Positions 1 to 34,193 of a DNA stretch of 34,193 bases are shown here, piece after piece. The stretch's first letter is position 1. Every line of letters begins with the position of its first letter. The translations under genes and the position numbers were made by a program. Origin of the DNA: a virus. The notes below the pieces were generated by a model. It was not told the origin of the DNA and did no database searches. It saw only the letters and a program-made list of their open reading frames with translations. The stretch lies in the IMG/VR virus record IMGVR_UViG_3300032116_000744, positions 1 to 34,193 of that record. One strand, written 5' to 3'.

Positions 1-28
1 TTTAAAAGATGCGCCCAATAGTGGGGGG

Positions 29-60
29 TTTTCCACAGGCTTACGGGTAGCTGTGGATAA
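29..60. promoter_or_regulatory. Inverted pair of DnaA-box-like 9-mers
   Basis: TTTTCCACA at 29-37 faces TTATCCACA (read on the minus strand, 52-60). The second is a perfect match to the classical DnaA box and the first differs at one position. The 14-nt spacing lets the pair form a 10-bp stem with one mismatch, so it could instead be an RNA or DNA hairpin. It lies just upstream of the first left-arm promoter. Only two boxes are visible, and the window edge may cut off more. Confidence 0.4.
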
Positions 61-91
61 CTCCTGAAACGCTAAGACAAATAAGATAGAC

Positions 92-115
92 AATGTCAGT
101 GCACTATGTTATACT
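92..115 (+). promoter_or_regulatory. Left-arm promoter P1 (TGTCAG-box type)
   Basis: AATGTCAGTGC (92-102), seven bases, then TATACT (110-115). The same arrangement occurs before 1373 and 3338. The predicted start near 122 gives a 23-nt leader with the RBS GAAAGGA before ATG 145. The box sits about 7 nt closer to the -10 than a normal -35. Confidence 0.65.
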
Positions 116-144
116 TTGACAAAACTAGCAATGAAAGGAAAATC

Positions 145-1155
145 ATGGCTCATAACCTTGAAACAAATGGCAACGATGTTGCTTTTGCTTTGCGTGGAAC
201 TCCTGCATGGCATAATCTCGCTAATCGAATCTTCTCACAAGATGAAGAAGTTAGCACACAACTAATGCTCGATGAAGCGAAACTCTCTAATTGGGATGTT
301 CGTTTATCTCCTGCTACAGACCACATTCCTAGCGATTGGAATGATACATCAGACGCACAATTCGTTATCCGTACAAATCCATTTAATAGTGGAACGGATG
401 TTTTGGCTACTGTAGGCTCACGCTATAAAGTTATTCAGAATGAAGATTTATTCTCATTCGCTGATAATTTACTAGATGGCGATACCCGTTGCTCTTGGGA
501 ATCTGCTGGCTCTTTGAAAAAGGGTAAAGTAGTATTTGGCTCTCTTACTGTTCCCCGTGAAATGGTACTAGACCCACAAGGCGCTAACGATACAACTAAA
601 TTGTATCTTATCGTATGGACATCACACGATGGCTCTGTTGCTGTTCAAGCAGCAATTACACCTGTTCGTGTTGTTTGCCAAAATACTTTGAATCTTGCAA
701 TGCGTAATGCTAAGCAATCATTCAAGATTCGTCACACACAATCTGCTGAAGGCAGAATTCAAGTTGCTCGTGAAACTCTTGGATTAACTTTCGGATACTT
801 TGATGAATTCGAAAAGCAAGCACAAGAATTGTTTGCACAATCAGTTACTGATAAGCAATTCTCAGACTTGATTCGCACAATCTATCCTAAGCCTGAATTG
901 GATAAAAATGGCTCAATCAAAAAGTGGGAAAGCAAGGTTGTTTTAATTGACGACCTTTATCATAACTCACCAACTAACGCTAACATCAAGGGTACCGCTT
1001 GGGGTGCTTTCAATGCTCTAACTGAGCGCCTTGATTATTATCGTACTGCTCGCAAGGGTAATAGCGAATCTCTAATGGCTTCTGCTTCTGGATTCGACCC
1101 TGTAATTACCGCTGAGAAAAATAAAATTCTCAAAATGGTAAAAGCCCTAGCGTAA
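145..1155 (+). CDS. DUF932 / phage-plasmid-like protein (TIGR03299 type)
   Basis: A 336-residue protein of the DUF932 family, common in phages and plasmids and of unknown biochemical role. Family features include the early RGTPAWHNLA segment, a central stretch resembling VGSRYKVIQNEDLFSF, and the VRVVCQNTLNLA block before the C-terminal half. ATG 145 is chosen because GAAAGGA lies just upstream and because the earlier in-frame ATG at 106 falls inside the promoter. It is the first gene of the rightward arm. A 6-bp hairpin (1166-1188) follows the stop, and then a tRNA. The family is assigned with good confidence, the function is unknown. Confidence 0.85.
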   Translation: MAHNLETNGNDVAFALRGTPAWHNLANRIFSQDEEVSTQLMLDEAKLSNWDVRLSPATDHIPSDWNDTSDAQFVIRTNPFNSGTDVLATVGSRYKVIQNEDLFSFADNLLDGDTRCSWESAGSLKKGKVVFGSLTVPREMVLDPQGANDTTKLYLIVWTSHDGSVAVQAAITPVRVVCQNTLNLAMRNAKQSFKIRHTQSAEGRIQVARETLGLTFGYFDEFEKQAQELFAQSVTDKQFSDLIRTIYPKPELDKNGSIKKWESKVVLIDDLYHNSPTNANIKGTAWGAFNALTERLDYYRTARKGNSESLMASASGFDPVITAEKNKILKMVKALA

Positions 1156-1194
1156 TAAATTTTCCTGAGCATGAAATAAAACTGCTCACCATTA

Positions 1195-1268
1195 GGTCCA
1201 TTAGCTCAGTTGGTTAGAGCGCTACCCTGTCACGGTAGAGGCCGTCGGTTCAAGTCCGATATGGATCG
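1195..1268 (+). tRNA. tRNA-Asp (anticodon GTC)
   Basis: A 74-nt cloverleaf is readable: acceptor GGTCCAT/ATGGATC with one G-T wobble, D stem GCTC/GAGC, anticodon stem CTACC/GGTAG with loop CTGTCAC, T stem GTCGG/CCGAT with loop TTCAAGT, and discriminator G. CCA is not encoded. The anticodon GTC reads GAC and GAT. It is probably co-transcribed with the DUF932 gene and released by processing at the flanking hairpins. Confidence 0.93.
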
Positions 1269-1271
1269 CAG

Positions 1272-1301
1272 GCTGCGCCCAACAGTAAAGGCCAGCTTTT
1301 T
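1272..1301 (+). terminator. Rho-independent terminator after tRNA-Asp
   Basis: GCTG-C-GCC (1272-1279) pairs with GGCCAGC (1290-1296), leaving one bulged C and a 10-nt loop. Five T follow. It closes the transcript of the DUF932 gene and tRNA before the next promoter at 1342. Confidence 0.65.
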
Positions 1302-1341
1302 GTGTTACGGGTCACATAAAAAAGTTCCCGAAATGCTTGTA

Positions 1342-1365
1342 AATGTCAGTGCACACATGTATAAT
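1342..1365 (+). promoter_or_regulatory. Left-arm promoter P2 (TGTCAG-box type)
   Basis: AATGTCAGTGC (1342-1352), seven bases, TATAAT (1360-1365). The expected start at about 1372-1373 coincides with ATG 1373, so the first message would be leaderless. Confidence 0.68.
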
Positions 1366-1372
1366 TCTCACC

Positions 1373-2026
1373 ATGTTCAAATCATATTGGTATGTATGCA
1401 CAAACTGCGATGCGTCGATTGAGGTTGTGTCTAAGGGAATTCATTTCCAAGACCCAGCATGTAATTGCCATGACTCACAGGTTGTGTGGTGTCAGACCAA
1501 TGTGGTAGAATCATCCACTACAAACGAAAGGAATACAATGTTAGATAATCTAGAGGCTTCAATGGACGGGATGACTACAGAAAATCTTCCCCTCTCTGAT
1601 GCAGAAAAATATAACCCTAATCTATTGGTAACCTATAAAGTTATCCATGGATATTCAGATGCAGAATATGTAACAGACAAAGTTACAAGCATCGAATACG
1701 AACTACACAATGGTCGTCAAAACTCTAAAGTTGTAGTACAGTACAAGAATAAGGTTGATGTAGTTAAAGATATTATTACTGAAGCATATGCTGATTCAGA
1801 TGACCAAGATACTCTACGTGCAATCGCCGAGGCTCTTGATATTGAATTAACTAAAACAGTTGAATTCACTGCTACAATCGAAGTTGCTGGAACAATGGAG
1901 ATTGATTTGCTTTCTGATTACGGTGACAACCTTGAAGACGAAGTTACAGATAATCTTTATGTCGATTCACAAAGTGGTCGCATTGAAATTACTGAGACTG
2001 AAATCTCATACGTTAGGGAATGCTAA
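1373..2026 (+). CDS. Zinc-ribbon protein fused in frame to a second phage protein; two possible starts
   Basis: From ATG 1373 the frame gives 217 residues. Residues 1-55 form a zinc ribbon (CTNC, then CNC, then another Cys) and residues 56-217 are an acidic domain I do not recognise. An internal in-frame ATG at 1538 has a strong RBS (AACGAAAGGA, 1524-1533) and its own promoter-like TGTCAG/TAGAAT element (1490-1511), so a 162-residue short form starting MLDNLEAS is likely made as well or instead. ATG 1373 has no RBS but lies at the expected transcription start of P2. No stop separates the two parts. The long frame could be a real fusion or two nested products. The next gene overlaps the stop (TAATG). 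Confidence 0.7.
   Translation: MFKSYWYVCTNCDASIEVVSKGIHFQDPACNCHDSQVVWCQTNVVESSTTNERNTMLDNLEASMDGMTTENLPLSDAEKYNPNLLVTYKVIHGYSDAEYVTDKVTSIEYELHNGRQNSKVVVQYKNKVDVVKDIITEAYADSDDQDTLRAIAEALDIELTKTVEFTATIEVAGTMEIDLLSDYGDNLEDEVTDNLYVDSQSGRIEITETEISYVREC
1490..1511 (+). promoter_or_regulatory. Internal promoter candidate (TGTCAG-box type)
   Basis: TGTCAG (1490-1495), ten bases, TAGAAT (1506-1511), with the same spacing as P1-P3. It lies inside the zinc-ribbon part of the preceding gene and would give a 20-nt leader containing GAAAGGA before ATG 1538. Confidence 0.5.
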
Positions 2027-2238
2027 TGTATTTTGAGTTGACTGCTCCTGATAGGCTATCAATGGAGATGGCTTATTGGGATGCACAAACAATGGGACTT
2101 GACCCTGAAGCAATGTCACCGTTGACTTTCAATGTTGGAACTGGTAGTATTGAGAAAGTAAGTCGTATTCGTGACAAACATAATCTTGTAGAAAGTTATG
2201 TTTCAGAATATGAACCAACAGGATACGTAAGGAGATAA
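2026..2238 (+). CDS. Small conserved actinophage protein
   Basis: A 70-residue protein starting MYFELTAPDRLSMEMAYWDA. I recognise the pattern as a recurrent small actinobacteriophage protein with no known function. ATG 2026 overlaps the previous stop (TAATG) and has AGGGA seven bases upstream. An alternative ATG at 2020 adds two residues but is worse placed. The middle is basic and helix-rich (KVSRIRDK). Confidence 0.75.
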   Translation: MYFELTAPDRLSMEMAYWDAQTMGLDPEAMSPLTFNVGTGSIEKVSRIRDKHNLVESYVSEYEPTGYVRR

Positions 2239-2239
2239 G

Positions 2240-2386
2240 ATGTCAGATTACAAGGATGGGTTTCAAGACGGATACAAGTTTGCCCGTGAAGAAATTATGG
2301 AGAAACTTGCAGAGATTGATATCGCTGACATCGATTCTTGGATCTTAGATCGTCTATCTGAAATGATTGAAGGTGGGAAACTATGA
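2240..2386 (+). CDS. Small acidic phage protein
   Basis: A 48-residue protein starting MSDYKDGFQDGYKFAREE, predicted mostly helical, with no Cys and no membrane segment. GGAGA precedes the ATG and the stop overlaps the next start (ATGA), so it is translated within the 2026-2983 run. Function unknown. Confidence 0.65.
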   Translation: MSDYKDGFQDGYKFAREEIMEKLAEIDIADIDSWILDRLSEMIEGGKL

Positions 2387-2574
2387 CAGAATGGATTAAG
2401 TGTGATACTTGTTCAGCTCAGGCTAAGTTTCTTGCCCGCTCCACAAACGGGGAATTAACGTTCTGTGGCCACCACTATAACGAAAAGTCAGAGGCTCTTG
2501 ACAAATGGGCCTATGAAGTTATAGAATTAGACAAAAAGGAAGAATCACCACAACTACTAGAAACGGCGGAATAA
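2383..2574 (+). CDS. DUF7455-like zinc-ribbon protein
   Basis: A 63-residue protein with CDTC near residue 8 and CGHHY near residue 28, the CxxC...CGHH pattern typical of actinobacterial DUF7455 proteins, which are thought to bind one zinc ion. The C-terminal half is acidic and helical. It overlaps the preceding stop by ATGA and is followed one base later by the next start. Role unknown. Confidence 0.72.
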   Translation: MTEWIKCDTCSAQAKFLARSTNGELTFCGHHYNEKSEALDKWAYEVIELDKKEESPQLLETAE

Positions 2575-2575
2575 A

Positions 2576-2983
2576 ATGGGAGATAGAGCAAACTTTGGCT
2601 TTGTACAGCCAAACGGAAATACAATTGTACTATACGGGCACTGGGCTGGACATCAAATGCTAGGTAGACTAGCGGACGCTGTCATTGCTGCACGTCCACG
2701 TTGGAATGATTCATCATATGCAACACGTATCGCAACTAGTCATCTAGTTGGAAACCAATGGTCTAGCGAAACTGGATGGGGCCTCTATGTAAATGAGATT
2801 GGTGACAATGAGCACAAGATTGCTATTGTTGATTTCTCGCAACAAACATTTAGTCTTCACGAAGAAGCGCCACATTCAGACCAAGATAACAAAGTACGTG
2901 GAATGAATAATGATGCAATCTTCACCATGGACCTAAGTTCATTCTGTGAGAAGTATGCATTAGAAGAAATTCTAGTTGTCTGA
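2576..2983 (+). CDS. Conserved actinophage protein (MGDRANFGF type)
   Basis: A 135-residue protein beginning MGDRANFGFVQPNGNTIVLYG. It contains an ETGWGLYVNEIGDNEHK block and ends FTMDLSSFCEKY. Proteins with this start recur in actinobacteriophages and related plasmids, and none that I know of has a defined activity. The repeated Trp/Tyr/Gly segments suggest a compact beta-rich fold. It is the last gene of the first left-arm cluster, with the non-coding RNA candidate just after it. Confidence 0.8.
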   Translation: MGDRANFGFVQPNGNTIVLYGHWAGHQMLGRLADAVIAARPRWNDSSYATRIATSHLVGNQWSSETGWGLYVNEIGDNEHKIAIVDFSQQTFSLHEEAPHSDQDNKVRGMNNDAIFTMDLSSFCEKYALEEILVV

Positions 2984-2985
2984 GA

Positions 2986-3156
2986 TATGATATAATTAGA
3001 GTGGGCCAGGGGCCTATTCTATAAGTCAGGGTGCGGCTATTAGGGAGTTCCCCAAGTCGTTAAATAAGGCAGTTACTTAATTCCTTTCGTTGTCTAGCAG
3101 CCTTGACTTCATATCTTTAAAAATTAATCCTCAGCGAAAGCTGGGGATCTTTATTT
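2986..3156 (+). ncRNA. Structured small RNA candidate with anti-Shine-Dalgarno-like segment
   Basis: A TATAAT-like -10 lies just after the 2983 stop (about 2989-2994) and a strong terminator ends at 3156, bracketing roughly 155 nt with no ORF. Inside, AAGTCA (3023-3028) can pair with TGACTT (3104-3109) to close a domain. TTAAATAA/TTACTTAA (3060-3080) forms an internal hairpin with one mismatch. The stretch after it (about 3081-3092) reads TTCCTTTCGTTG, complementary to the CAACGAAAGGA-type ribosome sites of this arm. No known RNA family is recognised. Function is inference. Confidence 0.5.
3127..3156 (+). terminator. Strong Rho-independent terminator
   Basis: A 9-bp stem (3127-3135 with 3140-3148, one G-T pair) capped by a GAAA tetraloop and followed by CTTTATTT. 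Confidence 0.8.
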
Positions 3157-3255
3157 GCCCGCAGCTGTGAGGGTATCATATCATGTTTACGGAAGTCAAT
3201 ATAAATTTCCTGAAATCCTAGCATATAAGACAAATAGATCTAATAGAGTAAATGT

Positions 3256-3270
3256 GGTGTGAAACACACC
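3256..3270. repeat. Short inverted repeat upstream of P3
   Basis: GGTGTG-AAA-CACACC, perfect 6-bp arms, 15 bases before the TGTCAG box of P3. It could be a repressor or activator site or a small hairpin. The rest of 3157-3285 shows no gene. Confidence 0.4.
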
Positions 3271-3285
3271 CATATCCTATATACA

Positions 3286-3309
3286 AATGTCAGTGCTCCA
3301 TTATATAAT
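3286..3309 (+). promoter_or_regulatory. Left-arm promoter P3 (TGTCAG-box type)
   Basis: AATGTCAGTGC (3286-3296), seven bases, TATAAT (3304-3309). The 11-base box is identical to those of P1 and P2. The predicted leader of about 22 nt carries AACGAAAGGA before ATG 3338. Confidence 0.7.
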
Positions 3310-3337
3310 TAGGTCATATCAACGAAAGGATATGAAT

Positions 3338-4111
3338 ATGCCAAATTGGGTGTATAACACATTAACGATACAAGGTCCAAAGGCTGAAATTGATTCTATT
3401 AAGGATAGACTTAATAAGCCGTTTACTTTAGCAATAGAGACACATGGTATGGGTGATATTAATCCTAATGGATTCCCCACCAAATTTAAAGAGGTTACTT
3501 ATTCTAACCCTGTCTTTGCTTTCTTTAATATCCACTCATATAAGGATGAGGGAATTACTGATGAGGAATATGCACAACAGCCTGACCGTGGTGGCATAAA
3601 TCTAGATGACCCTGATTGGTTTGCTAAGTCTGTTGAGTTTGCTAAAACTCAGAAGGATTGGTATTCATGGAATAATTCTAATTGGGGAACCAAATGGGAT
3701 GTTGCTGTATCAGATGATGACAAGTATCCTGAAACAGAATTACTTGAATATAAATCAGACGGTGATGATAACTGGCTTGTATATAAATATGAGACTGCAT
3801 GGTCACCTGCTGTAACTATTCTAACTAAACTATCTAACTTAGTTCCTAACTCTTTACTCACATTAGAGTATGAAGAAGAAACAGGCTGGGGTGGGGAATA
3901 TGAGATTGTGCGTGGTGAAGTAAAGGAGATTCTTTCATATGAGAATCGTTGCTATGCATGTCAGTCTTTTGACACATTAGATTATTGTGAGGATGACTGT
4001 GGAGAATTCTGTTCTAACTGCCACCAAGGTTCTTGGCAAGACCAAGAGGCAATGGCAAAATGTCAGACCCATATGGTATTCTTACCTTCTACAGAAAAGG
4101 CGGAAGTATGA
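3338..4111 (+). CDS. Api92/YubB-like ferredoxin-fold protein with C-terminal zinc cluster
   Basis: A 257-residue protein. The N-terminus (MPNWVYNTLTIQG, then PFTL) matches the DUF1281/Api92-like proteins found on plasmids and phages, whose N-terminal domain has a ferredoxin-like fold and no known activity. Residues of about 215-250 are Cys-rich (CYAC, CEDDC, CSNC), suggesting a two-zinc cluster not usual for the family. ATG 3338 is preferred over ATG 3332 because it sits 7 bases after GAAAGGA and gives the typical MPNW start. The stop overlaps the next ATG (ATGA). Confidence 0.75.
   Translation: MPNWVYNTLTIQGPKAEIDSIKDRLNKPFTLAIETHGMGDINPNGFPTKFKEVTYSNPVFAFFNIHSYKDEGITDEEYAQQPDRGGINLDDPDWFAKSVEFAKTQKDWYSWNNSNWGTKWDVAVSDDDKYPETELLEYKSDGDDNWLVYKYETAWSPAVTILTKLSNLVPNSLLTLEYEEETGWGGEYEIVRGEVKEILSYENRCYACQSFDTLDYCEDDCGEFCSNCHQGSWQDQEAMAKCQTHMVFLPSTEKAEV
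4061..4082 (+). promoter_or_regulatory. Weak TGTCAG-box promoter candidate
   Basis: TGTCAG (4061-4066), ten bases, TATTCT (4077-4082), inside the end of the preceding gene and 25 bases before ATG 4108. The spacing matches P1-P3 but the -10 is poor. Confidence 0.3.
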
Positions 4112-4338
4112 GTTTCTTAGAGAATGAAAACCAAATGGTTATAGACGCTATCTATTCTGAGATAGGCGAACAACTTGTTGAAGATTGGACTAATTCCAAT
4201 TTAGATGAGGGTCAAATGTATGCAGATTGGTGCTTTGCCGATATGTCAGGAGATAATTATATTAAGGGTAGATTTAATCTATTCTATGATTTGAAACCCG
4301 AAGACCAATACTACATTGAATGGAATGAGGAGAAATAA
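4108..4338 (+). CDS. Small acidic hypothetical protein
   Basis: A 76-residue protein starting MSFLENENQM, strongly acidic and aromatic-rich. The start is placed at ATG 4108 because it has GGCGGAAG upstream and an ATGA overlap with the previous stop. A longer reading from 4033 would run far into the upstream gene. The stop shares a base with the next ATG (TAATG). Not recognised. Confidence 0.65.
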   Translation: MSFLENENQMVIDAIYSEIGEQLVEDWTNSNLDEGQMYADWCFADMSGDNYIKGRFNLFYDLKPEDQYYIEWNEEK

Positions 4339-4511
4339 TGTTAGGTTATACATATAAGGAGATACAGGAGTTTGGTATACCTTTAACTGCCGCTATTGAA
4401 TTATATTCAGAACTTAAATTAGATTCTGATGTCCAAGCTGGTTTACTAAAAGTATGGGACTTCTTTGAAGGTCTATTAGCGGAAGGATATGTCCAAGGTG
4501 AATCATACTAG
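4338..4511 (+). CDS. Small hypothetical protein
   Basis: A 57-residue protein starting MLGYTYKEIQEFGIPLTAA, predicted helical and acidic. It is translationally coupled to the gene before (TAATG) and overlaps the next by about 20 bases. Not recognised. Confidence 0.55.
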   Translation: MLGYTYKEIQEFGIPLTAAIELYSELKLDSDVQAGLLKVWDFFEGLLAEGYVQGESY

Positions 4512-4677
4512 TCTGATCGAATATATGAATATTCATTTAATTAGTCTTAAGCAGGACCAAGATGATGTATCTAATGTTGAGGATTATCAGCATTTATATC
4601 TAGCTGGACAAATTAAGGCAACCAGGCATTTATTGTCAGTGGCTAATGATATACTCTCTAATGGAAAGGAATACTAA
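4489..4677 (+). CDS. Small hypothetical helical protein
   Basis: A 62-residue protein ending DILSNGKEY. GGAAGG lies just before ATG 4489. GTG 4498, nine bases in, is also possible and would be better spaced from that RBS. It overlaps the end of the previous gene in another frame, and its stop shares a base with ATG 4677. Not recognised. Confidence 0.5.
   Translation: MSKVNHTSLIEYMNIHLISLKQDQDDVSNVEDYQHLYLAGQIKATRHLLSVANDILSNGKEY
4634..4655 (+). promoter_or_regulatory. Left-arm promoter P5 (TGTCAG-box type)
   Basis: TGTCAGTGG (4634-4642), seven bases, TATACT (4650-4655). Eight of nine box bases match P1-P3 and the spacing is the same. The predicted start near 4662 leaves a short leader with GGAAAGGA before ATG 4677. 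Confidence 0.58.
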
Positions 4678-4955
4678 TGAGAGATATTCATACTGAGTTC
4701 CACCCCCGTCTTCAAAAACTTGTGGACCTTGGGGAATCAGGAACAGACATTCTGCACGGTGAACTAAAGAACCTTTTGCTGGAGGCTGAGAACCAATTGA
4801 TTCTTGCACAGGCGCAGGAGGAAGAAACGGAAGAAGCCATGGACAGTATGGAACGAACATACTGGGAGGGCCAAATGGACGCATTGACAGAAGTCTATGC
4901 TCTAACGTATAATTTAGCATTCGCTATAAATGAAAGGAGCAAGGCTAATGGATGA
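4677..4955 (+). CDS. Conserved small phage protein, helical
   Basis: A 92-residue protein, acidic and almost wholly helical, ending in a block (EGQMDALTEVYALTYNLAFA) of a kind common in actinophage accessory genes. The ATG follows GGAAAGGAATACTA. It overlaps the next gene by 8 bases. Function unknown. Confidence 0.65.
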   Translation: MRDIHTEFHPRLQKLVDLGESGTDILHGELKNLLLEAENQLILAQAQEEETEEAMDSMERTYWEGQMDALTEVYALTYNLAFAINERSKANG

Positions 4956-5316
4956 CATTACATATGATAGAGGTCAAAAGGTCCGCATGCAGTTGGACCA
5001 AATGGTTAATACTTTAAATGGCATGGATGTAGGAATGTCATTAGTATGGCTTTGGGCATGGGACTTAATCAGAGACAAGTACTCATCTTATGAGTTTGTA
5101 ACTGAGGACTCTGACTATATTGTTATTAATGGAGTTACTCTAGATAATATCTGGGAAAAACTCTGGGTTAACCCGCCTGCTGACTTCACGTTAGAATACG
5201 GGGCTGAACAAATGGACGAAGCAGTCCTTGACTGGATGATTGATAATGAATTCATTGCCATACTAGAAGAGGATGGCTGGCTAGATGAGGAGGAAACAAA
5301 TGTCGTGGATGAGTAG
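4948..5316 (+). CDS. Acidic Trp-rich hypothetical phage protein
   Basis: A 122-residue protein starting MDDITYDRGQKVRMQLDQM, with many Asp, Glu and Trp (SLVWLWAWDL) and a net charge well below zero. ATG 4948 is chosen because GAAAGGAG lies 8 bases upstream. The longer reading from 4930 would start on top of that RBS. Acidic small phage proteins can mimic DNA, but nothing specific supports that here. Confidence 0.65.
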   Translation: MDDITYDRGQKVRMQLDQMVNTLNGMDVGMSLVWLWAWDLIRDKYSSYEFVTEDSDYIVINGVTLDNIWEKLWVNPPADFTLEYGAEQMDEAVLDWMIDNEFIAILEEDGWLDEEETNVVDE

Positions 5317-5455
5317 TGTATACATCAATGATAGATTAAATAAGGCTCAGCAGCTTTTGTGGGGAGGATCTGAAACAGAGAACATCGAAGCCCACAACAT
5401 CATTGCTAAATTAATTAATGATCTCGAATTTCAAAAAATTGTAGGGGCTGACTAA
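5300..5455 (+). CDS. Small hypothetical protein
   Basis: A 51-residue protein starting MSWMSSVYINDRLNKAQQ. GAGGAGG lies upstream, and the gene overlaps the end of its neighbour by 17 bases in another frame. Helical with no motif I recognise. Last gene before a short non-coding gap. Confidence 0.5.
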   Translation: MSWMSSVYINDRLNKAQQLLWGGSETENIEAHNIIAKLINDLEFQKIVGAD

Positions 5456-5554
5456 CTCCCTTACGGAGCTAAACTAAAATCGGTGGAACCAGGGCTATTT
5501 ACAGAATCGTAGGTAGCTGATATAATAAAAAAGATCATGAAAGGATCTATTACT

Positions 5555-5701
5555 ATGGCAACAAAGCGTGAATATCTAAAGACAAAAGGCATCACAGTAG
5601 GAGCTCGTGGCCGTTTCTCAGCTGCAGCTAAGCAAGCCCTCTCAGAGGCAGAAAGCTCAGGCGTAAAGTTTGAGGCGGAGACTAAGGCTAAGAAAGCTTA
5701 G
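5555..5701 (+). CDS. Mini Lsr2-like DNA-binding protein
   Basis: A 48-residue basic protein. Residues 5-30 follow the C-terminal domain of Lsr2 (R-x-Y/W, G-x-x-V/G-x-x-RGR-F/I, A-rich helix): REYLKTKG, then GARGRFSAAAKQAL. In Lsr2 the RGR motif inserts into the minor groove of AT-rich DNA. The Lsr2 N-terminal oligomerisation domain is absent. It may therefore act as a competitor, anti-silencer or regulator (inference). TATAAT at 5521-5526 and GAAAGGA precede the gene, and a terminator follows. Confidence 0.72.
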   Translation: MATKREYLKTKGITVGARGRFSAAAKQALSEAESSGVKFEAETKAKKA

Positions 5702-5712
5702 TTAAATAAAGT

Positions 5713-5750
5713 TGGGGAGGGTCGATTGCTTTCGTTATTGACCTTCCCCA
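5713..5750 (+). terminator. Hairpin terminator overlapping the next promoter
   Basis: An 11-bp stem (5713-5723 with 5740-5750, one G-T pair) follows the mini-Lsr2 stop. The downstream tract is only weakly T-rich (CATATTTT). The right arm contains the -35 of the following promoter. Confidence 0.6.
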
Positions 5751-5766
5751 CATATTTTGATATAAT
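5738..5766 (+). promoter_or_regulatory. Sigma70-type promoter for 5791
   Basis: TTGACC (5738-5743), 17 bases, TATAAT (5761-5766). It is one of the few left-arm promoters of standard type. The leader from about 5773 carries AGGAGAGG. Confidence 0.7.
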
Positions 5767-5790
5767 TCAAGGTTACTAGGAGAGGCGGAT

Positions 5791-6192
5791 ATGAAAACTA
5801 AAGAACAGAAGTTAGCAGACGATTTGGCTAATGCAGTAGAAGACCATTGGTTTAATCCTGCTATATTGGCACATCTACTTTCTAATCAACCACATTTTAC
5901 AATAGATAGAATAATGGAAGTTGTTGCTCATCTACTGAAATTTAATAGCAAACGCTATAAGGCAGATTTTGAGGCAGGTGTAACATCAGAAGGATTATTC
6001 CTAGCAAATGAGTTAAATGGTCATGTAGTTAAATTAAGCAAGACTTACCAATGGGATAATGTTAAATTACCTAAAGAAACTAAGAAAGTAATCGCAGACC
6101 TACCTGAACCCGTCCCTGGTCATAGACACTCATGGCTACACGAACCATACCGTGACCCATTCGACAACGTGCAGCGAGTAAGTATCTTCTAA
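5791..6192 (+). CDS. Hypothetical phage protein
   Basis: A 133-residue protein starting MKTKEQKLADDLANAVEDHWFN. The first two thirds are helical, and the last third is Pro/His/Arg-rich (PEPVPGHRHSWLHEPYRDP). AGGAGAGG precedes ATG 5791. Not recognised beyond a general likeness to actinophage accessory proteins. Confidence 0.68.
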   Translation: MKTKEQKLADDLANAVEDHWFNPAILAHLLSNQPHFTIDRIMEVVAHLLKFNSKRYKADFEAGVTSEGLFLANELNGHVVKLSKTYQWDNVKLPKETKKVIADLPEPVPGHRHSWLHEPYRDPFDNVQRVSIF

Positions 6193-6219
6193 AGCGGCGG
6201 GCCATAAGAAGCTTTGCTG

Positions 6220-6225
6220 TATAAT
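6220..6225 (+). promoter_or_regulatory. -10 element before the 6244 zinc protein
   Basis: TATAAT at 6220-6225 with no clear -35. It is followed by a strong RBS, AGGAGG (6232-6237), and ATG 6244. Confidence 0.4.
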
Positions 6226-6243
6226 TTACCTAGGAGGTATAAA

Positions 6244-6351
6244 ATGGCCAATTATACATGTACAACCTGTAATGAATCAAAGAATGAAGAGAATGTATTC
6301 TTCAAAGATGGAGTTACTCCATACTGTGATCCATGTGCAGAAAACCTATAA
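6244..6351 (+). CDS. Tiny zinc-ribbon protein
   Basis: A 35-residue protein with CTTC (residues 6-9) and CDPC (residues 28-31), a minimal treble-clef or zinc ribbon. AGGAGG is placed six bases before the ATG, the strongest RBS of the arm. Last gene of the rightward arm. Partner or function unknown. Confidence 0.65.
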   Translation: MANYTCTTCNESKNEENVFFKDGVTPYCDPCAENL

Positions 6352-6360
6352 CTAAATAGA

Positions 6361-6928
6361 TATAATCAAATAGGGACATATGTCCGATTTGGGTTAATTG
6401 CCCAGATTGTGATATATGTCCCTTTTGTATGTATTCATATAAGGGCAAGATCACCGCTTTACGGAGAATATATAAATGTCCCTGAACTTTTAGGAGAAAA
6501 TCTCATATATAACTCTAATTATCTAATTAAACTTATAGAGAATATGAGAGAATGTATGCTAAATCTAATAGAATTGGGGGCAAATTTGTGTCGTTACGAC
6601 ACGATATTATATGCCCCTGAAGCCTTGACAATATGGGCAGAATATGCCATTTACGAGAAGTATTGACAAATCCTGGAATATATGCTGCTATATGGGTCAA
6701 AGTGGAGGATTATGGTTTAAAATGGAGGGTCGCCTAATTACATGTATATACTATATCTAATTAAACAGTAGTATTTAGAACCTAATTAGTAGTATTTATA
6801 TTGGTAGACATACTCCAGATATAGCTCTAAAAAGCCTTATATGGCTATTAGAGACACGTATATGGGAGGGGGGAATCTAGGATACAGATCTATTTTGGAG
6901 AAATTCTCTGATGCAAAGCTAGCCTTGA
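6361..6928. other. Gene-free region with nested inverted repeats at the arm junction
   Basis: No convincing ORF. TATAAT (6361-6366) predicts a start at about 6373, exactly where AGGGACATA (6372-6380) begins. That segment pairs with TATGTCCCT (6415-6423) around an inner TGGG/CCCA stem (6390-6404). A second nest has GGGGCA/TGCCCC (6577-6582, 6612-6617) outside GTGTCG/CGACAC (6588-6602). AGTAGTATTTA is repeated at 6767 and 6788. CTCTAA/TTAGAG (6825-6853) with an inner AGCC/GGCT stem sits at the converging ends of the two arms. Confidence 0.5.
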
Positions 6929-7120
6929 TTACTCATGTAATATGGCTGAATTCATCCATATATCTCCATTATTGTCTATAGAGTATCTGATGATCATATT
7001 GCCATTACATTTGAGACATTTAGGAATATAGTCTAACTCTCTTGATATCTCTAGATTCATTGTTGATCTATCTTGCATGCATATGAAGTTATAAGTATAT
7101 AGGGGATGAGTATCATCCAT
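6929..7120 (-). CDS. Small zinc-binding hypothetical protein
   Basis: A 63-residue protein with a CLKC pair near residue 42. The start is placed at the ATG ending at 7120 (MDDTHPLYTYN) because GGGAGAG lies just upstream. A GTG 33 bases further up is possible but lacks an RBS. It is the last gene of the leftward arm. Not recognised. Confidence 0.5.
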   Translation of the reverse strand: MDDTHPLYTYNFICMQDRSTMNLEISRELDYIPKCLKCNGNMIIRYSIDNNGDIWMNSAILHE

Positions 7121-7181
7121 GGGGTTCTCTCCCGCCGCACTTTTCGATTTCACTAATTGGGACCTATATTAGCTAATATCT

Positions 7182-7598
7182 TTACCATAGTTCTTCTAAT
7201 GTATATTCTAGTTGACTAGGAATATGTCCAGAACTTTCTTCTACGAATCCATTCTCTCTATCAAATAACATGTAATCTAATTTAACTACATCAAATGATT
7301 TCTTAAATATCGACATTACCTTATCTAGATCTAATTGGCCACATGTGTATAGATCGAATTGTACCAATCCTGGATCTACTTCATCCCAGATATGGAAGGC
7401 TATATGGCTTGTCTCTATCATTACAATAGCTGTAAGACCCTTGTTTCCGTCCTTGTCTACATAGCTGGCAAATGGACCTTTAATGATCTTCATATCGATC
7501 TGGTTTACTAAATCCTTGAGAAACTCTATACCCTGTTCTTCTGTGTTCATAGGGTTATTTACTTTGGCATTTACTAATAGGTGCTTATGAAATAGCAT
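7182..7598 (-). CDS. speD: S-adenosylmethionine decarboxylase-like pyruvoyl enzyme (SpeD family)
   Basis: A 138-residue proenzyme of the prokaryotic AdoMetDC family. The segment IETSHIAFHIWDE (residues of about 61-73) aligns with the self-cleavage site of SpeD, where the Ser before His becomes the pyruvoyl group. The second conserved block, FDLYTCG, carries the catalytic Cys. Family members make decarboxylated SAM for spermidine synthesis, but some homologues decarboxylate ornithine or arginine instead. The Glu before the Ser is shifted (ETS instead of ES), so the substrate is open. The start at 7598 is chosen for its RBS GGAGGAAG. An upstream ATG at 7622 adds eight residues. Confidence 0.78.
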   Translation of the reverse strand: MLFHKHLLVNAKVNNPMNTEEQGIEFLKDLVNQIDMKIIKGPFASYVDKDGNKGLTAIVMIETSHIAFHIWDEVDPGLVQFDLYTCGQLDLDKVMSIFKKSFDVVKLDYMLFDRENGFVEESSGHIPSQLEYTLEELW

Positions 7599-7848
7599 TT
7601 TCTTCCTCCGAATCAAATTCATTTATTGTTTCAAATGCTGACCGTGTTGGTACATCATTGAATATATATCTATTGCTGGTTTCATCATACTTCCACCATC
7701 TCCACCCGTCCTGATCCTGCCAGAATTTAGCCCCAGGAGTTTCATCCTGAATGCCTGCGTCTAACGCATCATAGAAACGAACTTCATTAAATATGGCTTC
7801 TCTTAGAGCAGACCATCTAAATATAAGACTAACTATCTTGTCTATCAT
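7585..7848 (-). CDS. Hypothetical protein between SpeD-like and cobalamin genes
   Basis: An 87-residue protein, Trp-rich in the middle (FWQDQDGWRWWKYDE) and acidic at the end. AAGGGAAG precedes the ATG. It overlaps the upstream gene by 20 bases and the SpeD start by 14, so it is probably translationally coupled to both. Not recognised. Confidence 0.62.
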   Translation of the reverse strand: MIDKIVSLIFRWSALREAIFNEVRFYDALDAGIQDETPGAKFWQDQDGWRWWKYDETSNRYIFNDVPTRSAFETINEFDSEEENAIS

Positions 7849-8371
7849 TTTCTTCCCTTCGTTGAACCCACAATTTTTCTTTATCCTTATTGTGGTATCT
7901 GGCCATTACAAATAATAAGTCAGACAGTCTATTTAAATACTTTGGGATGTTCTTGCTTATTTGAACATCATTTTCATTATGAATTGCAATTGCCATCCAG
8001 ACAGCTCTTTCTGCCCTTCTAACTACGGTTCTAGCATTATGTAGAGATCCAGTAGGTAAGACAAATGACCGTAGTGGCTCTAGAAATTCATTGTAATCGT
8101 CAATTACCTTCTCCAGATATTCTATTCTGTCATCTGTTATTTTGAATTTATCAGATCCAGCAAGCTCTGCCCCTAGATCAAATAGGTCGTTCTGTATTCT
8201 TTCGATAATGTCATTGTAGTATTCAACAGACATTCCAATAGCAGAATTGGCCTCATCTACTGCACCTATAGCCTCTATTAATGGAGATATCTTATAGACT
8301 CTCTCATTATTGGCAATTCCTGTGGTTCCGTCGTCACCTGTTTTAGTATAAATACGAGTTAAGTGGACCAT
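7829..8371 (-). CDS. Cob(I)alamin adenosyltransferase, PduO type
   Basis: A 180-residue protein, full family length, that transfers adenosyl from ATP to cob(I)alamin to make coenzyme B12. All landmark motifs are present: RIYTKTGDDGTTG at residues 6-18 (ATP binding), KISPLIEAIGAVDEANS, FVLPTGS, the basic ARTVVRRAERA helix and YLNRLSDLLFVMARY near the end. PduO enzymes are trimeric five-helix bundles in the cytoplasm. In this phage operon it could keep a B12-dependent enzyme such as class II ribonucleotide reductase supplied (inference, no such gene in the window). The start overlaps the upstream stop (TAATG). Confidence 0.93.
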   Translation of the reverse strand: MVHLTRIYTKTGDDGTTGIANNERVYKISPLIEAIGAVDEANSAIGMSVEYYNDIIERIQNDLFDLGAELAGSDKFKITDDRIEYLEKVIDDYNEFLEPLRSFVLPTGSLHNARTVVRRAERAVWMAIAIHNENDVQISKNIPKYLNRLSDLLFVMARYHNKDKEKLWVQRREENDRQDS

Positions 8372-8517
8372 TAGTGACCCCTAATAGATCGCCACACATC
8401 TATGCTAATTTTATTGGCTACATATAAAGTAAATAAAGTTAAAGCTAATTGAAAAACAATATCAGCAGATATTTTATTTTTTGTTTTAACTTCTTGTTCT
8501 AATAATCTTAAGGCCAT
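8371..8517 (-). CDS. Small membrane protein
   Basis: A 48-residue protein. A basic N-terminus (LEQEVKTKNK) is followed by one hydrophobic segment, residues of about 18-38 (ADIVFQLALTLFTLYVANKI). It overlaps the DUF4430-like gene by 10 bases and the adenosyltransferase start by TAATG. Function unknown. Its position between a secreted protein and a B12 enzyme is suggestive only. Confidence 0.6.
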   Translation of the reverse strand: MALRLLEQEVKTKNKISADIVFQLALTLFTLYVANKISIDVWRSIRGH

Positions 8518-8960
8518 CTTACTTCCTCGTCTGTGGAAAATACTAACCCTATCTTGTCTCCTGAAGATAGATAAGTTTCGTTAATCCCTTTTTGTGCCCA
8601 TCCCCATTCATTAGGGATAAGTGGAACAGTTTGATTTTTCTTTATTATGACCGCCCAGTATGCCTTTGCTGGTGGCATAACGTCACAACTTTCAACAGAC
8701 TTGTCTGGAAACCCATTAACTCTACAGACTACAGCCTCACCATACTCTCTGGTACCCTCTATTATATAGTTAGCTTTTCTCAAAAGCGACAGAGCGTCTG
8801 TACTTCCATATATATCAATACATTTTGTTTCTTTTAATCCGTTATTTAATTTACCATAGTCTACATAAACAGTAGCACATCCATCGTCTGATTTATTTAT
8901 GGCTGTAAAAACACCCATTGCTAAGACAACAGAAACTATTATAGTTATTGTTTTTTTCAT
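8508..8960 (-). CDS. Secreted DUF4430-like (transcobalamin-C-like) protein
   Basis: A 150-residue protein with an N-terminal signal sequence or anchor (MKKTITIIVSVVLAMGVFTA). The rest fits the DUF4430 pattern: a LSLLRKAN helix, CRVNGF, then AYWAVII and a final SSGDKIGLVFS block. DUF4430 is related to the C-terminal domain of transcobalamin and intrinsic factor but also occurs in cell-wall proteins without B12 binding. Three Cys in the mature part could form disulfides outside the cell. Position next to a cobalamin adenosyltransferase makes a B12-related role worth testing. Confidence 0.62.
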   Translation of the reverse strand: MKKTITIIVSVVLAMGVFTAINKSDDGCATVYVDYGKLNNGLKETKCIDIYGSTDALSLLRKANYIIEGTREYGEAVVCRVNGFPDKSVESCDVMPPAKAYWAVIIKKNQTVPLIPNEWGWAQKGINETYLSSGDKIGLVFSTDEEVRWP

Positions 8961-9091
8961 TACTCTGCCATTTCTCTTGGTATCATATAATCACATCTTT
9001 CGCAGAAATCATATGTTGATCCTGTATACGGACATGTGCCAGCCTGTTTTAGGCTATGACCTTTATACATACACTTCAATCTATTAAGCAT
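8960..9091 (-). CDS. DUF1660-like zinc-ribbon protein
   Basis: A 43-residue protein: LKCMYKGH at the start, then CPYTG and CERC, resembling the small phage DUF1660 proteins (C-x-x-x-GH ... C ... CxxC). It overlaps the upstream stop by 8 bases and the next start by TAATG. Probably binds one zinc ion. Role unknown. Confidence 0.62.
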   Translation of the reverse strand: MLNRLKCMYKGHSLKQAGTCPYTGSTYDFCERCDYMIPREMAE

Positions 9092-9791
9092 AATCTTTTC
9101 GTGTCCAGCTATTATGTTTATATCTCAAGCTAGAATGTTTGGCAACACGCCATTCAAATCTAGCTGACTCTTCTTTGTCTTCTAAATTTCCGATTTCCAT
9201 TTTCCAACTATCTCTTTTAAAAGGATAAACTTGAATTATTGGGGTTCCAGCTGGTATTAATCCTTCAAATTTTGGATCTTTTAAAGTAAAAACAAAATTT
9301 ACTGGAGAAATATGTTTATCTGTGTCTACAATAGCTGTCATACTTTTAAAAGGAAGATCGTCTCTATGTGATGGATGAATAAATAAGCATGAGTATCCTT
9401 TAGGAGTTTTAATTGACCATGGGTTAATCCATTTAGGTATAAAATTAGTATTAGCTTCAGGATGTCCTGCCCCTTGTTCTTTTGGATGCCACTCTATAAA
9501 ATTATTATTAGGGCCATACCATTCATAATATGGTTCTCCTTTAATTTGAGTTATTATTAAATCTACTGGGCTAAAAATTATATATCCAGATGTAATTGAG
9601 TCCATAACTGGAATACACTGTTTAATTGTTCCAGTTATTGGATGAGCATAATTTTCAACTTCTACCAAGTCTTCTCTGTTTCCTGGAGCATCTTTATACC
9701 ATTTTGGAATTTCTTTTATAGCTGGCTTAGGATAATATTTTTCATCTATTTGTATGCTAAGTTTATTAGTAAATTTAATTTTATTATTCAT
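9084..9791 (-). CDS. Phage paralogue family protein, copy A
   Basis: A 235-residue protein of a conserved phage family found in this window three times (also 9788-10504 and 32434-33177). Shared landmarks are PKWYKDAP near the start, a SGYIIFSPVD block, TPKGYSCLFIHPSHRDDLPF, a VDTD motif, and PAGTPIIQVYPFKR near the end. The pattern is reminiscent of DUF6065 proteins at motif level. No activity is known. ATG 9791 overlaps the upstream stop (ATGA). A TTG at 9812 would extend it by seven residues. Confidence 0.75.
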   Translation of the reverse strand: MNNKIKFTNKLSIQIDEKYYPKPAIKEIPKWYKDAPGNREDLVEVENYAHPITGTIKQCIPVMDSITSGYIIFSPVDLIITQIKGEPYYEWYGPNNNFIEWHPKEQGAGHPEANTNFIPKWINPWSIKTPKGYSCLFIHPSHRDDLPFKSMTAIVDTDKHISPVNFVFTLKDPKFEGLIPAGTPIIQVYPFKRDSWKMEIGNLEDKEESARFEWRVAKHSSLRYKHNSWTRKDYA

Positions 9792-10504
9792 TGATATCTT
9801 TTTCTTGTCCAATATTTTTTCTTATAAGTTCTTAGGAATGATGATTTTACTCTTTCAACATGAAATTCCTCATCATCAGTGTACTCCTGTTGCTCAGATT
9901 TCCAATTTTCTCTTTTTACTGGAAATACTTGTGCAATTGGAGTTCCTTCTTCTATAAAACCTTCAAAACCTTTTCTCAATAAAAATGGAAAAATAATTGC
10001 ATTTGGATGTTGGTCTGTGTCAACAAAACCAGTTAACGTATGAAATGGAAGGTCGTGTCTATGGCTTGGGTGTGTTACTAACAAGCTGTAACCTTTTGGA
10101 GTAATAATTTTCGATAAACTGTTCCATCTAAAAAGAATAGGCAGGTATTCTATTGGTACAGGATATGATCCTAGGGTTTCATTTTTAGGACTATCTAAAA
10201 TTTCAAATGGTACGTGCCATGTAATTTTAGGCCCTCCTTCAGTTTGCTGTACAAATATTGTTGCTGGCAATAAAAATGTGTATCCAGAAGTCATAGTGTC
10301 TGTAAATGGCACACACAATTTCATCGTTGCTTCAAATTTATTTTCTTTATCTTTAACTGCTCTCAAAAAGTTTGAATGACCATTTGAAAAAGGCTTTGTT
10401 TCTCTAAACCATTCTGGCAAATGCATGACGCTTGGCTCTGGGTAAACTTTAATAGACTTATCTCTTTTACTGATAGCCTTAAATATTATTTTTTTTGACT
10501 TCAT
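9788..10504 (-). CDS. Phage paralogue family protein, copy B
   Basis: A 238-residue tandem paralogue of the gene after it. It has LPEWFRETKP, SGYTFLLPAT, TPKGYSLLVTHPSHRHDLPF, VDTDQH, then EEGTPIAQVFPVKRENWK. The two copies share the same block order with moderate identity, indicating an old duplication. The start overlaps the GroES stop (ATGA). Function unknown. Confidence 0.77.
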   Translation of the reverse strand: MKSKKIIFKAISKRDKSIKVYPEPSVMHLPEWFRETKPFSNGHSNFLRAVKDKENKFEATMKLCVPFTDTMTSGYTFLLPATIFVQQTEGGPKITWHVPFEILDSPKNETLGSYPVPIEYLPILFRWNSLSKIITPKGYSLLVTHPSHRHDLPFHTLTGFVDTDQHPNAIIFPFLLRKGFEGFIEEGTPIAQVFPVKRENWKSEQQEYTDDEEFHVERVKSSFLRTYKKKYWTRKRYQ

Positions 10505-10797
10505 ATTTTTAAACCTATAATACTTTTAGAATTTATTAATAAATACTTTGTACCATCATCATCTTCAATTTCAGTACCAGTGTGATCTTGATAATAAACA
10601 ATATCATTAACTTTTATTTGAGATACGGGAATTAAATCTCCTTTGTAATTAACTTCTCCTGGACCCATGTCTATTACAATTCCATTTTTAGGTCCAGCAT
10701 CCGCAAAAGCAGCAGAAATTACTAAACCGCTACTCGTCTTCCTATCTGTAACTTGATTTTCTTTAACTAAAAGCATTGCGCCAATTGGCTTAATCAT
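10501..10797 (-). CDS. groES: GroES-like co-chaperonin
   Basis: A 98-residue protein with the Cpn10 layout: IKPIGAMLLVKE at the start, a mobile loop (about residues 16-32, TDRKTSSGLVI) that would contact GroEL, GIVIDMGPGEV, KVNDIVYYQDHTGTEIE and a hydrophobic end. Phage co-chaperonins such as T4 gp31 replace host GroES to fold large capsid proteins. No GroEL is in the window, so it presumably works with the host chaperonin. The usual Leu after the mobile-loop core is kept, supporting function. Start overlaps the upstream stop (TAATG). Confidence 0.88.
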   Translation of the reverse strand: MIKPIGAMLLVKENQVTDRKTSSGLVISAAFADAGPKNGIVIDMGPGEVNYKGDLIPVSQIKVNDIVYYQDHTGTEIEDDDGTKYLLINSKSIIGLKI

Positions 10798-10937
10798 TAT
10801 TTACTCTTCTGTGGCTTTTGAGTGTAAGGGCCAAGATCGGCTTTTACGGTTCCATCTTTTCTAATTCTTACTATACGACCATCTCTTATTATAGTTGTGT
10901 TCATAGGTACTTTTGGTTTAGGACCATTTTTTCCCAT
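10797..10937 (-). CDS. Small basic hypothetical protein
   Basis: A 46-residue protein starting MGKNGPKPKVPMNTTI, rich in Lys and Arg. It is linked at both ends by TAATG overlaps, which supports translation. Not recognised. Nucleic-acid binding is possible from charge alone. Confidence 0.55.
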   Translation of the reverse strand: MGKNGPKPKVPMNTTIIRDGRIVRIRKDGTVKADLGPYTQKPQKSK

Positions 10938-11110
10938 TACTTGTCCATCCTTATCCATTTTCCATATTTAGTAACTACGTTAGAGCCCATGTACTCTTGA
11001 CCAGTTTCTAAATCTATAAGCTTCCATTTACCTGGAGCTTTAGTTTTAATTTCTAACTTTACTGGAAACTGAAACTCTTCAACTTCCGATCCATCTAATA
11101 ACTTTCTCAT
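10937..11110 (-). CDS. Small hypothetical protein
   Basis: A 57-residue protein starting MRKLLDGSEVEEFQFPVKLEI, likely a small beta fold (KWKLIDLETGQEYMG). It overlaps the proteasome-like gene upstream by ATGA and the next gene by TAATG. Not recognised. Confidence 0.6.
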   Translation of the reverse strand: MRKLLDGSEVEEFQFPVKLEIKTKAPGKWKLIDLETGQEYMGSNVVTKYGKWIRMDK

Positions 11111-11640
11111 CCTATTTCAACTTGTATCGGTTCACTTGTATGTATATCAAATATAGATGCTGTTGCTATTGCCTCTATTACAACTTGTTCTGCCTCTTCT
11201 ATACTATCCCAAGGCTGTCCAGCCATATAACCTAAAGCTAAATCTTTACCACTCCCAGCTGCATACATATTGTACTGAGATCTGCTTATTGACATATCGG
11301 AACCAATGTCAAACAGTTGTGACTTTACAGAAACTAAAAAGTTAAATTCAGACTCTTTATCTTTCCAGTCATATCCAAACTTATCAAATGCCTCTATCAT
11401 AGAAGGAATCATTTTGGCTACAACCCATTTTTGTGGATCTCCAACAATTTTTGGCGGAACCCAGTTATATGCAATAATATCTCCAGGCCTTGCGTCTCCA
11501 CGTAAACCAATTAGGATGTCTTTAATCTTAATTATTTTTGGGGTATCTGGACTAATTATCTTAGAGTTCTCATCTGTAATTTGGCTATCTGCAGCCATGA
11601 CAGTCCAACCGTCACCTTGAATTCCCACAATGGTTGTCAA
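11107..11640 (-). CDS. Proteasome-fold Ntn hydrolase (HslV-like), copy 1
   Basis: A 177-residue protein with the start of HslV or a proteasome beta subunit: Met-Thr-Thr-Ile-Val. Removal of Met would expose Thr2 as nucleophile. Asp18 (MAADSQ) matches the conserved Asp17 and Lys35 the conserved Lys33 of proteasomes. The AAGSGKDLALGYMAG block (about residues 126-140) matches the late SGS..A.G motif. No propeptide. The start codon is TTG. A partner ATPase is not in the window. It could be a self-compartmentalised protease or a related hydrolase. First gene of the 11640-6929 operon, behind a strong promoter. Confidence 0.8.
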   Translation of the reverse strand: MTTIVGIQGDGWTVMAADSQITDENSKIISPDTPKIIKIKDILIGLRGDARPGDIIAYNWVPPKIVGDPQKWVVAKMIPSMIEAFDKFGYDWKDKESEFNFLVSVKSQLFDIGSDMSISRSQYNMYAAGSGKDLALGYMAGQPWDSIEEAEQVVIEAIATASIFDIHTSEPIQVEIG

Positions 11641-11664
11641 ATTATATTCCTATCTCTTACTACT

Positions 11665-11693
11665 ATTATAGTATTTATAAATAGTTTCGTCAA
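11665..11693 (-). promoter_or_regulatory. Strong sigma70-type promoter of the 11640-6929 operon
   Basis: On the minus strand TTGACG (11693-11688), 17 bases, TATAAT (11670-11665). The predicted start is about 18 bases before the TTG start. The 13-gene run downstream is tightly packed and mostly overlapping, so this is probably its main promoter. Confidence 0.75.
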
Positions 11694-11698
11694 TAGAA

Positions 11699-11720
11699 AA
11701 CCCCCATAAATTTGGGGGTT
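11699..11720. terminator. Bidirectional hairpin terminator
   Basis: AACCCCCA (11699-11706) and TGGGGGTT (11713-11720) form an 8-bp stem with a 6-nt loop. The leftward transcript runs into GGGGGTTTTC, a usable T tract. It separates the 11739-12248 genes from the promoter of the next operon. Confidence 0.78.
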
Positions 11721-11738
11721 ATCTAGTTTAATATTTAA

Positions 11739-11945
11739 TTAAACTTTCTTAGGTCTAGTTTTCTTAGGCCCAATTGTTGTTTCTCTTCTAATGCCGTGTT
11801 TATTTCTATCGATTTTAGTAGGTGGTCTCAAACCTGAATTAAACTTACCTTGACTAGGTTTTTTTCTTCCTACCTCCTGAGAAGTTACAGCACCTGCAGG
11901 CTCATTGTTTGGTGGAGTCTGCATTCCAGTACCATTTTCACTCAT
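11739..11945 (-). CDS. Basic low-complexity phage protein
   Basis: A 68-residue protein starting MSENGTGMQTPPNNEPAGA. The N-terminus is disordered and the C-terminus strongly basic (RRETTIGPKKTRPKKV). The start overlaps the upstream stop by 8 bases. Disordered basic tails of this kind occur in virion or nucleoid-associated proteins, but there is no specific match. Confidence 0.65.
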   Translation of the reverse strand: MSENGTGMQTPPNNEPAGAVTSQEVGRKKPSQGKFNSGLRPPTKIDRNKHGIRRETTIGPKKTRPKKV

Positions 11946-12087
11946 TGATAAATCGTCTTGTCTGCTCAGGTGTTGAAGTCATGTTTAGTGTTAAACCTGC
12001 TTCACCATCTCTTGTAACATCTAACATAGGTGCAGAAACAATTCCTGTTTCACTACCTACTGATTGACATCCACATTCAACGCACAT
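11938..12087 (-). CDS. Small Cys-containing hypothetical protein
   Basis: A 49-residue protein starting MCVECGCQSVGSETG. Three Cys in the first seven residues could bind a metal. The rest is polar. It follows the previous stop by two bases. Not recognised with confidence, although starts of the type MCVECGC recur in phage small proteins. Confidence 0.6.
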   Translation of the reverse strand: MCVECGCQSVGSETGIVSAPMLDVTRDGEAGLTLNMTSTPEQTRRFINE

Positions 12088-12089
12088 TA

Positions 12090-12248
12090 TTACTTACCGC
12101 TATTTCCAAGACCTGCGCCATCTTGTGATGACTTATCTGATGCTGGGAAAGCTGCTGCTGGAGCCTCTGTGTATGACTCTGTTGGCCATGGTGAAGATCC
12201 TGCTGGCTTTACTTCATTAAAGCCTGTTAAATTTTTTCCATCTGACAT
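12090..12248 (-). CDS. Small Pro/Ala/Ser-rich protein
   Basis: A 52-residue protein starting MSDGKNLTGFNEVKPAGSSPW, predicted disordered. TAGGAGAT lies 7-8 bases before the ATG. It heads a three-gene unit (12248-11739) with its own -10 (12305-12310) and a 7-bp hairpin, TAGATGG/CCATCTA, in the leader. Function unknown. Confidence 0.62.
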   Translation of the reverse strand: MSDGKNLTGFNEVKPAGSSPWPTESYTEAPAAAFPASDKSSQDGAGLGNSGK

Positions 12249-12304
12249 TTTTATATCTCCTATAGGTTGTATTTAGATGGGTCTAGAAAGCCATCTATCC
12301 CTTT

Positions 12305-12310
12305 ATTATA
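12305..12310 (-). promoter_or_regulatory. -10 element for the 12248-11739 unit
   Basis: TATAAT on the minus strand, no convincing -35. The leader (about 50 nt) holds the TAGATGG/CCATCTA hairpin and an AGGAG RBS. Confidence 0.5.
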
Positions 12311-12322
12311 GCATTTTTGAGC

Positions 12323-12448
12323 TTATGACTTGTACTTAGCCTGATAGCAATCCCCACAGATTTGAATTATCTTTGACTCTGTGGATGTAAGCTTTTCTGC
12401 CTTATTTGTGCAGTCTGGCATCTCGCATTTGTCTTCTATTGAAATCAT
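12323..12448 (-). CDS. Tiny zinc-finger-like protein
   Basis: A 41-residue protein with four Cys in pairs (CEMPDC at residues 8-13, CGDC at 31-34), enough for one zinc site. The start overlaps the stop of the H1-like gene (TAATG), so the two are coupled. Function unknown. Confidence 0.6.
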   Translation of the reverse strand: MISIEDKCEMPDCTNKAEKLTSTESKIIQICGDCYQAKYKS

Positions 12449-12660
12449 TAACGCTTTTTAGAAGCCTTCTTTACGGTCTTTACTGGCTTCTTTTTAGTAG
12501 TTTTCTTTACTGTTTTTTTGGCAGCTGGCTTTTTAGCAACTGTCTTTTTAGCAGATGGCTTCTTTTTAGCTGCAGCCTTCTTTACAACTACTACCTTTTC
12601 CTGAATAGGCCATTCCACTTTAACTTCTGGGAATAACCAAGATTTGATTGTCTTTAACAT
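12448..12660 (-). CDS. Histone H1-like lysine-rich protein
   Basis: A 70-residue protein. The first 25 residues (MLKTIKSWLFPEVKVEW) look like a short amphipathic segment. Residues 27-70 are a Lys/Ala/Pro/Thr repeat (KKAAAKKKPSAKK, AKKPAAKKT, KKTTKKKPVKT), like the C-terminal tails of H1, bacterial histone-like and mycobacterial HU proteins. Such tails bind DNA through charge. It might condense phage DNA or reshape the host nucleoid (inference). Coupled to a small zinc-finger-like protein. Confidence 0.75.
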   Translation of the reverse strand: MLKTIKSWLFPEVKVEWPIQEKVVVVKKAAAKKKPSAKKTVAKKPAAKKTVKKTTKKKPVKTVKKASKKR

Positions 12661-12662
12661 TG

Positions 12663-12788
12663 TTATTTTTCTATCTTTCTAATTATGAAGCGAATTACTT
12701 CGCTGGGCTTCCACTCGTATGGTAGCTCAAGGTTTGACAGCTCTTTTATAATTTCCTGCCGAACTTTATTTTCAATATAATCTTCCAC
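12663..12788 (-). CDS. Small helical protein, probable leaderless GTG start
   Basis: A 41-residue protein, MEDYIENKVRQEIIKEL onward, with a GTG start at 12788. TAGAAT ends seven bases before it, so the transcript would begin at or next to the start codon. No RBS is present. Helical and charged, not recognised. It ends three bases before the H1-like ATG. Confidence 0.5.
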   Translation of the reverse strand: MEDYIENKVRQEIIKELSNLELPYEWKPSEVIRFIIRKIEK

Positions 12789-12794
12789 TGTATT

Positions 12795-12823
12795 ATTCTA
12801 GCATTTTATTATTAATGGGGCAA
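12795..12823 (-). promoter_or_regulatory. Promoter with -35 in a terminator arm
   Basis: TTGCCC (12823-12818), 17 bases, TAGAAT (12800-12795) on the minus strand. The -35 lies in the stem of the preceding terminator, the same arrangement as at 5713-5766. Confidence 0.5.
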
Positions 12824-12843
12824 GGTCTCCCTTGCCCCATTAA
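12812..12843. terminator. Long perfect hairpin terminator
   Basis: A perfect 14-bp stem (12812-12825 with 12830-12843) and a TCTC loop, nine bases after the S-layer-like stop codon. It is AT-flanked on both sides, so it can act in either direction. Confidence 0.8.
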
Positions 12844-12852
12844 TTTAATAAA

Positions 12853-14469
12853 TTACTTCTTTGCTAGAAGCAACTTTTGCAAAGCAGCGATTTGCTTATT
12901 GATTTGAGCAATAAGGGCCACGATTGCTTTTAGGACTTCAGCATTAGATACTGCGCCTGAGTCAGCAATTGTATATGCTACTGTCTTTGCAGAATCAGTT
13001 GCTACATATGCTGGAAGATCTACGATCATGTTAAATGATCCAGATGTGTTTCCTACTGTGAACTTAATTACTCTTGTTCCAGCAGTATCAAATGTGTCAC
13101 CTGATGAAGGTGCAGTAATTGGTGTTAGTTGACCACCTGAGATTGCAACTCCAGCACCTAGTGTTGCCCCACCATAAACCTTAGCACCATTTACATCTGT
13201 TGCTGAGATTGTTAGTGTTGCAATTTCGCCTGCCTTATATGAGGCCTTGTCTAGTGTTGCTGTGTACTTGTTTGCTCCACCAGCACATGCTGCTACAAAA
13301 TCATTTGAATAAATTGTTGTAGCATCTGTACGTGTAAATTGTAGACGTACTGTTGCAGATCCTGATGTTGAAGCACATGTCCAACCACCAGTTTGTACTG
13401 CTGTTGCAGAAGAAGCTCCCGCTACAGAAACAGCTGTAACTTGAGAAGTATACTTTGTTGTATCAGCAGTTGGAGTAACTCCAGCTAATTGATTACCAGC
13501 AGCATCCTTAACTACAAAGTCATATGTTCCTGTACGTGTTCCATTTGACTGTGCGATGTCTACGCCAGATACAGCAATAGTCTCTGCACGACCAGTAAAT
13601 GTCACTGTCTTTGTGACGAATACTGTGTTGTTGTATGAAACTGTAATAGTTGTTGTTACTGGCTTATTCTCATTAACAGTTCCCTGCTTAACATAAAGAA
13701 CTCCACCAGTACCTGTTTTAGCGGCAAATGATGCCTGAACTGATGGTGATGCATCCCATGCAACAATTGCGCCATTGCTTGCATTTGCTTGCAATACGCC
13801 GTTTGTTGCCATAGTCTGTGCCCATCCATCTCGTGCCAAAACATTCACATATGCTGTTCCATCATTTACAACAGTTGTTGATCCAGCAACATCGGCTGAT
13901 GATGCTAGTGTTCCCTGTGTAGATGTATCCTGGACACGACCTAGTGAGTCTGATACAGATAGGATATCTGTCTTTGCAGTTGTTCCTGCATAAATTGTTT
14001 TAATATCAATTACAGAAACGGCTGATCCAACCTTTTTCTTTTGTGTAATTGTAACTGTGCCTGCTCCAGTAACGTTAACCAATACTGGTGAAGGAAGATT
14101 TACTGCAGTTGATGTTGCTGCTGTAAATGTAAACGTCTTACCTAAATTGGTAAGTGCTAGTGTTGCTGCATTGCTACTTGCTGCTGTATAAGCACCAAAA
14201 ATAGCTGGTCCAGCAATTTCTAGCGAAACATAATCATCTGCTGTTGAAGCAAGTGTATCAGATGTTGTTAATGCAATAGTAGAATTAACTCCAGCCTCAG
14301 CCTTGTCAGCATCAGAAGATAGAACGGTTACACCACGGGCACCATTAGCAAGAGTTGATGATAATTCGTATCCACCACTTACTGCTGCAGAAGCCTGCGG
14401 AATTGCAACCAAAAATGTGCTTGCCACGGCTGCAGCCATAACTAAAGCGACTTTTTTAAATGAACTCAT
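12853..14469 (-). CDS. Large secreted S-layer-like surface protein
   Basis: A 538-residue protein. Residues 1-28 are a Sec signal peptide (MSSFKKVALVMAAAVASTFLVA, cleavage near ASA-A). The mature part is Ala/Thr/Ser/Val-rich, beta-strand repeat-like, with Ig-like stretches around residues 260-320 and 390-470. The last 28 residues form an amphipathic helix (LKAIVALIAQINKQIAALQ) like the ends of surface proteins in acI actinobacteria, perhaps anchoring or assembling the layer. Only two Cys pairs at most. AAAGGAG is well placed. A 5-prime UTR hairpin (14489-14515) precedes it. It may be a captured host gene that changes the infected cell's surface, or a virion protein. Confidence 0.78.
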   Translation of the reverse strand: MSSFKKVALVMAAAVASTFLVAIPQASAAVSGGYELSSTLANGARGVTVLSSDADKAEAGVNSTIALTTSDTLASTADDYVSLEIAGPAIFGAYTAASSNAATLALTNLGKTFTFTAATSTAVNLPSPVLVNVTGAGTVTITQKKKVGSAVSVIDIKTIYAGTTAKTDILSVSDSLGRVQDTSTQGTLASSADVAGSTTVVNDGTAYVNVLARDGWAQTMATNGVLQANASNGAIVAWDASPSVQASFAAKTGTGGVLYVKQGTVNENKPVTTTITVSYNNTVFVTKTVTFTGRAETIAVSGVDIAQSNGTRTGTYDFVVKDAAGNQLAGVTPTADTTKYTSQVTAVSVAGASSATAVQTGGWTCASTSGSATVRLQFTRTDATTIYSNDFVAACAGGANKYTATLDKASYKAGEIATLTISATDVNGAKVYGGATLGAGVAISGGQLTPITAPSSGDTFDTAGTRVIKFTVGNTSGSFNMIVDLPAYVATDSAKTVAYTIADSGAVSNAEVLKAIVALIAQINKQIAALQKLLLAKK

Positions 14470-14488
14470 TTATTTATTTCTCCTTTTT

Positions 14489-14515
14489 CTTTCTGTCTCT
14501 AGATGAGCACAGAAA
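14489..14515 (-). repeat. Inverted repeat in the leader of the S-layer-like gene
   Basis: TTTCTGT and ACAGAAA form a 7-bp stem with a 12-nt loop upstream of the AAAGGAG ribosome site. It may stabilise or regulate the mRNA. Confidence 0.45.
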
Positions 14516-14516
14516 C

Positions 14517-14738
14517 CTAGTTTGTATATATATTACGCCATTGTGAAGGAGAGTGATTCTCCTCAATAGCTTCTTTCATTTCTTTATCTTCGTACATTCT
14601 TATGACATGAAGACATTCATCTTCTAAATCATATTCCGCCTCTGATAATGGTAGTCCATCGTGTGTATAGCAAACTGGTGGTCCGCACCAGCCTTTTTTA
14701 ATACCGAAAGAAACCCATTCATCAAAATCTAAATCCAT
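14517..14738 (-). CDS. Conserved actinophage protein (GWCGPPVCYTHDG type)
   Basis: A 73-residue acidic protein containing KKGWCGPPVCYTHDGLPLSE, a segment I recognise from many actinobacteriophage genomes, with a conserved end EENHSPSQWR. No function is known. Two Cys five residues apart could be redox-active, and the gene overlaps the thioredoxin stop by 10 bases, but the link is only positional. Confidence 0.75.
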   Translation of the reverse strand: MDLDFDEWVSFGIKKGWCGPPVCYTHDGLPLSEAEYDLEDECLHVIRMYEDKEMKEAIEENHSPSQWRNIYTN

Positions 14739-15031
14739 TGGCTTATTCTTTCAACAAGTTTATGCTTCGGCATTGCGCCGATTACTCTTTGAACTTCTAC
14801 GCTATTTTTAATAACCAATACTGTTGGTATTCCACTTACGCTAAATCTTTCTGCTGATTTTGGATTAGCGTCTGAGTCAATTTTAAATATTGGTAATCCA
14901 TTTCCTTCTTTTAATTCTGAGATGATGGGAGAAAACATTTTGCATGGTCCACACCATTCAGCCCAGAAATAAAGAAACAATAGGTCGTTGTTATCTATTG
15001 CTTCCTGAAGATTGTCATCAGTTAATATCAT
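14729..15031 (-). CDS. Thioredoxin
   Basis: A 100-residue protein with the active site WCGPCK (about residues 27-32), the buried Asp replaced by position-equivalent acidic residues earlier (TDDN, AIDNND), and the cis-Pro segment SGIPTVL at about 73. It reduces disulfides in the cytoplasm. Phages use thioredoxins for ribonucleotide reductase or as polymerase clamps. The start overlaps the glycosylase stop by ATGA. Confidence 0.92.
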   Translation of the reverse strand: MILTDDNLQEAIDNNDLLFLYFWAEWCGPCKMFSPIISELKEGNGLPIFKIDSDANPKSAERFSVSGIPTVLVIKNSVEVQRVIGAMPKHKLVERISQWI

Positions 15032-15498
15032 GAACTCACCTTATGAGTTGGCCAATAGTAACTGCATGACTCGCAACAAGTATACCCTAGATCACGATAG
15101 TCTGCAAAATCTTGGTAGAACCAGTAATGTTCTGGATCTTTTTCAAACAGTCTACCTTTGTGTGTGTAATGTAGCTTTTCTTTTCCTAGCCACCAAGGCT
15201 TATCTGTAGATATGCCTAGAAAATTGTCTTCATACACACGATCAAACTCTGATGAAGTATTGTCTTTATATCCTCGCAAAAATACTTCTTTTAGTATTGC
15301 TTCATTGTATAGAAACAACCAGTCTTCATGGCCTCTCCACATTTTAACTGCTGGATGATTAGACCATGCACCGCTACTATAAAGTCCTGCTAGAGACTTT
15401 AGAATTTGTAGGTTTTCTATACGTTGTTTCATTAAACGTTTACGGTCTAGATGCTTTGCTGTTTGAGCAAAATCTGCATCTGGTAGGAATGTTTGCAT
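15028..15498 (-). CDS. Endonuclease V-like pyrimidine dimer DNA glycosylase family protein
   Basis: A 156-residue protein starting MQTFLPDADFAQTAKHLDRKRLMKQ, followed by WSNHPAVKMWRGHEDWL. This pattern defines the bacterial and phage family annotated as related to T4 pyrimidine dimer DNA glycosylase. The activity of most members is untested. ATG 15498 is used because it matches family starts and lies seven bases after a TAGAAT, giving a leaderless message. The upstream reading from 15534 overlaps that promoter. A C-terminal Cys cluster (CCESC) is unusual. Confidence 0.8.
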   Translation of the reverse strand: MQTFLPDADFAQTAKHLDRKRLMKQRIENLQILKSLAGLYSSGAWSNHPAVKMWRGHEDWLFLYNEAILKEVFLRGYKDNTSSEFDRVYEDNFLGISTDKPWWLGKEKLHYTHKGRLFEKDPEHYWFYQDFADYRDLGYTCCESCSYYWPTHKVSS

Positions 15499-15505
15499 GA
15501 TACCT

Positions 15506-15534
15506 ATTCTACTAAATAAGTGTGGGATAGTCAA
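15506..15534 (-). promoter_or_regulatory. Promoter for a leaderless gene (15498)
   Basis: TTGACT (15534-15529), 17 bases, TAGAAT (15511-15506), seven bases, ATG. The stretch CTTATTTAGTAGAAT is shared with the promoter at 16732-16760. Confidence 0.75.
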
Positions 15535-15549
15535 TACTATCCCACCGTT

Positions 15550-15759
15550 TTACTTATCTTTTAATTCTTCTGCTGCAGCATTAAATTTATCCATAAATCT
15601 TTGGATAACAAAGAGTGTTGTCTCTTTTGAATTTAATCCTATAGCCCTGGAAGAGTCTTCTGTTTGTTCATCTGCAGGAATTGCATTCCATAGTTTTTGA
15701 TATAACTCTGACGCTACATCTTCTATAATGCCTTCAAGAACTGTTACTTGTTTTGTCAT
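15550..15759 (-). CDS. Small acidic helical phage protein
   Basis: A 69-residue protein starting MTKQVTVLEGIIEDVASEL, helical and acidic. It overlaps the subtilase stop by ATGA and so is coupled to it. Not recognised. A protease-associated role such as inhibitor or adaptor cannot be shown. Confidence 0.65.
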   Translation of the reverse strand: MTKQVTVLEGIIEDVASELYQKLWNAIPADEQTEDSSRAIGLNSKETTLFVIQRFMDKFNAAAEELKDK

Positions 15760-16724
15760 TGTGTAGCCTTTACTAGATCAATTGTTTTGCCAATTGATAC
15801 TACTTTGCCAGCCACTAAAGCATTTGATGGCTTAGACGTACTACCAATTAAATCATATATTTGAGTATATGTAAGTCCTGGCTTAATTGATTTAATAGTA
15901 GCCCAGCTTGTTGCTGCAATAACTGTTGCCCCTGAAGTACCATTTGTTCCAGTTAGTTGATTGTTTGGGCCCAAAGCCATGTTATTTCCCTGTGCATAAA
16001 AGTCAACTAATTTGTTATCTCTATTTGAATATTCGGCGACAGACCCATAATCATAGACTGCACCAATTGCAATTGATGATGGAATACATGCTGGCCAAGC
16101 GATTCTAGATTGGTCTGCGTTGTTTCCAGTAGGGAAGAATGATGGAACTCCCATACTAACTAATTGATTAACTTTTTGATCGGTTGCAGGATATTTAGGA
16201 CAGTAGTCTGTTCCTGCTGCTGTCATATAGAAAGGAAATGTTGGTCTAGTCACATTATATGCACTTTGAGACATAGAAACTGCTTGAATATTAAACTTAG
16301 ATTGATTTGCAATAATCCAATCGAGTGCCATATCTACTGTTTTATTTCCTCTTGGCTTAGCTAACTTTGTTCTGCTGTCAATACCTTGAATTCTAATAAA
16401 TACAATTTTGACAGTCATATTAGTTTTAACAGCTAATGAAGCCATTTGAGTTCCATGTTCAAGTTTTAACTTTTGCATAAGATCGGCTGGTATAACAGCG
16501 GATCCTGGACCTTCCATAATTGGCTTACCGTTTGGACAGACATCAAACTCTACAATACATACTTCGTATGCGATTCTATCTTTAAATAAAGACAATGAGG
16601 TGTCCAACGCTGTATCTATAATAGCAATGGTTGGAGCCTGTGTGGTGTTAGCTTCTGCAGATTTAGCAGAAAGTGGTAATACGATTAGTGTGGCTACTAG
16701 AGCCATTATTAGTTTTTTGTTCAT
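15756..16724 (-). CDS. Secreted subtilisin-like serine protease (S8)
   Basis: A 322-residue protein. The signal peptide is residues 1-25 (MNKKLIMALVATLIVLPLSA). The catalytic triad is Asp37 (IAIIDTALD), His90 (LEHGTQMASL) and Ser264 (GTNGTSGATV), with the oxyanion Asn201 (PTGNNAD). The Asp lies only about 12 residues after the signal, so there is no propeptide, unusual for secreted subtilases. Four Cys in the mature part may form disulfides. The ATG sits seven bases after TAGAAT, so the mRNA is probably leaderless. It may process surface or virion proteins or modify the host envelope (inference). Confidence 0.9.
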   Translation of the reverse strand: MNKKLIMALVATLIVLPLSAKSAEANTTQAPTIAIIDTALDTSLSLFKDRIAYEVCIVEFDVCPNGKPIMEGPGSAVIPADLMQKLKLEHGTQMASLAVKTNMTVKIVFIRIQGIDSRTKLAKPRGNKTVDMALDWIIANQSKFNIQAVSMSQSAYNVTRPTFPFYMTAAGTDYCPKYPATDQKVNQLVSMGVPSFFPTGNNADQSRIAWPACIPSSIAIGAVYDYGSVAEYSNRDNKLVDFYAQGNNMALGPNNQLTGTNGTSGATVIAATSWATIKSIKPGLTYTQIYDLIGSTSKPSNALVAGKVVSIGKTIDLVKATQ

Positions 16725-16731
16725 ACCCTGA

Positions 16732-16760
16732 ATTCTACTAAATAAGGGTCAGTCTGTCAA
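16732..16760 (-). promoter_or_regulatory. Consensus promoter for a leaderless gene (16724)
   Basis: TTGACA (16760-16755), 17 bases, TAGAAT (16737-16732), seven bases, ATG. This is the best match of the leaderless group. Confidence 0.8.
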
Positions 16761-16763
16761 TAG

Positions 16764-16934
16764 TTAGTCTAGGTTTTTAAGCCTTCTTTGATACCATTTT
16801 CCAGCGTCCATCTCTGGTTGTTGTAAGCCATTCTGCTCCATAATTGTTGCTAGCATATTGCTTAAAAGGTCTACTTCAAATTCTAACTTTAAAAGTTGCA
16901 TTTCAATTAATCTAATTCTTTCAGATTTTCTCAT
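16764..16934 (-). CDS. Small coiled-coil phage protein
   Basis: A 56-residue protein starting MRKSERIRLIEMQLLKLEFEV, with leucine heptads through residue 32 and an end WYQRRLKNLD that I recognise from actinophage small proteins. The start overlaps the upstream stop (ATGA). Function unknown. Confidence 0.68.
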   Translation of the reverse strand: MRKSERIRLIEMQLLKLEFEVDLLSNMLATIMEQNGLQQPEMDAGKWYQRRLKNLD

Positions 16935-17140
16935 TCTAATTCGTCCTCTGGTGTAGGTGCGGTAGCAAGACTACCGCAGTTTGCACATTCCATGTCTAAG
17001 AAATATTGTGCAATTTCTGAGCGATAAAATATGACCTTAACATTCCAGATATTACATCCGCAAGGGCATACATGGGTTGGAGTTCCACGCAAGTCCATAG
17101 CTTTTGTATAATCTTCTGGCTTTAGATCATTGATATCCAT
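16931..17140 (-). CDS. Zinc-ribbon actinophage protein
   Basis: A 69-residue protein with CPCGC (about residues 25-29) and CANC (52-55), a two-knuckle zinc ribbon. The start MDINDLKPEDYTKAMDLRG is typical of a recurrent actinophage family of unknown role. The ATG is six bases after TATAAT and is probably leaderless. Confidence 0.75.
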   Translation of the reverse strand: MDINDLKPEDYTKAMDLRGTPTHVCPCGCNIWNVKVIFYRSEIAQYFLDMECANCGSLATAPTPEDELE

Positions 17141-17146
17141 AAATCT

Positions 17147-17175
17147 ATTATACTCTAGACTTCAATTATTGTAAA
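17147..17175 (-). promoter_or_regulatory. Promoter for a leaderless gene (17140)
   Basis: TTTACA (17175-17170), 17 bases, TATAAT (17152-17147), six bases, ATG. Confidence 0.68.
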
Positions 17176-17724
17176 GGGTGGCCTGACTGACATGTTAAAT
17201 TTTGCTGCGGCATCTAGAGCCATTCTTACACGTTTACGTGGAGTTTTTATTAATCCAGTAGAAAACAGTGAGCCTAAAGCTAACTCTTGTCCTGCGCCTT
17301 CAGCCATATATTGAACGTCTGCTTCCCCTATATGAAAGTCTGAATCCATTGTAAAAATTCTTCCAGCACCTTGCACTGCTATTAAAAAGATTCCGCCTTC
17401 ATCTCCATCTTCTGGAGCGTTAGTTCCAAACTTACCATAGCCTTGTTCTTGAAATGCTTCTTTAATTGATTCAACAAACTTTGTTCTAATAAACTTATCT
17501 AAGTTTCTATATCCAGCAGTTGGTTTATAAACTGGTGGAGTCCAATTGTATTGTAAAATTTGACCCATTCTAAAACTATCTACAAAGCCTATACCAAACT
17601 GTCCTACTTTAAAAACTTTAGGATCTGTTCTTTGAAAAATTAATCCAGACTTGTCATCTGATGCAGCGGCATCTCCTCCAAGAAGGACTTTATTTTCATG
17701 AATTAAGGCTACGATACAGGTCAT
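17155..17724 (-). CDS. Proteasome-fold Ntn hydrolase, copy 2
   Basis: A 189-residue protein starting Met-Thr-Cys-Ile-Val. After Met removal Thr2 is the likely nucleophile. Asp18 (GGDAAASD) and Lys36 (TDPKVFK) take the places of proteasome Asp17 and Lys33, and the AEGAGQELALGS block (about residues 141-152) matches the late SGS motif. It shares the block order and an internal QYNWTPP/YNWVPP segment with the protein at 11107-11640, so the two are paralogues. No propeptide. No ATPase partner is visible. The start is six bases after TATACT. Confidence 0.77.
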   Translation of the reverse strand: MTCIVALIHENKVLLGGDAAASDDKSGLIFQRTDPKVFKVGQFGIGFVDSFRMGQILQYNWTPPVYKPTAGYRNLDKFIRTKFVESIKEAFQEQGYGKFGTNAPEDGDEGGIFLIAVQGAGRIFTMDSDFHIGEADVQYMAEGAGQELALGSLFSTGLIKTPRKRVRMALDAAAKFNMSVRPPFTIIEV

Positions 17725-17730
17725 ATTCCT

Positions 17731-17759
17731 AGTATACTAAATTTAAAATTCTGTGTCCA
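17731..17759 (-). promoter_or_regulatory. Promoter for a leaderless gene (17724)
   Basis: TGGACA (17759-17754), 17 bases, TATACT (17736-17731), six bases, ATG. It overlaps the 3-prime end of the upstream gene. Confidence 0.62.
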
Positions 17760-18072
17760 GTCTATGCATATCATCTATTTGATGGTCTAAGAATGATAGT
17801 TTAAGCATAGTTTCTTCAAGCTCAGACTTTACTGATATTAATTCTTGAATGGCATTGTAGTATTTATCTTTCCATTCAGTTAAATCTCTTTCAACTTTAT
17901 ATAGGGCTATCTTTAGATCCTTGACCTCTATTTTTAGTTGATCTTGTTCCCGTTCTTTTTTACGGACTTTTTCTCTTCTTGATTCTCTGATGCCAGCAAT
18001 TATTGCTGTTCCCATACCGCTTAGAATAGCAGCAGAAATAGCAATAATAATTGCAGTATAATTTAGATCCAT
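17743..18072 (-). CDS. Membrane-anchored coiled-coil protein
   Basis: A 109-residue protein with one N-terminal membrane segment (residues of about 6-27, TAIIIAISAAILSGMGTAII). A long charged coiled coil (about 30-105) follows, rich in Lys, Glu and Leu. The layout suits a structural or lysis-accessory membrane protein, but no family is recognised. TATAAT (18087-18082) lies nine bases before the ATG, so the leader is at most a few bases. Confidence 0.65.
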   Translation of the reverse strand: MDLNYTAIIIAISAAILSGMGTAIIAGIRESRREKVRKKEREQDQLKIEVKDLKIALYKVERDLTEWKDKYYNAIQELISVKSELEETMLKLSFLDHQIDDMHRLDTEF

Positions 18073-18096
18073 TATGTTCTAATTATACCAGTTTAA

Positions 18097-18333
18097 TTAT
18101 ACTAATAATTCAGCAGCAGATATTTCTTCGCCTAGGTATTTTCTCTTAATTATGAATTCTTTTACTACGTCTGGCCCGTTTTGTCTGCCAGCAAGAATTA
18201 AAACCCACCTTGGCTCAAACTTTGCAAGCACACAGGATTCACACATTAATAAGTTGATTGGAAAAAGGACAGACCTTTTTACATTTAATTTATTTTTACT
18301 TTTATTGCAAGAATAGCAAAGTACTTTTTCCAT
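18097..18333 (-). CDS. Zinc-binding actinophage protein
   Basis: A 78-residue protein with CYSC (residues 5-8) and CESC (31-34) followed by a basic half (FEPRWVLILAGRQNG). I recognise the pattern from actinobacteriophages, function unknown. It shares a base with the preceding stop in a run of coupled genes (19358 to 18097). Confidence 0.7.
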   Translation of the reverse strand: MEKVLCYSCNKSKNKLNVKRSVLFPINLLMCESCVLAKFEPRWVLILAGRQNGPDVVKEFIIKRKYLGEEISAAELLV

Positions 18334-18527
18334 TATTTATCTTCCTCTACATGTAAGAATGTGATCTCATCCATTATCATAAATTCATCATTTTCTATTA
18401 TCTCTTCGTACTCTGTTCCGTCTATTGTGTATCTAACAGTTGAGGCAAAAGCGCCCAGAGTATCAACTGTTCCATAAATTTCTTTTTCTATCATATAAAC
18501 TATATGAATTGTGTCATAATATTCCAC
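18333..18527 (-). CDS. Small acidic phage protein
   Basis: A 64-residue protein, very acidic, predicted beta-rich (IYGTVDTLGAFASTVRYTIDG). It overlaps its upstream neighbour by 14 bases. Not recognised. Confidence 0.6.
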   Translation of the reverse strand: MEYYDTIHIVYMIEKEIYGTVDTLGAFASTVRYTIDGTEYEEIIENDEFMIMDEITFLHVEEDK

Positions 18528-18843
18528 GGCTAGGTTGTCCTTCCAGTTCGCATCTTACTCCATATGACTCTATTAGTTTCTTTATTTTTGATACGTAGTC
18601 GATAACCATTTCTTTTTTTATACCATCGTACATTACAAAATTGTCTTCATATAATCTTATTGCTAAAAAATCTGGATATTGAACAATATCCATGAGTAAA
18701 TCTGCTACTGGCTTTTTTATTTCTCTTACCTTTAGTGCCATTTCTTTTGTATAGAATACTGGCTTGTTTGGTTCTCCAGTCCATTGGTTAATTCCATATT
18801 TAAAATGTTCTGCCTGCTTTTCTGCGGTCTTATCAATAAACAT
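18514..18843 (-). CDS. Hypothetical phage protein
   Basis: A 109-residue protein with mixed charge, two helices around FLAIRLYEDNFVMYDG, ending GVRCELEGQPSRGIL. It overlaps the WhiB gene by 11 bases. Not recognised beyond a general likeness to actinophage accessory proteins. Confidence 0.65.
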   Translation of the reverse strand: MFIDKTAEKQAEHFKYGINQWTGEPNKPVFYTKEMALKVREIKKPVADLLMDIVQYPDFLAIRLYEDNFVMYDGIKKEMVIDYVSKIKKLIESYGVRCELEGQPSRGIL

Positions 18844-19144
18844 TTTTCTTTTTTAACCTCTTCCATACTTCAGGAGTTTTGTGTAAGTTTCTTGTTTTAT
18901 CAATAGATCCTGCATTTAAATAAACTCCGCCCCAGACTCCATATTCACTGTTGTCAACTCCAGATCTAAAACAAATATCTATTACTGGACAAGCTAAGCA
19001 AGCCTCGTCAATACTTTTTGCAATGTTGATATCCATTTCATATTTGTCATAGAATAGGTTTGTATCCATTCCATTACATACTGATAGATGCCACCAGTCA
19101 AATTCTTCTGCGTCTACGCCTAAACTATTTAAAATATCTGACAT
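18833..19144 (-). CDS. WhiB-family Fe-S transcription regulator
   Basis: A 103-residue protein. Four Cys (23, 49, 52, 58) in the C...CxxCPVxxxC pattern bind a [4Fe-4S] cluster. The Wbl turn motif GVWGG follows at 69-73, and the basic end (KTPEVWKRLKKKN) would bind DNA. Wbl proteins act with the primary sigma factor and are restricted to actinobacteria and their phages, which supports the host assignment. Phage versions can block host WhiB function, for example in mycobacteriophage TM4. It might also help select this phage's own promoters. Confidence 0.92.
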   Translation of the reverse strand: MSDILNSLGVDAEEFDWWHLSVCNGMDTNLFYDKYEMDINIAKSIDEACLACPVIDICFRSGVDNSEYGVWGGVYLNAGSIDKTRNLHKTPEVWKRLKKKNVY

Positions 19145-19358
19145 ATTTTTTTGGAAGTACCCAAGTACCGTTATTTGTTACTGAAAACTTTTCAGCAATA
19201 CCCCAAGCATTTTTTCTAAACATGCCTTTAATATTTGAATATCCAGAATTATCTTTTTTCCATAAAACAAAATCGTAATTGTCCCAATATGGATCTAAAT
19301 TAGTTGACTTGAGTCTATCTATTAATACTTCTATACCAAGCGGATTTAAATGTAACAT
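19125..19358 (-). CDS. Small basic hypothetical protein upstream of WhiB
   Basis: A 77-residue protein starting MLHLNPLGIEVLIDRLKSTN. The ATG follows AGGGAAGA. It overlaps WhiB by 20 bases, so WhiB translation probably depends on it. Basic with several Trp. Not recognised. Confidence 0.65.
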   Translation of the reverse strand: MLHLNPLGIEVLIDRLKSTNLDPYWDNYDFVLWKKDNSGYSNIKGMFRKNAWGIAEKFSVTNNGTWVLPKKYVRYFK

Positions 19359-19377
19359 TCTTCCCTAAATGTGTTAA

Positions 19378-19426
19378 CCGCAGCATCCCTAAGTATTATT
19401 ATACAGGAGTGCTGCGGCTATGTCAA
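19378..19426 (-). promoter_or_regulatory. Consensus promoter with flanking inverted repeat
   Basis: TTGACA (19426-19421), 17 bases, TATAAT (19403-19398), a perfect sigma70-type promoter for the WhiB operon. CCGCAGCA (19378-19385) in the leader and TGCTGCGG (19410-19417) inside the spacer are perfect inverted repeats that flank the -10. They could be an operator, or could form a terminator-like hairpin in read-through transcripts. Confidence 0.75.
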
Positions 19427-19432
19427 TAGAAT

Positions 19433-20305
19433 TTATTTAATAAATTTACCATTCCATATGGATTTTGTAACTTGACCTGCTTCTGATAAATCTTCTGCTT
19501 TTTCAATAGGTACACAATTTGGCACCATTCGGCCATTTTTTTCTTTCATGCCTCTTTGAGTATATCCTGACCAACAAGCTTTAGCCATGTTGTCCCATTT
19601 ATCTTCGTCTTCATTATCTGACTCATATTCTGTTTCGTCTACAGATTTTGATACTGGCCAATTAATTTCATTCTTCATAGGATCTCCAACTGGAGCTGGG
19701 TTAGAAGAATTTGCATCTTGTGTTTCCATTTCCGCTGTATTAGATGTTTCCTCTGAATCCTCTTCTTCTAAATCTTCTTCTGGTACTTCAATCATGCCTT
19801 CGATTGCTTCCATTAGATGCTCAATAACCATTCCAAGCTGTTCTTTTGTAATTTCTGGTCGCAAAGCTTTTGTTACGTCTGCGTCATCTGGAATTTCAAT
19901 TACTGTATCTACTGGATTAACTACATCGTCTAGGATATCTTTAATTTCTTCTACTAATTCATTTGTTGTAAGCGACTTCTTCATATTTTTCTCTCTCTCT
20001 ACTATTTTACGAGACCAAGAGAATCCTGCATCCCCGCCCCATGCTAACCACATAATCTTTCCATTTGAAGGACTTTCTGCATTGTCCCAGTCTTTACCTT
20101 TTTTATCTACTTCATGACGTGAGAAATAAGAATACATACGTTTAACTGTAGATAGACTTAATGTTTCTCCACGAGCTAATTGTCCTGCACGAGTCCAACC
20201 AACTGCTGTCCCAGCACCTTTGGCCTTACCCTGCTCTTTTAATTTAATGGCACGACGTGCTGCTGATTGCATTCCTGATGTTGGTTTGTATCCTTCTTTA
20301 GCCAT
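19433..20305 (-). CDS. Phage head-associated/scaffold-type conserved protein
   Basis: A 290-residue protein of three parts. Residues 1-100 match a domain common in actinophage head-gene proteins (PTSGMQSAARRAIKLKEQGK, then VKRMYSYFSRHEVDKKGKDW and WLAWGGDAG). Residues 105-235 are a very acidic helical stretch (for example EVPEEDLEEEDSEE). The end has the CWSGYTQRGMKEKNGRMVPN motif of phage structural or assembly proteins. The same first domain is often fused to head maturation proteases, but no catalytic residues are visible here. A scaffold or assembly role is plausible. AAAGGAG is well placed. Confidence 0.68.
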   Translation of the reverse strand: MAKEGYKPTSGMQSAARRAIKLKEQGKAKGAGTAVGWTRAGQLARGETLSLSTVKRMYSYFSRHEVDKKGKDWDNAESPSNGKIMWLAWGGDAGFSWSRKIVEREKNMKKSLTTNELVEEIKDILDDVVNPVDTVIEIPDDADVTKALRPEITKEQLGMVIEHLMEAIEGMIEVPEEDLEEEDSEETSNTAEMETQDANSSNPAPVGDPMKNEINWPVSKSVDETEYESDNEDEDKWDNMAKACWSGYTQRGMKEKNGRMVPNCVPIEKAEDLSEAGQVTKSIWNGKFIK

Positions 20306-20306
20306 T

Positions 20307-20450
20307 TTATTTCTCCTTTACGTTAACTACTTTAATGCTTTTAATTTCTTCGTCTACGCCAAATATGTCATTAACGTAATCTATAGCGTCATCTTCGTTA
20401 AATGCTTGAACTTCAGCATCTACTTCTATTTTGACTCTGTAGGTATTCAT
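20307..20450 (-). CDS. Small acidic hypothetical protein
   Basis: A 47-residue protein starting MNTYRVKIEVDAEVQAFNEDD, with the beta-alpha-beta look of small stand-alone domains with the DDAIDYV pattern. Its end supplies the RBS of the next gene (AAAGGAG inside the last codons). It directly follows the endolysin stop. Confidence 0.62.
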   Translation of the reverse strand: MNTYRVKIEVDAEVQAFNEDDAIDYVNDIFGVDEEIKSIKVVNVKEK

Positions 20451-21032
20451 TTACTTAATTTCTTGACCGCAAGCCTCACATGTTTTCTTTTTTGAAGAAG
20501 ACTTAGTATTAGATGCTGCTGGTTTTCCAGAAGATCCAAACTTTGGACGACCAAAGCCTACGATTGAAATCATTACTCCTGCTTTATTTTTCTTAAATGC
20601 ACGAAGTTGTTTACAAACTTCTCCGCCGTTTCTTTGACTTCCCTTTTTCTTTGAAGAAGTGTTTCCTTCAATACACCAAACAGTTCCGTCTTCATTGTCT
20701 TTAACAACAATTCCTACGTGACTTATCCTATCGACGCCATCTGATGGGAAATCAAAATAGACGATATCTCCTGGTTCTGGATCTGCTAAATCTCCATCAA
20801 TCCATGCGCCAGCCTTTTTAAATGCTTGTGCTCCTCCTGGAGTGTAAACAGTATTAGGAATTTTTACTCCAGCTTCATTTGCACACCAGTTTACAAATGA
20901 ACCGCACCATGGTTGAAAGTTAGCTTTTGTGTAAGCACCATATTTTGTTTCGTTATCTTTAGGACCTTCAATAGTTCCAATTTCTGCTGTAGCAATTTCA
21001 ATAAGACGTGCTGCTGTACCTTGTTCTGCCAT
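20451..21032 (-). CDS. CHAP-domain endolysin
   Basis: A 193-residue protein. The CHAP domain occupies residues of about 8-160. Catalytic Cys43 (PWCGSFVNWC) and His105 (ISHVGIV) are present, with the typical PEPGDIVYF segment between. CHAP enzymes cut peptidoglycan as amidases or endopeptidases. A Ser/Lys-rich linker leads to a short C-terminal zinc knuckle (CEACGQEIK). No signal peptide, so export depends on a holin. It sits two bases after the holin-like gene. Confidence 0.88.
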   Translation of the reverse strand: MAEQGTAARLIEIATAEIGTIEGPKDNETKYGAYTKANFQPWCGSFVNWCANEAGVKIPNTVYTPGGAQAFKKAGAWIDGDLADPEPGDIVYFDFPSDGVDRISHVGIVVKDNEDGTVWCIEGNTSSKKKGSQRNGGEVCKQLRAFKKNKAGVMISIVGFGRPKFGSSGKPAASNTKSSSKKKTCEACGQEIK

Positions 21033-21033
21033 T

Positions 21034-21441
21034 TTATTTATCCCAATCAGTATCTACTGGTTGCTCTTCTGGCATTGCTCCATCTGGCTTTGCAGCTAAA
21101 CGTGCCATTGTTGCATCAATTTCTGCTTCTAACTTTTTATCCGCCTGAGTATTCTTTGCGTCCATTTCTTTGTTAGCCAACTGTGCTGACATTATGTCTT
21201 TAGCACCTGATTGACCAATTAGAAGTCCAGCTAAAGTTCCTGTGATAAATGTAGCAACCGATCCAAGCACATTGAAGAACATCTTGTCATTTTCTGATTG
21301 TGCTCCAATTGGTTGTGACACGAATAATAGTCCGTATAGAATTCCTACTGATGTAAGAAATAAAATTGATCCCAAAGTAATACCTAGAATAAATTTTAAT
21401 CTTGCATCTAAATCTTGTGGTGATAATTTTTCTCTAGCCAT
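21034..21441 (-). CDS. Holin-like membrane protein
   Basis: A 135-residue protein with two membrane segments (about residues 17-42, FILGITLGSILFLTSVGILY, and 55-77, FNVLGSVATFITGTLAGLLI) and a charged C-terminal tail. The QPIGAQSENDK linker between them is familiar from actinophage proteins beside endolysins. Adjacent to the CHAP enzyme, so it is the best holin candidate. It overlaps the lipoprotein gene by 8 bases. Confidence 0.75.
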   Translation of the reverse strand: MAREKLSPQDLDARLKFILGITLGSILFLTSVGILYGLLFVSQPIGAQSENDKMFFNVLGSVATFITGTLAGLLIGQSGAKDIMSAQLANKEMDAKNTQADKKLEAEIDATMARLAAKPDGAMPEEQPVDTDWDK

Positions 21442-21658
21442 TGTTTGTTTCCTCTGTTATATTTAAATCTGACTTTGTGTCTATTTTAATTATATCTTTT
21501 GTGCATGTTCCAGATGCTTCGCATACGGGAGGATTGCATTCAGCATTCTTCCAGTTTTCTGGATTTTGGCAAGGGTATCTGTAGAAACCCTGATAGCCGC
21601 ATCCTGTTAATGATACCATTAATAGAGCGGCTAAAGCAATAGATGTAAGCTTTTTCAT
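21434..21658 (-). CDS. Small Cys-rich lipoprotein
   Basis: A 74-residue protein. The lipobox LTGC (Cys20) follows a short signal (MKKLTSIALAALLMVS). The mature part has five more Cys and the phrase YQGFYRYPCQNPENWKNAEC, which I recognise from proteins of aquatic myophages. It would be anchored outside the membrane. In a Gram-positive host it cannot be a classical outer-membrane spanin. TATAAT (21670-21665) is six bases before the ATG, so it is probably leaderless. Confidence 0.75.
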   Translation of the reverse strand: MKKLTSIALAALLMVSLTGCGYQGFYRYPCQNPENWKNAECNPPVCEASGTCTKDIIKIDTKSDLNITEETNNG

Positions 21659-21664
21659 AATACC

Positions 21665-21670
21665 ATTATA
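21665..21670 (-). promoter_or_regulatory. -10 element for the leaderless lysis-region gene
   Basis: TATAAT, six bases before ATG 21658. The -35 is weak (TAGACT, 18 bases away). Confidence 0.5.
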
Positions 21671-21691
21671 GCAAATATGTTGCTCTAAAGT

Positions 21692-21880
21692 CTATTCTTC
21701 TTCTTTTTCAGCCTTTTCTCTTATTCCTATAGTCATAAACCATATGGCTACTGAGGCCAATGTCACGTATCCGACCACTGTTTTAGCGCTGCCCTCAAGG
21801 ACAACCCAGGCCACGAAAAATCCTAGAAAAGTAAAGTTTTCGCTAAGAATTGCTATAGCTCTTTTTTTCAACCAGTTCAT
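21692..21880 (-). CDS. Small membrane protein, possible second holin
   Basis: A 62-residue protein with two short hydrophobic stretches (about 15-31, ENFTFLGFFVAWVVLEG, and 35-52) and a charged end (REKAEKEEE). Similar tiny proteins accompany lysis genes in aquatic phages. It starts three bases after the surface-protein stop. Confidence 0.65.
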   Translation of the reverse strand: MNWLKKRAIAILSENFTFLGFFVAWVVLEGSAKTVVGYVTLASVAIWFMTIGIREKAEKEEE

Positions 21881-21882
21881 AT

Positions 21883-24360
21883 TTACCCCCTTATTCTCAG
21901 AATTGAACTACCAAGGATTACTTGGCCAACTAAAATTGCTGCCACTAAAATTTCTTTAGCGTCTTGTCTTTCTTCTGGGCTCATGTCAGCACCAATATTT
22001 GCTAAAGCTTTGCCCAATTCACACTTTTGTTCTTCTGTTAATCCTTCAATTGCTTCTTCTGGATTAAAGCATCCAGCAATTGCGTTAACAAGTGCTGCTG
22101 GAGATTCTAATGTTAATAATGCTGATGCAACTTCGGCTGTAATAACTACTGGATTACCGTTAGCATCTTCTCTAACTTCTACTGGAATTTGTGGTGGAAG
22201 ATCACGATATTCAAGTCCCGCAGCAGCAATGTCTACTGCTGCAATTGGAGCGCCTTCCGATGACTCTACTAGTGCATCTGCAACTAATTCTTTTTCTGCT
22301 AGTGTGAATGTACCGTCTTCAGTTAATGCATCTGATAAATTATTTACTTCTTCAGAAGTAATTTCACCGTCTGCAGATAAAGATTCAAGTACAGCTTCTG
22401 CATCTGATGCTGTTAGGTTTCCGTCTGCAATAAGATTTTCAACCACTTCAACTATTTCTTCTACCGACATTTCTTCAGCAGGTGGTTCTTCAGCAGGTGG
22501 TTCTTCTGCTGGTGGTTCTTCTGCAGGTGGTTCTTCAGCAGGTGGTTCTTCAGCAGGTGGTTCTTCAGCAGGTGGTTCTTCAGCAGGTGGTTCTTCAGCA
22601 GGTGGTTCTTCAGCAGGTGGTTCTTCTGCTGGTGGTTCTTCAGCAGGTGGTTCTTCAGCAGGTGGTTCTTCTGCTGGTGGTTGTGGATCTCCATGTGGTG
22701 GTGGAGGATTTCCTCCTCCATTTAGATTTCCATTATTTTCAGCTGGTATAGAAATAACAGTTTCAGTATAGCTACTAACTGGACCAGACCAGTTTGCAAC
22801 TCTAATTGTATATGTAGCGCCTTCTGTTAATCCAGTTAATTCAATAGACTCTGGAGCACCGTATGTATTATATGTTCCACCTTCATATGGATTTTCTGCA
22901 TCTGGATCATTTGATATTACTTGATAGAACCATGTATTAGCTGTATATCCTTGTGGCAGTTCTGCAGCAATGGTTACTGTAGTTCCTTCAACAATAGGTT
23001 CTGCAAGGATTGGGGCTGGGGTTGGAATATTATTATTAATAGCAGTTGTAAGCTGGCTAGACCTTGTATTTAATGTTGTTTGTAAAGTATTTTTTGTTGA
23101 CACCGCAGAGTTAATTGTATTTGTTAATGATGTTGTATTTATAGCATTTATTGCAGAATTATTTATTGTATTTTGAGCAACAACTGGAGAAAGACTTTGA
23201 TTTAATTGAGTAATAGTTGCATTTGCTGCATCTACTGCTGCCTGAACAGTTGAAGTGTTTGGATCTACATATGGAGTAAATGATGTACCTTGACTTATTT
23301 GTCCCGCAAATCCAGTACCAGTATTTGTATCAGTAATTTCTGTAACAGCACCATTTGTTGTTTCCCTGTAGTTAAATCTCGCACCATTTGGTATTGGACC
23401 AACTGCAGTTACATTTGCCATCCAAGCACCATTGTTTGGATTTACATCAGCGTTAAACCTTATTTGAACCATTTGAGTAGAAGCATCTTGTTGTGGATAA
23501 GGCCTTAAGTCCCAAGCAATGTCCAGACTTGTTCCAGTAGTTGAATATGTAATTCCAGTTCCTGTGCTCCAAGTTGTCCAGTCCCATCCACCAATAGAAA
23601 CTGATGGGGCATCTGGAGTTTGATAATAAACCCACCCTTGATCTACACCAAATGTTATTGTTGCATTTGATCCTACATAAACATCATTATAAACTGTTCC
23701 GCCCATTTGCATTCCAAAAGGTAGACTCATTCTTACTCCAGCGTCATCTACGCCAGCCAAAACGTTTGTAGTTGTTCCAATTGTTGCTTGTAAGTTGTTT
23801 ACTGCAGTTTGAGCAGCATCAATAGCAAGGTTTGCTTGAGTTAATTCTGTTTGAGCAGTTGCTTGTGCTGTTACGGCTTCAGTTTTAGCTGCTGTTAGTT
23901 GAGAAACTTCTGACTGAGCAGTAGTTGTATTAATATTATTAATTGCTGTTTGAGCATTAATTACAGTTGCTTTAGCATCTTGTACTAATTGAGAACTTTG
24001 ATCTACTGGAGTTACTGTTAAATCAACACCGTTAATATTATTAATAGCACTTTGAACATTATTAACACTTGTTTGTGCTGTAGATACTGCTGATGATAAT
24101 CCTGATACTGCAGCCTGCGCTTGAGATAATTCTGTTTGAGCCTGTGTTATTTCAGTTGCAGAATTTGCAGTTGCATCTATGGCTTGTTGTACCTCTGTAG
24201 TAGCTGTTGCAAGAGCTGTGTTTACCGCCTGCTGTGCTGGGCTTACCACTACCTGTTCTTGACCATTTTCTCCAGTTGCATGAGCATAATCTGGTACAGA
24301 AAATGATAGCCAGCCCAATACAATCAGGCTGAATAATAAAAGTTTAGCTTTTCTAGTCAA
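21883..24360 (-). CDS. Large secreted, membrane-anchored surface protein with PPAEE repeats
   Basis: An 825-residue protein. A signal peptide (1-28) is followed by an Ala/Gln/Thr-rich coiled coil (about 40-195) and a beta domain (about 200-355) with many Trp and Tyr. A second coiled coil (360-440) leads to an FN3-like domain (450-540). Then come fourteen PPAEE repeats and three copies of an ADGxxTxxE EF-hand-like motif (about 640-700). The C-terminus is a hydrophobic segment (ILVAAILVGQVILGSS). The start codon is TTG with AGGAGAG upstream. The layout fits a wall-spanning surface protein made in the infected cell, or a virion adhesin. Catalytic motifs are absent. Confidence 0.75.
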   Translation of the reverse strand: MTRKAKLLLFSLIVLGWLSFSVPDYAHATGENGQEQVVVSPAQQAVNTALATATTEVQQAIDATANSATEITQAQTELSQAQAAVSGLSSAVSTAQTSVNNVQSAINNINGVDLTVTPVDQSSQLVQDAKATVINAQTAINNINTTTAQSEVSQLTAAKTEAVTAQATAQTELTQANLAIDAAQTAVNNLQATIGTTTNVLAGVDDAGVRMSLPFGMQMGGTVYNDVYVGSNATITFGVDQGWVYYQTPDAPSVSIGGWDWTTWSTGTGITYSTTGTSLDIAWDLRPYPQQDASTQMVQIRFNADVNPNNGAWMANVTAVGPIPNGARFNYRETTNGAVTEITDTNTGTGFAGQISQGTSFTPYVDPNTSTVQAAVDAANATITQLNQSLSPVVAQNTINNSAINAINTTSLTNTINSAVSTKNTLQTTLNTRSSQLTTAINNNIPTPAPILAEPIVEGTTVTIAAELPQGYTANTWFYQVISNDPDAENPYEGGTYNTYGAPESIELTGLTEGATYTIRVANWSGPVSSYTETVISIPAENNGNLNGGGNPPPPHGDPQPPAEEPPAEEPPAEEPPAEEPPAEEPPAEEPPAEEPPAEEPPAEEPPAEEPPAEEPPAEEPPAEEPPAEEMSVEEIVEVVENLIADGNLTASDAEAVLESLSADGEITSEEVNNLSDALTEDGTFTLAEKELVADALVESSEGAPIAAVDIAAAGLEYRDLPPQIPVEVREDANGNPVVITAEVASALLTLESPAALVNAIAGCFNPEEAIEGLTEEQKCELGKALANIGADMSPEERQDAKEILVAAILVGQVILGSSILRIRG
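22471..22680 (-). repeat. Fourteen tandem 15-bp repeats encoding PPAEE
   Basis: Fourteen units of 15 bp with no indels. They differ mainly at the third base of the Ala codon (GCA or GCT), which shows some age yet ongoing homogenisation. Copy number probably varies by slippage, always in frame. Confidence 0.95.
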
Positions 24361-24375
24361 TTAAGACTCTCCTAA

Positions 24376-24398
24376 GTTACATAAATTGTTTATGTAAC
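24376..24398. promoter_or_regulatory. Perfect inverted repeat at the transcript start of the surface-protein gene
   Basis: GTTACATAAA and TTTATGTAAC, 10-bp arms with a 3-nt loop, lie between TATAAT (24410-24405, minus strand) and the RBS AGGAGAG. The predicted transcription start falls at its edge, so it is either a repressor site over +1 or a stabilising hairpin at the 5-prime end. Confidence 0.6.
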
Positions 24399-24442
24399 TC
24401 TGTAATTATATCATGAGAGTTTAATTAATTTAAGTTAGTTGA

Positions 24443-24628
24443 CTATTTTGGATTATCTGTTTTATAGAATCCACTGCCATTGAACTGGATTCCGAATGTT
24501 CCGTAATGTCTTTTCATTGTTGATCCACACTTTTCGCAACCATACTCTGGCTCAACTTGAGTTATACTTCTTTCAAACTGTATGACGTCTTCTTCTGAAC
24601 AATCACATTTGTATTCATAGATAGGCAT
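24443..24628 (-). CDS. FmdB-like zinc-ribbon protein
   Basis: A 61-residue protein, MPIYEYKCDCSEEDVIQFER, with a CDC pair and CEKC later, then RHYGTFGIQFNGSGFYKTD. This is the FmdB/CxxC_CxxC_SSSS family, a small zinc ribbon seen in bacteria and many phages with no defined role. Two bases separate it from the upstream nuclease. Confidence 0.85.
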   Translation of the reverse strand: MPIYEYKCDCSEEDVIQFERSITQVEPEYGCEKCGSTMKRHYGTFGIQFNGSGFYKTDNPK

Positions 24629-24629
24629 T

Positions 24630-25034
24630 CTACTTCTTCTTTGCTCTTATTTTTGCTAAAGCTTCAAAATCTTTGACTTTAGTTTCCCCCATATATCCCC
24701 ACGCATAACCATCTTCAATCATCTGCTCATTCACTGACTTAGAATTACCATCAAGATACACCCACCCAAGTATTCGACCATACTTTTCTGAACTATCTGG
24801 CTTTTCTGTTTTTACAACGATGTCTTTAGCATCTTTAAATTTATACTTTAAATATTCTTTTGATTCTAATCCAAGAGCTTTTTCTACCTTATCGGTTGTT
24901 CTAGATTCTGGAGTATCTATTCCAGCCAACCTAAGTCTTTGAGAATATGAAATGCTGAATCCAAGATCAATGTCAACATCAATAGTATCCCCATCTACTA
25001 TTTTTGTTACTTGCTTAACTCTGTATTCAAACAT
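24630..25034 (-). CDS. Staphylococcal-nuclease-like (thermonuclease) protein
   Basis: A 134-residue SNase domain with no signal peptide. Key residues are visible: Asp in VDGDTIDV, Arg in RLRLAGIDTPES, Glu in the same segment, and Arg in YGRILGWVYL, followed by NEQMIEDGYAWGY. Such enzymes cut DNA and RNA with calcium. In a phage cytoplasm it may degrade host nucleic acid. The leader is unusually structured (25087-25137). Confidence 0.9.
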   Translation of the reverse strand: MFEYRVKQVTKIVDGDTIDVDIDLGFSISYSQRLRLAGIDTPESRTTDKVEKALGLESKEYLKYKFKDAKDIVVKTEKPDSSEKYGRILGWVYLDGNSKSVNEQMIEDGYAWGYMGETKVKDFEALAKIRAKKK

Positions 25035-25086
25035 GATTCTCCTTAAATTTTAAAGAGCCGTTTTGAGACATGCTCAGGTCTATCCT

Positions 25087-25148
25087 GCGGGTAGCGGCCC
25101 GCATATAATCTGCGACTCCCCAGTGACGGGGTGCAGATTTATATTATA
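25087..25148 (-). promoter_or_regulatory. Promoter and structured leader of the nuclease gene
   Basis: TATAAT (25148-25143) is followed by two hairpins on the minus strand: GCAGA/TCTGC around GGGG/CCCC (25137-25109) and GCGGG/CCCGC (25102-25087). About 50 bases with a distal AAGGAG RBS separate them from the ATG. The first could be an Hsp20 terminator and the second a regulatory hairpin. Confidence 0.5.
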
Positions 25149-25152
25149 CTAT

Positions 25153-25578
25153 TTATTTTATTTTGATGGTCTTTGGCTTTTCCTCTTCAGGAACAATACG
25201 CTCTAATTTAATTGTGAGCATACCATTTAATACCTCAGCACCAGTAACCTCAATATATTCTCCAAGAGCAAATTCTCTTGTGAATTTACGAGTTGCAATA
25301 CCCTTATGCACGAACTTTGCGTCTTCTGTAGAATCCTTAATTTCTCCCTTTACGGTAAGAGTTTGATCCTTAACAGTGATTCCAAGGTCTTCCTTGGCAA
25401 AGCCCGCCACAGCAACTTCGATTAAAAATGTATCTTCGTCGTCTGTTTTAATTACATTGTATGGTGGGTATGTTGAGTTTGATGCGTGGCTGTGAACCCT
25501 TGTAAGTCTATCTAGTTCACGATTAAAGCCAATAAAAAATGGGTCCTTGAAAAGGTCCCATGTGTATGTTTGTACCAT
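25153..25578 (-). CDS. Small heat-shock protein (Hsp20/IbpA type)
   Basis: A 141-residue protein with an alpha-crystallin domain (about 38-130). Landmarks are YPPYNVIKTDDEDTFLIEVAVAGF, KDQTLTVKG, the RKFTREFALGEYIEV strand region and GMLTIKLER. It holds unfolding proteins in the cytoplasm. Hsp20 is frequent in T4-like phages of aquatic hosts. RBS AAAGGAG, with a -10 TATAAT at 25645-25640 and a palindrome CCCAATTGGG (25618-25627) in the leader. Confidence 0.92.
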   Translation of the reverse strand: MVQTYTWDLFKDPFFIGFNRELDRLTRVHSHASNSTYPPYNVIKTDDEDTFLIEVAVAGFAKEDLGITVKDQTLTVKGEIKDSTEDAKFVHKGIATRKFTREFALGEYIEVTGAEVLNGMLTIKLERIVPEEEKPKTIKIK

Positions 25579-25639
25579 TTTATTTCTCCTTTATAAGCAA
25601 ATAAATTAATATAGGACCCCAATTGGGCATCCTAGTACA

Positions 25640-25645
25640 ATTATA
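25640..25645 (-). promoter_or_regulatory. -10 element of the Hsp20 gene
   Basis: TATAAT on the minus strand with no clear -35. The leader contains the 10-bp palindrome CCCAATTGGG (25618-25627), a possible operator. Confidence 0.5.
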
Positions 25646-25663
25646 TCATATTTTAAAAAAGGA

Positions 25664-25843
25664 TTAAAGTATCTTCTTTTTCTTTTCTTTCATTTTTTCT
25701 TCGTTGGCTGTCGCTGCATAAAGCGCTCTTTGATGAGCCAAAGCAGCAGATTTTCCTGCATGACATCCTTTTAATTCGCCTTTATCATTTACTACTGCGT
25801 ATCCTTTGCATCCAGCTACGCCTTGTTTAATATTGTATGGCAT
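25664..25843 (-). CDS. Small conserved phage protein (GCKGYAVVND type)
   Basis: A 59-residue protein, MPYNIKQGVAGCKGYAVVNDKG, then GCHAGKSAALAHQRALYA. I recognise this as a domain that occurs alone or at the ends of phage structural proteins. It is followed by a Lys-rich tail (EEKMKEKKKKIL). Function unknown. Confidence 0.72.
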   Translation of the reverse strand: MPYNIKQGVAGCKGYAVVNDKGELKGCHAGKSAALAHQRALYAATANEEKMKEKKKKIL

Positions 25844-25852
25844 TTTATTCTC

Positions 25853-26164
25853 CTAGTTATTTGGTATATCTTTATCTGTATCTAATTCAATAAGACCCAG
25901 AGACCTTGCTTTTTCGTAACCCTCTTCGCTTAGACCTATATTTGCTTCTAAATTTTCATCGTAGTCTATAGTAATAAGACCAGACTCATACAAATCTATT
26001 AATGCATTATCTATATATTCAACATGAGATTGCCATAGTTCTGGGGCTAGTTCTTTTGCTGTGTCAGAAACTGAATATATAATTTCGCCATATTCATCTA
26101 CGCCCTCAAGCTGGACAACACCTATTTCAAGGTAGTAAGCTATTTTTTCATCATACTCGTCCAT
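25853..26164 (-). CDS. Winged-helix-like acidic phage protein
   Basis: A 103-residue acidic protein starting MDEYDEKIAYYLEIG. The order of helices, with SGLITIDYDENLEANIGLSEEGYEKARSLGL near the end, resembles a winged helix, but recognition is weak. ATG 26164 is chosen because GAAGAGG lies upstream and the ATG at 26182 is only three bases from the -10 (TATAAT, 26191-26186). Confidence 0.6.
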   Translation of the reverse strand: MDEYDEKIAYYLEIGVVQLEGVDEYGEIIYSVSDTAKELAPELWQSHVEYIDNALIDLYESGLITIDYDENLEANIGLSEEGYEKARSLGLIELDTDKDIPNN

Positions 26165-26200
26165 ATGAACCTCTTCATACATACTATTATACAGCAGTAC

Positions 26201-26452
26201 CTATTGAAGGCTGCCGTCCTCATTCTTGTCTATAGTTTGTTCTACTATTTGTTGGACGTAGTCAGAAAAATGTTTTCTAATGCTACCAATTGGTCTATTT
26301 CCCAAGTTTTTCCATATTCTTTTATACTCTATAACATTTGCAAATGTTGTTGGGCATAGCGTTATACCATTGTATTCTTTTAATACAGTTGGCAGCGGAA
26401 CATGCTTTCCACAACACTTACATTCTTTTGCTTTATCTTGATATTCGCTCAT
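26201..26452 (-). CDS. Small zinc-binding protein next to terminase
   Basis: An 83-residue protein with CKCCGK (residues 11-16) and a third Cys in GITLCPTTF. It overlaps the terminase stop by ATGA. Similar small zinc proteins accompany terminase genes in actinophages. Function unknown. Confidence 0.65.
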   Translation of the reverse strand: MSEYQDKAKECKCCGKHVPLPTVLKEYNGITLCPTTFANVIEYKRIWKNLGNRPIGSIRKHFSDYVQQIVEQTIDKNEDGSLQ

Positions 26453-28260
26453 ATTATCATCATCCTGTCCATCGCTTGTTTTAAATCATCGGGAATCCTA
26501 GGTGCCCGTATCATATTCATTGAAGAGACATCTGGATTATCTTTACTAAAATCATCATCAAATGTCATAGATTCGTATGTATGAATTCTTACTTCTTTGT
26601 TGTTGTCTGGTCTTGTTCTACTTATTGAATTAAATATAGAGCCACACACAGCGTCCGCCAAGTCTTTTGATCCTTTTCTAGGGTGATCAACTTTATCTCT
26701 CATAATTCTAAGTTGTAATAATTCATCTATTAATAATTTAATTGCTGGTCCAGAAAGTCTTTCTTCTGCCACAACCATGGCCATGTCGTCATAATGTTTT
26801 TTAGCAACAGATAGGAGCTCTGTATTAATTCCATATTGTTTTAGCTGTTGCATCATGTCATGTGAATTCCATCTATCAAATGTGCAGACTCTGATGTTAA
26901 AACCTCTAGTTTTTAAAGACAAAATATAATCTTTAACTTCAGTAAAGTCTACAGACTTATCTGCAGTTGGAGTCCAATATCTTACAGCGTCTATATTTAC
27001 AATTGGAGCTGGCTGCGAGTAATCATTTGTTACTTTAACATTAACCCATCTATCTACGTGTGCCATTGATACTGCACAGTGGTCATGCTTTTGAGCTAAG
27101 TCAACGTGTAAAAAATATTCTTTGTCTGCTTCTGGCTTAAACCATTCTTCAAGTCTTCCAAATTGATCTACTGCTAAGTTCATTTTATTAAAAGCTTTTT
27201 CTACTTTTTCTCTTGATTTAAAAAATGCGTCTACTGCTTCTGGTGGCATGCAAGCAAATCTTCCAAGGGCGTCTAGTGAGTTTCTATAGAAATCAACTTT
27301 AAAATCTTCTATTTTTTTTGTTGGATTAATGTCCCATGTAGGTCTTTTAATGGCATAAGTCTTTGGGAATAGATATGATTTAATATGATCTTCTTCCCAC
27401 TCAACAGTTATCTCATTACCTTCTGTTCCGTCTGGAAGATCTTCATCCATCTTCATGGTCTTGGACTGAATAACTGTTTCCTTTTCAGCAATAACAGATT
27501 CGTAATGCGTTTGGATATAATCATTTTTAAATCGTGGGAAAGAAAGCAATATTACTTTACCAAAATCTGGGAAACGTGATGCTACAGATGCACGATACAT
27601 ATCGTATATAGCTTCACCAGTTTTAGCCTGATCGTGTCCAGTAGTATTTTCAATAGAGAATCCAGAAATTTCATCTAGCACAACAACGATAACGTTATAT
27701 CCTTCCCAAGATTCTCTTTCTGAGTGTCCTGAGTGAACTGTAATGCTTTTATCAAATTTAACTTCTGAAGCTTTTGGTTCGTATTTTCCAATAAACCATG
27801 GCGATCTATCAATTCTTGTTTTAAAACCTTTAAAGAATACATTGCTTGCTTGCTGTGCATTAATAGCAATGTTTAGGATATCTATTGAGTCTCCTGGTGG
27901 CTTTCCATAATATGACGCTGGATCTTTAAGGCATAGTAATAGGTATACTATATAGGCTACAGAAATTGTAGAACAATAATCTTTTCCGCTACCCTTACCT
28001 AATTGTGCAATTACTTCATTGCAGGTTTGCTTATATCTTTTAGAGCCATCTTCTTCACCAAATAATTTTTTTAATGTTGACTCTTTATATATCTGAGAAC
28101 TTCTTTCAATTAATTCATATTGCAATTCTGAAAGCGGAGGTAGCCCAAGATAGTCTGGACTAGTAACAAATGTTTTTAAGTCGACTGGCTTTTCGTCAAA
28201 CTCTTCTCCGTCCAAAATATCAATAATATCATTAAAATTAAGATCCACTTGCATCCTCAA
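26449..28260 (-). CDS. terL: Terminase large subunit
   Basis: A 603-residue protein. The ATPase domain has a Walker A motif GKGSGKD (about residues 88-94) and Walker B IVVVLDE (about 191-197). The C-terminal RNase H-like nuclease domain begins FLHVDLAQKHDH, then CTFDRWNS and KDLADAVCGS. It cuts concatemers and drives DNA into the prohead. Length is normal for the family. The RNase H aspartates appear intact. It overlaps the small-subunit gene by 23 bases. Confidence 0.93.
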   Translation of the reverse strand: MRMQVDLNFNDIIDILDGEEFDEKPVDLKTFVTSPDYLGLPPLSELQYELIERSSQIYKESTLKKLFGEEDGSKRYKQTCNEVIAQLGKGSGKDYCSTISVAYIVYLLLCLKDPASYYGKPPGDSIDILNIAINAQQASNVFFKGFKTRIDRSPWFIGKYEPKASEVKFDKSITVHSGHSERESWEGYNVIVVVLDEISGFSIENTTGHDQAKTGEAIYDMYRASVASRFPDFGKVILLSFPRFKNDYIQTHYESVIAEKETVIQSKTMKMDEDLPDGTEGNEITVEWEEDHIKSYLFPKTYAIKRPTWDINPTKKIEDFKVDFYRNSLDALGRFACMPPEAVDAFFKSREKVEKAFNKMNLAVDQFGRLEEWFKPEADKEYFLHVDLAQKHDHCAVSMAHVDRWVNVKVTNDYSQPAPIVNIDAVRYWTPTADKSVDFTEVKDYILSLKTRGFNIRVCTFDRWNSHDMMQQLKQYGINTELLSVAKKHYDDMAMVVAEERLSGPAIKLLIDELLQLRIMRDKVDHPRKGSKDLADAVCGSIFNSISRTRPDNNKEVRIHTYESMTFDDDFSKDNPDVSSMNMIRAPRIPDDLKQAMDRMMII

Positions 28261-28771
28261 TTACGATAGATTCAACGACTCCTGTTATTTGAGATAGTCT
28301 TTTTGCAACTTCCATTTTACATTTTGAACATTGTGCTGTAACTTCTTTTAAAATTTTAACTAATAGCTCTTGTTTTCTTTCTGCTTCTGCAACTTGTGAT
28401 GCAATCTCAGCATTATCTAGCAGGCCAACTTCTTGCAGCATGCCTATTCTTTTGCCTTCAATATCAGCAATTAGTTTTAATGCTGTTGCCTTTACATTTA
28501 ATTGACCAGCCTGATCAGCATCTTCTACAGTTTTCCATGCTTCTTTAATAAGCATTGCATAGTGTTGATCAGCACCAGAGATAGCTTCCTTGGCACGTTC
28601 TCTTGCAGTAGTGTCATTATGCACAACCGCTTTCCATTCATCAATTAGCTCAACCACATCTTTGCGTGGCATTCCTGTAATTGTGGCAATTTGAGTTGGG
28701 TTGCTTCCCTTAAGAAGTTCTGAGACTACTTTATTCATGCGATCAAAATGATCAGTAAGTTCGATATCCAT
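28238..28771 (-). CDS. Terminase small subunit-like protein
   Basis: A 177-residue protein. Residues of about 22-47 form a helix-turn-helix (NPTQIATITGMPRKDVVELIDEW), followed by a long helical middle (AISGADQHYAMLIKEAW) and a CSKC pair near 145. Position directly before terL with overlap supports the small terminase role of recognising pac sites. A CxxC in this position is not general for the family. A TTGACT-N17-TATAAT promoter lies upstream. Confidence 0.75.
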   Translation of the reverse strand: MDIELTDHFDRMNKVVSELLKGSNPTQIATITGMPRKDVVELIDEWKAVVHNDTTARERAKEAISGADQHYAMLIKEAWKTVEDADQAGQLNVKATALKLIADIEGKRIGMLQEVGLLDNAEIASQVAEAERKQELLVKILKEVTAQCSKCKMEVAKRLSQITGVVESIVIEDASGS

Positions 28772-28780
28772 TATTACATA

Positions 28781-28809
28781 ATTATAGTTCTAGTCGACTG
28801 AAAAGTCAA
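28781..28809 (-). promoter_or_regulatory. Promoter of the terminase operon
   Basis: TTGACT (28809-28804), 17 bases, TATAAT (28786-28781), nine bases before ATG 28771. The leader is at most two or three bases, with no RBS. Confidence 0.7.
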
Positions 28810-29129
28810 TTGGATTTGGCTATTTTATATAGTAATAGGTAGCCAATTAAATCATCAATATCATTATCCCCAGCAAATCCCTGATTGTTTTTGACTCTAT
28901 TTAGCTTATCATCAATGCGGACTTTTAATTGCTCTGTTGAATCCGCCGTTGAAAATATTCTTGCTGGCTCAAGGGCTGAGTTTCCGTATGAGATATTCTT
29001 TTCAATTAACATGTGTGCAATCTCATGACATGTTGACCATATTCTATTACCTGCTGGAGCGCCCACCGACCTTAAATATAAATCATCACAGTTAAATCTT
29101 GACACATCTTCAAATACTGGTTTCAACAT
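28806..29129 (-). CDS. DUF1599-like (nucleotide modification-associated) protein
   Basis: A 107-residue protein. KNISYGNSALEPARIFS and then LKVRIDDKLNRVKN followed by DIDDLIGYLLL fit the DUF1599/Nmad1 pattern (YG..., R.D.KL.R, D...D..GY), a family linked by genomic context to modified bases. Its enzymology is not settled. It overlaps the methyltransferase stop by one base. Confidence 0.7.
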   Translation of the reverse strand: MLKPVFEDVSRFNCDDLYLRSVGAPAGNRIWSTCHEIAHMLIEKNISYGNSALEPARIFSTADSTEQLKVRIDDKLNRVKNNQGFAGDNDIDDLIGYLLLYKIAKSN

Positions 29130-29878
29130 TATATTCTCCTAAGCAAAACGTTGACGACGTCATGCTGTTTTATTCTTTCAAATGTGGCCGCTTCCCCATT
29201 TAAAAATTCCATAGTATATTTATCGTTTAATTCTACCAAAAATTCATCTGGCTGTCCACTGCCTAATTCAACAACAATTAATGGACAATCCTTTGCCATT
29301 TGAGAGAACCCATCAAATACGAATCTTTCGTGACCCTCTACATCTATTTTCATAAAATCAACTTTACCAGAATATACAGAGTCCAATCTTTTTGCCTGTA
29401 TTTCTTCTGTATAAAAATTACCATGCTGACCATCGTTACCTATTCTATGCTCACCAACTATACCAGATCCGCCAATATTTTCTTCCCAGATATTTAATAT
29501 TAAATTGTCTTCCTTATCTGATAAAGCGAATGGCATAACTTCTATCTGACCAGCATTGTTATATTCATTTAAAGTTCTAGCGTACTCATATGACCTGCAT
29601 AGTCTTTTTATTGGCTCAAACGATATTACGCTTCCATTATTTCCGACTAACCTTGCCATCACTTCTGTAAAGTAAAATAAATTGGCTCCAATATCTAAGC
29701 ATGTCCATCCTGGTTGTATATTTTTAATCATCCACTCAGTTAATTCTTTATCCCAAACTCCATGGTCCTTACAGCTTTTTTGAACATAACGATCTGTTTT
29801 ATCTCCAGTATAAACATAAAAGGAATCTAATACTTTAGTAAAACTAATAGACTCTATATTTTTTGGTTCAAGTTTCAT
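29129..29878 (-). CDS. FkbM-family SAM methyltransferase
   Basis: A 249-residue protein. The SAM-binding loop is CLDIGANLFYFTEVMARLVG (about residues 61-80), then SFEPIKR, and the FkbM hallmark FMKIDVEGHERFVFDG (about 177). FkbM enzymes usually O-methylate sugars or small molecules. In phages they often belong to glycan or surface modification sets. No glycosyltransferase is nearby. Overlaps the HTH gene by ATGA. Confidence 0.85.
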   Translation of the reverse strand: MKLEPKNIESISFTKVLDSFYVYTGDKTDRYVQKSCKDHGVWDKELTEWMIKNIQPGWTCLDIGANLFYFTEVMARLVGNNGSVISFEPIKRLCRSYEYARTLNEYNNAGQIEVMPFALSDKEDNLILNIWEENIGGSGIVGEHRIGNDGQHGNFYTEEIQAKRLDSVYSGKVDFMKIDVEGHERFVFDGFSQMAKDCPLIVVELGSGQPDEFLVELNDKYTMEFLNGEAATFERIKQHDVVNVLLRRI

Positions 29879-30021
29879 CTTTTTTTAATTAGTCCAAACT
29901 GCTCTAGATATCTCTGTATAGTCATTGCAGAAACATTACATTCTTTTGCTATCTCTGTTACTGTTTTCTTTTGGACCACATATCTTCTATGCAACCAATC
30001 TTTGCTTTGATATAATTTCAT
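29875..30021 (-). CDS. Small helix-turn-helix protein
   Basis: A 48-residue protein: a basic start (MKLYQSKDWLHRRYVVQKK), then TVTEIAKECNVSAMTIQRYLEQFG, a resolvase/invertase-type HTH. It may be a regulator or a DNA-binding helper of the resolvase. It is coupled by ATGA at both ends. Confidence 0.72.
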   Translation of the reverse strand: MKLYQSKDWLHRRYVVQKKTVTEIAKECNVSAMTIQRYLEQFGLIKKR

Positions 30022-30584
30022 CGTTCTGTTAACATTCGGTTTGAATAATGTGCAATGCCGAATGCATCTGCAACATCAAAATCTGATAGACCTAGACTAT
30101 ACTTATTGTTAAAATAATCTACTGTTCTTTGTTTACGCATATTACGTAATTGATTCTTATACCATGAGTCCGCATACCCTGGGTTCTTAGCTCTAATTGC
30201 TTCCTTTTCATCTTTAGTTGGGTTTTTATTTCCTATGTATGCCTGCCAAGAAGTTGGGGATATCGTTATAACCTTTGCGCCAGTAGACATTAGTTCTGCA
30301 ATAACTACACCATAAACATAAGATAATTTAATTACAGCGTCTGGAGATTTAACATATACTGCACCTTCCACAACTATATAATCTGATTTTAATTCTTCCA
30401 GCATGCCGTGCATTTTATTTTTGGCATCTAAAATTTTATCATATATGTCTGATCCAACAAACTCTATCTTACCCCACTTTAAAGGTTTATCGTTTTCCAT
30501 TAAGCAAAAAGCAACTGAGTTAGTAGAGGCATCTATACCCAAAACTCTGTTGGCCTTGGTCTTAATAAGTTCACCCAATTTCAT
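30018..30584 (-). CDS. RuvC-like Holliday junction resolvase
   Basis: A 188-residue protein with an RNase H fold: Asp in LGIDASTNS (about 18), Glu in IVVEGAVY (about 73), and Asp pair in DFDVADAFGIAHY (about 170-173). These are the metal-binding residues of RuvC-type nucleases. It probably resolves branched DNA before packaging, consistent with RecA and terminase nearby. A zinc-knuckle gene overlaps its start by 14 bases. Confidence 0.82.
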   Translation of the reverse strand: MKLGELIKTKANRVLGIDASTNSVAFCLMENDKPLKWGKIEFVGSDIYDKILDAKNKMHGMLEELKSDYIVVEGAVYVKSPDAVIKLSYVYGVVIAELMSTGAKVITISPTSWQAYIGNKNPTKDEKEAIRAKNPGYADSWYKNQLRNMRKQRTVDYFNNKYSLGLSDFDVADAFGIAHYSNRMLTER

Positions 30585-30849
30585 TTACAATATCCCATAA
30601 AGCTTTTTTATTAGCAGATCCAATGTTCTTTTCACATGTAGAGCATATATCTTTTTGATTATACCTGCTTAATTTAACATTACACTTCTTACAATTTCTA
30701 TGTGCACCGCTTCTAATAGCCTTTTTTTCATAATACTTTTCCATGATTCTTCTATTGGTTGCAATTCGACAGCATTCATCTGAACAGTATTTTTGATTAT
30801 GAGTCTTAGCTGTAAAATCTTTAGCACACTCTTTGTTTCCACAAATCAT
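30571..30849 (-). CDS. Double zinc-knuckle protein
   Basis: A 92-residue basic protein with two Cys clusters: CGNKEC...KYCSDECC (residues 3-26) and CKKC...CSTC (about 53-72). I recognise the QKYCSDEC...NRRIMEKYYEKK pattern from phage proteins, function unknown. It overlaps the upstream nuclease stop by ATGA. Confidence 0.72.
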   Translation of the reverse strand: MICGNKECAKDFTAKTHNQKYCSDECCRIATNRRIMEKYYEKKAIRSGAHRNCKKCNVKLSRYNQKDICSTCEKNIGSANKKALWDIVNEIG

Positions 30850-31631
30850 ATCTTGGGAACCTTATACGACTCTATTTGTACTGTGCCAACAAGCCCAGCG
30901 TAGCATTCCTTTTTAATAGGACAGTATGTGCATGGCATTTTTGATTTAGTAGCACCAGCTGGTTTCATTGGGAGGTCACCATCTTTAAAGTTATCCCATA
31001 CTTCTGCCATCCATAAAAATGCTTCTTCAATAATCTCAGTATTTTTTTCATTCATAGAAACTGGAATAACTATAAGCTCTTGAGTATTTTTATTTTCATA
31101 AAGGAAAAATCCCTCTTTGGCCTTTTTAAGTTTCATGTAAGTAAGTAGTTGAAGTAAATGGTTAGCGGTAGGTTTCATTTCGGATTGTCTTGCATCCCAG
31201 ACTTCTTGCTTGGCTGTTTTAATTTCACCGATCACAGTTTCATTATCGTACTCCATAATTAAATCTATAAAGCCTCTAATTGGTGGATACTCATTTACAA
31301 TCTCTTCTTCTTCATTTCTAAATTCTGGCATAGTAGATATTAGCTTTTGAAGTCTCTCATGAGCTTGAGTTCCCTGTGCCATATTAGCAACTGCTACTGC
31401 ATCATTGTCATCAATAAACATTGCACCACTGAAAGCCATATACCAATATCTTGGACATGTTCCATGTCCATACCCAAGTGAGCTAGGGCTAAATGATTTT
31501 TTAGTCATCTCTCCGTCAGCACGTTTTGTATTACGATATGATTCATCTAGTAGGCTTGCAAAAAGCTCTGGGTCAAAATGCTTGCCCGTATGCTTTTTAA
31601 ACTTAAGATTCTTTACTATTTCTCTAGCCAT
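30846..31631 (-). CDS. Cas4/RecB-like PD-(D/E)XK nuclease
   Basis: A 261-residue protein. The nuclease core has IRGFIDLIMEYD, the catalytic VIGEIKTAKQ and QLLTYMKLKKA. One Cys lies near residue 59 (GTCPRYWY) and three near the end (CTYCPIKKEC), the four-Cys arrangement of a Cas4/AddB-type Fe-S cluster. It would trim DNA ends for recombination. There is no CRISPR array, so this is a phage recombination nuclease rather than adaptation machinery. Confidence 0.85.
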   Translation of the reverse strand: MAREIVKNLKFKKHTGKHFDPELFASLLDESYRNTKRADGEMTKKSFSPSSLGYGHGTCPRYWYMAFSGAMFIDDNDAVAVANMAQGTQAHERLQKLISTMPEFRNEEEEIVNEYPPIRGFIDLIMEYDNETVIGEIKTAKQEVWDARQSEMKPTANHLLQLLTYMKLKKAKEGFFLYENKNTQELIVIPVSMNEKNTEIIEEAFLWMAEVWDNFKDGDLPMKPAGATKSKMPCTYCPIKKECYAGLVGTVQIESYKVPKI

Positions 31632-31839
31632 TTAAGATCTCCATATAATCATTTTTACAGTCTTCGCATATAGAATTTATGTCTAGATCATCTGTGTCTT
31701 TTAAATTAGAAAGACTAACATCTTCATTTCCAGAGTATCCAGGCTCGTACTCTCTGCCGATTTCATAATACATATAAAATGTAGTAGACTCACGGTCATC
31801 TCCACATTCAAAGCAAGTCATATCATATGTTTCTATCAT
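31624..31839 (-). CDS. Small zinc-binding acidic protein
   Basis: A 71-residue protein with CFEC (9-12) and CEDC (58-61) around an acidic Tyr-rich middle. It overlaps the next start by 8 bases. Not recognised. Confidence 0.65.
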   Translation of the reverse strand: MIETYDMTCFECGDDRESTTFYMYYEIGREYEPGYSGNEDVSLSNLKDTDDLDINSICEDCKNDYMEILNG

Positions 31840-32186
31840 TAGTTATACCTTACGACATACTTAAGTGCATCTACAAGTTTGTCTATGGACTCCTTTGCTG
31901 AGTAGTATATATTCTTTTTATTATTGTTTACTGATCCAGCCTTGTCTTTCATAATTGTTGAATATACGGAAGCCATCATTGCAAACTTTGTTGACATTGC
32001 CTGCAGCTCAATAATTAAAAGTGGGGCTTTTGCAGAAGGAACATCTGGATTCATTAATAACTTAACAACTACAGCAAGGGCTTTGTCTAAGTGCTCATCT
32101 TGCATAAATTCATGCAGATCGTTAAATTCTGTAATAGCATTTATTAACTCTAAAGTATTTTTAGATTCCACCTTGTCGTTCGACAT
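31839..32186 (-). CDS. Helical actinophage protein
   Basis: A 115-residue protein, all helical, with the end block NIYYSAKESIDKLVDALKYVVRY that I recognise from actinophage genomes. No known function. It overlaps the small membrane gene by 26 bases. Confidence 0.68.
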   Translation of the reverse strand: MSNDKVESKNTLELINAITEFNDLHEFMQDEHLDKALAVVVKLLMNPDVPSAKAPLLIIELQAMSTKFAMMASVYSTIMKDKAGSVNNNKKNIYYSAKESIDKLVDALKYVVRYN

Positions 32187-32283
32187 GCTTCTTCACCTCT
32201 TTTTTTGTATACCATATTGCCCAAAGACCCATTGGGTAACCTATTGAAAAGCCTATTAATAATCCCCAAACAAACTGTAACAT
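32161..32283 (-). CDS. Tiny membrane protein
   Basis: A 40-residue protein: one membrane segment (residues of about 3-24, QFVWGLLIGFSIGYPMGLWA) and a basic cytoplasmic tail (YTKKEVKKHVER). Coupled by TAATG to the XapX-like gene upstream. Function unknown. Confidence 0.6.
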   Translation of the reverse strand: MLQFVWGLLIGFSIGYPMGLWAIWYTKKEVKKHVERQGGI

Positions 32284-32441
32284 TATAAAAATCTCCCTAC
32301 TAGTCCGTACCCAAGCCATAGACCAAAAATTCCCATAAGACCTGCAAATACTGGTGGGGCTGGAACTGGAAGTTTAAATAATGCAAAAACTACTCCAACA
32401 CCCATTCCAGTAATAGTTGTCATTAAAATTTCTTTAAGCAT
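32283..32441 (-). CDS. XapX-domain small membrane protein
   Basis: A 52-residue protein with two membrane segments: LMTTITGMGVGVVFALF and PPVFAGLMGIFGLWLGYGL joined by KLPVPAPP. This is the XapX (DUF1427) pattern, seen in bacteria and some phages, function unknown. It overlaps the paralogue gene upstream by 8 bases. Confidence 0.75.
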   Translation of the reverse strand: MLKEILMTTITGMGVGVVFALFKLPVPAPPVFAGLMGIFGLWLGYGLVGRFL

Positions 32442-33177
32442 TTTGTTTTTTATCTCTTTCTTTTCTCATCTTTATATATTCTTTAGTTGCTCCAAATCTC
32501 GTTGTAAATCTCATTTCAAGACTTTTCAATAAATTTTTATCATCTTTATTAGAATCACGAACAACGCCATTTAATTTTTCTCTCTTATAAACCACATACT
32601 GTGCAAGTGGGGTGCCTCTGGGAATAAATATTTCTTTTTTATCTGAATGTATTAATAATTGTAAATTGCTCTGATAATAAATATCAGTGTCAATAACTCC
32701 AGCCAATACACTATAGTCGTCATTAAAATGATAAAATGTTGGCATTTGATATACAGAATAACCTGGATCTGTTATTATTTGCCACGGTGAATGTAATTTA
32801 AAAATAAAATGTGTATCTTTTCCTAAAAACTTATGACTAACATAATCTAAATATTGGTATGGTGGATGAATACCTAAAGAAAAATCTCCATTAGATTGCT
32901 TTGCTTTCCATGATTGTGTTTCACTGTCTATATACAAAAGCGTGTCCGTCCACATTGGCACTATATATCCTTGAGAAAAAAAATCTGGAAAAGAAGGACA
33001 GTTTTTAACACTTCCAGCAATCACACCATCAAAATTAATATCAGTTTTAATCATAGGAACATCTTTCCACCAAGGAGGCATTACTTGATTAGACGGTTTT
33101 GGTCTACTTTCTTCTACGCTAGATAAACCTTCTACTGTAGAAATAAATTTAACTGTTGGTGTTTTTTTATTAAACAT
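32434..33177 (-). CDS. Phage paralogue family protein, copy C
   Basis: A 247-residue third member of the family at 9084-10504. It has PPWWKDVP, FSQGYIVPMWTD, GYSVYQMPTFYH, VIDTD, and PRGTPLAQYVVYKREK, in the same order. It is more diverged from A and B than they are from each other. It lies among recombination genes instead of metabolic ones. RBS GGAAGA. Function unknown. Confidence 0.75.
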   Translation of the reverse strand: MFNKKTPTVKFISTVEGLSSVEESRPKPSNQVMPPWWKDVPMIKTDINFDGVIAGSVKNCPSFPDFFSQGYIVPMWTDTLLYIDSETQSWKAKQSNGDFSLGIHPPYQYLDYVSHKFLGKDTHFIFKLHSPWQIITDPGYSVYQMPTFYHFNDDYSVLAGVIDTDIYYQSNLQLLIHSDKKEIFIPRGTPLAQYVVYKREKLNGVVRDSNKDDKNLLKSLEMRFTTRFGATKEYIKMRKERDKKQNA

Positions 33178-33478
33178 TATCTTCTTCCCACTTTTCCACT
33201 AATTGTTCCAGCAATGACCATTCAATTACTGCAAGCCTCGTTTTGCTATTGTCTTTGCCAAGGATGAGCTTGAGAACTGGATACTTATCCCTACTAACTT
33301 TAAAGGTATCTGTACAAACCTTAGCCCAAATACTTTGTGAAATAGAGATTGATTTTTCATATTCTTTATAATCCACCACGAAATTTCTCCATTGTGCATC
33401 ACCCTTCTGATAATTACCACGTCCACTATTTTTTTGTTGCTTGGCTCCATCTCTTTTAGCCTCTGATCTTTCTGACAT
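33170..33478 (-). CDS. Conserved actinophage protein near RecA
   Basis: A 102-residue basic protein, GRGNYQKGDAQWRNFVVDYKEYEKSI then SISQSIWAKVCTDTFK. I recognise this as a recurrent actinophage protein near replication genes. A nucleic-acid-related role is likely from context, but no motif proves it. It overlaps both neighbours. Confidence 0.65.
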   Translation of the reverse strand: MSERSEAKRDGAKQQKNSGRGNYQKGDAQWRNFVVDYKEYEKSISISQSIWAKVCTDTFKVSRDKYPVLKLILGKDNSKTRLAVIEWSLLEQLVEKWEEDNV

Positions 33479-33669
33479 TACTGCACCTTAAAAATTGTTT
33501 CATGTCCTTTGGAGCATCTCCATGACATAACTAAATCTATAGGGTCCCACTTTGCACCGTTAACATCTTCATCACATTTTGAACAGGCTCTAACACCAGG
33601 AAGATCTTCAAGGTCATAATGCTTTATGTCTTCTTTATTTTCTTTCAAAAAGTCATCAAGACTTGGCAT
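33478..33669 (-). CDS. Zinc-ribbon protein coupled to RecA
   Basis: A 63-residue protein with CSKC (about 29-32) and a second Cys in WRCSKGHE (a CxxxH pair). ATG 33669 is chosen because GGAGAG lies upstream and MPSLDDFLKEN looks like a phage protein start. A longer reading from 33681 would overlap that RBS. Function unknown. Confidence 0.68.
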   Translation of the reverse strand: MPSLDDFLKENKEDIKHYDLEDLPGVRACSKCDEDVNGAKWDPIDLVMSWRCSKGHETIFKVQ

Positions 33670-34193
33670 TAATCTCTCCAATTAGTTTTTCTACAACTTC
33701 TGGATTATCACGAAGGTATTGCACTGCTTTTGCTCTACCCTGTAATCTTTCGCCATTAACCGTGTACCAAGCACCACCTTTTTCCACGATGCCGAACATT
33801 TCTGCAACATCTAAGGTTTCTCCTACTCTGTCTACACCGATAGTTTCCCCTTGGTAATAAAAGTCATACTGTCCCGATAAATTTGGGGGTGAGACTTTGC
33901 TGTAATCAACAATCCAATTAACTGGTCTTCCGACTCTTTGTTCGATAATTTTGTCGCCAACTTTAATACCAGCTTTAATAGCATTAGCCTCAGCTTCAGA
34001 AGACCAAAGTTTAATGACAGTGGTGCTAAAGAACTTGACTGCCATTCCACCTGTGGGGATGTGCGAAGCATGCATAGATCCAAACTGATTTCGTTGTTGT
34101 GAGATGAGAACAAGTAATGTGTTTTTGTTTGCATAGTTTAACATCTTGACTGCGTGGGTCATATCCTTTGCTTCAGCGCCGATTTGCTTAGTG
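33656..34193 (-). CDS. recA: RecA recombinase, C-terminal part (runs off the window)
   Basis: About 178 residues are visible in frame from the right edge: QIGAEAKDMTHA, then TLLVLISQQRNQFG, PTGGMAVKFFSTTVIKL and the typical end GRAKAVQYLRDNPEV. It corresponds to the second half of the RecA core and the C-terminal domain. The Walker A part lies beyond the right edge. It catalyses strand exchange in phage recombination. The usual NQxR segment of RecA reads SQQRNQFG, which is a phage-like variant. Confidence 0.88.
   Translation of the reverse strand, partial: TKQIGAEAKDMTHAVKMLNYANKNTLLVLISQQRNQFGSMHASHIPTGGMAVKFFSTTVIKLWSSEAEANAIKAGIKVGDKIIEQRVGRPVNWIVDYSKVSPPNLSGQYDFYYQGETIGVDRVGETLDVAEMFGIVEKGGAWYTVNGERLQGRAKAVQYLRDNPEVVEKLIGEINAKS

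Follow-up and report, generated by a model that had tools for sequence, protein, structure and literature searches.

Promoters arrayed along the left arm of the viral DNA analysed here (34,193 nt, referred to as the window) are probably PafBC-dependent promoters of the RecA-NDp type, exploited by an actinophage. From their sequence we put the probability of this reading at roughly 0.78. The virus probably lets the DNA-damage alarm of its host switch on the genes of its rightward arm. The original prediction had described the same sites as a new promoter class. An arm-specific, spacing-locked class with its box at about -28 to -23 is indeed genuine, both in the window and in its relatives. The novelty does not hold: box, spacing and degeneracy are those of the described PafBC/RecA-NDp promoter, and the same sequences stand upstream of actinobacterial repair genes. 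Judged by geometry and degeneracy, the phage sites are a known kind of promoter.

PafBC is an actinobacterial WYL-domain activator that is switched on by single-stranded DNA (ssDNA), and its promoters are familiar as a bacterial DNA-repair circuit. The protein wedges itself in between region 4 of the housekeeping sigma factor and the DNA of the promoter. PafB recognizes the -26 element (TGTCR) and the -10 is left to RNA polymerase, which makes a good -35 unnecessary. The promoter consensus was given as tTGTCRgtg-N8-TAnnnT (PMC5656591) and also as TGTCGG/TGTCAG/TGTCAC-N10-TANNNT (PMC8151990).

All six sites noted before were found in the window, and in each of them exactly 10 bases separate TGTCAG from the -10 hexamer. 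The 11-mer AATGTCAGTGC, said to be shared by the sites at 92, 1342 and 3286 and to be followed by seven bases and a TATAAT-like -10, occurs exactly three times in the whole window, always on the plus strand. The sites claimed at 1490 and 4634, and the weaker sixth at 4061, are all present with the same 10-bp gap. The putative promoters and the genes among them are as follows:

94..115 (+), promoter 1, PafBC-type: TGTCAGTGC-N7-TATACT, box 94-99, -10 at 110-115
145..1155 (+), DUF932 protein, 336 aa (Pfam PF06067, E=7e-56), first gene of the rightward arm
1344..1365 (+), promoter 2, PafBC-type: TGTCAGTGC-N7-TATAAT, box 1344-1349, -10 at 1360-1365
1373..2026 (+), 217-aa product with a Cys-rich N-terminal segment, weak Pfam matches only
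1490..1511 (+), promoter 3, PafBC-type: TGTCAGACC sub-form-N7-TAGAAT, box 1490-1495, -10 at 1506-1511
3288..3309 (+), promoter 4, PafBC-type: TGTCAGTGC-N7-TATAAT, box 3288-3293, -10 at 3304-3309, upstream of gene 3332-4111
3332..4111 (+), gene with a DUF1281_C / Api92-like domain, 259 aa (PF18406, E=1.9e-6)
4061..4082 (+), promoter 5, PafBC-type, weaker: TGTCAGACCC sub-form-N6-TATTCT, box 4061-4066, -10 at 4077-4082
4634..4655 (+), promoter 6, PafBC-type: TGTCAGTGG-N7-TATACT, box 4634-4639, -10 at 4650-4655, upstream of gene 4677-4955

Promoter 1 precedes the DUF932 gene (145-1155), its upstream region is conserved in relatives, and it carries an extra -35-like TAGACA at 87-92, N17 from the -10. 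Downstream of promoter 2, the ATG at 1373 lies only 7 nt from the -10 and lacks a Shine-Dalgarno sequence, which is the arrangement of a leaderless start; gene 1373-2026 is probably expressed from a leaderless mRNA. Promoter 3 sits within this same gene and would give a shorter in-frame product starting at ATG 1538 (CGAAAGGAATACAATG). Its sub-form has 109 copies in the relatives and is also found upstream of bacterial repair genes. Promoter 5 lies within the 3′ end of the preceding gene (3332-4111), upstream of the ATG at 4108, and TGTCAGACCCATAAGATATACT is found in relatives in the same kind of block as its TGTCAGACCC.

In the left 5.5 kb, five TGTCAG-N10 sites have at most one mismatch in the -10, whereas 1000 dinucleotide shuffles average 0.014 such sites and never give more than 1. 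The leftward strand contains no TGTCAG-N10-(TATAAT-like) site, as had been claimed for the leftward arm. A single plus-strand match at 26062 is antisense, inside a leftward gene. When three mismatches were allowed, the pattern was not enriched in the window (78 vs 63), so the signal resides in the exact box and spacing.

A motif search over the window and related phages had been proposed as a check, and the spaced motif proved to be strongly enriched. The comparison set comprised 57 relatives from IMG/VR, all sharing the DUF932 gene. There are 670 copies of TGTCRG-N10-TATAAT on the strand of that gene and almost none on the opposite strand; every relative (57/57) has sites, with a median of 12 each. 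At N10, TGTCAG occurs 397 times, TGTCGG 273 times and TGTCAC 9 times (backgrounds 5.8, 2.6 and 1.1, respectively), and the remaining single-base variants of the box stay near background (0-13). The box is therefore TGTCRG rather than TGTCAG, with the G or A at base 5 that characterizes PafBC promoters. Spacings other than N10 give 0-27 copies of TGTCAG vs 397, and the strand split of TGTCAG-N10 is 397 plus to 1 minus. A start codon follows 636 of 665 sites (96%), as against 17% of other TATAAT-like hexamers. Large contigs carry 16-20 sites per genome, nearly all within one block of about 10 kb, with none on the other strand. The base preceding TGTC is A in 68%, T in 28% and G in 3% of the phage sites, and G often precedes the last spacer base. 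A non-redundant set of 331 sites, less than 80% identical over 60 nt, retains both box and spacing. A TTGACA-like hexamer (at most one mismatch) stands 17-18 bp from the -10 in 68 of these 331 (about 21%) and is missing in 263. Thus, the claim that the box replaces the -35 is right for about 80% of sites; the other 21% or so, including the one at 94, have a -35-like hexamer as well.

The 10-bp distance from TGTCRG to TAnnnT is common to the phage sites and to actinobacterial recA promoters, and the same sequence controls DNA-damage genes in PafC-bearing bacteria. Both sub-forms, TGTCRGTG and TGTCRGACC, occur in actinobacterial genomes upstream of recA, sbcD, uvrC, radA and 13E12 genes. TTGTCRGTG-N8-TANNNT reaches 40 copies per actinobacterial genome (0 for the reversed-pattern control) and precedes recA, uvrC, sbcD, UDG, helicase and 13E12 genes; TGTCRGACCC-N6-TANNNT precedes recA, sbcD, radA, rarA-like, thyX and 13E12 genes. 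The recA promoter motif was found in 9 of 17 PafC-positive vs 0 of 11 PafC-negative genomes (p=0.004), 11 times at the expected spacing vs 0-2 at others; where the PafC match is weak or fused, only 2 of 23 genomes have it. With an exact TATAAT, the phage-like promoter gives mostly chance matches in AT-rich genomes when all bacterial genomes are searched, and leaderless 13E12 genes make up two of the three actinobacterial matches examined. These loci, in Mycobacterium and Rhodococcoides, have the geometry of the phage site at 1344. TGTCRGTG-N8-TATAAT occurs in only 7 of 396 Actinomycetota genomes, once at a 13E12 gene and otherwise in chance-like positions. Matches to TGTCAGACCC-N6-TATAAT in two low-GC genomes were discarded, as they lie inside a coding gene with a PdxS-like protein.

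The phage copies thus share with the PafBC promoters of Mycobacterium and other actinobacteria the TGTCR at about -26, the GTG or ACC extension, the 10 bp to TAnnnT, the A/G degeneracy, the rare TGTCAC and the frequent leaderless starts. They differ in driving an arm of small uncharacterised genes instead of repair genes, in a -10 nearer to TATAAT, in mostly having A before TGTC, and in that about a fifth have a -35 too. Such near-consensus -35 hexamers count against the PafBC reading, since they are not expected of a box that merely stands in for the -35. HTH_PafC scores above cut-off in 158 of 246 Actinomycetota; its absence from several small low-GC genomes sampled also counts against this reading.

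An arm-specific activator or sigma factor, encoded by phage or host, had been suggested. The activator is likely host PafBC, an ssDNA-activated sigma adaptor, since the phage records yielded no WYL/PafBC gene: the WYL domain (PF13280) is present in 0 of 36, some of them partial, and control genomes were positive. A phage-encoded PafBC/WYL activator was rejected on this count. A new sigma factor or activator was probably the wrong expectation, and a dedicated sigma factor is unneeded. Relatives of the phage proteins are from actinophages. The DUF932 protein was also sought in genome contigs, as a route to a host or provirus, and none was found. The cobalamin adenosyltransferase of the window is closest to actinomycete versions among the Actinomycetota sampled.

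An unlikely alternative is a phage-encoded, MotA-like activator acting on TGTCRG at -26, the resemblance to PafBC being mimicry or convergence. Arm-specific use would suit a phage switch, and there are two candidates. One is a conserved 48-aa HTH protein (29875-30021, minus strand) with a weak match to sigma region 4; small HTH proteins of this kind are found in 7 of 21 records, and a search of the phage records for sigma region 4 returned just this protein, below cut-off. The other is a WhiB-like protein (18833-19144, minus strand) that could occupy sigma region 4 like AsiA; such an ORF is present in the window and in one relative, G001, of which 88 proteins were covered by partial Pfam scans. 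However, box, spacing, R degeneracy, rare TGTCAC and both 3′ extensions are those of host DNA-damage promoters, features that a separate phage protein need not copy, and the phages have no WYL protein (0/36 records). Still less probable are plain sigma-A promoters, read through -35/-10 or an extended -10, with TGTCRG as the site of another protein such as a repressor. The 21% of sites with a TTGACA-like hexamer and the frequent G before the last spacer base would fit, but 79% lack such a -35, and a box held at 10 bp from the -10 and confined to one strand looks less like an operator than like part of a promoter.

It is very improbable that a different host regulator, be it WhiA (GACAC) or ClgR, acts here. 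Read on the opposite strand, TGTC becomes GACA, and binding of ClgR to the mycobacterial P1 motif was once reported, but P1 induction is blocked without PafBC (both in PMC5656591). A WhiA-dependent promoter would need GTGTC on this strand, and was rejected with G preceding TGTC in only 3% of sites. Orthologous sites are common to related contigs, as functionless chance repeats or descent from a few duplicated promoters would produce. This last explanation has practically no chance of being correct: 331 non-redundant sites hold box and spacing, 96% are at gene starts, and the shuffles give 0.014 vs 5. Spacing lock, box-base counts, shuffles and gene-start placement refute it.

T4 middle promoters, to which the sites had been likened, combine a MotA box with sigma appropriation by AsiA, and the MotA box differs in sequence from TGTCRG. 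The likeness stands as a mechanism, PafBC adapting sigma from a -26 element: in both systems a box that lies between -35 and -10 and is bound by an activator takes over from the -35, serving one temporal or arm class. It fails for box sequence and spacing, and for the activator, which is most likely the host's damage regulator and not a phage protein. Evy and Mandalore are related Streptomyces phages of the Stanwilliamsviridae. A DUF932 gene of Evy lies in a comparable small-gene block at one genome end, but the upstream regions of its early arm, read by eye, look like ordinary -35/TAGACT promoters, unlike the phage box sites. A search of Evy for the box gave no match, and Mandalore showed no enrichment. 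That these cultured relatives do not use the box counts against the PafBC reading, and the box is thus no general trait of the phage group.

The phage has the element 10-17 times in its rightward arm of small, mostly uncharacterised genes, and under the PafBC reading transcription of the arm would fall to the host's RNA polymerase, carrying sigma A, together with the host's PafBC. The trigger may be ssDNA arising from infection, through phage replication or breakdown of host DNA, and the timing of the arm would then be early to middle. Sites with an additional -35 may retain basal, PafBC-independent activity. There is perhaps an even chance that PafBC serves a family of lytic phages as a timer of infection, in which ssDNA makes a dozen -26 promoters fire jointly and the composite -35/-26 subset supplies basal early expression.

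Our search of the literature found no report of PafBC promoters used by phages. If the PafBC reading is true, the virus reads the damage alarm of its host as its own on-signal for an entire arm, and a PafBC timer would be a T4-middle-like switch resting on a host stress regulator. This would open a direct route to the questions of why phages heed ssDNA stress in actinobacteria and at what point they do so. TGTCRG-N10-TATAAT on one strand is a cheap marker for an arm of uncharacterised genes in abundant aquatic viruses, and the hundreds of natural promoter variants are on offer for studies of sigma adaptation.

In this virus record of 34.2 kb (G+C 36.7%), small rightward genes fill the left ~6 kb and nearly everything else is leftward. 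The six sites of the original prediction (94, 1344, 1490, 3288, 4061 and 4634, + strand) are all present, each consisting of TGTCAG, ten bases (N10) and a -10-like hexamer. Five of them, in the left 5.5 kb, have a -10 with at most one mismatch; 1000 dinucleotide shuffles of this region gave a mean of 0.014 such sites and a maximum of one. The -10 at 4061 is weaker (TATTCT), and this site is probably real because relatives carry TGTCAGACCCATAAGATATACT in a comparable block. The third putative promoter is intragenic:

Putative promoter within a gene
1490-1538 region, +, promoter 3, inside gene 1373-2026; predicted second in-frame product from ATG 1538, 55 residues shorter

Related phages were collected from IMG/VR with the DUF932 protein of the first arm gene, giving 57 loci whose strands were set by the DUF932 gene. 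In these loci, TGTCAG-N10-(TATAAT, at most one mismatch) occurs 397 times on the + strand versus once on the opposite strand, and spacings other than N10 give 0-27 TGTCAG matches. When every hexamer was compared without prior bias at every spacing, TGTCGG and TGTCAG at N10 ranked highest, along with their shifted versions. Among single-base variants of the box, only TGTCAG (397) and TGTCGG (273) are far above the rest, TGTCAC being slightly raised (9 versus a background of 1.1). Sites were found in 57/57 loci (median 12 per locus); three large contigs (86-120 kb) carry 16-20 per genome, on a single strand and mostly within one ~10 kb block. A start, counted as a ribosome-binding site plus start codon or a leaderless ATG, with an open frame of at least 40 codons, lies downstream of 636 of the 665 sites, versus 17% of other same-strand TATAAT-like hexamers. 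The spaced motif is thus enriched in related phages as predicted, on one strand and before gene starts. The phage consensus is [A/T]TGTCRGTGG-N7-TATAAT. ATGTCRGTGG-N7-TATAAT occurs in at least 120 stretches of the whole IMG/VR collection, and the pattern lengthened by one base in 23. A second sub-form, TGTCRGACC (109 sites), is represented in the window by 1490 and 4061.

Judged by its sequence, the phage motif is most likely the actinobacterial DNA-damage (PafBC) promoter. The LexA/RecA-independent recA P1 consensus is tTGTCRgtg-8 nt-TannnT, and its induction requires PafBC (PMC5656591). The PafBC motif has also been written TGTCGG-10xN-TA-3xN-T, with M. tuberculosis variants TGTCAG and TGTCAC (PMC8151990). 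The phage consensus matches these motifs, down to the use of either A or G at R and the occasional TGTCAC. The promoter type, proposed originally as a new class, is therefore already known. A literature search, mostly of journals open without subscription, found no report of PafBC or RecA-NDp promoters driving a whole phage arm.

Large actinobacterial genomes hold as many as 40 copies each of TTGTCRGTG-N8-TANNNT (reversed-pattern control, 0). The first examples precede RecA, UvrC, SbcD, uracil-DNA glycosylase, UvrD-like helicase and 13E12 (DUF222/HNH-like) proteins, gene names here and below being assigned by reading translated open frames, not by family search. The TGTCRGACC sub-form occurs in bacteria too: TGTCRGACCC-N6-TANNNT exceeds its control and is followed by genes for SbcD (four times), RecA, RadA, a RarA-like AAA protein, ThyX and 13E12 proteins. 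One genome each of Mycobacterium and Rhodococcoides carries the full phage-like promoter at 13E12 genes that are leaderless, their ATG lying 7 nt past the -10; window site 1344 and ATG 1373 have an identical layout. Upstream of recA, TGTCR-N11-TAnnnT was found in 11 loci (remaining spacings, 0-2), including 9/17 genomes whose PafC HTH domain was strong versus 0/11 lacking the domain (p=0.004). The HTH_PafC search found no PafC in some small, low-GC genomes of the sample. HTH_PafC matches also lie within frames of 700-800 codons (genomes G053, G128, G193, G182, G268 and others), which suggests PafB-PafC fusions; in most genomes having such frames, recA lacks TGTCR-N11-TAnnnT.

The phage arm would most likely be fired by host PafBC together with housekeeping RNA polymerase, and single-stranded DNA produced during infection would be the trigger (for how PafBC works, see PMC10936776). 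Proteins handling such DNA are encoded in the window (RecA, RuvC-like, PD-(D/E)XK), as are SSB, DnaB and primase domains in a large relative phage (G001). No WYL protein was found among 36 phage records searched. Alternatively, though less probably, the phage itself may encode the reader of the box, candidates being two proteins of the window; G001 also encodes a WhiB (PF02467).

Possible phage-encoded readers of the box
29875-30021, -, conserved 48-aa HTH protein (MKLYQSKDWLHRRYVVQKKTVTEIAKECNVSAMTIQRYLEQFGLIKKR), weak sigma-70 region 4-like match, in 7/21 records searched
18833-19144, -, protein resembling WhiB in its Cys pattern and GVWGG motif

The idea that the box replaces the -35 may hold for most sites; that it always does so is too strong, because a TTGACA-like hexamer accompanies ~21% of sites, 17-18 bp from the -10. 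A frequent form is TAGACAAATGTCRG (L004-L060, the IMG/VR relatives, + strand), a composite in which the -35-like hexamer abuts the -26 box, often at the DUF932 gene. Such sites may have basal sigma-A activity.

Among the leftward genes, the proteasome-subunit match is curious, since mycobacterial pafBC adjoins Pup-proteasome genes.

Other leftward genes of the window
11107-11640, -, protein with N-terminal proteasome-subunit match (PF00227, E=4.8e-9, 49 residues)
7829-8371, -, cobalamin adenosyltransferase, auxiliary-type
7182-7622, -, S-adenosylmethionine decarboxylase, auxiliary-type
15028-15534, -, pyrimidine-dimer glycosylase, auxiliary-type

Within a sample restricted to Actinomycetota, the nearest matches of the cobalamin adenosyltransferase are actinomycete proteins (55%). 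Relatives of the window DUF932 and RecA are actinophages, the nearest being Streptomyces Stanwilliamsviridae. Since no box use was found in the Streptomyces relatives Evy and Mandalore, the -26 box would be a trait of the present clade, which we take to be aquatic from its IMG sample numbers. In its comparable gene block, Evy (L061) has, judged by eye, -35/TAGACT-looking promoters in place of the -26 box. Therefore, the promoter type appears to have been switched between related phages.
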